A DNA stretch of 64,000 nucleotides from Pachyseris speciosa (taxonomy: Eukaryota > Cnidaria > Anthozoa > Scleractinia > Pachyseridae): the NCBI GenBank assembly GCA_016490735.1, contig JAEMWC010000014.1, forward strand, positions 752,501 to 816,500, written 5' to 3'. A program made the translations under genes and the position numbers. Below, one piece after another: positions 1 through 64,000 of the stretch; the stretch's first letter is position 1; each line of letters starts with the position of its first letter. The notes beneath the pieces are model-generated. The model saw nothing but the letters and a program-made list of their open reading frames with translations, was not told the DNA's origin and did no database searches.

Positions 1-45
1 TACCTTTCATGTACTACCTTCGTATGAAAGAATGAGAAGATTGTG

Positions 46-241
46 TGTCGAGGATACGACATTAATTAACACAATGCTGGTTCTTTTTAATAAACTCTTT
101 CACTGGTGAACGCAACATAAAGACACATCTGGCACACTTCCTCGCAAAACTCGAACGCAAAACTCATTCTCGAAATCACGTGACGCCTTGACATGCGCGT
201 CAACGTCAATCAAAATAAAACACAAAGGAGTGGAAGGCACA
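46..241 (-). repeat. 3' LTR of the BEL/Pao element
   Basis: This 196-bp repeat matches 5699-5894 at nearly every base; the differences I see include GGATAC against GGGTAC, ATGCTGG against ATACTGG, and a few in the last third. Because the element reads leftward, this is the downstream LTR. Confidence 0.92.
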
Positions 242-1567
242 TTCCCGTCCCCAGTCGAGACACTACGACGAGACGAAATACAGTCATTAGATCTAGGTCT
301 CCGATTCTTCTTGCAATCAAAGTTTTGGAATTGGTCTCTTGTACTCTCCGCTTTGAGTACGCACAGTGACAGCTCGAACCATTCCATCTTGTCCAGGATA
401 TGCACACACGATCCTGCCCAATGGCCACACACCTCGCGGCTGATCCGGTTCAGCCAAGCAAAACGTCTCCTGCTTTTAAGTTCTGTTACTTCTCTTTCCA
501 CTTCTTCCTCTCTGACAAGCTAGGAAAATATTCTTTGCTGAAACGCCTCCAGAAAAAATTGGCCAGCGCTTGGGACTGTCGCCACAGTTTTGTCGAGATA
601 ACCTCTCTGTCACTAACTTGGATTGGCACGCAGAAGCAATAGGTGGTTCGGAGTGAGTGCTTCAATATCTCCTGCGTCAGATGATACATGGGTAATTAGT
701 CGACTGTTCAATATACCCTCCGCCTCAACGAGAGCAGTCCTCAACGCCTCTTTAGGGACAACTCTGTCCTTCAGAACCGCTTTCAGCGTCTTCTTCGTAC
801 ACTGCACTAGTCTCTCCCATGCACCACTAAAATGTGCAGCACTTGGTGGCTGAAAGTTCCAATCAATCTCCTTAAATGCATACTGAGGCATTTCCTCAGT
901 TCATTATTGGCCCAACAAAGTTTGTGCCGTTATCACTAAACATTCTCTGAGGCCGTCCGTGCCGCGCTATAAATCTCTTCAATGCCTCAATGAAATGATC
1001 TGTTGAAAGATCATCCACCAGTTCAAGATGGCAAACTCTCGTACCCATGCAAACAAACAAAGAACCATACACTTTGACCTCACTTCGTCTCTCCTTAACT
1101 AGCATCGGTCCGAAAAAGTCGACTCCAGTGTTCCTAACCACCATTCCTGACTCAAGCCTGCATTTTGCTCGGTCAAGGGACTTTATTCTCCTCTGCTTAG
1201 GAATCTCCTGTCCCCTCTCCAGGCGCCTCAGCTCTTCACCGAATGATTCAGCTTGCGCCCTCTTCACCAAGTAATTCTGAGCAGATTTCAGCTCCGACAC
1301 TGTGAGTGGTCCTGTCAAACGCGCGTCCTTCTTCACTCGCGTGTTGTTTGCAAATCGCTTCACATACGCAACTACTCTTCTTAGTTTCGTCAGTGATGAG
1401 TATCTCCTCCATCCAAGTACGGCTTCATTCTCCTGAGATACTCCAGCCCATTTCTGCTTCCTTTCACTCTTGTCAACTTCCTCCTGAGGTGCTTCAGCTT
1501 TACTCTCTGGCCACAGCTTTGCTGGCTTCTGCAGAAACTCTGGTCCACCATAATAGCGATGACTCAC
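100..1567 (-). pseudogene. BEL/Pao integrase and C-terminal domain, internally deleted
   Basis: The integrase core is clear: first Asp in GVDFFGPMLV (about 1120), second in FSDNGTNFVG (about 905-935), and the glutamate in HFSGAWERLV (about 820-845). EGILNSRLI and LTPNHLLLLR begin the DUF5641-type end. The H2C2 zinc-binding domain, expected between LKSLDP-like sequence and the first Asp, is absent: the frame passes directly from the upstream linker to VDFFGP near 1150-1170. Further frameshifts follow below 690. Confidence 0.82.
242..254 (-). other. Polypurine tract of the BEL/Pao element
   Basis: On the minus strand the bases abutting the 3' LTR read TGGGGACGGGAA, a purine run where plus-strand priming would start. 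Confidence 0.6.
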
Positions 1568-1591
1568 GTCGAGTTGGACGGGGCGTAGTCC

Positions 1592-3409
1592 TCAGGTGAT
1601 TTCATCTGCGGCATTGTTGTCTGTGGGCACGTACCTCCAGCCCACCGTGCCCGCTCCCAGTGTGGACTCCAGATCACTCATGATCGTGCGAATCTCAGAC
1701 ACCCGGTTGCCAACAAACGCCTTGTAGTTCGAACTGGTCTGGTTTATCCAGTGTAGAACTGTAGTGGAGTCTTCATCATCAGCTCCTTTGACAGTGTCAG
1801 CTAAACGTGCTGGTAAGAGCGCTCCCATGAGCTCAAGCCTGGAGATTGACTGTGCCTTCAGAGGCGCAACTCGTCCTTTCCCAGTGACCAGCGTGTTGTC
1901 CTCGAACTCTCGTCTCAAATATGCACATGTACCATAGGCATCCTGACTGGCATCACAGAATACTTGCAAAGACGTTTCACGCACAGGTTTGTCTTGACTG
2001 AGGAGGTCTCTAGGAATCTTCACCTCATCAAGGTCTGCTGCTTCTCTGCGCCACTCACGCCATTCTCGAAGATCAGCCTCCCTCAACTCATCATCCAGTC
2101 ATACTTCATACGATTCAAATTATGTAGGATGATCTTACTTCTGACTGAGAACGGTAGCAGGAGCCCTCGAGAATCCCACACTGAGAATACTTTACTTAGT
2201 ATTTTCCTCTTTGTAGTACCGGCATCTTCTTTGAACCCAGTAAACTTCAGCATATCCTCCTCAGCGTCCCAAGTGATGCCTAACGCCTTGTCTGTCGGTA
2301 ACTTATTCTCACTAAGCTCAAGGAATCGTGGAGATCTGCCCTGCTCTGGGATGGTTGCCAAGACTTCTGGATCATTTGTTAGCCACTTGTGTAGATGGAA
2401 GCCTCCGCGACGCAGTAACTCAGTCATTTGCTTCTGCATTTCTATCGCTTCTTCTCGAGAATTGGTAGACCGCAGGCCGTCGTCCATGTAAAAGTGCTTG
2501 TAAATTGCTTGTACACCCAAGGGAAGATCTCCATTCTCATCTGCATTACGCCTCATCGTGTAATTTGTCTTGGATGGCGCGGACACTTCTCCAAACACTG
2601 CTCTTTCGAACTGATACACGCTTGGTCCTTCCTTTGGAGATTATCGCCATAAGAAACTCATCGACGGCTTATCTCTTTCAGGTAGGCGCAGCATGCGGTA
2701 CATTTCTTTCACATCTGCAGCCATAGCAATTCTCCCTTCACAGAATCTGAGCATAACTCCAAACAGGGAGGACAAAAGGTTTGACCCCGTGTAGATCTTA
2801 TCGTTCAGACTTTGGCCCATAAATTTCGCTGATGCATCGTACACTTTTCTTAGCCGATCGGGTCTCTTGGGGTTGATAACAAACGATGTGGTAAGTACCA
2901 AGTCACTTTACTTTCACTTTGTACCTCAGCTTCACTTAGCTTCTTCACGTAGCCCTTCTCAACATCATCCTCGATTGACTTGGCGTATCTGTCTCTTATC
3001 TCAGGATTAGTCTCAAACTTCTTCTCTAAGGATATTAGCCTCCGCTTTGCCATGTCATAGTTGTTGGGTAGAAATGGGTCCTTCTCTTTTCACAGTAGTT
3101 CAGAAACGTACGCATCTTCGCCGTCAATTTTGACTGTCGTTCGTTCCATCAAAAAAAAGTGCTCGCTTGTCTTCAATCGAACGGGTTGGGTTTGCTACCT
3201 TTACAACTCCTAAAGTCTCTATCTGACTGAGCCACGACCAGCCGCTTTAACTCTTCATCGCCACCTGCACATCTTTCGTACACTTTGAACGCGCTGTAAG
3301 GTGATGCTACTCTTTGGTCACCTAGTAACCAGTTTGTGACTGTCCAGCCGAGTGGGGTCTCAACTGCATAGGGCACCCTCTCGTCACATAAATGATCTGA
3401 GGGTTTCAC
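1592..3409 (-). pseudogene. BEL/Pao reverse transcriptase and RNase H region
   Basis: Frames from 3409 down carry a linker typical of BEL (TPLGWTVTNWLLGD). The RT entry follows at 2850-3053, the palm around 2641-2901 (KVYDASAKF, AADVKEMYRMLRLP), and the catalytic loop HFYMDDGL at about 2450-2500. An A17/RNase-H-like segment lies at 1592-2086 (VFCDASQDAYG and SISRLELMGALL). Frame changes near 2900, 2625 and 2085 break the polyprotein. The catalytic YMDD and the RNase H aspartate remain readable. Confidence 0.85.
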
Positions 3410-3584
3410 GATTCGTTTTTGGCAGAATTAAGTCCGAGTTATTAGTACCAGTTATCAGTTGAACTGGGCTCATGTCCGTATCATGCAGATCCAGGTCTAT
3501 CAGGTGGTTATACTCATGCTTGATTGTGGACCACTTCAAACTTCTTCTCAGGACCATTCAGGTTAGGAACTGTCTTCACATCTC

Positions 3585-3752
3585 GCAATAGATACTTGAC
3601 TATTGCAAAGTGTTCGAGAGAATGTCAACAAACGAAAAAGAAAAGGTTGTTGATGAACATAGGCTCTGCTTATCCTGTTTGATGAACAAGTGTCGTAATA
3701 GGGAAAGATGCAAAGTTGCAATAGATATTGCAAAGATGCAATAGATACTTGA
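3585..3752 (+). repeat. Inverted copy of the gag zinc-knuckle segment inside pol
   Basis: Plus-strand 3605-3718 is an inverted copy of 4161-4290 (the zinc-knuckle region) with a small deletion of about 12 bases. It is bracketed by a 15-base direct repeat, GCAATAGATACTTGA, at 3585-3599 and 3738-3752. The pattern suggests a template switch or reinsertion event within the element. Confidence 0.85.
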
Positions 3753-4071
3753 TATGCTGAGAGGTAAATGTTTTCGGTGAATTAACACCTTGGATTTCAA
3801 GATCCACCTCTTTGCCTCCAATTCCTAATGTCACCGCCAAACTCTCATCCATTAACGTAGTATTGCAGCCCGAGTCACGCAATGCCATTACTTGCTGTTC
3901 CCCTTTCTCTCCAAACACAACTACCGGTAATACCTCAACCAGCGCACGACCACCAACTTCACAACCTGAGCAAACTGAATGACCATGCTGCTGACGTAAC
4001 TCCTCCACTTGATTTAATGCAGCCTCACTCTCTTGAGGAGCAATCACTGAATCTTTAGCACTATCCAGCAT
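3670..4071 (-). pseudogene. BEL/Pao aspartic protease (DUF1758-like)
   Basis: The translation contains a hydrophobic strand, then ALRDSGCNTTLMDESLA, the position of the retropepsin-like active site (usually L-D-S/T-G). The aspartate of the D-S-G triad is visible. The frame runs into the inverted insertion at 3605-3718, which separates protease from the reverse transcriptase region. Confidence 0.7.
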
Positions 4072-4101
4072 TGGTTGTGTTCCTTGTTTGGCTCTTCCCC
4101 G

Positions 4102-5534
4102 TTAGATAAACTTCAAGTCGACTTCGTGAACGAGTGTGTGGTGGCGCATGTCACAGCCCTCAACTTTGCATCTTTCCCAATTACGACACTTGTTCAAACG
4201 ATGGCCTGGCATCAAACAGGATAAGCAGAGCCTATCTTCATCAACAACCTTTTTCTTTTTCGTGTGTTGACATTCTCTCGAACACTTTGCACTCTTGTAA
4301 TTTGTGGTTAGCTGACTTATGAATTGGGCACTTCGCTGTCTCATTGCTGGTGCGAGACGAGCTTTCTCCTGCTGTACCTGCAAACAACCCAGACACCGAA
4401 TGATCACTAATTTTGCGCACACCGCCTCTGACAGAATCTGGTCGTCTCCAATCTTTCTTTTCCAACATCCATCGCTGTTTTGACTCGCTTATTTTCGCCT
4501 CCTTTTCCAGCCAATTTGCAAATGACTCCCATGTTTACAACTGTGGCTTTCCTTCCACAAACTAGCCCATCTACTAGAAAGGCGCACAGGAAGTTTGGCA
4601 ACAAAGGTATCGGGAATTTGTGACTTAAGCTCATGGACGAAGATATGTTCCTCGTATACACCGATTAGCTCTGAGACTATTTCTTGATACTGCCTGATGT
4701 GCTCACTCTTTTCTTTCACTATCACTGGAATTGATCTAAGCGCTTCTTAGCAGCTGATACAATTGTGTCCACATGGCCAAAACGTTCATCAAGTGCTTTC
4801 CAAGCCTCCTGATATCTATCTGAACCCGGCATGAATTTGGCTAGACACGACTTAGCGCTCCTTTCCACAGCATCTAGAAGGAATTTAAGCTTCTCTGTGG
4901 CATCATAGACTTCTCAAGGGGATTGCCACCAAATTTCGGCACACTTGGCTTCACAATTTTCACAAAAGCTGGGAGAATATTCTTAAACAACTGATCAGAG
5001 GACGGCACTGTGTAGCTTGGGTTTCCTGTGGCATGGATTTCACACGCAGGCTGCTTTTTTGCACCACTTGACTTCATTTCCCCTGTTTCACACTGCTCTA
5101 TTACATCTCCTGGTTTGGTCAGATTGAGCTTCGAAGCGGTTGCTCGCCAGCCTCAGCATTCTTAGCGTCAGGAGCGGACTCTATGTCTAAGCGTGAGACT
5201 CCATCATTAACACTGCCAACTGGTAATTTACCAAGTTCTTCATCGATGATATCCTCATTGTTAGACACGCAATCCTCCATGGCAAGGGCATCCTCGTACT
5301 TTCTTCAGCTTTCTTTCTAAGCTCCAACACCTTGGCACGTCGCTCTGTTTCGGCGTGAATGAGCTTGATCTCCTCTTCACATTTTTGCTCGGCTATTTTT
5401 AGCTCAAGAGCGAGCTTTTCAGCCTGTAGTTTCTTCCTCAAAATTGAACTTTTACTTGACTTGGATGAAGCCGTAGATTCTTTGGACGTAAACAGTACCG
5501 GTGTTTGTTCTCTTGGTTCGTTTTTGCAACTCAT
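4102..5534 (-). pseudogene. BEL/Pao gag region (coiled coil, DUF1759-like, zinc knuckles)
   Basis: The start at 5534 gives a lysine- and glutamate-rich helical stretch. A DUF1759-like gag part follows around 4874-5077 (motif PKFGGNPLEK) and 4489-4725. Cysteine-rich segments are at 4241-4468 (CPIHKSANHKLQEC) and 4102-4300 (CLSCLMPGHRLNKC, then a Cys/His-rich RHHTLVH end). This order is that of BEL/Pao gag. The pieces are in different frames with stops between them, so no intact Gag can be made. Confidence 0.8.
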
Positions 5535-5677
5535 TTTTGACGAATTTCACAGATTATTCACAGGTTGAAAGTTGTTGTTGTTGACACACTCACCGCTCGA
5601 CGGTTCCACTCTTCGCTTCGCTGTTTTTGCTTTAACTCGCACAATTTCTTTCTGTTTTCTGCAAGAGTTCACTCCAC

Positions 5678-5695
5678 ATCCGGCTCGAAGGACCA
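5678..5695 (-). other. Primer binding site, tRNA-Tyr type
   Basis: The plus strand here reads ATCCGGCTCGAAGGACCA, three bases from the 5' LTR. From memory of animal tRNA-Tyr, this is its 3' end including CCA (at least 17 matching bases). The minus strand would therefore pair with tRNA-Tyr to prime reverse transcription. The match supports both the element orientation and the LTR boundary. Confidence 0.85.
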
Positions 5696-5698
5696 AAA

Positions 5699-5894
5699 TG
5701 TCGAGGGTACGACATTAATTAACACAATACTGGTTCTTTTTAATGAACTCTTTCACTGGTGAACGCAACATAAAGACACATCTGGCACACCTCCTCGCAA
5801 AACTCGAACGCAAAACTCATTCTCGAAATCACGTGACGCCTTGACGTTCGCGTCAACGTCAATCAAAATAAAACACAAAGGAGCGGAAGACACA
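5699..5894 (-). repeat. 5' LTR of the BEL/Pao element
   Basis: This is the second 196-bp copy, TG to CA, and would hold the promoter because the element reads right to left. It is followed on the right by the TTGTG target duplication. Confidence 0.92.
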
Positions 5895-5899
5895 TTGTG

Positions 5900-7554
5900 G
5901 CTCCCAAAAATAAAAGCGTGAGTGTAAATTACCGCCTTGAACTACTTTGACTGTTCCGATCAATTCAAGTTACATCAGAGGACTACACGCGAGATCTTCA
6001 GGTACGTGAGATTGTTTTCATTCGTGTTTAATACCTTTATAAAAAATGAGCTTACTATGGAGTTCCTCGCTTTGCTCATCTATTTTCTTTACTATAGTGA
6101 ACGGTTTTCTCCATTTTTTTGGACACACGAACTCGTAGCATTAGCCGTGCATATTTTGTCACCAAGCACACCGGCATACAATGTCTGTGGCGGTATATTT
6201 TGTCGGAATAGTGAGAGAGTAATTATCTAAATTCACAGCGATAGCCATTTTAATTTCATACGAAGACTGTACCGTGAGGTCATAGCCTTCCTTGTTTGGT
6301 GGGGTGCGTAATAATAAATTTAATCGTCCCTTGTTTATTACCTTACAGGCACAGCTTCTCGGAAGGAAGGGGAGAGTAAGGAAGCCACTATTTGACAGCT
6401 GATTTGCTGAAGCTGTCCCTTTCATTTTCAGCTCGCAATGCATAAATAATGCTTTTAGTACGTACTCTAGAATTTCCTTCGATTTTCGAAGAAGGGAGCT
6501 TTAAGGGAGTTGCAGTCCCGTCGGTTTCATTTATTTTTGTATAGATACGCAGGTTCAAGTCAGTGTTGCAAATTGTTATCCCAGCAAAGAATCATTTCCC
6601 TTGGCGTCGCATCTTTAAAGTCTGTATTATTACCACCTTCTTCTGGGCATTCATTTTGGATTCCCTAGACAACGCAAGAAGGAATCACCCGTCTATTCCC
6701 TTTCCAAGGCTGTTGCACAGTTGTATTTCCAACACGTGAACTGTCGGTAGGCAGCTAATTTCATACTTCTGAAATAATAAATTTTAGAAAATGATATGAT
6801 TTAATAATCCCAAAAGAATATAAGCCTTGAGGATTCAAAAGTTTATTCATTTCCATCTTAGTTACTTACATGTACACTTTTTCATGTAGAGAAATAAACC
6901 TGAGGCATCCGCGGTGGTAGGTGTTGACGTCCACAATTACTGTCTCGTGTAGTCTCGCAATTTACTAATTGCGTATTTGTAAGCGAGACCAGGAATACTA
7001 TGTAACCTGACTACATGTGCCTGAGTTTCATCGGAGACAATTGACTGGAACCAACAATCGTTCCAAGAAATGAACATTCGAGTTCCCGTAGCGAAGTCCA
7101 GACTATATTATTTTAACCTGTGGACAGCAGCCCGCTCTCGGGAGGAAGTGTTTACAAAATCAAGCACGCGAAGCATATTTATATCGCCTCTTAAATAAGC
7201 AACAAATTTTTCCCTTAGTTCAGTTGGTAAAGTGGTAAAATAGGAATTCATTTGTGGGCATCGCTTAATTAAGTTGATTTTATACATCACGAAATTACTC
7301 TGTTGTAAACCCTTACGGTGCATTCTGTAGAGACCTTGTATTGGATCACCGCGCACATGATTAAGTCCGACGAGAGCGGTCCTTAAAAGCATCCGCTAAC
7401 AAACAGGCAAGTTGAAACGACTCTTGTTCTGTTATGTATCTGTGCAGCGTTCCTGGATAAATGGACAACAATTATTCCAGTACTAGTAAACGTTCGCCTG
7501 CACGCCTGGCGAGCATATTGTGCGATTATAATCCCTACGCGTTAGGTTATTGGA
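5900..7554. other. No recognisable gene
   Basis: This AT-rich stretch has only short open frames: 5937-6230 plus, 6159-6443 minus, and 7108-7392 minus (94 codons, containing LPTELREKFVAYLRGD). None shows a domain I recognise, a convincing splice context or a repeat structure. The 7108-7392 frame lies just downstream of the P2X7-tail-like relic on the same strand but does not continue that domain. Confidence 0.5.
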
Positions 7555-7858
7555 ATAGTTGACTTTTTAAAGTCGGTCTCCCAGAACGGCCATCTCCTGC
7601 ATTTGCTTTCGTTTTCTGTAGACATAACCTGGCAATTTCCGCAGATGCACTATTCGTGATCGGCCAAGGCGCGATCGATGGAATGGTACGCTCGGCTTCG
7701 GTTTCTTCTGTTTCTTGTTGACCTTGAGCCATGCCGAAGTCAACTTCTTCTGAGGACCAGCCGTTTTGTGGTTCAAACATAAACGGGTGTATTGCCACAT
7801 TTACAGAGATATCTTGCTCAAGAATTGAATCGTTCTCACTATCCATATCACTGTTTAC
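7555..7858 (-). pseudogene. Relic of a P2X7-tail-like cysteine-rich protein gene
   Basis: From the ATG at 7846 the frame gives an acidic start and then IHPFMFEP, which resembles the N-terminal segment I recall from cnidarian P2X7-tail-like proteins. After a frame change the minus strand reads CICGNCQVMSTENESKC (about 7590-7650), matching the zinc-ligand signature C-x-C-G-x-C-x2-M-x-T-x2-E-x3-C. A stop codon precedes the first Cys, and the C-terminal half is missing. It is therefore a broken fragment. A complete relative lies at 51442-53399. The family call rests on motif memory only. Confidence 0.5.
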
Positions 7859-8484
7859 ATCTTCTCAAGCCAGTTTCTCCTTGTCTAATGTGACGTCACA
7901 GCAAAGATGACGGCTCACGGGAAGGAAATATCAATTTTTTGTCCTCGATTACCGGCAAAGAAATCGATAACAGGTCAAATCAATGTTATTACCAGTTATT
8001 TCACCAAATGAACTTTCATTTTAGATGAAATTTTTCTAGACCCTTGTTTCCCTTGAAAAAAAGAAGCTTTCGTGCACTCTGTCCAACTTTTCCCTGATCT
8101 GGTCGAGAAGAGGAAGGAAGACACAAGGCCTACGCCTGTGGAAAGGTTCTGAGGAATCGCCCCTCCGAGTATTGTTGACTACATGATCAGATTGGTCCTG
8201 CCTCAGGCGCAGAGTGGCCTGGCTCCTGCGTTTTGTGCAATTTGTCGAGAACAAGCAGAACGTCAGAACTGGACGTCTCACAGTTGAAGATTTCGACGCC
8301 GCAACATAAAAAGGCTAATTTAGCAACAGAACGGGAACGTCATTTGAGGACGCGAGAGCGCGCGGAAAGAACTGAACACGACTTCCGGTGCTCAATTTAC
8401 TGCTCTGCCATTGGTCCAGTCGGTTTTTAGATCTGCGCGCGCCGTTGTCAAGAAGTCCCCGTTGTCTTTGCTAAATCAGCCTAA
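7859..8484. other. No recognisable gene
   Basis: Only short frames occur in this spacer, and neither the 8036-8281 minus nor the 8233-8430 plus frame resembles a known domain. Confidence 0.5.
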
Positions 8485-9522
8485 TTAGCAGTTGCGAAGT
8501 TTGTCCAAGGGGTGGCGTATGCACAGGAGATTAAAGATTTGAAGTCAAGCGGTGCGGTCAAGTCGTAAGGTAAGGTTGTTTCACTGAATCCGAGACTTAA
8601 GGAGGGCGGAGTTCTGAGAGTTAATAGCCGCGTCCATCTCAAGCCAACCTCCCGTACATTAGGCCAGCAAATAATTTTCCCCAGAGACCACCCGGTCGCC
8701 AAGCTAATTGTTCGCCACGTTCATCAACGCATCGGTCACTTGGGACGCAAACATGTTATTACGAAGTTGCGGGAAGATTTCTGGATCAGTGCGTATATTG
8801 GTTAGATCGGTCATTAATCGATGCCTTACCTGCAAGAAACTTAACGCCAGACCTACGACCCAGCAGATGGCGCCTTTACCCACGTATCGGCTCACAGCCT
8901 TTGAGCCACCGTACACTGGCATGGACCTCTTCGGTCCGATTTACGTGAAACATGGTCGAGGAACAGCTAAGCTGTAACGGATGTGGTTCTACGGACATTC
9001 CTTACTGAAGTCGAGCGTATCCTTAACGGAAGAGCCCTCACAGCGAACTCGAATGATCCGAACGATCTCGAACCGCTAACACCGGCTCATCTATTAATAC
9101 AGAGAAAGATCATTTGTTTGCCTCCTGGAGTCTTTGAGAAGTCTGATACTAACAGAAAGAAGTGGAGGCAGGTTCAATTCTTGGCCAATTTGGTTTGGGA
9201 AAGGTAGCTAGAGGAGTACGTCCCAACCCTCCAACAACGAGGTAGATGGCGAAAAGTGCTGCCTATCGTCAAAACCGACGCCTTAGTTCTGCTTGTTAAC
9301 GACAACACCCCTAGAGGGCATTGGAATCTCGGCAGAGTGTTGGAGACGTACCCGGGCCCAGATGGTCTAGTACGGACTGTGAAGGTCAAGGCTAAAGACG
9401 GAGTCCATGTTCGTCCTATACAGAAGTTGTGCTTGTGGGAGAACGATGTGGAAGAAGTACGTATGAAGTAGATGCTGAATTCAACTGTTGGGCCTTTCTA
9501 CGCGATCGCCCAAGGCGGGCGG
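8485..9522 (+). pseudogene. BEL/Pao integrase fragment, catalytic core deleted
   Basis: The plus strand reads the integrase H2C2 zinc-binding domain (HPVAKLIVRHVHQRIGHLGR, about 8690-8750), the second ligand pair in CLTCKKLNARP, and the start of the core with the first Asp in GMDLFGPIYV (about 8915-8950). Near 8975 it jumps directly to LTEVERILNGRAL, the region after the catalytic Glu. A DUF5641-type end follows (LTPAHLLI, then GRVLETYPGPDGLVRTVKVK, to about 9470). The second Asp and the Glu are therefore lost. Several stops and a frameshift also occur. A purine run, AAGGCGGGCGGGA, sits at about 9510-9522. Confidence 0.82.
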
Positions 9523-10238
9523 GATGTTCGGGACAATTATATGAAGTTGAAATTCAAACCGAGTTTGTCATGTAACTAGATTCCACATGTGACTTTCGTG
9601 AAAGTAAAAAGGGTGTTGTTCGTATCATAGCCTAGTTCGTGTGTTGCGGATACAGAAGCACAGAATTTGTCAGTATTTCATTCAGTTTGGTTTCGTTTTC
9701 GGCTAGTTGCCAACACATGTATTTGTATTTCTTTAGTTTTTCACCGCACCAAGCGTGTGAAACTGACGTAATAAGCTTGTGAAACTGATATACCGAGCGC
9801 TTCGAAATGGAGAGATGTTGTGTTGTGTTTCAGCTTCAAAAGAATGCCTTGTAAACTAGCTGACAAAGAGAATAATACCACGTTTTTTGGACGAGTTGAA
9901 TATCTCTGCTTATCCCCTACAGTTACCGATACCTTCCTTGTTGTCTTTTCCTCTAGACAGCTGTACAAACGCTTTCCCCGATGCTCATCATTTCCTTGTT
10001 CTTGAACAAGACCAGGTTAGTAGGTCTGTCCTATTTTTGGCTTTCCATGCCATTGCCAAGATAATGTTTGCGTAGCATGGGTTAGAAATATTGATATTGA
10101 CTGTTTTTCCCCAGTTCCCGAGTGGTTATTTGAAGATCAAGATGGTTGTTGGGATAACTTAACGCATTCTTGTTGGTAACTTGTTGTAATTATTGATTTT
10201 AGAGTAGAGTAGACCTTGATTAAGCTTTCCTCTTACAG
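9523..10238. other. Possible LTR start, then parkin intron sequence
   Basis: TGTTCGGGACAATTA directly follows a purine run, which is how a 3' LTR would begin after the BEL/Pao fragment. No second copy exists in the window to fix its far end. The rest up to 10238 has no coding signal I trust and would be upstream intron of parkin. Confidence 0.3.
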
Positions 10239-13200
10239 TATGAACGATACCTGACGTTTGCGACCGAGGGGTGGTTGTTGAAGATGGGTGGTGTCCTGTG
10301 TCCTGGCCGCGGATGTGGAATGGGACTTTTGCCTGAGGATAACATGAGGTCTGTCACGTGCAGCAGCTGTAATGTAAGTGTACAAGGGACGATTTGGGAA
10401 GACTTATCTACGGTTATTAAATTTAAATTAAATTTATTAAACAACCTGCAGCACAAAACAGAAGGAGATACAGTGATAAGCCAAAGCCAGGGGCTGGCAA
10501 TGGTCAATGGTGCGAGAGTTACAAACCAAGATGAGCAAACAAGGTTGAAGTCAAACAAACTAAAATCATAATTAGATACAAGAGCTGAATTATACTACAA
10601 ATAACTGAACAAATAAGTGGAATAAATATCAAAACAAGCCACAAAAGTATATACAGTAGGTTGAGGTAGACATAGGTGGAAAAGTGAATGAAGATTTACT
10701 ATTGTTTAAATAAGTAAATAGAAGTATAGGATCAAGATATGGAAAGACGGTGTTTTATTAATAGAGAGAATGAAGAAAGGAAAGAATACCTTACAGTGTT
10801 AAAAAAAATAATCTTTAAGTTTTTGTTTATAATTAGAAATAGTGAGAGCGTCACGCAGCAAGAGTGGGATACTGTTCCAGATAAGCGGACCTTGCGACCG
10901 AAGGGAAAATGAGTATTTTAGAGAATGAACATGGAGGTTATTTCTTTGTCTGGTGAAATACTGATGGTAATCAGAGTTAAGGCTAAAGAAGGAAGAGAGA
11001 GGGATGGGCAGGACCTAAACGAAACGAAAAGATGAGAAAGACTAAAGTTTTGACAGTTTAGCTGATGAGTGTGTTGTGACTCTGAGAGTTTACTAAATGC
11101 ATGGTTTTACGATATAATATAATGTGAAGTAAATAAATAAAGAAAAAAAGATATAATATAAAGGTTTAGGAACAGTTCGCGGTGAATCGGTTTTCCGTAC
11201 GTCACGCATTCAAACAACACAAAAACGCACAGCAATTCTTTATTGTTCATATAATTATAATTCTCAATTCATGTTACAAAATTAAAATCCCACCGGAATA
11301 TTGTATGTGGCTAATTGAGTCGAATGGGAACAAGGGGGACAGATAAAACAAAAACAAAAACAAAAACAAAAATTATTACAAATACAAGTACAAAAATAGC
11401 AACAAGAGGAGGAATATAAAATAAGGTTTACAGAAAGCGCTGACCAGTTTCCACATACTTTGCCTTACAAAAGGCTTATAACGTTTACAATCATTTAGCC
11501 AGTCAACTCGCAGACTTACGAAAAACGTATCTTTGAGCTCTAAAAGTTAAAAAAAGTCTTACTTTTTATCTCTGAATGCGGTTAAATAACGTAGACGGAG
11601 AACTGTTACAAATGGTGTTACTTTATCGGCAATGAAAGCACCGAAAACTGCACTGAGTGTTTCGTCATCTGAAGACCGTTGAAGATGATAAAGAAAGACG
11701 TATTCATCTCATCATGCGCTCACGTTCTCCAAAAGACAAAAAGCCCTTGAATTTGGTCATTTTAATTTGTTAACCTCGTCCACAGCCATTATTTCTCTTA
11801 TTAAACCTATTGTTCTTGTTCTCCGTTCTTGTTGCCGTTGTCGTGGTAGATCCTCAAGGTCCCTAACAAGCCATGTCCTAGTGGCGTCTTGAACGTGTTT
11901 GTCTTGCTAATTTCAGCTGGAATTTTGCAAAGAGTGCAAGGAACCTTATCAACGAGGCCATTCGTGTCGTCAGAACCAGAACCAGTCCAGTTCAGCAGCT
12001 GTTGCTAGACCAGTGTGAGTAGATAACATCAGAACAAAGTGCTTTGTTTCGTTGTATACTGATTGTTTGAGTTTACATACATACATATTTGACACTACAG
12101 GATGCTAAAACGCTCCGACGGGAGTACATTTAAAGGCTACATATGAGCCTGACATAATAGGTAGGTAGGTATACTTTATTTAAATCAAGAAACACGCTAG
12201 CCCCAACAACACTTAGCTGGTTTCCATGGAGGGCGTGTTTATACGGACATAGATGAAACTAAAGCTTATACTACGAGTTAATAATATGATAAATCTAAAA
12301 CTACGAAAATTCAGCTAAGAACGAGAACTAACCGTTATAAACTATATATTAAAAAGTATTAGGATAGCTAGGACATAACTAACACAAGACTATATAGCAT
12401 GACATGACCCAATTACGTTTTGATATGTTTATTAAATGAATATATCGATTCCGCTAGTTTTGCTTCATTTGGGAGTTTGTTCCAAAGCATCGCGCCGCTG
12501 TATTTGAAACTTTTTAGAAACTCTCTCTTCGGTTTAGGAAGCGTCAGATCTGTAACACTATTTCTAAGATGGTAATTAGTCTGATCAACATTCCTTCTAC
12601 CAAAAGAGTTCCTGAGGTTGGGCTCAGTGTCGTTATTTAGTATTTTAAACATCAATGTTGATTTGGCCCGGAGCCGCCTCACGTCAAGTGTGTCCCAAGA
12701 GAGGGTCTCGATTATTTCAGCGGAACGATTATCATAACTGGCACCAGTAAGAACTCTAGTAGCGCGATATTGAAATAAAGCTTATTTATTTATTCAGGCT
12801 TGTACGGGTTTCGAACCCACGACCTCTGCGATACCGGTGCAGCGCTCTACCGACTGAGCTAACAAGCCATTTGGGAGCTGGTCGGTTTGTTGGTTCGTAA
12901 TATACCCGTGAGTGGTGAATATATGAGAATGAATATATGAAAATCATATATTTGAACTGCGGATTAATGATTATTTATGTGACTGATCAGGAAAATGCTT
13001 AGGTTAACTATTATCATTATTATTGCAAAATACTTAAATGAATAAATACAGTTTCGACAAGAGGCTTAATGCATTAACTTAGCTTGGAAAGACCTAACTG
13101 ATTATGCACTGACAGCATCACAAGGCAGGCTGTTCTAGAGGGGAATTACCTTTGGGACAAAGAATGCTTGTATGCAAAGAATGCTTGTATGCAAGTTTCG

Positions 13201-14924
13201 CTTTCGCTTTTTGGAAAAAAAAACTACGCGCAATGAGATATGGTTGGAGTGTCGTCAAATTTCATCAATTGGTTTCCTGTATGAAGACTCGCGCAAATCT
13301 TTGGGACATTTTATAAAAGAAATACTGTAAAAAAACTTGTTCCTTTTGTCTTGTTGAGTAATATAAGCACTTGAGAATTTTTAACTGAAGAACACTCGAG
13401 AAGTGGGAGAAGCACTCGCCTACGGCTCGTGCTTTTCTAGACACCTCCCTCGTGTTCTTAAAAATCTTCGCGTGCTCAACTATACACTCGGCGCGTTTTT
13501 TATTTCTTAGGTAAAGACTGAAGAGCAGTTCTAAAAGAAAATCTTAAGGGATATTAGAGTCAGAACCCCAACATTTAGCAAAAATACCAAAATGTTTCCT
13601 TTGAAAGATATGTGTCTTATAGTTCAATAACTTTACACTGGAGCAGTTTTTAAGTCTCTGGTGATGTTTAAGTACAGGGCACTATGTACATACTGATCCG
13701 TATCTTTATAACTCTACTGGGCGCGCAAGTCTTGACCGTTCCATCGAGAGTTCCTTTATCTTCCAAGAAAAACCTGGAAATTGCAGACTGCTTATGTTCC
13801 GATCGCGCATTTGTTCTTCCAGAGATATCAAGAGGACGCTGAAAACGCCAGACGCGCCCGCTGGGACGCTGAGGCCAAACAGGTGATCGAAAGAATCAGC
13901 AATAAGTGTCCCGGATGTCAAACAAACACGGAGAAAAATGGTAAGGACACACCTGCGATTATATTGTTCCTTTGTAACTGACGCAAACCAACTCCTTTTT
14001 ATGGGCGTCAATAGTTCAGTTTTTACTTTATTTTCTGCCATTTTTCTTACACATCGTTACAAAACAAATATATATTAAAATATAAAAGATAAATGAATAA
14101 CAAAAGAAAGAGAAGCGTATGGGGAGGATGCCCATAGAGAAACCATTGGGGCATATACGAGCTACAGGCTCCTCAAATAAAAATTATTAGGCTTGGCGTG
14201 TTTAATTTACGAATACATTTAGGTTAAAAAGCAAGCACACAAACAAACAAACACTCACAGGAAGCAAAGACATAAAACAACAGGTTCAAAATAGGCTCAG
14301 TCAATTAAGGAGAAATTTTCTTAATTTAGACAAGACATGTAGTACATGTAGAATAGAGAGAATGGGATGAGGTTAAACTGACTGTCAGAGGCTCTTTAGG
14401 TCAAGAATATTATGTATTATTAAGGTTTGAATATTGAATAATTCTTCGGAGTCTTACTACAGTAAGACATTGGACAAAATTATGGAACATTTGTCGCACA
14501 ACCAAGATGGTCATTCAACAAACGTACTTGTTCGTAGCGAGACAAAACAAACAAACAAACTACCAAACGCAAAAAAATAAATAAATAAATAAATTAAATA
14601 TCATGACCAGAATCATCAGAATAAAACCTGTTTCTATGCAGATCCACACCCTCATCCCTGGCTTTTTGTGGATTTGTAGTTTTCGTCAGGGCAAGAGCTG
14701 GGTAAGGAGAGCCTTGCGAGCGACTTTAGTCGGTTCCTAACTGCTGTTAATCACCCCTCCGCCTTCCCTCCCCGCCCATCCAGTCTTGTAAAATATTGCT
14801 GATCGTAGTTTTATCTGTGTTGGTTGTTTTAGCGGGCTGCAATCACATGACGTGCACTCGATGCAAATTTGAATGGTGTTGGATTTGCGTCAAACGATGG
14901 AGTGACTGCCGAAGTTCACACTGA
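10239..14924 (+). CDS. PRKN: Parkin, E3 ubiquitin-protein ligase (last four exons)
   Basis: Parkin is an RBR ubiquitin ligase acting with PINK1 in mitochondrial quality control. Four exons are visible: 10239-10373, 11917-12012, 13823-13940 and 14833-14924, together 441 nt with matching phases. Exon 1 encodes the RING1-IBR link and IBR start (LKMGGVLCPGRGCGMGLLPE). Exon 2 gives the rest of the IBR (FCKECKEPY). Exon 3 gives the linker and RING2 start (CPGCQTNTEKN). Exon 4 gives the catalytic centre (AGCNHMTC; Cys, His, and the Glu of FEWCW all present). The UBL, RING0 and RING1 exons are not in the window. The frame ends at CRSSH-stop, keeping the last Cys-x3-His ligands but lacking the usual Trp-Phe tail. 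The exon 2 donor chosen is GTGTGA, because it keeps the phase. Confidence 0.9.
10800..11040 (-). pseudogene. LINE reverse transcriptase C-terminal tail in a parkin intron
   Basis: On the minus strand a frame ends GPLIWNSIPLLLRDALTISN, followed by a lysine-rich end and stop. This is the typical extreme C-terminus of Jockey/CR1/L2-like non-LTR retrotransposon proteins (compare GALLWNNLPEELR at 40780). The 5' part is missing, as in most LINE insertions. Confidence 0.6.
12170..12780 (-). pseudogene. 5'-truncated LINE, RT tail and 3' UTR, in a parkin intron
   Basis: The minus frame 12682-12413 contains LMFKILNND and YSGAMLWNKLPNEAKLAES, the conserved tail of CR1/Jockey-like LINE proteins. It is preceded in frame by sequence around 12690-12770. 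About 240 bp of non-coding tail follows, ending in TACCTACC-like short repeats at about 12170. The endonuclease and RT palm are missing. Confidence 0.7.
12797..12868 (-). tRNA. tRNA-like sequence, formal anticodon GGT; probably SINE-derived
   Basis: The minus strand folds as a 72-nt cloverleaf: a perfect 7-bp acceptor stem (GGCTTGT/ACAAGCC), A-box TAGCTCAGTCGG, D stem GCTC/GAGC, and a T-arm with GGTTCGAA. The anticodon stem has one mismatch and position 33 is C instead of U. GGT is not a normal eukaryotic tRNA-Thr anticodon. The sequence beside it (12869-12895, GGAGCTGGTCGGTTTGTTGG) recurs in similar form at about 34610. It is therefore more likely the head of a tRNA-derived repeat than a working tRNA gene. 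Confidence 0.45.
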
Positions 14925-14973
14925 TTCTTACAGGACGGGTTACAGAATTAAATCGCCCGAGTTCACACTGTTT

Positions 14974-15001
14974 TTATTTATTTATTTATTTATTTATTTA
15001 T
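14974..15001. repeat. (TTTA)n microsatellite
   Basis: Seven tandem TTTA units lie just downstream of the parkin stop codon. Confidence 0.95.
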
Positions 15002-15767
15002 CCATTTTGGAGACTTTAATTCATCGATCACCTGTGAGAGCCGTAGCTTTATGTAGATAGCTTATAGAAAAATGATGAATAGTGAACGCGCGCTTGAAAG
15101 TTTTAGAAGAACGGAAAATGCTATGAGAGAGACGAATTTAAATATCTGCCTTCGCTGAATTTTTTAGTGATAATCTACTTCTTAGGTTTAGCTCCACAGT
15201 TAGTTTCTAAACCGGAATTCTGAATAATCAATCAGCGAAAAATAATTTTAAACTTCATTATTGATTAAGGCAACATCCGGAGAGGAATTGTGAACGTCTT
15301 CTGCCAAATTTTAACTAAGTATTTTGACAAAATGCAGTACGGGGCAAGCAACGAACGGCAACCGGAAGTGCACATTTTACATACCATGGCAGTGGTTTCC
15401 CCCAAATTATAAAACAGATCGTATCAGGTAAAGTAAAGAAAGAGAAAGCGTTTCACTTCTAGCTGCCATCCGTCGTCGCCTAAGTTGTTACTGTGTCTGT
15501 AAATATTAAACATGCGACATGTATCTACTAGAATATTCCGTCTTAGTACTGTCACTGGGGGGTATTCACAGCAACAGTTGATGGACCGTTGAAACGGAAA
15601 CCAAAAAACTGCATCGAATTCTGCGAATGGCAAAACGCGATGTCACCCTTAAAACGGAACGGCAGTGAAGAACGAAACCATTGACATACTTCGCATATTA
15701 TTGAAAGGCGCACTAAAATTATAACGTAAAGGACACGTAAAGTATGTTTCTCGTGGCTGTTATTTAG
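15002..15767. other. No recognisable gene
   Basis: This is the 3' flank of parkin. No domain, repeat or clear polyadenylation context could be assigned. Confidence 0.4.
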
Positions 15768-15953
15768 TAAATAAACCCCTTTCTGGCTCGCTGGTATGTC
15801 GGCTGATAATGTCCTTGGCTGAGAGATTGCCCTCAAAATTTCATATTTTCCCTCGAAGCTTCGCTTCTCGGCCAAATATTCATCTTTCGGACGATCTCTC
15901 AGCCGCGGACATTATCAGCCGACATATCAGCCGCCAGGAGGGGGTTTATTTAA
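15768..15953. repeat. Foldback element with about 60-bp inverted arms
   Basis: AATAAACCCCTTT... at 15768-15830 pairs with the reverse complement of 15888-15953. Both arms contain TATGTCGGCTGATAATGTCC and GGCTGAGAGAT. The loop is about 55 bp and no coding signal is present. It is a probable MITE remnant with a few mismatches between the arms. Confidence 0.75.
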
Positions 15954-17735
15954 ATTATAACCCTCCCATTAATTTTCATATCGCAATTGAACTGCGTGTA
16001 AACATGGTAAATGGTATGGTAAAATGCCATGCTAAAGTTGGACGAGAACGATTGGTTTATTTTATAGTTAGTAATCACAGTGTATTAATTCACTATTTTA
16101 TAAATTGACCGAGTTTAAATTTGAGTAGGACTACATTTTAAAAGTCTACTCGTAACTTTCTTTACCTTCAGACATTGACATCATATTTTGTTGACTTTTT
16201 TGTACTTTCCGGAACAGCATTTACGACCAGCTTCTTAATGTCACTATCGCTAGACTCAACAAAACGAGTTTGGTTTCCTCCCATGTAAAATAGGACAACG
16301 GAAAAGTTGAAACTCTTGTGCTGACTATGTTTCTCTTCGACGGAAACAATCGGAGGACAAATATCGATGCAGGCTGGGCTTATTGCGTGATAACTGTCCC
16401 GTGAGTTTTCACCACGTGACGTAAAGTAACCAAGAAAATCGCGCCAAAATTAATGGGTGGGTTATAAATAGTTGTATTGATACTTTTGCATAGTTCATAT
16501 TTGCGATTTAAACAATAAATTGATTAGTATTTGGTTATATTCATTCTTGTTTTCTCTTTATTGTCTGAAGAGAGTACATCATTAACTCCTGTTTTGAATG
16601 TTGGACCCAAAAAAAAAAAACATTGAATTGCTCAGGAGGGTATAAAGGTTGCTAAATTTAAATTTAACCACACTGAAACACACTTTCAATGGGTGGAGAA
16701 GCCATGTGTTACCATCCTTATCATAATTCTTCATTTCACGCAAAACACACCGTTTCGGGGATTTACGTATTCCGGCATTCCGGCGTTCTACCGTTCCTGG
16801 ATTAAGTACTTGCCAGGGTGGGAAGGGGTTGAGAAATACCACACACCAGATAATCATCAAACAAGAAACTGTTATTAGATATTTCAAAATGTTACTTTAT
16901 TTAATAACAAAATAATATCAACTAAACACGTTATAAGTACTCTGGAGAAGCTGGAAGTTCGAAAGCCGATTAAAATCAGTTTGATTTACTGAGAACAGAA
17001 AAAGGATTTAAGATATATTTCAAACTAATTGGATTTACCATCAGCCTGATGGTAAATTCAATAACGGTGTAAATTATTATAGGCTCTCTAAAGCATTGAA
17101 TACTTGGATTTTTTTTTTGAAAGCTGAATTGAAGTAAATTCCATATTCGACATTAAAATTTCAAGTAACAGTCATCAAGAGTAATCCATTCATTTTACAA
17201 ACTGTGTTGTGCCTTAGAGAAGTTATTCTTGCCATATTTCACATAATCACGAGCATTGCAACCACATTCTTGGCCAATCAGCTGACTCTTTTTGAAGGGT
17301 TTTGTCGGTTTTTACCTTCAAAAACCCCAACCTCTTTTCTGCAAGTCACCAACGCACACCCACCCCACCCCCTTTCCAATGGTGATTATTGACACTTTTA
17401 GATATGACACGTATGTTCATATACATTGTAAGTAGGGTGGGGAGGGGATAATTTAACCACATCTCTTCACTGTCCTAAACTGATTGGCCAGGATTGAAGT
17501 TCAGTGCCTCGTCGATCTTTTCTTCTCTTACACATTTATATTGCAAGGTCTGCTTTTACAAGCAAGAGATAACATTTGTGCAGTGGCAGATGGATAGGCT
17601 TAAACAGGGTTGGTTTGTCAAGAAACTCTGTTTTTATATGATTACTGGACATGAATTTAATATTATCAGCTGAATCGATCAGTCACAGTAAAACCTGGCA
17701 CTTTGGACATTTAACTCCTTTGGATTTCTGAAACG
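15954..17735. other. No recognisable gene
   Basis: AT-rich intergenic sequence holds only short open frames (for example 16582-16887 minus and 17204-17392 plus) that look random. A 13-base A run lies near 16609-16621. Confidence 0.5.
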
Positions 17736-17739
17736 TAGG

Positions 17740-19370
17740 ACAAATACAAAGGAGGCTCGTATCACATTTTTTTGGCTTTGGAGTGTACCTGATGAATTCA
17801 AAATTTTCTAGAGAAGACAAGCTTCGATTTCCTTGACACTACAACATCTTTTCGAAGTATGATCAAAGTTTGTTTTCTCATTGGTATCCAAGCAACACAT
17901 GTTACCATAGCGACGGTAATGCGTGGCCACTCACTTGAAGAAGGTTAATTGTCTCGAAATCCAATCGGACACTTCATAACGAAACTTTAAAGAATGTAAA
18001 CTATTCAATTTCCACAGCTTGTAGGCCAAATTAGAAAAAATTCTGTATGAGCTTTTTTCAGTAAATTTCAAATAAAGTTTTGACGGCCGGTTCTGTGCAT
18101 CCCCAAATTTTTCTTTAAGCTTTACAAGAATATTAACCTTTTACACTTTTTTCTCTGTTCGATGAATTATAATGGCATCCAAACATTTTTAATTCACATG
18201 GAGCCTACTAGTTAGCTGCGATTATAACATATTTAAGTTTGAAAATAGCTAAGTTGAAAGCACGGACAACTCACAAATTTAGCTTAAATTTAGCCATTTT
18301 CGTACTTAAATATCTTACAACCACAGTCACTTAGGAGACTCGATGTCAATTGAAAATGCTTTGCAACCCTGATAAATCCTTGAAAAGACAAGAAAAGTGT
18401 AAAAGTTTAACATTTCCTTGAAAACCTTGAAGAAAAATGGGAGAATGAGCAAAAACAAAACAAACAAAATCTGTCAGAGCGTTTTCAAGTACAGCCGAGA
18501 CACAGATATCGACACTTTATTACGACTTATCTATGCGGGGCTATTCTGCCGTAATGTGTAGTAAAATAGAGAAGAAAAGAAAATATACGATAATAAAATT
18601 ACATAGGAGCGAAAATATTTACAAAAAAATTGCAAATCGGAAGTTTTGAAGGCCGGTTCTGTTCATTCCCGAATTCATCTTCAAGCTTTAGAAGGAAATA
18701 TTAAACTCCCCTTTTACACTTCTTTTGTCTGTGCAAGGAATTGTGATGGTATGAAAAACATTTTCAATCCACATTGAGCCTACTAGGTAGCTGTGATTGT
18801 AAAATATTTAAGTTTGGAAATGGCTAAATAAGCACGGACAACGCACAAATTTAGCTTAAATTTAGCCATTTCTTACCAAATATCTTGCAACCACAGTCAC
18901 TTAGGAGACTCATTGTAAATTGAAAATGCTTTGCTACCATCATAAATCCTTGAAAAAACAAGAAAAGTGTAAAAGTTTAATATTTCCTTGAAAACCTTAA
19001 AGAAAAACGCGGGAATGAGCAAAACCAGCCTTTAAAATTTTATTTTCAATGCATATGAAAAACGTTCTGGGAGATTTCTTTCTAATTTGGCCTACATGTC
19101 GTGGGACTTGGGTAAGTTTACAATCTCCAAGTTTCGTTATGAAGTGTCTGACTGGATTTCGAGATAATTCCCCTTATTCAAAATAAGCGACCATGCGTTA
19201 CCGTCGCTATGGTAACAGCTATTGCTTGGAAGCCAATGAAAAAACAACTTAGATCATGCGTCGAAAAGACGTTTCAGTGTCAGGAAAGTTCTCTTTAGGA
19301 AATTTTGATTTCAACAGGTGCACCCCAAAGCCAAAAAAACCGATGCGAGCCTCCTAATCGGTGGCTTTCC
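17740..19370. mobile_element. Non-autonomous DNA element with long inverted ends and two internal direct repeats
   Basis: The outer arms (about 17750-18060 and 19030-19350) are inverted copies of each other. They share GGAGGCTCG at the ends, then TTTTTTGGCTTTGG, GTTACCATAGCGACGGTAA, and CACTTCATAACGAAACTT. Inside, about 380 bp at 18077-18451 is repeated directly at 18640-19024 (both contain GCACGGACAAC, CAAATTTAGCTTAAATTTAG and CCACAGTCACTTAGGAGACT). The layout is IR - DR1 - spacer - DR2 - IR. No open frame spans it and I see no clear target duplication, so it is probably a deleted or composite transposon. Confidence 0.75.
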
Positions 19371-19620
19371 AAAATCGCTTTGCCAGAGCAATGCTAAGGA
19401 AGGTTATAATAGTGAGCAGTAAATTAGAAACGCCGTCTGCAGGTAATTTCTTAAAGAACATTTCGTAACAAGGGAAAGAGCAGAGCACTAGATATGGAAG
19501 CTATATTACAACAATAATATCCAAAAATAGAGGAAAAACTAAATAAATGAATCAATCATACAAAATCAATAACTACAAAAAATCAAATTAAAAAAAAATG
19601 TTTTAAGCCTGAGTAGTCTG

Positions 19621-20166
19621 TCAGTTGTCTTCCGGCTTCCGAAGACACCGAAAAACTCTTCTGAAAAAGGGCTTCTTCTTCTTTCTCTAAAGAAAAAAAA
19701 ATACAGAAAACAAATCAAAGGATAAGCAACAATTAAGCACAAGAAAAATAAATAAAGCGACAAAAAGATAAAATGAGAAATTAGGGAATTTAGCTGTGAA
19801 CTACTTGACGGACTAATTTTTCAGACTAAGGCAAATTAAAGAGTAAATACTTTTCGGCCACGCCAAAAGAAAGATGTTCACCAACGAGGCTGTACGATCA
19901 CAATATTCAATGCTGATTAGTAAGTGTGTCTGCCCGTTTCAGACTCAGGACCCGAATCGTGTGCGATCATCAAACCTGGCTAGCGGCACTACAAGACCTC
20001 CTCGACCTCATTTCATAACTACTGTACCCCGAAATTTATGGTCCCCCCACCAAAAAAAAAAACAAATTTCTGCTACTTTGTCCTCTCGAGCTCAGAGTTT
20101 TAAATCCCAGAGATATCATTCCTTTTGAGTGCCTTCATGGCGGCGTTAAGAGGTAAGCACCGCTAA

Positions 20167-20199
<33 letters not shown>

Positions 20200-20340
20200 G
20201 GCTTTCTCAAAGCGAGTACAAGTGCTCATCTTTTCATATGAAAATTAGTTTACTTTAATATGAAAATGAGTTTAATTTGTATGTGAATGGAAACTAATTT
20301 ACATATGAAAAGATGAGCGCTTGTACTAGCTTTAAAAAGT

Positions 20341-20371
<31 letters not shown>

Positions 20372-23300
20372 ATCGTAATAGGGCAGTGATATGTCTTTGC
20401 GCAAGTATAGAACTGTTTTAGCTATAAGGTTATTTGGCTATCCCTCGATAAACAACAAAAAAGTACCAACCTGCAGGAGAGAGAGCTCTCTCAGCAGCTC
20501 GCAATTTTCTTTCTCCACCTCGGTCAGCTGTGTCTCCAGTTGTTGTTTGCTGACCCCCAGAGCTCGCTCCCGCGTTTCGCGCTCGTTTAATTCAGCCCTG
20601 TAGCTTCTTCTCTCGTGCTCAAGTTCATCTTTTATCTCTTGACGTTCTTGGCTTAGTTTCGAGTCCAGAATGATTTTCTGTTGCACTAATTCCCATAGCT
20701 GGTTAAGTTTGGATGTCAACTTGATTTGCTTTTCAGCACCTTAAACAAAAAAGATCAAAACAGTTTTGTACTTTAGCACCGTCTTCATGTTCTCACATCT
20801 TCTTTGTTAGTTTACCCAAACTGTCTGCAATTCTTTTTTTGTCTCACTATTGAAATCTCATAGTTTCAACCGATGACTCTTCACATGTACTTCGTGTAAT
20901 TTTGCACCAACAGTAACACGCTGGTGCGCGGAAATATAAACTCTTGAGAAAACTGACTAAAAACTCCGGTACAAAATCAGTCTGCAATGGATGGCACCCC
21001 AATCAGTAACCTAACGAGGGAAATATTCGCAAGATAAAGCATTTTTTAGCCATCCAGTTTAAAATAAACTATACGTCGCATCCCATACAGAAAGCCATTT
21101 TGCGTAACCAAAATAAAGTGTTTCCTTCTAGAAATTGCTCATGTGATCACACTACGTCTCGTCACTATCGTTAGACCTGTCCGGCATGGTTGTCTCTGCC
21201 AGGGGTACAAGACTCCAGCCGACATAGCTCTAGGGATCACTGAGACACACAAACCGTCCCACCAAGATGAGGTGATAACCCCTTTGGGGAGTGAACAGAG
21301 CAAGCGACGAGACCAAAAGACGAAGATGGAACTGGATTGATCATATATTAAAGATGGGCAGATAGGAGCACTGTGTTATGCACAGATTTGGAATGGAGGC
21401 CAGGAGAGAGGCGGGGAGGGAAGAAATTAAAAGTTTCGTCCAAACACAACTGAAACGAACGGTACAGTAAACGGACAACTCACATCGTAACAAGCAGCAA
21501 CCAAAAGCTGACCTTTTTAATGCAATAGTTGACCAACCTTTATACACACGATCATAATTATTCTAACACAGAGGTGAGACATACCACGAATAGTCAAAGC
21601 CTAACGATGGTATTTGACAACATGCACGAGTATTCGTCACATCTTCCCTCTTAGAAAAGAAAACTAACTAACAGTCTCCAAAAACAAAAACGTCAACAAG
21701 TAATCGCAAAATCTGGCTGGTGGTCTTGTGACGTCAAATACACAATCTGGCTGGGCTGTCACGTCAGCACATAGTCGTGAAATCTTGCTGGGGTTTTCTA
21801 ACTCTCTCCGATCTTCGAAGGTCGGTCGGCGGCACATCGGGCTGAAAGATGGCGGCTCAGCAGACGGCACAGGAGTGGTCGGAACGTGCACTGTTGTGAG
21901 CCCAGGCGATACTGTTTCAGAACTACTGGGCAGCGGTGTTTCATCTGGAACGGCGGTCTGGCTAGCAGCAGGAGTCTCGGTGGTTTTAATGATGTCACGC
22001 CGATTCCTCCAATAAACAGTACTTCCAGACTTGACAAGGAAACTACGAGGACCCGCTGAATCCACACAGGTAGCTGGTGTCCAAACCTTTTGCCTCATTC
22101 GCACTATTTCACCAGGAGTAACATCAGGAAGTGGCTTTGCGTGTCGATCGTAGTAATACTTCTGACGACGTTTCCTATCAGTCATAGCACGTACATCATC
22201 ACGCAGTGAGTAACTGGGCCTGAGAAGAGACTCTGACATAGCAACAACGTACGACAGCGACGACCCATCAACCGTTGGGCAGGGCTGGTAGCCATTCCCT
22301 CCGTTGGGGTGTTACGCCAATCCAGTAAGGCTTGAAATACGGAAACACCCGATTCTTTGCATTTCTCAAAAAGACGTTTGACAGTCTTTACAGCATTTTC
22401 CGCCTTGCCATTCGATTGAGGATATCTAGGCGAGGTGGTGATGTGATTGAAAGACCAGTTTTTCGTGAATGCTTCGAACTCCTTAGACGCAAACTGCGGA
22501 CCATTGTCAGTAACTAGAGTCTCCGGCACCCCAAAACGTGCAAAAATGGTCTTCAACTCGCGTACCACGGCTGATGTTGTAATAGCTTGCAAACGGGAAA
22601 CCTCGATGAAATTGCTGAAATAATCTGATACAACCAGAAGGGTGCGTCCATTTGACTCGCACAAATCAGCAGCCAATTTAGCCCAGGGTCGCGAAATTAC
22701 TTCGTGTTGAAGGAGTGGTTCCTTAGTCTGAGACGTGCGATAGGCCAGACACACGTCACACTTCGAGACATAATCTTTGACATCTGATGCAATTCTTGGC
22801 CAGAAAAGGCACTCTCGAACCCTTCTCAAACAACCTTCTATTCCTATGTGTGTAGAATGTGCAACAGACATCAGTTCCTTGCGCATACAAGTGGGAACAA
22901 CCAAACGAGCACCCTTGAAAACCAGTACATCTTGTACTATCAACTCGTCACGCAAGTCAAAGTAGGGCCGTAAACACTCAGAAACATCTGACTTTCTTTC
23001 TGGCCAGCCATTTTGAATGACATCACGAAGCTGTTTTAAAATTGGGTCGTTAGCAGAAGCATGGATGACCTGTTGCCAACGGGCGTCACTTACAGGCAAG
23101 TTAGCTCTGTGGTCAACTTCTTCCAATTCCCGGACAAAAACAGAGGCATTAACTTCAGGCAAATGAGCTCGGCTCAACGTATCAGCAATCAGCATCTTCT
23201 CTCCTCTAAGGTAAGTAACATCCAAATCGTACTTCTGCAACCTCAAGAGCATTCTCTGGAGACGCTTTGGTGCTACACACAGTTCTTTCCGGAAAATGGA

Positions 23301-26300
23301 CTCAAGGGCTTGTGGTCTGTTTGAACTCTAACAGAATCACGGCCATAAATGTAAGCATCAAATTTCTCACAGGCAAAGACGATCGCCAAAAGTTCCTTCT
23401 CAATCTGTGCATAGTTTTCTTCCGAAGGGGTTAAGGCTCGCGAAGCATACGCCACAGGCTGCCCACCTTGTAGTAACACAGCACCAGGACCATGCTGTGA
23501 CGCATCACATTGGATCGTAACCTTCTCTCGCAGGTTGTAATAACGGAGTATCGGTGACACAGACACAGCTTCTTTGAGTTGCTCAAAAGCTCTCTCTTGG
23601 GGCTCGTCCCAGTGCCACTCCACGTCTTGGCGGGTGAGGTCTCTGAGAGGCTTGGTGATATCTGACAATCGGGGCAGAAATTTGCTGAGGTACTGGACCA
23701 TTCCCAGGATACGCTGCACACCAGCAACATTCTCAGGTCGAGGCATTTCACGTATGGCTCGAACTTTCACTGGATCTGCTCGAAGACCTTCACTAGTTGC
23801 CACATGACCGATAAACGGAACTTCTCTCAGCCTGAGCTGCAACTTGTCACCGTTTAAATGAATTCCACGCTCTTCACATCTCTGAAGGAACGCTGAAAGA
23901 CTCTTGTCGTGATCAATTGAAGCTTCTTGCATTGAATCTCCATAGCCAACAACAACACAGTCATCTGCTACGACTTCAACTCCATTCAGTCCCTCGACCA
24001 ATTCGTGCATCTTGCGTTGAAAAATTTCAGGCGTAGACTTAATTCCAAAGGGCATCCTTTTCCACCGATAACGACCAAACGGCGTGTTAAAAGTAGTTAG
24101 GAACGATGACTGCTCGTCAAGAACAACGTGCCAGAACCCACAGGCAACATCAAGCACAGTAAACAGTTTGGCACCATGGAGTCTAGAAGCAACTTCTTCG
24201 ATGGTAGGCAAAGGATAATTCTCTCGTTGCAGAGCACGATTGAGATCCTTAGGGTCCAAACAAATGCGCAGGGCACCATTTGGCTTTGGCACAACTACCA
24301 TTGAACTAATCCAAGGTGTGGGCGTTGTCACACGAGCTACAATTTCTCGGCTCTCCAAATCTTCTAAAGCCTCACGTAGACGTTCACGGATAGCAACTGG
24401 TACTCGGCGAGGAGGGTGTTGAACTGGCTTCACGGTTTCATCCAGCTCCATGTGATATTCTCCAGGAAGTTTACCAACTCCATGACCGAAAACACGAGGA
24501 AATTTCTTGACCAACTGGTCAGCGGACAAAACAGGCACATCATGCGCATACACGTCACCATCAGAGGTCTGGGGATGATTCAGCTGATCATTGTCCAAGT
24601 ACTTGATAATTTTCATTCCAAGACAAGCTTCCTTCCAAGTACAGGCCTGACTCTCTTGCTGTCCACCAGATTGCAGTCGAGAAGACATCTGAAATCTCCA
24701 CGCCAAACTCTCAAACGAACTCTACCAAGGATAGGAATCGATGTTCCACCATACGAAATAATCGCCGTGCTTACAGGGGCCACGTTAAGTAAATTAAAGT
24801 CTCTTGTCGCTTTCTTATATAAATGCAAAGGGACCACGTTACATTGCGCTCCAGTGTCCGGCTGAAAGCGAAGGTAATTTCCTGACTCCAATTTTAATGT
24901 TACAAGCTGCGAATCATCCAAAGTCACCGCTGAAATCTCCTGCACGCCAAAAACGTCGTCTGAAAAATCGTCCTCCACATAATGGACACGACTGCCTCGC
25001 TGCGACGGTTTAGGCACTGATCCGAAACGCACGTTCGCGAAATGGTTTTGCTTGTTATACTTTTTACACCTTTTCCCAAATGCTGGACAGTTTTCACGCT
25101 TTGACACATCATGCATACGCCCGCAGAAATCACACGTTTTCACTCGGGAGTCAGCGCCTCTGGGGAATCGACCACGCCACTTTTTCCCTCCTTTAGGCTT
25201 CTTAGAAAAGGCATTTACATCGCTCGGATCTGTATCACCAATGCTGGCACCTCCAACGACTTTCATCTGTTGAATCATTGTCTCGTGCGCCCGACAAATT
25301 TCATCAGTTTTCTGCAGTGACAAGTTCTTTTCGCGAAGCAATCTCTCTCGTACCTTTGAATCCTGAATCCCGAAAACTAGCTTGTCCCGTAAAATTTGAT
25401 CCGCCGTAATGGTTTCAAATTCACATCGATCAGCCAATTGTCGTAAGATTGTCCGATAATGGTCATACGATTCTCCCGCTTCTTGCAATCTAGAGTAAAA
25501 CTTGTATCTTTCAAAAGGAACATTCTTCAGTGGCTGGCAATAAGCAGCAAAACTCTCTACCACCGGCTGTATTCTGTCGCGGCTATCATCGGCAAACGTA
25601 AACGTCGAGAAAACTTTTCTAGCTTCGGCTCCGATCACCGTCAACAACGTCGCAATTTGTACGGTCTCGGGTTCCTGACGCAATTTCATAGCTACCGAAT
25701 AATTTCTTCATGCTTGCTCGAATTCCTTCCACTTTTCTGCCGCGTTTGAATTATGGATATCAAGCGGTGCTGGCGGTGGTAAGGCAAATAAAGCTGCACT
25801 TCTCGCGCTCGAAATATCCGAAGACGAACTCGAACACTGCTCAGCCCCTCCGCCTCCCGGCATTTCAGCAAAAAACAGTTACGTAGGTTCGGTAACCTGA
25901 CACCATGAAACGAACGGTACAGTAAACGGACAACTCACATCGTAACAAGCAGCAACCAAAAGCTGACCTTTTTAATGCAATAGTTGACTAACCTTTATAC
26001 ACACGATCATAATTATTCTAACACAGAGGTGAGACATACCACGAATAGTCAAAGCCTAACGACGGTATTTGACAACATGCACGAGTATTCGTCACAACAA
26101 CATGGTGAAGCATGGTTGAGGATGGCCGAATATTAGAACTGTACTTGGAGAGGCAAATGGAAATTGATGGAAGGAGAACGGCGAGCCTTATTGGCTTTAT
26201 TGCATGGAGCCGGAGATATAAGTAAAAGTAACAAAGTAAATTTTGTATGGTTTGTATCTATTCAGTAAAAGCAAACGTTTAAAAGGACAGTTGGAAACTA

Positions 26301-29300
26301 AAACCTACAAGGTGACCACTCATTTTAACTAATGTTCTGATTTTTCTAAGTAACGAAGCTAGATGAATCAAAACCGTACTATGAATTGAGCCAATCAAAA
26401 CTGACTATTGCATTGAAAACTACCACATTACTGTTTGATATATATTTTTTAGAATAATTTCTATGTAATTATCAGTGGAAAGCGATACTGGTAGTCTTTT
26501 TTTAACTTTTGATTTCGTGAAGAAAAGATACAATACATGCAGTACCTTGAGGCAAAACAGCGCCCGGCAGACCTCCAATCCCTTCCGTGGACTGCGGCTC
26601 TTCATGCACACCTTCATTGGACACAGGGCCAATACTCTGCTCCAAAATGGCCGTGGTTTCCTCCAGCATTCTGCGAGTATCTTTGAGGGTCTCAATCTCA
26701 TCATGGAATTCATTTCTTTCCCCAGTTACTTCGGAGAGGTCTTTTCAACACTGATCAGCTTTGTCCTCAGTTGTTGGTTTTCTTCTTCTGCCTTTTCGAT
26801 CTCGTTAAACAGAGATTCTTGCATTGAAGCGATTTTCGCCTCGCTTTCTTGCAACATGTGTTCCTTCAAATGAGAAAGCTCCTGTTCTTTATCCAATCTC
26901 AGTTGCGCAGCAACATCCAGTAGTTTCTGCTGGTACTCCTTCTCGGTGTTCCATTGCAGCTCCTGCATCTGCTCTTTATAAACACTGCTGTTTTGTGCAA
27001 GATTCCCTTTGAGCACTTCGATTTCTTGGGCATGTATAGCTTTCAGGGACTCCCTCTCTGCCGTGAGCTGGTCAACTGTTCCATTGAGCCCATTAATCAC
27101 CTGCTTGTACTGTGATTCCATTTTTGCCACCTCCTTGGCGAATTTCTGTTCGTACTTTAACAATTTGTCCTCTAAAGCGGCTATTTTGTCATTCCTCTCT
27201 GTTATCACCTTCTTAAGCGAATTAATTTCGCTCTCGCTTGAGGCTTCGAACTCTTTTAGCTTTAGTGTAAGCTCCTCTAAGGATGCATCTTTCATTTTCA
27301 GTCGAGCCACACTATTATCCCAATCAAGTGTCAACTCTTCGTTCATTTCAATCTGTTTATCGAGTGACTCCTTCAAATTATCCACATCACACGCGTGCAT
27401 CTGTTTCAGCTCGTCCATCTCCTCACATTTCTCTTGCAGTTGCTCACTCATCGTCAGCCTTAGATTCTCCAGTTCAGCGACATGTTGTTCAATCTTAGCT
27501 TTGTAGTTTCCCTCGTCCTTCTCTCTCAGACCGTGCAGCTCAATGATCAGTTTATCTTTTACCAGCACCTGGTTACGAAGATCACTGATCAGCGATTTGT
27601 TCCCCAAGAGCTCTTCAGAGGCTTTTTTCAGTTCACACTGCTGTGATTCCAGCTCGACATCTCTCTAAACAATCAAGCAGAAAAAATTATTGCTATATAC
27701 CCACACTTCAATAGACATAAAAGTCTTGTTAAGATGACCTAGCGTTTCTACGCAGTGACTACGTTAGTGTAATTGGTTATGAAGCTGCATTTTCTTTTCG
27801 TAAAATTGCGATTGAGCTTTCACAGTAGATTTCGCTGTGTGTTGAAAGACACAACTTCAGTGAATCCATTGACATAAAGAATGATGCTCGAGAGTGCCAT
27901 ATGGCACAAGATGCCATTACATGCTCAATATTTAATCATTCTTTTTAAAAATTTCACAACCATGCAAAAGGTCATTGAAAGATCTACACATTGGAGGGAT
28001 AAAATCATGGCCCCCTCCAATATAAGACTTGACTTACCACCCCTGCAACTTTTGGAAATTTTTGTCTTTGTACTTTTTTGGTCAAGGTGATATCTCAAAA
28101 CGATCAATACTCCGAGAGCTGCAATTTAAGCTGTAGCTTAGTGGTATACCCTGTATGTACGAGGGAAACGAAAAATTTCAACGTTTTTCATTTTTCATGC
28201 AATTTGGACACCTCTCAGTCCTTTTAGTGATCTCCTCCACACCTGTTGGTGTCATTTATTTCGTATCCCAAAAAGTACCTTTAAAATTATATATTATATG
28301 TGGTCTAATGGTTCATCGTTCCCATTTTAGAAAAATTTGGCATTTCCCTCGGACAATAAAGGCTTAACTCTACAAAGTCTTCAAAGCAGTTCCGAGAATT
28401 CGAATCTAAAGACGAAATGTTACAAAATGCGTCGATTCAAATGTAATTTGTTTTCTTTTATTTCCAGTACAGTACGAGACTTTTAAAAGTGATCTCTTGG
28501 ATGAAGGCATATGAGTGTTGTTTTAACAAGTGGCTACAACCTTTGAGTCTGTGGATGAACTCCTAGTATGTGATCATTCATTCAAATGTATGCTGTTGAG
28601 CAGTGCTTTCCGTGGGAGTTGTTTATTATGACATATTACACAGTCCTAACTCTTGAGTTTTCTTACTAAATAGAACATTCAGCTGTGAGAATTCATTGTA
28701 AGAACTGGGACGCACTATTGTTCTGTGAAGTAACCTAAGCTAAACTATTGGAACAAAAGAAGAGAGCTGAAACAATAAAGATTTGCTAACCTCCGATAAC
28801 TGCTCCTGAAGCTTCTTTATCTCATTCTGAAGCTTTTCTTTCTGCATTTGGTTCTCGTCTGTGGCATTTATTTCCAAGCTGTCCTGTTCTGTTAGCGACT
28901 GTACCACTTCTGTATCAGTCTCCCGGAGCCCAAACATATGGCCCTGGGAGATATAACAAATAACACACAGTGACGTTTCGTGGTGCTCTTGTTATCAAGT
29001 AGAAGGTTCAAGTTTTACCCTGTTAGTGTATGGAGAAAATCCTAAAGTACGATCATTCAGGTGAAAGTTATCGATCATTAATTTCCGTTGGCGCTCCTTG
29101 GTATACTGTACAAACTAGCTCTAACGAGTCTGTGGAGTAACACGCCAAAGAATCCAATTGCGCTCATTCGAATGAGCAGCACTTTCTAGCAGCTAAGACT
29201 GATATACAAGATGGTTCTACGTTTCGTGTCTGTAGATGAAATCTTGGTATTTGATTTTATTCTTGGAAGTAACGGCTCAAACTAAACTTTGACGAAAATG

Positions 29301-32300
29301 AATCAAGGGGGTTAGTTTCTAAAGAAACTGTGATGCTGCGTCGGTGGGGGGAGTGAAACACGAAAATTTGGTTTATTAACGGATGACGAAGGGTTGACGC
29401 TCGAAACTTCAGCTTTTTGAACCCCTGTACGGTGGTCAATTTACTTTATCAACTTCGTTGATAATCCAAACTTTGGAGAAAATGAATGGAGCTGAAACGA
29501 TAAAGATTTGCCAACCTCCGATAACTGCTCCTGAGGCTTCTCTGAATTTATCTCATTCTGAAGCTCTTCTTTCTGCACTTGGTTCTCGTCTGTGACATTA
29601 ATTTCGAAGCTCTCCTGTTCTGTTAGCGGCTGCACCACTTCTGTATCCGCCTCCTGGAGCTCAAGCAAATGGTCCTGGGAGATACTACACTTCTCGGCGA
29701 GTTCCTGAGAGACCTGGTTCAGAACCAAACGGAAAGACAACACAAAAGACTGAAGATTCAGTTCATCATGGTCATAATATTGCTAGTAAATGATTCGTGT
29801 AGTCAAATTCAATAGCGCGAGCGTGCTTCATATTCCCATTGTGCACGCTGATGGCGTCCTCTTTAAACTGCGCGTTGAAAATGTTATAAAACAATTGGTT
29901 CATGCGTCAGCTGTGATTTCATTGAGATATGAAGCCCTTGGGAAGCTTGGAGAGCACTCAAGAAGCTAGAGTTGCTCGAGGCCTACTGTTACACACCTTT
30001 CGTGCTCTCCAAACTTCCCCCGCGCGTGCTTCATATCTCGATTAACGCGGCACGTAAATAAATACAAAGAAATGGCAGTAGTGGCAGCATCTAGCACTTT
30101 GAGCTCTGTTCAAAACTAGGAAACTCGTTGAAAGTTAAACCCACATCGGCGATTATTTCCTTCAAGGGTGTGTTTAAATTGTGATGGAATTATTTATTAG
30201 TCATGCAGTCGCGGTATATATATGTATATTGTAATTTATACCATGCCATAGAAAATACAGCCAATCAGAATGCAGGAAAGCCGTTGTGTATTCGTCAGTA
30301 TTCCACCGAACCTTCCCATCGATCATTGCAATTCAACTGTATCATACCCATCCTTCCCATCGTACGTTGAGATTGTTTTTAGCGCTTGAAAATTAGTACG
30401 AATTTCGCAACCGTTTGACTATAATAACTTTATTTTACATTAATATTTTATTATTTTTAATTTGGTCATGAATTATAATTAATAAAAGTTTTGTATTCTG
30501 TATTTTCTATGGCATGGTACAAAATAGCTATGCAACCCTTCCTCGTGGTATACCCTGGAATATCCCACTCATCACTTGTATTTTCTTATTTTTTTTTTTA
30601 TTTTTTTTTTTTATTAGCTTTGCCAGAGACCTGGCAGGGACACTACAACAGCGTGCGCCAATTACTGTAGGCCCGTAACTGCAAATCCCTCCCCCGTAAC
30701 CACATTCTAGTAGAGATAGAGCACCACACCGGGAACTACGTCCCCTACTCTTTTCGAACAATGCGTGGGTTCTTTAACGTGCCACAGAATCAATTATGAA
30801 GAGTTGTGAGACGGGGCCTACGGTTTATCGTCCTTATCCGAGAAGACTAGAAGGTCTAACCATTTGCAGATATCATTACAAAGGCAGCACTTTCTCCTCA
30901 ATTATTTAAAGACCCTGAGTGTTGGTCCGGCCGGGGTTTGAACCCGCGACCTCCCGCACGGTAGTCCGGTGCTCTACCACTGAGCTAACCGGTCGGCGTT
31001 TCTTGGTATACACACTCGCCTGAAGTAAAGGCTCTTGTGTATACCTAGAAAATACAAGTGACTCGTGGGATATTCCACGGCATACCACTCGAAAGCGTTG
31101 CATAACTAGTATATATATGTACATTGTAATATATATACTTGAAAACGTGATTTAGCAAGCCAGTTACAATGATGTATCAGCATTCCACTGACCTCCACAC
31201 TCCAGGCTTTTGCCGCCTTCTTATTGGTCTTCTTTTTGTTTCGCCGTTTTGATTTCTTTTTTAACGGATCTGCTGGCAGGGTTTTTACCTCGCTGTAAAA
31301 CAGTAAAAGACATATTTTGTGATCTCAGTTTCAAAGCTTTGAATTAACTGTAATGAGATACCCATCATTCCCAAGCCATTCACTGAGCCATTCTATCATT
31401 TCTATTCGTCTCTGATATCATTCCAATAACGAGAAAAACAAAACACTGATCTATCGTCAGTTATTGCTGAAATAAACTCATAATAATTTTACCTTTCGAT
31501 TGCATCAGATTCAGTCATCATCACCTATCAAGAAATTAAAAACTTATGGTCATAAAAGCAACATTAACCGCAGTCCGCGGCTTAATTACAGAAGGTCATT
31601 TTTCCTTGCAAACGGTTGTAGTCTTCCGACGATCTTCCCGGCATTTTTTTTATCAGAATGTGGTGCATTTCCTAGAATTCAGTACTAGATCAGTTGTTGC
31701 ATTTCAAAGCAGTCAGTTACCAAGGGTTTTGCTTTGTGTTTGGGTTTTCCTCCCAAACACCTCAAACAGTTTAACTGATCTTATCTTGTTCACCGGTTGG
31801 TTTAATCAAAGATTCAACTGTTGAAATGTCGGTCACTTTTCCAAGCTTAACAAGCCGTTCAGAGGTCTTTCAGCCTCTTTTAACCCATTGACTACCGCAG
31901 GTTTTTACATTTTCGGAGTGATTTTCCACCTATAAACGATGAATAGCAATTCGTGACTCTTTATTTGAACTACCAGGGAAAAGTGGTGCTGTCCTAAGCC
32001 ACCGGAGGCTCAAGGTTTCTGAAAACGTCATTTTGACGTAGCTATTTTTTATCCGTGAAGCGACAGCAATGGCCCAAGTTCGGTTTGCTTGCGATTTCTG
32101 CTAAATTTACAGCCATTTTTCATCTTTAGCGGCTGCCTGATGAGCATCATTAAGCGTGATGGTAGCTAAGAGTCCACTTTCTCAAAGAATCGAGCAAGGT
32201 GATGTACTTTGTTGTTGAATTTGGCTTGTTACTCGACGAACTGGGAATTTGGCCGGTCGAACACTTAGTACCCTTGGGACTCGACTATTGATGAATTTCT

Positions 32301-35300
32301 CGAACTACCGCCACATATTTTGGAATTTCTGTGTACTGAAGATGACCAGGAGCAGGAAATTTTGGCGGTAGGTCGGAGTGGCTGTAGACTGTAGGCTGTA
32401 TATGTGAAAGAATTGGGGGCTGTCAAAAATTCTCGTTAGTTCCCAGCATGCAATGCGCTCAAGATGTGGAAAATGTCGGGAAGGCCCGAATGCACTGGAA
32501 CAAAAGGCTGTATCTACGCTCGGGAGAAGAATATGAACAAAAAAGGTCATTTCTAAGCTAAAAAAAGGACTGAATTTCGTTATGATGGTTGAGTTTTGGT
32601 TTTTCGACGATGATTTCCCTAAAAAAACATGAAGGCAAAAAGGGGCATTTTTGTTGTTTCTCTTTGACGTTAAAAACGGCCAGTTTCGTTCTTGTCCAAA
32701 CTCAAAAGGCCATATTTGGTAAAAATCGCTACGTTTCTTGCATTTATTGGATATCCAAATTTAAAGGGCATTCCATTTCGTGCTCACAACTAACAGTTAA
32801 GGCAATATTCGTGCGATTGAGAGAGTTGCAATGTTTTGAAGCATGGGAGTTTTTTACGGCCGGTTTTGGCCGGCACGGGTGCCAATGGGTTAATGTTGTA
32901 AAATTACGTACCACCAATACCAATATAAAACGTATTAAAGAATTAAACTCACGGTGTCTTTATGGCCATCAGTCTCTCTCTCTAATTCCCTCTGTCTGCT
33001 CTCTAATTCCCTCTGTCTGTTAAACAGGAACAATCATTAGATAAAATTTAGGACCTGATTCACTTTGCACACTTTAAGTTTCTCAAGTTCGTTGAAATTT
33101 TCTTCCTGTATTCTAAATTCTATTTCGTTCCTCCGTGCATGCCTACAAATGAGCATTGTTAAACTAGTAATTTTTTTAGGGAACACTCCATTGAAAAATA
33201 TTCCGACTTACCAGGTATTTTTAATTGTTGAAATGATTTGAGCCGCTCGTAGAAAACTGGAAACTAGTAACTATTCATTGGATAGATCGTCGTTCCTGTC
33301 CTACTTTCTAAAGCATGTTTTGCTTTACATTTTACGAAAGATTGGTCAAGCCTTACCTCTTGCGAAGGAACTCTTCAATGTTTTGAAGCTGTATGGAAAA
33401 GAACGATTACATATTATATGACGGTTACATTTCATTTCATTGATTAAAGACCGTCGCAGCTATAAAAAAATTTTGTAGTGAGCTATTGTTCTCTTACGCA
33501 GCCTTTCTTTTCCCAAGTGCCATAAGTTTGTTACTATAATGCTCTTTCCTCATTTTTTTTTCTTTTTTATGTTTCACATATATGGTGCTTAACATGTTCC
33601 AATTTCAGCTGCATTTAATTACTTAGCAACAAGAGAAAACTCGAAATTTTAGCAAAACTCAGCGAAGCCTTTCCCTCCGTAATTTAAGACGTGTCACTCG
33701 GTTGTGCAGAACATTCAGTATTGTAATGTGAATCACTTTATGGCATTTCACAGACATATATTATAACACAAACGAAAAAAGACTCTCCTGACCAGAGAAA
33801 GATATAAATCTAGTCCTGTGATGGCCAGAGTTACGATTTAGCTGCCCACTTACCGCCTGGTGACCTCCTATTACTTCATCAACATTTGACTTGTTCATAG
33901 CTCTGTACATAGAAAAAAACGGTTACAAAACGCCTTGGTAAAATTGTTAAGTAATGGACTAACATTGCAGGAAGCGAAGATAAAAAAGTTTTGTTTTTAA
34001 ATATCTTCTACATCAGCATGAGCTTTGGTGAAAGAATAATATTTATATTTAATGGGTGAAGATTGTAAAACAGAAAGAAAATGATCGCATACAAAGAGAA
34101 GGTAATCAGGATCCCTTGTGAATACCCTGATTGTAAAAAAAAAAAAACAATTTCAATACTAAGGCCTCCTTTACATGGAGGTAGGAAGATCCTAGCACTA
34201 GGAAGATCCTAGAGGGCGAACCAACTTTTCGTTTGGTTTATATGCAGAAATTCCGGTCGGAAATTTCGACGAAATTGTCTTCCTTTAGCCGCTGATCGCC
34301 CGGCCGCCGCCATGTTTGTTTGGTTTGTTGTTTTTGTCCCTGGTACTAGGATCTTCCTAGCAAAAGCAGTTTACATGGTGCTAGGATCTTCCTAGTGCTA
34401 GGATCTTCCTACCTCTCAGGTAGGGTGATCCTAGCACTAGGAAGATCCTAGCGCTAGGGCCAAGTACAACCCTTTGCATGTACTCCGACTGAACGCAGAA
34501 AATACATCGCGCAAGGATGATCCGCCTTCTAGGATCTTCCTAGTGCTAGGATCTTCCTACCTCCATGTAAAGGAGGCCTAAGTAAGCAAGAAAGACGCTG
34601 ACAAGCCAACTGGAAGCTGGTCAATTTGTTGGTTTCGGTCTTGCCGTAACTGCTCGAGATCAAAACTTGAGAAATTGATCAGAATTTGGTCATAAACAAT
34701 TAATCAATAGCTGTACCAAAGTTAAACTGAAATTCTACCGGGTATAAAGAAACACGGTCCACTTCAGGGATTCAAGAATCTACAGTGTTGACTTACATTC
34801 ATGTGGTAGACGCAAACCAATCGAATGCCATATTTTCATCACAAATAAACCTTTAACCAAATATATGAATACAAACGTATTCATGGATGAATTAATAAGA
34901 TTAGAACTTACCGTTGGAACATGATATTCCATAATGCAAGTTTAGAAGAAGGTCGACCTGTTGAATGAAATTCAGACGCACTTTAGTAAAAGGAAAACAT
35001 AACGTCTATATGCATAGTCCGTTTTAAGAGACTTAACAATAATGTTGGGCCGCTTCTTCAAAAACCGATTAACTTGAATCTATGATTAAAAGTTAACCGA
35101 TGTTTTTATCTAGTTTGTTGAGAATCCTTTTAAAAACTCAGTTTTAAAGTGTGGGAGGCAAGGTTTAAGTCGAAAGGAAGATCAAAGATAGTTTGCACTC
35201 TGATCTTGGCACTGAAGAAAATTAAAACTTGAAATCATCGTTCTTTTTGATCATCGGAAAACTTCGTTTTTAGGTTTTCTTACCTCCACCTTCGCCCTCT

Positions 35301-38300
35301 CATTATTCCCGGATGATGGCTGAAATATTACAGCATCGATCTCGCTGTAATGACAAAATTAAAGCGACGAAATTAATTTTCTATTTAAAAGAGGAAGGGA
35401 TGTGCGACCCCTGGGCGTTGGCCCGTTTATTTCTATTCATTTTCCCGTGGCGACAAGTTTTTATTCAACCTCCTTCCCGTGGAGGGCTTTTTCTTACGCT
35501 CATAATTTTTAATGGGATAGCCCTGGAGACGAGGGTTATATTTGTTAACTTGTATTGAATATAACGAAGAGAATAAGAGAGATTGATAAAACGTGTCGAG
35601 CTATAAATAACAAAATAGTCTTGCTTGGGCCTCTGGTGATAGCCAATAAGAGCCCTTACTATAAAGTTCATCTGACAATAGTCCAGCGTACGGCTAGGAT
35701 CTGAATGCGCAAGGGGAAAATCTGCAACGGAACGAAGTTAAAATTAAAGCGCTTCTCCCGGCCAAGTAAACAGTTCCCGGCCAAGTAAACAGTTCCTCTA
35801 ATCAACAATGTATTTTGACATAACTTCGTCGTGCTGAATTGCTCTCATACTTACTTGTCTGTCTTCCGCTCCTCGGTTAGTATTTCCAATTCCAATTCGG
35901 CATTCTCAATGCTCTCACCCAGGTTCTGCGTACAAAGGGAACGGACTTCACATTTGAGTACAGTAATTCTTATTGTTAGTATTTCAATATTCTACTTTGT
36001 AAAACGATTGTCGCATGTCACACTAATATAGTTTCTACAACTGTTTATTTATGTAAACTGTCATAAGAATACCAGCCAAAGCTTTCATATCTTTTTAGTG
36101 AGCGAAATACAAAAAATTGCTTTAACTGAATATCTTCTCCAGATAAAAATTGTTTGTTTTGATGCCCTGTCACCTGCCCGCGAAGATTTCGTTCCGAAAA
36201 CTGTAAGATATAGCCTCCTTCGCAGCCGTTGTTTATGTCGGTCCTATTCTCCCTCCCCACCAACGTCTGCTGAACCGAACTGAACATTCCATTCCCATTG
36301 TGTCTGAGGATCCAGTCAGGAGGGAGAAAAGAACCGACACAAACCACGGCTGCGAAGGAGGCTACATGAACTTTAAAAGCCAGGATGTGATTGGTCAGTT
36401 CCTGGAAATGAAATGTCCTGCTCGGTTCAGCAGACGTTGCTGGGGGTGGGGGAGGGGGGGGGGGGGGGGAGAATAGGACCGACACAAACAACGGCTTCCG
36501 TATGATACCGTTGAATTGAATTTTGAATTTAAAGATCTCTTATTGAATTATAATAATTAGCTAAAGTAATACATTTTTTTAATCTTTTAAAGGAAATAAA
36601 TACTTTAATGAGTTCATCTCTATCGAAAACGGAGCTGTCAGCTAAACGTTACGACATTGTTATGACGACTCGTCTCACATTTGTTTTAATGATATTTCTG
36701 TGATTTTTATATATTTTTATAATAACTAGTTTTTACATTGATGTATATTTTTTATTTATTGCCAGAAGATCCTTGCTATAGGGTTAAACTCTGGGTTTCC
36801 TTTTTCTTAATAACTTTAAATGTTATTTTGAAATAGGGTTTTGTATCATAATTGTTAGACGCTTGAGTAAACGTCATTTAACAACGTTAAAAGTCGCGGC
36901 AAAAATGTTTGATCGTCAGCAAAACATTTATACAACAAAACACTGTTGGTCAAACATCATCTTTTTCGTCTGCGATCAAGGTTTAACCGATGGCGACATT
37001 AATGTATCGACATTTGCTACTTCGCAACAAAGCGCGCGCTCACAATGCAATCAAACGGTCTACAAATTACTGCAAATCAAACGGTCAGCTTATAGAGCGA
37101 AGTGAATGACTGATAAATTGACACATTTGCACTGCCGAACAGTAGGTTTCTTTTATCTGCTTATGATAATGAAACTGTTTTAAGAACCTTGTCACTGAAG
37201 AAGTCAAGGGTTATGGTTTGTACTGTGAGCTGCTTATCGCGCACAGCCTACTGTTATATGTACGTGTCTCTGCTTTTCAAAAGCGCTGACAACCATTAAT
37301 TTGTTTTTCATTGAAACTGTAAAATTCAATAACTAAACTATTTGCTGTATGAAGTTAACCTACCTTGTGCCGTTTGAAAGCTTTTGCCAGTTTCCCTTCC
37401 AACTCTTTGCGTGAAAGACGCGCTTTTTCTGGATGAAACAAAATTCATCAAAATATGTCAGAAAGTAGAAAAATACACGGGAGTATTCTGAATAAATGAA
37501 TGAATGAATGAATGAATGAATGAATGAATGAATGAATGAATGAATGAATGAATGAATGAATGAAGAGAAAAAAGCCGTCACTACCAACCATTGCTCTTAG
37601 TTCGTGACTATGCCCAGAGGCACGGAATTTAATTTGGCTATCGTAATCATCTATGGTCATGGAATTTATTCCTATCCTTCTGCCAAAAGGCAGTTTATGC
37701 ATTAAGAAAGTTTACATTGTTGGTGTTTTTTTGATTCCTTCAGGCTAGAATAGGTGTCATAGCTTTTAGCTTGTGAAAAAGACAAAATTGTAAAGCAAAA
37801 GGTTAGTTTTGAACGAGCGCTGACGAAAAAACGCACGCACTCAAGAACCAGTGTGACGTAATTGTTGCCATGACGAGTGCCAACTTGCGTTTCCAAGGTT
37901 TCTCGCTCGAGCCAAGGTATAAACAAATAAACATTTAGTATCTTTTCAGTCTTTTGTCTGCTTCCCAGAAATAGCACAAAGAAAAAAAGTTTTGAAATCG
38001 TTTATGACACCGTGGCTCTCTTCAAAACAATCTTGACACTGTAGCTCTCCTAGCGTCTTTTTTCCAAGTCTTTGAGTTCTTCAAATCCTTTTTGATCAAA
38101 AAGTTAAAATGTATGTTTTCGCGAATTCTCGCATTGTTTTATCTCGAGTGAAATTTTGAATTTCTGGCTTTGCATATCTCATTTGAAGGGTAAATGAATT
38201 TACTAACCTGAATCACCAGCTTGCTGCTCCATCACTATAATTTCTCTTTCTAATTTTTGGAAAAACTGTACAGTCTTTGTGCGCTGTGACCGACTCCGCT

Positions 38301-39255
38301 GTCAATTGTTTTGCTCTGTCAGTCTCTCTTTGTGACGTGAGGCTAAGCGTCCTTTAGAATCATTTGCGCGCGGTGACGCCATTCTTTTTTTTCTTTTTTC
38401 TTTTTGTTACGAAACTTTCTTTTTTTTTTCTTTTTATGGCTTCCAGGCGACAAAATCTGTTAAATTAATCTATGAATCATGTCGAACGATCTATTGTTTT
38501 GAGTTTTGAACACAAAACAAAGTTCTCATTCCTTTTCTCGGTCTTTTTTCTTGATCGTTACAGAGTTTTCTTTTTACCAACAAGTCTTGCTTCAGACTAA
38601 TCAAACTCTAATTTCGCATTGCGTTTTCCCAATTTGTTCATATGGCCAAAAAATAACACACTTCCTGACCAAAATTGGCGTCTTTCCGCCCCATTTTTAT
38701 AGTTTTTTGTTTTTCTGTTTCGCCAAATTGCAACAGTCTTTTTTTTTTAAATGGTATGGCCGACAATTCTGCCCATTCCTTTTCTATCACCTTTCCCCTT
38801 GTATATAAGTAACGAAACTGAGTGTCATATTGAAGCATATGCGAGCATTGTTTGTTTTTGTTTCTTGCCAGTGATTGGTCCAAATTGTCATTGTTTCCGC
38901 GAAAATTCCAGTGAAAATTGTTTTGGTATAAAAATAAGGAACACCTTCACATGTATTTCTCTTTTCCCGTTTTCATCGGAAGTATCGTAATATCACTGTA
39001 CCATTTACCTCACCAACTAGTATCTTTTGTGTTTGCAAATTATTGGTATACCTATGCTTTGGCCCAGGAAGGTCAGCTTGTGATATGGTGCATACTTGTT
39101 TGGTTGAAAACTTTAACTGTTCCATTACAAGGCCAATTCTTATCGCATTGTCTACTCGATGGAAACCGCCTTGAAATCTGGAAATTGGGCATTTCTTCCC
39201 CTTACTCGATAAGAAAACGAATTTACTAACCTGAATCTTGATGCTCGTGTTCCAT
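19621..39255 (-). CDS. Unidentified multi-exon coiled-coil protein, about 795 residues
   Basis: Exons in order of reading: 38232-38208 (or 39255-39231), 37428-37364, 35925-35855, 35344-35284, 34957-34912, 33900-33854, 33388-33357, 33142-33064, 33012-32953, 31288-31193, 29713-29516, 28943-28791, 27664-26546, 20739-20471, 19686-19621. Each has GT/AG ends and phases join throughout, apart from one missing base in the 1.1-kb exon near 26742-26745. The product is almost all heptad-like helix rich in Glu, Lys, Leu and Gln. It has a basic cluster (KKKSKRRNKKKTNKK) in exon 10 and a very basic C-terminus (KKKKPFFRRVFRCLRKPEDN). There is no signal peptide or membrane segment. Function is unknown; a scaffold, tether or cytoskeletal role is only a guess. 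Small-exon boundaries are the least certain part. Confidence 0.65.
20173..20367. mobile_element. TTAA-flanked MITE, 195 bp
   Basis: TTAA stands at both edges (20169-20172 and 20368-20371). The ends are perfect inverted repeats of 27 bases beginning TAGGCCATTTCCGAATTACC. Inner parts are also palindromic (ATCTTTTCATATGAAAA... against its complement). No coding capacity. TTAA specificity fits piggyBac- or Kolobok-mobilised elements. Confidence 0.88.
21130..21450 (+). pseudogene. Possible RTE-like LINE C-terminal relic, interrupted by the Gypsy insertion
   Basis: Around 21320-21420 the plus strand reads RRWNWIDHILKMGR in one frame, resembling the RRW-x-W/Y-IGHILR motif near the end of RTE-type LINE proteins. 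The frame is broken. Similar-looking sequence may continue at 26102-26230 beyond the Gypsy element, which inserted in between with a 5-bp duplication. Weak evidence. Confidence 0.35.
21451..21641 (-). repeat. 3' LTR of the Gypsy element
   Basis: This 191-bp LTR differs from the 25906-26096 copy by GACCAACC/GACTAACC and GATGG/GACGG only. A purine run (AAGAGGGAAGA on the minus strand, 21642-21652) abuts it as the polypurine tract. Confidence 0.93.
21664..22239 (-). pseudogene. Gypsy integrase C-terminal domain
   Basis: Continuation of the integrase in a shifted frame: a KRRQKYYYDRHAKPLPDVTPG linker and a small barrel-like segment (GEIVRMRQKVWTP ... STVYWRNRRDI). A Pro/Thr/Ser-rich tail then runs to the stop at 21664. 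Typical of the 3' end of Gypsy pol. Confidence 0.8.
22212..23252 (-). pseudogene. Gypsy integrase
   Basis: The frame starts in the RNase H end (ADTLSRAHLP). It then has the H2C2 zinc-binding domain (AHSTHIGIEGCLRRVRE ... CDVCLAYR) and the catalytic core with Asp in VVSDYFSNFIE, Asp in LVTDNGPQFAS, and Glu in NGKAENAVKTVK. All three catalytic residues and the zinc ligands are present. A one-base loss near 22230 moves the C-terminal part to another frame. Confidence 0.9.
23243..24690 (-). pseudogene. Gypsy reverse transcriptase and RNase H
   Basis: The long frame holds the RT domain: RICLDPKDLN, FTVLDVACGFWHVVLD, PFGIKSTPEIFQRKM, and the catalytic loop VEVVADDCVVVG with two Asp. The RNase H begins QCDASQHGPGAVLLQGGQPV, with ENYAQIEKELLAIVFACEKF and TDHKPL. 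A single-base deletion near 23280-23300 shifts the frame before the RNase H ends; the remaining part continues at 23252. Confidence 0.9.
24613..25863 (-). pseudogene. Gypsy gag and protease region
   Basis: ATG at 25863 opens a frame beginning MPGGGGAEQ. An in-frame TGA lies about 50 codons in, and the frame resumes at 25689. It contains retrotransposon gag helices, paired zinc knuckles (CDFCGRMHDVSKRENC, then CKKYNKQNHF, where the expected second Cys is Tyr), and the protease centre FQPDTGAQCNVVP. It ends at 24613, where a one-base loss separates it from pol. Confidence 0.88.
25906..26096 (-). repeat. 5' LTR of the Gypsy element
   Basis: The LTR sits at the 5' side of the leftward-reading element. 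Adjacent bases 25891-25905 read GGTAACCTGACACCA. The last nine or ten match the tRNA-Leu 3' end that I recall, so a tRNA-Leu primer site directly at the LTR edge is likely. Confidence 0.9.
28791..29713 (-). repeat. Tandemly duplicated exon of the coiled-coil gene
   Basis: Exons 29713-29516 (198 nt) and 28943-28791 (153 nt) encode nearly the same segment: ADTEVVQPLTEQESFEIN against TDTEVVQSLTEQDSLEIN, then NEI...LQEQLSEV. The bases around both donors also match (TTATCGGAG followed by GTTGGC or GTTAGC). Both are phase 0, so either or both could be spliced in. The first copy has an extra 45 nt at its 5' end. Confidence 0.8.
30241..30517. mobile_element. MITE with TA target site, Tc1/mariner-like
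   Basis: Perfect inverted ends (CCATGCCATAGAAAATACAG) of 20 bases are flanked by TA at 30239-30240 and 30518-30519. The 277-bp core is AT-rich and non-coding. It lies in an intron of the coiled-coil gene. Confidence 0.85.
30525..31108. repeat. Foldback element with about 62-bp arms, split by a SINE-like insertion
   Basis: 30525-30586 (TAGCTATGCAACCC ... CACTTGTATTTTCT) is repeated in inverted form at 31047-31108. A poly-T run and tRNA-headed repeat lie between them. A smaller hairpin (GGTATACACAC ... TGTGTATACC) at 31008-31046 adjoins the right arm. Confidence 0.7.
30587..31004 (-). mobile_element. tRNA-headed SINE-like repeat
   Basis: On the minus strand, a tRNA-like head at 30998-30924 carries A-box TTAGCTCAGTGGTAGAGC, B-box GGTTCAAAC and anticodon-loop CTACCGT. 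A body of about 300 bp follows and ends in a poly-A tail (poly-T at about 30587-30616 on the plus strand). The acceptor stem is mismatched, so it is not a normal tRNA gene. The body (GACGGGGCCTACGGTTTATC) looks like repeats I recall from coral genomes, but I cannot name the SINE superfamily. Confidence 0.65.
31884..32889. mobile_element. TTAA-flanked 1.0-kb element, possibly piggyBac-related
   Basis: TTAA at 31880-31883 and 32890-32893 brackets short inverted ends (CCCATTGAC... and ...GCCAATGGG). The ends resemble piggyBac-type termini. A short plus frame near 32290-32390 (DEFLELPPHILEFLCTEDDQ) may be a transposase remnant, but no intact gene exists. The short inverted match makes this tentative. 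Confidence 0.45.
34162..34579. mobile_element. MITE built of repeated CTAGGATCTTCCTAG palindromes
   Basis: Inverted ends AGGCCTCCTTTACATGGAGG with adjoining TAGGAAGATCCTAGCACTAGG are at 34162-34213 and about 34527-34579. The internal unit CTAGGATCTTCCTAG or its complement recurs at about 34350, 34380-34412 and 34425-34460. The copy is therefore a nested set of palindromes. No coding potential; the target duplication is unclear. Confidence 0.85.
36205..36495. repeat. Compound inverted repeat with a poly-G tract
   Basis: AGCCTCCTTCGCAGCCGTTG... at 36208-36255 is inverted at about 36318-36362. A further inverted copy (AATAGGACCGACACAAACAACGGC) lies at 36470-36495, with CAGCAGACGTTGCTGG pairing to 36265-36280. 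A run of about 20 G (with short neighbours) precedes the last copy. Probable stacked MITE copies in an intron of the coiled-coil gene. Confidence 0.7.
37496..37564. repeat. (GAAT)n microsatellite
   Basis: About 17 perfect AATG/GAAT units lie close to the second exon of the coiled-coil gene. Because GAAT repeats read as open frame, they create spurious long ORFs. Confidence 0.97.
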
Positions 39256-39400
39256 TTTTGCGATTCAACTTCTGCTTTTCGCTGCCAATTGAAGCAAAAA
39301 CTTTTTAGTGCAGTCAGTGCTACAATCCTACTTTGAAAAGTGTAAATTATTCTTTATGACGCAAAGCTAATTGGCTAGAATCGTTCGCGCCCGATGCTGG
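38190..39400 (-). promoter_or_regulatory. Duplicated first exon and 5' flank of the coiled-coil gene
   Basis: Two 25-nt coding starts, ATG to G at 38232-38208 (MEQQAGDS) and 39255-39231 (MEHEHQDS), both end GATTCAG followed by GTTAGTAAATTC. Upstream, each has related sequence (GCTGTCAATTG/GCTGCCAATTG; TTTGTGACG/TTTATGACG; AGAATC-TTCGCG-like). This is consistent with a tandem duplication of promoter plus first exon about 1 kb apart. Confidence 0.65.
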
Positions 39401-39885
39401 CTTACGCTGTATTCTTTTGGCTTCAGCTTACTAGATCACACTAATTTGTGAGGTATCCTTATCACTCCAGCCACATCCCACAAGCTTTACATTTGCAGAC
39501 GCATTGAACGTCTGAGACGTTAAAGCCGTTTGGTATAAAAACGGGACGCATAAACTAGACGACCTAACAGAAAAAACAAAATTATTCTAAAAAACGACTG
39601 GATTCTATTCTTGGACGACATGAGTGAAATCGGCGCCAAATAAACTTTAAACGCGCGAATGTACCAACAAATAAACATGGCGGAATTGCAGATTCTGAAG
39701 TCTAATTTTCGACGTCGTCAGGAAGAAGAAAAGAAATGGAGATGCAAATGTTTTTGAAAAAGAAAATCAGTCGAGGAAGCGTCTATTTGACCTTTTTATA
39801 GATATGGCCGAAGCACTTGCCTTGTGTGCCGTGGCGACCAAGAAAGCAAAGAAAGATGCACTTAAATAAGACAGGCCCATTTAAC

Positions 39886-39936
39886 GTCTGACGACTTTAA
39901 CAGTCGTCAGACGTTAAATGGGCTTATCTTATTCAC
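39886..39936. repeat. Short near-perfect palindrome
   Basis: GCCCATTTAACGTCTGACGACT is followed by its exact reverse complement with a 4-6 base loop. Related sequence (GACGTTAAAGCCGTTTGGTATAAAAACGG) occurs at about 39515 and again at about 39940-39970 inverted. The whole 39510-39975 stretch may be a foldback element. Confidence 0.8.
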
Positions 39937-40595
39937 CGTTTTTATACTAGACGTTAAAGTCGTCTAAAACGGCCAATAAGTCTGCCTTTCGCGACCATCT
40001 TGTTAATTAGCAAGGAGAGTGGTTTTGAGTTTTACATTTTTATTTTATTCAAGTATATATTTCGTTAGATGAAATTTTTAATTTTACACTGTACCATAGA
40101 TGTTATTTATACACTGCGACCAAGTGATTTTTAAGTGGAACAGATGTGATAAACTTCAACCTTGTACCCAGGGTCTTCGTTTCCCTTGACGAGAACTTTA
40201 ATTTTATTTATTTCACAGGAAGGAAGTAAATTACAAATATATAGACACTAAACTATACACTAAAACGAGTATGCTGTTGGAAACCCACGGAACAGGAATA
40301 AACTTCCCTAAAAAGTGCTTTATCAGTGAAAATTCCGGCGCAAGTTAGCGGTCAGCAGTATGTTACAGAAAACAAAGCAACGAAAGTTACATTAGCGCCT
40401 TTGATATTGTAAACACCCGAGTCAGGTTAACAGGCGTCTTATAAAACATCTAAACTCGCCTTGCTTCTGTAAACCATGTACGAGAAAAAAGAACTGATAT
40501 GCCCTTTGTGCTACAGTAGTTATTGAACAGGATTTATTGAATTGTTTTAAAGTCACAAAACCAAAGGAGTAAAGTACCTGTAAAACAATTAGAAG

Positions 40596-40887
40596 GGCAA
40601 AACAAAAGGCAAACTTAATGTACAAGTGCACTAACAAACTCATCCCAGGCTATCTCTGCATTATGTTTGAGCCGAGAATTTCGAATTATAATCTTCGCGA
40701 CGCCAAGGGTAAACTATCCCTTCCAAAACCTAGAACTGGCTACCTGAAGCGTAGCTTTAGTTACAGTGGCGCTCTTTTATGGAACAATCTTCCTGAGGAA
40801 CTGCGCACAGCAAATTCCTTGGGTCTTTTCAAGAGAAAAATCCAGAGATTGTTTTCGGAACAGTACTCCCACACGCCAAATATGTAA
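40596..40887 (+). pseudogene. LINE reverse transcriptase C-terminal tail
   Basis: The frame reads YNLRDAKGKLSLPKPRTGYL then SYSGALLWNNLPEELRTANS, ending at 40887. This is the conserved C-terminus of CR1/Jockey-like LINE proteins, close to the tails at 12413-12682 and 62790-62890. Everything upstream is missing. Confidence 0.75.
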
Positions 40888-41039
40888 ACTAGTTGTAGAA
40901 GATTTTTATATATGTTCTATGTAAAACTGGTATTTTAACGTGTTTAAATTAAGTTATCATTCATACATGTTTCTGGAAACTGAAACAACACCCGAAATAT
41001 GTCTTGGAGTTGTTAAAGCTCGTCACTTACATCAAAAGT

Positions 41040-42626
41040 CCCCTGCACAACACATGACAGACTTGCGTACGCTCGAGGAAGGTTCAGACTCAAGATGTGT
41101 TCAGTAAACAGGTTGAGTTTATAAGAGTGGATGGGGGTGCAGACGAGGGGCCGTCTCATGCAGAAGTTCAATTTATGTGGACTCAAAGGCACCTTAGCAA
41201 AGCGACAGAATGTCTGTTGGTCACTACACGACACTCTGGAGGATCGCATTTGAACAGGGTTGAACTTCTTAATGGATGTCTGGCGAAAGCACATTCAAAT
41301 CTTTTTATACACTCTACTATTGGGGGTCCCTGCAACAGCACTGAACAATTAGATAAGAACCTAAATCTAGCTATCGATGTCTATGTTAAGAGGGTAAACG
41401 GAGCACCCTGTGGAAACGGAACAATAACGTTACTGAAAGGATCTTCTTCAGAATTTGCCAAATATGCCAAGGACAGGCAGTCAAAGCTTTTAACGTTTCT
41501 AAGAGGTACAAAGAAGGAAAAAAATGCTCTAAAAGGATGTGACCCTACACTCTATGCTTACTTTGAAGAGGTATGGGATGTACGCAGTGGACATATGGTC
41601 AACAATCTGCCTGAGCAGTAAGTGTTTATGCTTGTTCCATGCTTTCAAAAGAGCTGCCCACATGTGAAATGCCACAGTGAGCACAATCTGGATTTAAAGT
41701 GGTTTCCAACTGGTCCATCACTGGAGTACTTTCCTGTTCCAATCCCAGATCCTAATCGCCCTTGGGGTGGTGACTGCAGTCAATGTCAGGGGACATGTAC
41801 GGGCCATTACCTGTCACCTGATGAGCATCTTGAGCATTAAAGAAAACATGGTAGAGATGGGATGATGATCAAGCCTCTCTCCAAATTCTTGGAGAAGTGC
41901 ACAGGGAGTTTTCCACGAAGAAGATCAAGCTAAATAAAGAGAATGTAGCAGAGCTAGCCAAGAAAACATAGTGTCAACAGATGACATACAAATGTGGATG
42001 GAGCATCTTGATGAAGTTCGCAAGAATAGGGTGGAGGTTGCGAAAAAGGCAGCAGCAGCCAAAACCAGGGCCAAGTCAAGCACAAAAGGTATTATATTTG
42101 TTAGGGCTCACACAGTCATGGAATGTTAACATTGCATCCCAAACGTTAAAAAGTTGTCGAAATTGGCGAAAAGTGTCTTAATCATGGAAAAGTCATTTAA
42201 ATTCAGTTTGTTATAGTTCGGTTGTTGTCAGCTGGAAGAACAAAACTACAAATTTAACAACCTTGTTCGGCATCAAAACATGAAACATTTTACTCAAGTT
42301 ACAGATTATGGAATAGAGTTTAACGTCGACATGGAAAAGTCACGAAATTGTTTAATTTCCTAGTTTCTTTGTGAATCCTGTGTTCATTGTCTGTCCTACT
42401 TGTAGATTAGTAAAGATAACGGCTTTTTAATTTCCTTGTAATTTTTTCCACTCCTATAGAAGTCCAACAAAATAGCTGTTGCATTTGCGGTGGAGGTGAA
42501 TATGGGCTGATGATATGCTGTGATGGAGAGAAATGGCCAATTGTATGGTACCATGCTGACTGTGTTGGCCTTTTTGAAGAAACTGTGCCTGCTGGGTCTT
42601 GGTTCTGCAAAGACTGTGATCATTAG
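41040..42626 (+). pseudogene. Decayed DDE-transposase-like gene with C-terminal PHD finger
   Basis: After a short out-of-frame start (HMTDLRTLEE), 41097-41618 carries FIRVDGGADEGPSHAEVQF, RHSGGSHLNRVELLNGCLA and HSNLFIHST, motifs of a transposon-borne family that I recognise but cannot name. A TAA at 41619 interrupts before VFMLVPCF; the frame then reads WFPTGPSLEYFPVPIPDPNR to 41840. A probable last exon ending at 42626 encodes a PHD-like finger (CCICGGGEYGLMICCDGE ... GSWFCKDCDH), with one expected Cys replaced by Trp. Stops and frameshifts show it is dead. Confidence 0.6.
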
Positions 42627-43760
42627 TTATTGGTATCTAACAAAAGACAACCTTTCTGAATGTTGTTGAAATAACTTAAGTTGTACATGTCGTCATTTTA
42701 CTGATCGAACTCGAGGCCATGCAGCTGTTGTTTACATTTTCAAACATTTCTTGGTTCCTTCAATTCTGTCATAAGGAAATCAGTCAACCTACTCCAACCA
42801 CAGAGGCTTGTAAGAATGTAAAAATCCTTCTCCAAAATAGTAATTGCTCTTAGGGTTCAGGGGGGAGGGAGGGAATCAAGGGTGAACCCAACGCATATTC
42901 TTTGTGGAGAGGTGCGGTGCGCCTATAAAACATTTTCTCCGCCCGATATTACCCAAAATATTCATTTTGTTATTTTCTTATTTGTCGAAAACTTAGAGAC
43001 TCTTTCAGAGTTGGTTCCGGGAAAATCAGTTTGAAGAATTTATGAATGTACACAACTTGGTACCGGCACCGACTGAACATTTCGCAATACAGTGTAGTCC
43101 TAACGACAAACTGTCATTCCCACCCGCCCCCCCGGAAATATGCCAAAACAATATGGCGGCCAAAGCAGGATTTCCTCGTGAAAATGTCCCCCTGTTTTAC
43201 GAAGGTGGAAGCTTTATTTGCAAAACAAATAGTTCCCTTAAAAAAGAATACTTCAAAACTCTAAAAAGGAAGTCGCCTTTTCGATTGAAACTCGCAAAAT
43301 TTTTCAGTTTCCATAATTTCTAAACTTTTGGCCAATTTTTCTTTTGCTCGTGTTTAAAACATGGAGGTATAATTACTCACACACCGTACAATTTAAAGAT
43401 TTCCAGAGCAACACAGCCAAACCTTGCCGTTTTATGAAGACAAATGTACTTTAAACCATTACCAGAAATCGGCGACATTTTGCTCCGCGCGATTGCACGC
43501 TAGACACGCGAGTTTCCAAGATGGCGGCTTTTGAGCGAAGGCGTCGAGAGCGACTAAATTAAGGCAATTCTTTACACCAGCGGACTTATGCAATAAAGGC
43601 TTGGTTTCTAAGTCAAACTGAATAATGTCAATAATGGGGTTTACCTCGGTGTAAAAACCTGGCGAGGTTTTCTTTGTTTTATGTTTTATCAGGTATTGTT
43701 TTGCTGTACGTCATTGTTTAGTGAGTTTCACAGGTTTTTACACCGCGGTAGAGCCAAATA
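42627..43760. other. No recognisable gene
   Basis: A frame at 43042-43323 (93 codons) has no domain I can identify. Around 43630-43750 an inverted pair (TTTACCTCGGTGTAAAAACCT and AGGTTTTTACACCGCGGTA) forms a possible small foldback next to the exon at 43761. Confidence 0.4.
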
Positions 43761-44023
43761 ATGGCTAGCGAGTATGGAGAAAGAGCAGAAACTCTTACTT
43801 CATTTCTTGCCTTCGACCATTCTCAGGGCAGTGCTTTGCTCAATGAATCCCAACATCGACTGGCTGCGAATTTAGCACTTTTTTGTTGTGATTTTGTCTG
43901 GACTTATCCTTCACAGAACCGGTTAAAAGCGGCTATTTTGGAAAGCTCATTCCCTAGTAATAGTATTCGAACGTGCGGAAGATTGTCAGAACGAGGAAAT
44001 GAATTGCAAAATTTGTATCAAAG
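43761..44023 (+). CDS. Unidentified first exon (87 codons)
   Basis: ATG at 43761 opens MASEYGERAETLTSFLAFDH and runs to AAAG followed by the strong donor GTGAGTAA at 44024. The segment has amphipathic and Cys/Trp-containing stretches (LALFCCDFVWTYPSQNRLKA). It resembles no domain I can name with confidence. The partner exon would be downstream, where a MITE end (44283) and the Kolobok element now sit. Either a host gene's start or part of another transposon. Confidence 0.35.
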
Positions 44024-44282
44024 GTGAGTAATTTTACTAAAATCTGACTAAAATGGTGACTGAATAAGGGGCAGTAACCGAACTTTTTCAATTAAAAATT
44101 GTCCAAAGTTTTTTAACGTTTTCAGTCTAAAAACAACACAGAACACTCCGTTAAAGGTTTATATTTCATATGCGACGTGTGGAAAATAAGCAGCGTTGCC
44201 CTGAAGTTTTAGGTTGAAATTCATACATTCTTTCGTAACTCCGGCGGCCATTTTAAAGGCCGCGTGACGCATGAATAAATTA

Positions 44283-44379
44283 GGGACTTAAAGCATCGAC
44301 GACGGGAACGGCAACGGCGACGGAAAAACCGAGAAAATACTGGGGAGAGGACGCGCTTGCGCAGTGAAATTGGAAGCAG
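44283..44379. repeat. Left end of a GGGAGCTTTAGCAACGACGAC-type MITE
   Basis: GGGACTTAAAGCATCGACGACGG resembles the terminal repeat of the MITE at 63274-63634. The Kolobok element is inserted about 100 bp into it. I do not see the other end beyond 53709. Confidence 0.5.
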
Positions 44380-44383
44380 TTAA

Positions 44384-44407
44384 AGTGGTACTACGACCAA
44401 AATTTTG
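44384..44407 (+). repeat. Left terminal inverted repeat of the Kolobok element
   Basis: The first 24 bases pair with 53682-53705 apart from one or two differences (GACCAAAATTTT against GACGAAATTTT). Similarity beyond this is patchy. Confidence 0.88.
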
Positions 44408-44525
44408 CATTTCCATAACTTAACATTTTTGGAAACCTTAACTTATAAATACTTACCCTGCCAAGTTTCATCTCAATATTCCCACGGGAAGTCCGATTAT
44501 TTTATTGTTCTTTTCCGCTTTCGGC

Positions 44526-44616
44526 CGCCCGCCATTACTAAATTCGAAAATTGCCGAGTGTAGCCGAAAGATCTGGCACTAGTTCATCCCTATCGGAAGT
44601 GACGTCATATTCGCAT
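44526..44616 (+). promoter_or_regulatory. Left subterminal promoter-like block
   Basis: CCGCCATTACT about 145 bp from the left end and GTGACGTCATATTCGCA about 215 bp from it are also found, in the same order and similar spacing, at the right end. TGACGTCA is a CRE-type palindrome. The block lies upstream of the transposase start at 44706, so it probably drives that gene. Confidence 0.6.
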
Positions 44617-44705
44617 CACAACAAAGTAACGTGGCTAATTCTCTATGCACTCTTTGAGAAGTGAGAGGTCTTCGCAGGGTTTTTCTTGCGCTGTCACCCT
44701 ACAAA

Positions 44706-47700
44706 ATGCCTCCAAGGCGATGTGTAGTTCAAGACTGCAATCAAGTAAGCGATAAAGAACTGGGAATTTCGATGCACACTTCTCCTGCAAGCGGCAGTGG
44801 ACGTGCCAAATGGAAGAGATTTGTGTGTCAACATAGAAATTTCTTCAATCCGAAGGGCACGTTTGGTGTATGCTCCTTGCATTTCACTAATGACTGTTTC
44901 ACTCGTGCAGTGCACATAAAAGGAACTGAGAGGCGTTTAAAGCCAGGTTCTGTCCCAACTATTTGGAAAAAAGCCACAGTTTCCCTCAGCGGAAGAAGTC
45001 GTCGACGGGTGAGTAAAATTTTCGCACAATCTGTGATTTCGCGTGTCTGTCACTTCTGACGGCTATGATATGCGCCATTCCTTGAACACACGCACATCTA
45101 AATCTGTTTTGGCAACTACTACAAAGGTGCTTTGCTTCGAGTCTGGTTGTTTTATGTTTACAAGCTGTCGGCATTTGCATGCCAATCTTTCATTGCCCCA
45201 CACATTTACCCAAATTGTGTATGCTTACTTTTACTGTGTTTACCACGTGCACCGGTTATCAGGATTATTCCTGATTAAGATTTTACCCAGTTCCACTTCT
45301 CAGCAGTACAATCAGTAATGTGCGAGGTATTTACTGATCACCAACGGGCATATATGATCATGAAGCAAGATGCTACTGAAATGCCATTTCTCTCAGCCAT
45401 CTCAAAAGCTGATGGCTATGTCAACAAAAAATCTTTGAGAACAATGAATTCCTGTCTGCAGGTCTGATCTCCAATTTTCTTTCAATGGTTTATTTCTGAT
45501 GACCTGAATTGAATTTCTAGATGTATCGATTCACAAGTTATTATCTTCCACTCCATATTTGTATAGAATTCTTATAGCTACACTGAAGAGGCAGAACGGT
45601 TACTGTAAATAAAATGAAATTCCTGCACTTGGGTTGAAACAAATGTTGTGTTTTGCAGGAAACAAAATTTAGGTGAATGAATATAGTATTAGTGCAATCT
45701 ATTGATTGTTATGCTGGCTAAATTTTAATGTTAGGTTATCTAACTGATAAAATATAAAACCTTTGCCTGACAGGTAATAAATGACATAATGGTAGACCAG
45801 GAGGCTGAAGTTGTTGAAATGGAGGAGAATGAGGTGCCTCCAGTTCAAGAAATGTTTCAGAGTGATGATGAGTTGCAAGGTGTTAGTCATGAAGTTCAGG
45901 CTTCTGATGTAGTTGAAACAACTGAGGTGATTCCGCTACAGGTGGATGACATGGCCAGCCAAGTAGTTTGTGTGCAGATTCAAGCAGCAAATGTGGTTCA
46001 GACAGAGGGTCCCAATGCAGAGGAAGTTGTCCAGGCAGCTTATCGTGAGAGGGTACAAACAGAGGTGGTGGGGCATGATGAGGTTATGCAGGTGGACGAA
46101 GTCACACAAGCAGACAATTTACTGGGGCTTTCTGACTCGGAGGTAGGTACACACTCATAATAACTATACAAGAATGACAGCATGATAAACTTAGAAAAGT
46201 ACAGTAATTTCTTTTGGTACACAAATTAGTAACAAACAATATTTTGTGATGAGCTGAAGTAATTCTACATGTATGATTGTCCACAATTTCCTTTTTAGAT
46301 GACTGAAAAAAAAAATACATGTGAAGTGTGCAATGCAATGAAGACCGAAATAAGCCAATTAAAGGGCAAGGTTACACGGTTGAAAAATAAACTGGCCACC
46401 AACCAACAGCAGTGGGTTGAAACCTTCAAAGAACTGCAAGAGCAGAATCGCTTGTGTATGGTGAATACTGGTAAGATTGCAGTGATGCTTGACACTATGA
46501 ACAATGTGACAATGATAACAGCACTTATGTGTCAACCCACTGTTACTATGGCTTAGTACTATTACCACATGAATGTCATGAATTCCTGTTCAATGTTGAA
46601 TTTCAACTAATAACTTTCTCATTTTCTTTTAATAATAAATTATTATTCTTTTTGTGTGTGTTTAGCTGTTCAAACTGATGACTATGTTGGAAATGAGCCA
46701 GATATTCCACCTGAAAACCTTGAAAGGTCAAAAGAACCACACACTGTCCACGATCAGGCAGAGGATGATGAAGAGTTGATTAATGGCCACAGTTGGTGCG
46801 ATGATCTGGATGACCCTACATGGAACCCCGAAAAAATCGATAGCGACTATCAACAAATTAAAGATGAAGATGACACCAGCAACACTCATGACAATCCAAG
46901 GTACACATTCACCAGATAATTGTTATAAATGACTCCTTGCAGTTAAAATGCAACTTGATGCCCCAGGCAATTTCTATGGCCACCTCACAAAAGGTAACTG
47001 CAAATTCCCAGTGGGCTGCGCCCATTGTCAACTATCACGAAATAGAAATCTTGTGCTCATAATCTAATTGTTTAATAGAAAACTTAAGATTTACAATATT
47101 TTCTATCTTCTAGGCTAGACATTGAAGGGAAGAATATTAGAGAAGAACCGAAGGGCATAGTGTTCTTGTCCAAGCCGCTGACCCTTTTTCAGTTCTGCCA
47201 CTTGTGCTTCTTTCCAAAGCCTCAAGTTGCTGTCACTCAAATGGGAACGATGTTAACCATTGAATCTGTGTGCAGCAACTGTGGTGAGACCCAGACTTGG
47301 AAGAGCCAGCCGGATCTTCTTGGCAAGTTTCCTGCAGGAAATCTGCTCTTAAGCTTTGCTGTGTTATCTGCTGGAGCATCAATAAGGAAGGTGCTTTTGG
47401 TGTTTCGGCATATGGGTATGTTGGTATATCATGAACCAGCATACTATTATCACCAAAGGCACCTCCTTATACCATCTGTGGTGGCTTTCTGGAGAAAGTA
47501 CCAAAAAAAGTTGTTAGAAAGGCTGAAAGACCAAGAAGTGGTGCTGGCTGGTGATGGCCGCCATGATAGCATGGGACATTCCGCAAAATATGGAACATAC
47601 ACCTTGTTTTGTTGTACCATTGGATTAATCATCCACATTGTACTTGTGCAGGTATGCCATTTTACATTTTGTGCTAAACTAAATATCACTACCAGTTTCA

Positions 47701-50700
47701 GGAACATATTGAACATAACTAGACCTTTTCACCAACATGAAAACCACTGTGGTTTTTTGGGGGTTAATGGCATTCAATTCAGAGGAGAGGATATGTAACC
47801 TGGGGTATCCTGTTATTGCAGCTATTAGACATATGGAATTTAAAGCGTAAGAAAGGTCTTGGTGTTTTGTCCTTATGAGAAGAGGGATGTCTCTAAGGAC
47901 TTGATTAAATGATTGAAAGTCATCTTCACCCAACCCCCCGGCCCAGCACCTGGTTCTCTTGAAAAACTATCATTTGTATTTTTCTTTTGTCTTGGAGACC
48001 CTCCCTTCTACCCGCCAAGAATTGCCCAGCCCCTCTGTTGGGCGGCGAAAGTGAAGCAGTATGAGGATTTTCTGAAATACATGTTTACACAATTTCTTTC
48101 CTTTTCCTTTAACCAAAATTCCATAATTCATTTTCTTCCATTAAAAATTGAATTGAATTGAATTCCATTTCATTGCTTTCAGGCTAATCAGGCAGGAAGC
48201 AGCTCGGCTATGGAGTTCTTAGCCTTTGAAAAGGCATTCACTTTCTTGCTGGGAACAGGGATGATAATTAAGTCATTTATCTCTGACCGACATACCTCAA
48301 TAGCAAAATGGATGAGGGAAGACTGCCCCAAGAAATGTCGTGACCTTGGGAAACCTGTTGTACAACACTTCTTCGACATTTGGCACATTGGAAAAAGTAA
48401 GTTACCTTTGCAAGCAGAATTGTCAGACGAGGTCAAAGTAAACTATAATTTACGTGTATCCTATAAAATTAATGTTATCTGTCATGGAAAGTTAACACCC
48501 TTTACCTGTCAAGTACTGCATACACTAAAAAGTTGATCATGTTTTATACATTACCTATTCACTTCATATTTTGTTTTCTATACAGATATGATAGCAAAAA
48601 CCATATCTGTGTATTGTATGATACAAAGGAAAGCCCACTGACACCCTGACAATTTCCACCTTTATAAAGATATCATTTTATCATCAAATCTTTTCCAGAA
48701 ATACAGAAGGTCTTGACAAAACTAAGCAAAGAGAAAGGATGCGAGATAATTGGCAGGTGGAAGAAAGCCTGTGTGAGGCACTTTTACTGGGCCGTCACAT
48801 CAACCCAAGAACATCTTGGAGAAGTCAAATTGGCAAAATTCCATGCCTTCCTTTCCCACATCCTAAACAAGCACAAAGATCTACCAAACAGATTATTCAA
48901 TGCTTGTGCCCATGGAAACATAACAAACCCACACATATGGATGAACAAAGGTATGACAGATCAGCCTATTTCCACTAGTTTTATTACTCCTGTATAGACC
49001 AAAATCCAAATTACCGGTAATGGCTAAACAATATACATTGATGTTCTAATACTTCTATGATGTGGCCCCTCTGAGGTACACTTTTTGATACAAGGTAAAA
49101 ATATAGCCTGACTATAACAGTGCTTCAAGAGGATTTTTACACAATTTTTATCTTTTGATTATAGTATCAGAGGCATATGAGAAGCTAAATACAGCCCTAA
49201 ACAAGACGACATTGACGAAGGCTATTAAAAAGGCCTCCTCATTAGAGCAGACCAGTTGCCTTGAGGGTTACCATTCAGTGGTGAACCAATTTGCACCCAA
49301 AATGTTTGCCTATTCATATCTTGGCATGCTTTGCAGGTACTTCCATTGTTACTCTATACAATGTAAATGGTACGAGGTTTTGCCCATTATTCAGGTCCAA
49401 CACATTTTACTGGATTGTTCTCACATATATATTTTGTGGCACATATTGGGCTTGTATGGTATAATCTCTTATTAAACACGTCTGTTGTCGCAGAAACCAG
49501 TCAGACACAACTCTAAAGAAATTATGCAACCAGTAGTTAATCTGTGATCACTGTTGAATAAAGTTGTATTGAATTATGTTCCACAGATCACAATCAATTT
49601 CAGTCAAGGTTGAAGGGAAAATTTAAATATTCTTTTGTTTATCCTCCTTGCTCTTTTGTTGATATACATATAGTGCAATTTGAAACAAGTCTCTGGTGTT
49701 AGGTTTGTTTAATTACTTAAATGTCTTTAACAGAACAATCATGGCTGCACTGCACTTCAATTACAACTTGAAGAGAGAGAGCAAAGTTGATGATGAGGGC
49801 CACCCTGTTCTTCATGTGTACTACCCTAAATTCAAAGAAGGGGAAGCAACAGTGAGAGAAGCCAGAGTGTCCTCAAACTATGGTACTTATAAATCTAAAT
49901 ACATAAATGTTCAAAAAAACTAACATGATGCTATTGCCAAGCCATGAACTATCCATACTACTAAAGATTGTTGTTTAAACAGATTATGTAGCCGACATAT
50001 ATGAAACCCTTACCACCACCCCAAGGGCAGAGCTGAAGTTACTGGAGCAAGAACTTAAGCAGGAGGTTCCTGAACCTATTCACAGCATGTTGGGTGAGAA
50101 GCAAGACAAGGAGGAGGCAATAACTAAATACAAGCAAAGAAAAACACTAGAGACAATAATTATTCCTCCTACATGTACAGGTATATACACCATTAAATTA
50201 AGACCAAATTGATTGCAAGGCTGGTACTACGGCAGAAGGGCAAAATTTATTGGTCAATATTTCAACTAGCAGAGCTAGTCTTCTTCAGGGCCAGTACTTG
50301 ATACAAGAAAAATAACGGCTCTAAAATTTGAATATAGATGATCATCTATATTCAAATTTTAGAGCCGTTATTTTTCTTGTATCAAGTACTGGCCCTGAAG
50401 AAGACTAGCTCTGCTAGTTGAAATATTGACCAATAAATTTTGCCCTTCTGCCGTAGTACCAGCCTTGCAATCAATTTGGTTTTACAACACTTAGAGTGAT
50501 GTCTGGTACGAGCATTTCTTGATCAAGAGATCCGGCAATAACAACCCAAGTAGTTTAATTATTCGTTGCGTGGTCTCCTGCATCCAAACGTTGTGTATTA
50601 AATTAAGGGTTGATGAAAAAGGGGAGACATTTTTTATACTTTAACTTGACTAATCAAGATTTTATGTAAGCATACAAGTAACAAAAACTAGTAATTCTAA

Positions 50701-50902
50701 AAAAATTTAGGTAGCAATCAATTTCACCAAAATCTGCTGCTATTGATGTATTTCTTTCTGGTTTGCTATGTCAGAGGAGGAGCTTCATCCAAGAGATGAG
50801 GAGAGGACAGCCAGTGGCAGGAGAATTCCACACTGTCTGAAATGTGGAAAGCCAAAGCAGGGTCACAAGAGAGGCCAATGTCCAGTAGAAAGCAATGAAT
50901 GA
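44706..50902 (+). CDS. Kolobok transposase with N-terminal THAP finger, 966 residues
   Basis: Twelve exons: 44706-45008, 45291-45461, 45774-46142, 46299-46470, 46666-46900, 47114-47651, 48183-48396, 48699-48950, 49165-49336, 49734-49882, 49983-50180, 50775-50902. They sum to 2901 nt, all GT-AG, phases agreeing at every joint, no internal stop. Residues 1-90 form a THAP zinc finger (CVVQDC ... CSLHF). Acidic and Gln-rich parts lie at about 159-281 and a coiled coil at about 282-340. The catalytic region has AGDGRHDSMGHSAKYGTY (Asp about 564), ISDRH (Asp about 631), FDIWHIGK, and LEGYHS (Glu about 785). A Cys/His cluster (CLKCGKPKQGHKRGQC) ends the protein. THAP fingers usually bind the transposon ends, and the DDE core cuts at TTAA. 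Family assigned by motifs and TTAA duplication. Confidence 0.88.
50203..50480. repeat. 278-bp perfect palindrome
   Basis: The two 139-base arms, meeting at 50341/50342 (GATGA|TCATC), are exact reverse complements as read by eye. The arms contain GAAGAAGACTAGCTCTGCTA and TTGAAATATTGACCAATAAA, which resemble the ends of Penelope-like elements. It lies in intron 11 of the Kolobok transposase gene. No loop is present. Confidence 0.95.
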
Positions 50903-51441
50903 TGTAAAAAAAAAAAAAGATTTTTTTAACTTTCTGTAGCAAGATGCTTTTATAATTTTAAAAAAGGGCTTCTCCCTGAATTTGGTTCTTTAGTTTCGGT
51001 TATTGTTATATGATGGAAGTTCAATAATCATCTGTTAGTCTAAGATTAAGATCTCTCATTAAAATTCCATGATGACAAAAGGAGAAAAATTTTATTGTCA
51101 ATTTGTTCACTTTGTTTGTTATACACAGCCAAGTCTTGAACTCAGACAGTGAAAATTAAAATTAATAATGGTAATGTATTGTTGTGTTTTTGTTTATTGC
51201 ATTACACTTAGACAGATTCTGTTTTGTTAATGTGTAGTCCCAGAAAAATTCTGTACTTCCCCATGGAAGGATTTCAATTTCCTTGGGACAGGGTGGTTGA
51301 AATGTATCAAGTGTAACTGGAATTTCCAAAAGGGGAAGTGAACTTTAAAAGAAATCCCTTCCGTTGGAGAGGTTTGAATATTTGGTGGAACAACACATGC
51401 ATTGGTCGGAGGTCTGACTCACAGTAAGGAACTATGAGCTT
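50903..51441. other. Space between the two convergent Kolobok genes
   Basis: AT-rich sequence with no coding signal; it should hold the 3' UTRs of both genes. An AATAAT-rich stretch near 51160-51200 and an A-run at 50906-50918 are present, but no certain poly(A) signal can be assigned. Confidence 0.5.
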
Positions 51442-53399
51442 CTAATCATCATCTTCAAAACCATGGTATTGCCCATTCTCGTCTGGGAATTGCTTTCTTA
51501 TTTTAGCATATGCACAACATGGTAGAGGATAGCGTCGTGAGCGGCCAATATGCTCCCAGAGTAGCCTGGTGAACTGCCGGTATGCCACTGATCTGAAGAA
51601 CCTAACAAAACAAGATTTGAAGAATAATTATAGGCAAGCATTTTGGTCCCTTTCTGCCTAAAATAACTAAAGTTTAAACGAGGAATGAAAGAAATAACAA
51701 AGAATACTAAACTGACTAATCCCCACAGTTGGATAGCCGAATGGTAGCTGGAGTATTCACTAAATACACCTGTAACTTACCCTGTAAGAGCCTTAAGTTC
51801 TTCACAAGGTACAGTAATGGCCCACGTATGAGAACCTGCATTTTTCGATGTAGCCTAAATAGGTTCTTATATAAATGTTACTTAAAGCAAATTTAGGCAC
51901 AGGCAGCCCAGACGTCAAATACGATTAATATGTGACATTCTGCTTTTAGCTGTTTATAAGACAATGTATGAGAATGCTTTGAAAAGTGCTCTAAATGCTA
52001 CATGTAGATATCAATTTAATAAAAGTGGCTTACCATATGTTTGCATAATGTGACGTATTAATCGTATTCGACATCTGGGCTGCATGTGATTTAGGCTACC
52101 AAGGTTCTTAAAATAGGTTCTTATATTTTCATATGAATTCCATCTGAATATACTATATATATTATAAATATCATCTCATAATAAAGTATAAATCATTTAT
52201 TTGTACCATAGAGCAATGCCTATAGGCAGTTCAGTGCAGGTACAGCATAATTATGTCCTTTACAAAACATAACAAAGAAACTCAGTAGAGTACATACTTG
52301 CAAGTACTTGGGGAATTATTTGAATGGCAAACACACTAGACATAGAACATGGTAATGTCAAGTTACTTTTAAATAGATGATCTTAATTCAGCAGTCTCTA
52401 CCTATGCACTTTTACAGCAACCCCACTAATAAGAACCTAACTTAAAATTTTAGGCTAAATAGGTTCTTATGTGGTGGGGCTTAAAATGAAAATTTTAGCC
52501 TAACATGTTCTTAAAACCCAGGTTCTTATACGTGGGCTATTACTGTATTTGTGTTTCTAAAAGGTAGTCAAAGTAACAATAATCAGTTGAAAATGGAAAT
52601 AATGATTATGCCTTGGTAGCTATAGTGCACTAAAAATCTGTATGCTTACATAAAAAGCTGGGGATCCCCTGTTGATGTATTCAGTGCAAAACAAATACTA
52701 GGTAACTTACTCTGCTTCCGTTCTTCGTCCTTGAGTGAACATTGTACGGTAGGATTTCCCAGACTTAGTCTTGAGACTTAAAGAAGCAATTTGCAAGACG
52801 TGATTGTTCAGGCAAACATCTTGAAATCCAGGATGAAGGGTGATACATCGACTTCGATCGCCATATTGCTCCATAACCTCACCACAACGATCGATCTCCT
52901 GACAGCATTGGCACTCTTCTGCTTTTGTGCTAAATTCAACCGAACAGTTGGAACAGGAGCACCTTGATAAAAAAAAAAATTGGCTTCAGGTTATACTAGA
53001 AAGCTAAAAAAACTGGCAACTACAGAGAATGTTTCTCAAAACCGTCATAGCAACCGAGTAAACACTCTGTAAACAAAACACGATACTGAAAACCAACATC
53101 CAAACTTACTACAAAACAGCGACAGGCTTCTTAAATAAACTTAAAATTCCAATTATCAGTTGTTCATCATACCATGCATCAACTGCTACTTCTTGAGTGA
53201 ATCTTTTCTGGTATTCCCGCTCTAAGTCAGCTTCTTGAGCCATTCTTGCATCCTGTTCCGCTGCTTCTTGTTCGGTGGCTAGGGGTTCCAAATCCTCATC
53301 ATATGGAACGAAGCCGCCAGTTTCAACTATTTCTTCATTGTAACTTTCTTCGAATTCACTTCCAGATGAACTGGAGGAAGAATTCGACGACGAATACAT
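51442..53399 (-). CDS. P2X7-tail-like zinc-binding protein, 212 residues, inside the Kolobok element
   Basis: Exons 53399-53173, 52962-52711 and 51601-51442 (639 nt) join with canonical sites and no stops. Exon 1 is serine- and acid-rich (a run of Ser at residues 3-12). Exon 2, starting at the split Trp codon, has WCSCSNCSVEF, ECQCCQEIDRC, then CITLHPGFQDVCLNNHVLQ. Exon 3 has SVAYRQFTRLLWEHIG, LPCCAYAKIRKQFP and GQYHGF before the stop. These match the cytoplasmic cysteine-rich 'ballast' domain of vertebrate P2X7 (its LP-x-CC ... IRKEFP ... GQY-x-GF end). There is no channel part. Role unknown; zinc binding is likely from the family. The 5' end faces the right terminal repeat. Confidence 0.88.
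51812..52545. mobile_element. Foldback MITE with TA target site in an intron of the P2X7-tail-like gene
   Basis: Inverted ends CAGTAATGGCCCACGTATGA and CAGTAATAGCCCACGTATAA (both followed by GAACCTG) are each preceded by TA (51810-51811, 52546-52547). Internal parts are inverted too: GACGTCAAATACGATTAATA against TATTAATCGTATTCGACATC, and many copies of AGGTTCTTAT. It sits wholly in intron 2, so the coding exons are untouched. Confidence 0.8.
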
Positions 53400-53462
53400 C
53401 TCCTAAACTGTGTTGCATTCCCTCTGTATTCTCTCTATGAACACACGAAGAGCGAGGCGAAT

Positions 53463-53554
53463 GTGCGCATATGACGTCACGTACGCACTTCTGAGTAAAT
53501 CCGCTTTTTAGTAATGTCGCCGGCTCACTTTTGCGGAATGAGTAATGGCGGACG
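53463..53554 (-). promoter_or_regulatory. Right subterminal promoter-like block
   Basis: On the minus strand CCGCCATTACT (about 151 bp from the right end) and GTGACGTCATATGCGCA (about 225 bp) precede the ATG at 53399. They mirror the left block, suggesting one ancestral inverted-repeat promoter at both ends. Confidence 0.6.
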
Positions 53555-53681
53555 GGTTTTTTGCGCTTTTCGACCCACTATTTCACAGCTTATTTTACTC
53601 GCATCGTTCTAAATTCTTGTACACTAAGTTTTTATGAACATATTGACTAAATTTACGTTGAAAAAGGCATAAAAGAAAGAC

Positions 53682-53705
53682 CGAAAATTTCGTCGTAGTA
53701 CCACT
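53682..53705 (-). repeat. Right terminal inverted repeat of the Kolobok element
   Basis: Reverse complement begins AGTGGTACTACGACG, matching the left end, and is followed by TTAA. Confidence 0.88.
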
Positions 53706-53709
53706 TTAA

Positions 53710-54073
53710 GGGGACGAATACAATAGTCGACGACCGTTCTTGGCGCGCTTTGTGAATTGAAAAGTAATATGGAGTATCGCAACGTGGACTTCAATGCTAA
53801 TAATTAACAATTATTCACCGAAGTGAAGGTAAATATCCACCACTTTCACCGACACTGAGGTGAATAATTGTTTTAGTATATGCCACACAAGCTGAACAAG
53901 AAATTCTGCGAGAATTAGAAGCGGCCTTTTTGACCATCCGAGCCGGATTAATGCACAGGATAAGTTCAAGTTGATCGTAATTCAATTTTTGTCACCTTTC
54001 AGTTGGCAGGACAGTCAATTCCTCACTCCGAATGATGCAGAATTTAAAATCCAACTGCGCGTGTAAGGAAGCT
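53710..54073. other. No recognisable gene
   Basis: Right flank of the Kolobok insertion. It contains a small imperfect inverted repeat (TTCACCGAAGTGAA and TTCACCGACACTGAGGTGAA) at about 53814-53866. Confidence 0.4.
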
Positions 54074-54156
54074 TTTGGTGGCCTAGTGGGTCAGTGCGCT
54101 CTTTTCGTACTACAATGACAGCTTAGGGTCGGTGGTTCAAGCCTCAACAGAGTGAA
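54074..54156 (+). repeat. tRNA-like segment, unit 1
   Basis: GGTGGCCTAGTGGGTCAGTG (A-box-like) and GGTCGGTGGTTCAAGCC (B-box-like) are spaced as in a tRNA. Stems pair poorly, and a T/C-rich tail follows. It is comparable in position to the segments at 55211 and 56689. Confidence 0.4.
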
Positions 54157-55210
54157 GTTTTTTTTTCTTTGATCTCTTTTTTTTTCTATTCCTTTTCACT
54201 TGTTTTTCTTTTTTCTTTTGTCAACGCTTAAACTGTAAACCTATTTTGCAATTTAACACGGAAAAGTACTCAACCGATTCTCTGGATATTCACTACGCGA
54301 GAAACCAAGGCCAGCCGAAGCTTGACAAAACACTGGCACTTCGATTTGTTTGACAATTTCAAAGAAAGCGAACAATTTGGTATAAATCTAAGTCTTCGAT
54401 CCGTTGACCAGTTTCTCGACGATAACCGATATCTCAATACTACCAAGGTATGTTCAAACAACGCCACGCAAAAGAGCTGTATTTCACTTCCGGTATTACA
54501 CCATCACTAGTACTTCCGGTATTGCACCATCACTAACTCGGTCAATATTTGTTTATCTTCAAAACCGGGTCACGAACAATCTCGTTACATGTAAAGTAAA
54601 TTCAGTGAAAGTTATGAACTTTATTTAAGATTTCATAGGGCTTATAAATTATTTTAAACGTTGTTACAATTTATCATTCCGGAAAAGAAACACAAATGCC
54701 CAAAGATTTTGTTTAAAACAAATGCATTGTGAAACGAAAATAACCATAAACAGGGCACAGTTTCAAAACTATAATATCTGTCCAATCAGAAGTGCCCGTT
54801 CCCACGAGTGAAACAGACAAGAAACATAACTTACACGCAATATCGGGAAAGCAAGCGTAATGCTACTCTTGGTGCCATTTAGTCAATTAAAGTTTATACT
54901 GTTTACATTATTACGCGAAGTTTAGATAAAACGACGCGAGCATCAAGAAAATAATTATAATCACGCAAAATAAAACCTGACACATTTCTTACCTTCATTC
55001 CATACCCAATCATCGTTGTTCTGAAATACTGCTCAAAACAAACGCTCTCAAATAAATATCTTTCGTTATGGGATGTACATTGGAGTAATTCAATTCTGAG
55101 AAAACATTTCTTTTCTCTGTAACCCTTGGGCATTGAAACGGATTTTAAAGAGACGATGCGTGACCAACCTAATGACTTTATTTACTACAAAATTCCCTAG
55201 TCACCGAAAG

Positions 55211-55284
55211 AGATGTCTCATTAGCGCAGTCGGATAAGGGGCCGAGTTAGGAATTGAAGGTCGCGAGTTCAAACTCGGAACCGG
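55211..55284 (+). repeat. tRNA-like segment, unit 2 (tRNA-Met-like)
   Basis: TCTCATTAGCGCAGTCGG and GAAGGTCGCGAGTTCAAACT resemble the A and B boxes of elongator tRNA-Met as I recall it. The anticodon arm is degenerate, so this is probably a tRNA-derived repeat. Confidence 0.5.
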
Positions 55285-56688
55285 TATTATTAAATTATTT
55301 CTTTACTTATATCATTGTTTCTTCCTCTGACCGAGAGGGGCAGAGGAAGAAAAATCGTCGCTAAGCGACGGCCGCTTAAAAAAGGGTAATGCAAGAAGCG
55401 GCTCGTCGCCATAGCGACGGCCGCTTAAAAATGGTGAACCGATTCTCTGGATATTCACTACTCGAAATACCAACGCCAATTTCCGAATTTGAAATTTGAA
55501 AGAAAGCGAAGAATTTGGTATAAACCGGCGTCTAGATCCGTTGACCAGTTTCTCGAAGATAACCGAAAAAGAAAAGCTACACGCGTTGTTGGTTTGACTT
55601 CCGGTATTGCACCATCACTAGTACTTAGTCCACCACTCGGTCAATACTTGTTTAGCATCAAAACCCGGGTCAGGAAACGCTCTAATAAATTCGGTTCCTA
55701 TAAGAGGTACGTTGGAGGAATTCAATTCTGACTAAACATTTCTTTTAGAAAGGCTTTCGCGATTTCTTACTCTGACCCCTAAATAAATATTTTTGTTCAA
55801 GAGCCTTTCAATTTGCGTGAATTAGTCGACCGTGAACTAACATCGCTTCGTATTCTATGGCCCCTTCTTTTTCTTAACAATAGCGAACAGTTTAATCTTG
55901 AAATTCACAATAGTTTGCTCTCTCTTGTGGTGTAAATGTTAATCCCTAACAAGAAAATACAACGTGAGTACGATACTTTACTTCAAGTTCGGGTAAAGTT
56001 GTATACCAACCTGTATGCCGGAAACGCATTTAAAGCCGTGGTCGTATGCTAAAATTGCTACTCACTCGTAGAGAAATGGCAGTTTTATTTTACGGTCAAC
56101 GCAAAAATGGTTTCGGAATTCGAATAGCACAAAGATATAAAAATTATTGTAAAGCGATAAGTATAAAGCGAGATACAAATTTTTATGCACCCAACAAATT
56201 TCACTGAAAAATTTAATGAGATGTTGGAGATTACGCTAATTTTAACACGTCCAAAAATAACTCGTTTTGAATATTTAATAAGCTGTTTGCGGTTTAGCTA
56301 CGCATGAAAGTATAAAAGTGAGCTAATTCGTAACGAATTGTTACACCTGAAGAATATAACAGGTAAAAAAATGTTATGTATCTGTCTAACGTGTATTCGG
56401 CGTTAAACAAAATTATCTTTGAAGATCTTTAATATTCTTTGCGTGTTTTGTGCGGTTTGGTTTATCAAGCTATAACTTAACTTTTCTTGCGATTCAGTTA
56501 AACCTTTTCAATATGTTGCTGAAAACCGATCAAAAGAAACGCTTTCAATTAAATTCCGTTGCTATGAAATGTATATTGAAGTAATTCAATTCCGGCTAAA
56601 CATTTCTTTTGCAAAGGCTGTAACGATTCGTGACTTTGGTGACCACTCACGTTAATTATTACAAAATTCTCTAGTGAAGATAACTGAT

Positions 56689-56768
56689 GAGCAAGTGGCG
56701 CAATCGGATAAGGTGCAGACTATGGGCGATGAGATCTGAGGGTCGCGCGTTCCAAGTACTGTCACCGG
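56689..56768 (+). repeat. tRNA-like segment, unit 3
   Basis: GAGCAAGTGGCGCAATCGGATAAGG and GAGGGTCGCGCGTTCCAAGT carry A- and B-box-like sequence. The element is flanked by the same sequences as unit 2 (ACAAAATTCTCTAGT upstream; CATTGTTTCTTCCTCTG downstream). Confidence 0.5.
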
Positions 56769-57315
56769 AGAATAAACAGTTTATTTATTTACTTGTCATT
56801 GTTTCTTCCTCTGGCCGAGAGGGGTACGGGGCAAGTGACGGACGAAACGACGAGAAAAAAAAAAAAAAAAGGGTAATGCAAGAAGCGGCTCGTCGCTAAG
56901 CGACGGCCGCTTAATAATTAACGGACCAAAACATTACTTTATGTGTGACAATATATCAACAAGCGGTCAGAAATTGTAAAATCTCGCGCGCCGGCTGCTC
57001 GGAGGTGAATAGTACTTGCTAATCACCTCTGAGTTAACCAATCAAATCGCGGAAAAGCGCTATTCACTTTCTGTAGAGTATGCCCAGATATATAGTAGGC
57101 AAGAGTGAGCGCATGTAGCTGCATAAATGCAGAAAATTATATAAATTAAGGGGATGCGAAGAGCGAAGATGGCCGCCGGACGCGTTTTTCCCGCTCTGTA
57201 ATCTCGTAGCCGGGAATGCCTAAATAGTTCTCTCTTTTTCTTTGTTTAAGCCTGAGTACTGACGGTAGCGGCTGAAGTTTACAAAACGTATTTATGAAAG
57301 CTTGACTGTTTTTGA

Positions 57316-58361
57316 ATGTCGAAACGAGCAGAACGTTCATCTAGCTCAAGTTCAAACTCTCAACCTACGCCAAAGCGAAATCGCGGTGAGATGGACAACG
57401 ACGTGGAAACAGATTCACCTCTGTCCTTGAAACTCATCTTAGACAAACTAAACGCTATAGAAAGCAGAATGGAGAATAATTTCATCAATTTACACACTGA
57501 AGTATCAACCCTAACATGCGAGTTTATGCAAGAAATGGAAGGTGTCAAATGTTCAATAAGAGAGATCGAAAAATCCCTCGAGAATGTGTGGGCCACGATT
57601 GAAGATGTCCAGGAAGAGTTCAAGAATTTCAACGACTCAAAAAGGTCGCATCAGGAAATGCTCGACTGTCAGTCACGGAAATCAAGCTTCTAAGATGAGC
57701 TTGCTAAATCTCAAGCCTAAACTGCGCTTCTGAAAATGACACAACAAAGAACACAAGAAAGTCTTGTCACCCTGGAAGATTACACAAGAAGAGAAAACTT
57801 AAGTTTCATGAACATCCCCGAGAACACTGACGAAAATTGCTCTGATATAGTCTACGATAAAATCCAAAACGAGTTAAAGATAAAGCCACATTTCATGCCG
57901 TGCATCGTGTTGGAAAACCGCCGTCGCGGAATACTGAAAACAACTCTCTGACGCGCCCTCGCCCTATTATTGCAAGGCTCGTTGTGAGGGAAGACAGAGA
58001 TGAAGTTCTTGCCGTTAAAAACCGTCTAAAACTTTCCCACCGCTACAAAGATGCTTATATTACGAAGGATTATGCTAGGGCGATCCAAGAAGAGAGAAAA
58101 ACTTTGATTCAAGCCATGTATGCTGCAAAAGAGCGTGGTTGTGAAACGAAAGTCATTAATCGAACCCTTTATATTAACAAAGAAGCTTTCAATGTCCCCA
58201 ATATCCCACACGATTATCCGGTCCCGCTACCTCTTAATTTCTTTCAAGAGAAGGTTATGGTTTCTTCTATCCAGCCTTTATCCTGGAACCCGATTTGGCC
58301 ATTCCCGGACACCGATCAAGGTTTCATTGTAGTTTTCACATGTTTATGTGGCTTCGTTTGA
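57316..58361 (+). pseudogene. LINE ORF1 (L1/Tx1-like nucleic-acid-binding protein), broken
   Basis: MSKRAERSSSSSSNSQPTPK starts at 57316, followed by a coiled coil (KLILDKLNAIESRMEN...). After stops at 57691-57735 the frame resumes with LEDYTRRENLSFMNIPE. A frameshift near 57890 leads to RPRPIIARLVVREDRDEVLA and a C-terminal part ending about 58361. The order coiled coil, RRM-like, C-terminal domain is that of L1-type ORF1 proteins. Several lesions make it non-functional. Confidence 0.75.
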
Positions 58362-58539
58362 GTGTAAGTTGCTTTGTTACTTATGTTTATGTCTGTTTCC
58401 CACGTTTATGTTTGATAAGATTCTTGCTGCTCGTGCTTCCTACGTTTCCCAAATTATGTGATTGCTTGTTCGAATTATTAGTTATCGGCATAAACTGTTC
58501 TCAAAAAGTGTTTTCAGGAAGCTTTGCATTCTCAGTCGC

Positions 58540-60670
58540 CCGACCCTATGCTCGTACCTGCAGAAAACATCGCCAATTGTAATACTCTGGATTTAAAATG
58601 CCTGTCGTTAAATGTCAGAGGTCTTAGTAAGTCTTTTAAGCGCCGTCTAGGTTTTCGATGCTTACATAAACAAACACAAGATTTCATATTCCTACAAGAG
58701 AGCTACAGCACTGATTTATGCGCATCCAACTGGGAAAACGAATGGGGTGGCAAAGTGTTTTCAGCCATGGAACAAACCATAGTAAAGGCGTGATGATTCT
58801 AATCAACCCCTCTCTGGATCTTAAGGTTGAAAAGTATATTACCGAAAAAAAAGGTAGGTTTATTATCTTGAAATTACTAAAGCCGACACTCCTCTTGTTC
58901 TTGTAAACGTTTACGCGCCAAATGACGCTAATCAACAGGTTGATTTCTTCACACATCTAAACCACCAATTACAAGAGTTTGCCTTAGAGAATATAATAAT
59001 TGGCGGCGATTTTAACTGTCCACTTTCCCAGAACGATAAGATCGGTGGAAACCCTTCGTCATAAAACAAATTGAAAATCTTTGCAATTCGCATAACTTGT
59101 GCGACATTTGGCGAAGTATAAATCCCAACCTGTCTCGCTTCACTTGGAGAAATAAATCTTTAAAAATACAAAGCCGCTTGGAATATTTCTTAATTTCCAA
59201 AGAGTTTTACGCTTTAACAAAGAAGTGTGAAATTTTATGGGCTCCCGAAAGTGATCATTCAGCTGTATGTATTCACCCGCAATCAGAGGCGTCAGCTCAG
59301 TTAAAAGGTTCCGGTTTTTGGAAATTTAACACCTCACTGCTTGAAGACGACTTTACGAGAAAACCTTCAATGTTTTAAGGCGAAGTATGTTTATTTACCT
59401 GACTTAGGCTTAAAGTGGGATTTAATTAAAATGGAAATGAAAGGATTTACGGTACAGTACTCAAAGAGGAAAGCAACATTGCATAGAGACAAAGAAATTT
59501 CTCTGCAGAAAAAAGGCCGAGGAAAACCCACACGACAAAAACATTATACTTGAATTGCAAGTAGAAAAATCTCATCTGAAAAAAATTATGGCACACAGGA
59601 CAAAAGGTGCGATCCTCAGAAGTAAAGTGAGATGGCACGAGGATGGTGAGCGCAATACAATATACTTCTTTGGCCTGGAAAAACGAAATTACACCAATAA
59701 GACAATAACAAGGCTAAAAATCGCTGAAAATGTGTATACAGAAGATCAATTTGATATTCTAGATAAGGAAAAATGCTTCTATGAATCTCTTTCTAAATCC
59801 AAGAACATAAACGCCGAAAAGTTCAAAGAGTCCACCTTTTTTAATCCAGATAACATTACTCCTTTAAACGAAGACGAAAAGCTATCCTGTGAGGGTATAA
59901 TCATACTAGGGTATGAGGGTCTAATCATACTAGGTTATGAGGGTATAATCTACTCCCGGTACTGATGGCTTTCCTGCCGAATTTTATCGCTTCTTCTGGC
60001 CCGAAATCAATAAAGAATTGACGGAAAGTTTTAATTTTGCGTTCCAATCTCGAAAGCTGTCTATAAGCCAGAGGCGAGGTATTATCTCACTTATCCCTAA
60101 AAAATTCAAAGACAAAACTTTCCTTGAAAACCTGCAGCCTATATCGCTCCTAAATGTTGACTACAAAATCGCCACCAAAGCCATCGCTAAAAGACTTGAA
60201 AGGTTTTTATAAACCCCGATCAAACTGATTATGTCAAAGGCCGTTACATTGGTGAGAACGTTCGACTAATACAAGACGTAATAGAACAAACAAACTTGAC
60301 AGACCAGAGAGGAATCGCTCTTTTTCTTGATTTTAAAAAAGCCTTTGACTCGATTGAATGGTCATACCTCAAAGCTGCCATAAACCTCTTTAATTTTGGT
60401 CCTGATATCCTAAACTGGATTAGCGTATTTTACAATGACGTGTCTAGCTGTGTTTTAAACAACGGCCACGCCTCAACGTTCTTTCCTCTTCAGCGTGAAA
60501 CAACAAGTCTATCAAAGGAATTCTAGTCAACAAAGACGAAATAAAAGTAACACAATATACTGATGACACCACTGTTTTTGTTCGTGATCGGGATTCTGTC
60601 GTCCATCTGTTAGATCTCCTTGAAAATTTTAGCGGCTTTCTTTCCGGACTGGAAATAAACACCGCCTAAA
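58540..60670 (+). pseudogene. LINE ORF2 (endonuclease and reverse transcriptase), broken
   Basis: The APE-type endonuclease is readable: LKCLSLNVRGLSKSFKRR, FIFLQESYS, VNVYAPND, IIIGGDFNCPLSQNDK, and the SDHSAV motif. RT follows: KGAILRSKVRWHEDGERNT, ISLIPKKFKDKTFLENLQPI, ALFLDFKKAFDSIEWSYLKA and the catalytic loop QYTDDTTVF. Several stops and frameshifts occur. The RT segment between LQRE (about 60500) and the YTDD region lacks the usual GVRQGCPLSP block, so a deletion has removed it. It ends about 60670 without a clear tail. Confidence 0.85.
59891..59962 (+). repeat. Three 24-bp tandem units inside the LINE RT
   Basis: GAGGGTATAATCATACTAGG and its two variants follow one another at 59891, 59915 and 59939. 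They encode CEGIIILGY/EGLIILGY/EGIIYSRY. The duplication precedes the shifted GTDGFPAEFYRFFW motif. Confidence 0.85.
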
Positions 60671-60719
60671 GTACGAGATTTGGAACAAACTTTAAACACT
60701 TGGAAAAGAAGCTCACGTA

Positions 60720-62897
60720 ACAGTAGTTAGCCGTCCAACATTTTGGAAATCAAAGCCAAAACTTCTGGAGATATGGCGGAAGCGTTAAACGAACCCTTCA
60801 CGAATATTGCGGAAGTGCTAGCTCAGAATGTTCCCATCGCGGAAGTAAATCCCGAGTCTTACCTGTTGCCCACTGATATATTGTCTCGACCCTATTGAGG
60901 AAATTGATGAAAAGAAAGCCACTGGCCTTGGCATGATGATAAAAATGGCTGCTGGCAACGTCAATCCTTACGAGGATTTATCCAACAGAAAGTAAAATGG
61001 CCAGGGTAACTTAAATCTTTAAAAAGGGTATTAAATCAGACCCTAACAATTAACGTCCCATCTCTGTCATGCCAATAGTCGCGTTTTCGAAAAAATTGTT
61101 TACGACCAACTTTACCAACATCTTAGCGAAAACAAATTGCTTTCAAGATGCCAGTCGGGCTTTCGCTCCTTACATTACACCCTAACAGCTTTCATTGAGG
61201 CAACATTTAGCTGGTCTGTTAACATTGACAATAGTTTCTCGAATGACGTAGCTATTTTTTCATTGACCTCACTAAGGCAGTCGACACAATTGATCACGAG
61301 ATTATCTTACATAAGATGTCATACTTTGGTGGTGACCAGGCAACTATTAAGTGCTTTCGGTCATACTTAACTGACCGCACCCAAAGACGTAATGTCAATG
61401 GCAAACTGTCAACTTCTCGCACTGTTACTTGTGGTGTACCACAAGGCAGCCTACTGGGCCCCCTGCTTTTTTTTAGTGTATATTAATGATCTCCCTAACC
61501 GCCTGCGAAATGCCACGCCGAGGATGTTTGCAGACGATACCAATTTAGCTTTATCTGCTAAAACATTAACAGAGCTCAAACTAGCTATAACTCCTGAACT
61601 CAATAACCTTAACTGTTGGCAGAGAGCCAACAGGCTAAGTCTAAATGTAGATCAAGGCAGAGATTGAATACCCGTTGCGATGGGATTGAGATTGGTATTG
61701 ATGAGAAAATGATCAAGAGGATTAATCATACTAAATCTTTAGGTCCCACCATTAACAGTCACGTTGAAGAATTATTCCAGAAAGTCTCCCCGCTATTGGT
61801 GCATTAAGGTGACTCAAAATAGTTTCGTTATTTTTAAACACCAACTCTTTGATGGATCGATAATCCCACAATTTTTTGTTTGTTTTCTTGAAAATGGTAT
61901 CAAAAAATTTTCGCAATTATTTCTCAACAATTTGCGATCAACGTTTTGATAAATAAGGTTACCATAGCAATAGGACAGCCGCTTAAAAACACCCTAAATT
62001 TTGGCTTCATGTACCTATAACTCAAAAACGATTCTGATGACCACCGGTTTTTACTATTGAATTGCAATTTGCATGTAAAGATTCGTCTTTCTGCATAGTT
62101 TAAAAAAAATTGTACATAGGGTTCAGAGCCACCTTAATTTTTCGATGATTTAAAATGGCTCTGAACCCCATATACAGTGTTTTTTTTTAACTTTGCAGAA
62201 AGATGAATCTTCAAATGCTAATTGCAATTCAATAATAAAAACCGGGGATCACCGGAATCGTTTTTGAGTTATAGGCACAGGGTATAGGGTGTTTCTAAGA
62301 GGCTGTACTGTTGCTATGGTGACCTTATATGTCAAAAAATTGATCGAAAATTGTTGAGAAATGATTGGAAAATTGTTTTTTATACCATGTTCAAGAAAAC
62401 AAACCAAAAATTGTGGGAGTATCGGTCCATCAAAGAGTTGGTGTTAAAAAATAACGAAACCATTTTGAGCCACCTTAAAACGAACGCGTCCTTTTATTTC
62501 GTCGAATACTGCGATTCAAATTTGTAACGCGTTGAATGATATTACCACGTTTTGACTACTGTAGTACAGTTTGGGACTGTCTGAGTGGCTATCTGAGTGA
62601 TAAGTTACAAAATTTACGGAATTGTGCAGCCAGAGTAATTACAAAATCAACTTTTAATATATAGTTTACTTAATTTGGAGAAGTTGTCTCTTCGTCGCAG
62701 AAAACAGAAAGTTCTAATTATGTAAAATTCAATGAATGAAATTGCCCCGGAATGTCTACAATGTCTTTTCACTCAACCTCACGCTGATTACAATTTGAGA
62801 AATCTTGAGGGAAAACTTTCTCTGCCCAAACCAAATACTAATTACCTGGAACGTAGTTTCTGTTAAAACAGAGCCTGTTTATGGAATGATTTGCCCC
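60720..62897 (+). pseudogene. LINE 2: CR1/Jockey-like reverse transcriptase, split by a MITE
   Basis: From about 60760 the frame(s) show EEIDEKKATGLG and RPISVMPIVARVFEKIVYDQ. At 61137-61670 they show SRCQSGFRSLHYTLTAFIEA, a degenerate LTKAVDTIDHEI, TCGVPQGSLLGP and RMFADDTNLALS (catalytic FADD). A TTAA-flanked MITE (61808-62474) interrupts it. After it come WDCLSGYLSDKLQNLRNCAA and the tail ADYNLRNLEGKLSLPKPNTN with LWNDLPHDL at 62890. Multiple stops; the endonuclease part is absent. Confidence 0.82.
61808..62474. mobile_element. TTAA-flanked foldback MITE, 667 bp
   Basis: TTAA at 61804-61807 and 62475-62478 flanks inverted ends GGTGACTCAAAATAGTTTCG and GGTGGCTCAAAATGGTTTCG. The arms of about 320 bp are inverted over nearly their full length (for example GGTTACCATAGCAATAGGACAGCC and its counterpart at about 62303-62326) and meet near 62140. 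It sits inside LINE 2. Confidence 0.88.
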
Positions 62898-62902
62898 ACG
62901 AC

Positions 62903-62937
<35 letters not shown>

Positions 62938-62945
62938 TTCATTTA
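62903..62945. repeat. (TTTA)n microsatellite
   Basis: About ten TTTA units directly follow the LINE 2 coding tail, as many LINE 3' ends do. Confidence 0.93.
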
Positions 62946-63089
62946 TTTGCCATTTTCACAATATTTACTTTTAATACACCTAAGTTAGTGGCGAGGAGAC
63001 CTCAGGAAACCACAAGGCTTATAGGAGAGGCCACCTCGAAGGATAATATATAAGTATAATTTGGTGCTGTGTGAGTGCGGCATTACACT

Positions 63090-63574
63090 TCAGGATTGTT
63101 TAAATAAAAATTCTAACATTTTTTTCTTGAAGGCAAGAAAACTTGCTGAACAGGTAATTGAAGTAGGGAGAGGATTCCAAATCATAGGACCTTGGAAGAG
63201 AATTGTAAATTGCTTAATGTTTGTACGACAGAAATGAGGGCGGTAATATCCAGCCGTCCTGGTGCCATAATTAGGGAGCTTTAGCAACGACGACGGCAAC
63301 GAGAACGCCACAAAACAATAGCCTTAATGAGTAAAAACGATGCCTCTGCACGTGCGTTTTACAATTTGGTACATTTCTTTCCCGTCCTCTGCAAAACAAC
63401 AACGTGAAATGACCAAATTTTAGGTTTTCTCGAGAACGGGAGCGTGTGACTGTAAAGTTTTCTTTCTTTTTCCCTACTTTAACGGCGTTCATAACAATTT
63501 AGACCCTGAATAGTTCGCCAGTATTTTCCAAGTTAAACAAATTGGAATAATAGCGAAAGCGTTACAAAAACGAG

Positions 63575-63605
<31 letters not shown>

Positions 63606-63900
63606 CGTCGCCGTCGTCGTTGCTAAAGCCCCCTATTATGAATTTCACTACTTGTCTCAAACAAGTTGACGAACATTGGAGGCAACAATTGATTGTGAAA
63701 GTAAAACATAAACTTGGCTATTTGAAATGAGTTCACTTGAAAAATATCAAGGATACCCAATTTAGCAAACAATGGAGCAGAATGTGCTCGATAATCGGAA
63801 TTGGTGATGGCTCGCACGGCACGCTTAAACAACAACAACAATCCTGAATGCTGGCTCTGTTGGGCCGTTGAAACATCTGATCAAAAAGGTATTTGACATA
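63090..63900 (-). pseudogene. LINE 3: RT C-terminal region, split by a MITE
   Basis: On the minus strand 63841-63640 reads LLLFKRAVRAITNSDYRAHS and PLFAKLGILDIFQVNSFQIA. After the MITE, 63272-63090 reads GYYRPHFCRTNIKQFTILFQ and PMIWNPLPTSITCSASFLAF. Together these are the C-terminal part of a CR1/L2-like LINE protein. Both halves are open, and the MITE accounts for the interruption. Confidence 0.75.
63274..63634. mobile_element. MITE with GGGAGCTTTAGCAACGACGAC-type ends, 361 bp
   Basis: Inverted ends GGGAGCTTTAGCAACGACGA and its counterpart at 63607-63633 are flanked by ATTA (63270-63273 and 63635-63638), a likely 4-bp target duplication. It interrupts the LINE 3 reading frame. A partial relative sits at 44283. 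Confidence 0.85.
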
Positions 63901-64000
63901 TCGGATTCCCACACGGCAATCATGTAATAAAGTTGTTATAAGTTTTAGTTTTTTAACGTTTAGCTTAACTGATGATTTTCCGTGTGTTTAAATAAAGTCT

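Follow-up and report, generated by a model that had tools for sequence, protein, structure and literature searches.

A recently mobile two-gene Kolobok transposon with a KolX gene in the coral Pachyseris speciosa

We identified a complete, well-preserved and recently mobile Kolobok DNA transposon in a 64,000-nucleotide stretch of the Pachyseris speciosa genome (the window; positions given without a contig are positions in it). The element occupies 44384-53705 as one mobile unit, flanked by TTAA and bounded by 22-nt terminal inverted repeats. Its two spliced genes run towards each other; one encodes a transposase and the other KolX, a protein resembling the P2X7 tail. This 9.3-kb unit stands at three sites of the genome, with TTAA duplications and both genes at each. 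Its identity as a Kolobok transposon of the Kol0 type is close to certain, and we assign a probability of roughly 0.85 to the whole explanation, in which KolX is read as a partner or regulator of the transposase.

The pairing itself is not new. According to the available text of Kojima and Bao (2022; PMC9587614), each of the Kolobok families first reported (Kol0) codes for a pair of proteins; the second, KolX, resembles the P2X7 tail and adopts its ballast fold. KolX is described there as the likely source of that tail, P2X7 having arisen by fusion with KolX, and vertebrates, annelids, cnidarians and sponges are given as Kol0 hosts. Thus, the novelty that the original prediction attached to a regular second Kolobok gene had been anticipated by this work, and the window element is a separate, intron-rich Kol0 family rather than a new kind of transposon. 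The ballast domain itself had earlier been described across animals in PMC7016195, a text that does not contain the word stem transpos. In the library searched, a single paper names KolX, and none of the 12 papers listed for Kolobok in corals contains the word Kolobok.

Ends, target sites and sister copies

The TTAA target site duplications lie at 44380-44383 (left) and 53706-53709 (right). The left terminal inverted repeat (44384-44405, plus strand) begins with AG and the right one (53684-53705, minus strand) ends with CT; counted with TTAA, the inverted repeat is 26 nt long and 92% complementary. The end 18-mer TTAAAGTGGTACTACGAC is exact at both element ends and occurs nowhere else in the window with up to 3 mismatches allowed (0.03 expected by chance). 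TTAA and the initial AG are present at all 15 ends that were aligned (7 left and 8 right, with three sister copies included), and TGACGTCA is exact in 10 of the 15, the other ends having near-matches in the alignment.

Further inside, the motifs CCGCCATTACT (44529-44539, plus strand, and 53541-53551, minus strand) and GTGACGTCATA (44599-44609, plus strand, and 53470-53480, minus strand) are mirrored at similar depth at both ends. We take these motifs to resemble CRE and YY1 sites. Their role may lie in the promoters of the two genes or in recognition by the transposase.

A search of the genome (984 Mb in 2368 contigs) identified sister copies at C14:710658-719981 (99.8% identical to the window element) and C19:1959034-1968728 (99.5% identical). 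Both have TTAA on either side and unrelated flanks, and their likeness to the window ends at TTAA or within 3 bases of it. In the C14 copy the KolX coding sequence is unchanged, and transposase exon 3 differs by 1 nt in length. The C19 copy has 372 additional bases in transposase intron 4, and its coding exons show 10 differences in the transposase (8 of them amino-acid changing) and a single, also changing, difference in KolX. Near-identical, TTAA-flanked copies at other sites with unrelated flanks indicate that both genes moved together, and recently. The single TTAA-flanked unit proposed in the original prediction is borne out by these copies and by the inverted repeats.

Repeats also occur within introns. 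Transposase intron 10 contains a near-perfect palindrome (50199-50484) of two 143-nt arms that are 99% complementary, without a spacer; the alignment with each sister copy includes it, and it thus predates their spread. KolX intron 2 has a pair of inverted repeats at 51810-52547 (35 nt each, 89% complementary, with 668 nt between them), which resembles a small non-autonomous element nested in the intron. Elsewhere, a copy of only 3.7 kb (C2:2597364-2601104) retains both ends; of the transposase it keeps the THAP exon and some other parts, and of KolX all three exons. It lacks the catalytic core, and is a deletion derivative still carrying KolX sequence.

The transposase and KolX genes

The transposase gene (44706-50902, plus strand) has 11 exons (44706-45008, 45774-46142, 46299-46470, 46666-46900, 47114-47651, 48183-48396, 48699-48950, 49165-49336, 49734-49882, 49983-50180 and 50775-50902), with GT-AG borders and an open frame of 2730 nt (909 aa). 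Its ATG at 44706 is 322 nt inside the left end, and the KolX ATG at 53399 is 306 nt inside the right end, which reproduces the distances and facing orientation in the original prediction. That prediction was exact on the KolX coding length (639 nt); its 2901 nt for the transposase did not hold, as no phase-compatible GT-AG cassette exon of the missing 171 nt was identified in the transposase introns. The closest full-length relative, P0042 of Montipora capricornis, has 912 aa (99% coverage, 52% identity). At C821:297701-297834 in the P. speciosa genome we also identified a transposase end that is 96-100% identical to P0042 over 44 residues.

Following the THAP/DDE/H2CH motif scheme in the available text of PMC6004289, we identified a THAP domain (residues 6-86; Pfam, 2.9e-10), a D-D-DxxH-E catalytic core (D507, D574, D604-x-x-H607 and E728) and an H2CH motif (H664/H669/C680/H682). 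The catalytic residues are invariant or almost so when the window transposase is aligned with 14 relatives. These features, together with 5'-RR/YY-3' ends (AG...CT), a C/DxxH between the second D and E, and TTAA target sites, characterize the Kolobok superfamily and confirm the assignment first proposed for this element. We rejected piggyBac, for which the Pfam scan returned no model and whose ends, unlike the AG seen here, are not 5'-RR.

The KolX gene (51442-53399, minus strand) consists of three exons (53399-53173, 52962-52711 and 51601-51442) with GT-AG borders and an open frame encoding 212 aa. Candidate poly(A) signals of the two genes are intermingled (plus strand 51058 and 51155; minus strand 51198 and 51096). 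The protein has a cysteine-rich ballast domain (P2RX7_C, PF20478, residues 45-209; Pfam, 6.1e-11) preceded by an acidic, serine-rich stretch of 75 residues. P2RX7_C was the only match above cut-off, and a P2X channel domain was absent from the Pfam scan. The 11 cysteines (including CxCxxC, CC and CC) are mostly kept in relatives and are candidate counterparts of the seven zinc ligands of P2X7.

A search of the PDB with the single KolX sequence returned nothing at 0.001, and a family profile was therefore needed. With a profile of 21 KolX relatives, P2X7 chains were the only matches at E up to 0.01 (best 1.5e-5), and the match spans P2X7 residues 462-592. For the predicted model of one relative (P0002), P2X7 occupies ranks 1-10 in both fold comparisons. 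Judged from these sequence and fold matches, the window element has the Kol0 trait of encoding KolX with a predicted P2X7-type ballast domain. The likeness is to the cytoplasmic ballast domain of P2X7 (PDB 9e3m, 6u9v and others) in sequence profile and best fold matches, whereas KolX lacks the channel part and does not share most of the GDP-contact residues. Among those listed for rat P2X7 in the available text of PMC7016195 (R546, H547, R574, R578 and K583), only R546 and R578 are kept in the profile alignment.

Both genes gave low dN/dS: 0.07-0.14 for KolX (window versus 7 relatives) and 0.06-0.11 for the transposase (window versus 9 relatives), with the lowest value from a short C588 stretch. 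Only the direction is safe, because the relatives are interrupted by stops here and there, silent sites approach saturation and the filter is biased towards conserved sequence. This filter kept codons only in stretches with at least 45% local identity and dropped codons with stops, and each of these steps reduces dN. Values for the two sister copies were distorted by intron edges, and the exon comparison given above was used in their place. Over 8 copies, transposase and KolX distances correlate (Mantel r 0.78; 5 of 5000 permutations).

Pairing of KolX with the transposase across the genome

The original prediction that the second gene recurs with the transposase holds in this genome. A convergent Kolobok transposase match was identified at 30 of the 32 KolX-type loci that were read; these were chosen rather than random (the best matches, copies with a left end and a few distant loci), and the match is weak at C57 (E 1.5e-4) and C313 (E 3.6e-4). 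The two exceptions, C45 and C393, are both decayed. The copy in the window is not unique, as the search for copies with the same ends found nine with both ends, each with at least a piece of KolX; in C595 (28 KolX residues) and C2:1185569 this is only a remnant, and the KolX of C207 was placed by coordinates only.

At 16 of 39 left-end matches a listed KolX lies within 30 kb, always convergent, and C595 is one more. At the C588, C17, C1566, C1527 and C788 left ends, the stretch read held no KolX and no complete transposase. Of the other 17 left-end matches, only the end and KolX pieces of C393 were read. In six left-end-like matches (C788, C1511, C1677, C106 and two on C393) a KolX piece lies on the same strand, 6-8 kb away, and these cases count against a strict convergent rule. 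The decayed same-strand type stands at C788:322387 and C393:356929, with look-alikes on C1511, C1677 and C106 and at C393:90111. The sequence upstream of the end is common to C788 and C393, which thus seem to be decayed pieces riding in a larger repeat.

Pairing within 12 kb was also counted for 132 transposase loci (from the best 150 of 320 candidates) and 106 KolX loci (from the best 150 of 536). Among these listed loci, 47 pairs are convergent, 1 is same-strand and 1 is divergent (~0.34 expected by chance); 83 of the 132 have no listed partner. By similarity class, convergent pairs account for 16/17 listed loci (at least 74%), 2/6 (54-73%), 6/53 (44-53%) and 23/56 (33-43%). A second KolX query (best 150 of 551) added 13 pairs by coordinates, all convergent, and C159, which had no listed partner, proved on reading to hold a diverged three-exon KolX. 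Convergent pairs are thus present at no fewer than 61 of the 132 listed transposase loci, and some of the 69 without a listed KolX may truly lack it. One KolX match with a very long open frame was discarded as a run of N.

Exon borders seem to be common to relatives of the intron-rich form, judging from tblastn break points. A second, intron-poor form exists within the same genome (C470, C795, C1165, C171, C627, C858 and C1275). The KolX of this form has one exon and 130-144 residues and reaches P2RX7_C at 2e-13; the transposase facing it also has a single exon, with 554-572 residues if its frame is whole, and in some loci the frame is broken. In addition, an open frame of 234 residues lies at C57:1315565-1316269 (L071 1066-1770, minus strand). 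As a single sequence, its end matches P2X7 (9e3q) at E 3.4e-17, far better than the window KolX does, and a weak convergent transposase piece adjoins it. This frame may represent a third lineage of KolX that is closer to the P2X7 tail.

Known systems and possible roles of KolX

The closest known system is Kol0 (Kolobok-1_XT and relatives). As far as the available text of PMC9587614 goes, the DDD/E transposase with KolX, the TTAA duplications, the 5'-RR ends and cnidarian hosts are shared. The window element, with its 11-exon transposase and 3-exon KolX, is a separate family that we matched to Kol0 by description. Xenopus Kolobok (XKol) likewise has THAP, DDE and H2CH in its transposase, TTAA, AG ends and full-length elements of about 7-14 kb, but its coding part is a long uninterrupted frame, and we found no mention of KolX in the available text on it (PMC6004289). 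In KolobokD, KolobokE, KolobokP and KolobokH, too, the Kolobok transposase is accompanied by a second protein or domain specific to the lineage; however, as described in that portion of PMC9587614, these extras are nucleases or a helicase rather than KolX. RAG1-like/RAG2-like transposons (available text of PMC7204232) similarly have convergent catalytic and second genes in one transposon, but the proteins are unrelated and the analogy is one of layout only.

The transposase would bind the element ends and cut and paste at TTAA, and KolX would be a dedicated zinc-binding partner or regulator acting with it. We favour a role for KolX as a zinc-binding, positive accessory factor of the transposase, at about even odds. 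It may instead be a self-limiting regulator that, from the opposite end, damps transposase activity or expression, perhaps via overlapping convergent 3' transcript ends. The convergent layout at nearly all loci read and the intermingled possible poly(A) signals are consistent with such damping, nothing direct opposes it, and the retention of KolX in separate families with low dN/dS suits a regulator and a helper equally; we regard it as a less likely but serious alternative. Unlikely, in our judgement, is the stronger proposal that the transposase cannot assemble or license transposition without KolX as its zinc-dependent, obligatory partner, the two being kept as a convergent pair in Kol0 families of one coral genome as different as the intron-rich, THAP-bearing form and the short single-exon one. 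An effect on host processes, such as counteracting the silencing of the element, rather than on the transposition reaction, seems quite unlikely. The one point in its favour is that we found no functional test of KolX in the available text of PMC9587614, and no host target or motif was identified.

Transposons do capture host genes, and KolX could in principle be a host gene fragment caught by chance in a single element. This is very improbable, being contradicted by the census of convergent loci, in which intron-rich and single-exon families behave alike, by the correlated divergence of the two genes and by the published KolX (available text of PMC9587614). An ordinary host P2X receptor gene adjoining the transposase by accident is scarcely credible. 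Two Acropora muricata relatives (P0003 and P0006) do bear the name P2X purinoceptor 7-like, but the Pfam scan shows no P2X channel domain, and in three mobile copies the gene is enclosed by the element ends.

If KolX were the obligatory partner, the P2X7 tail would carry a module for protein assembly that is of transposon origin. More generally, the window element fits the published view that this tail derived from a transposon protein, and three near-identical two-gene Kol0 copies, with both frames open in the window copy, are material for assaying KolX function. Coral genes labelled P2X purinoceptor 7-like can be relatives of a transposon gene. Given such naming, expansions of purinergic or immune gene families, of the sort reported in the available text of PMC11700175, may partly count transposons.
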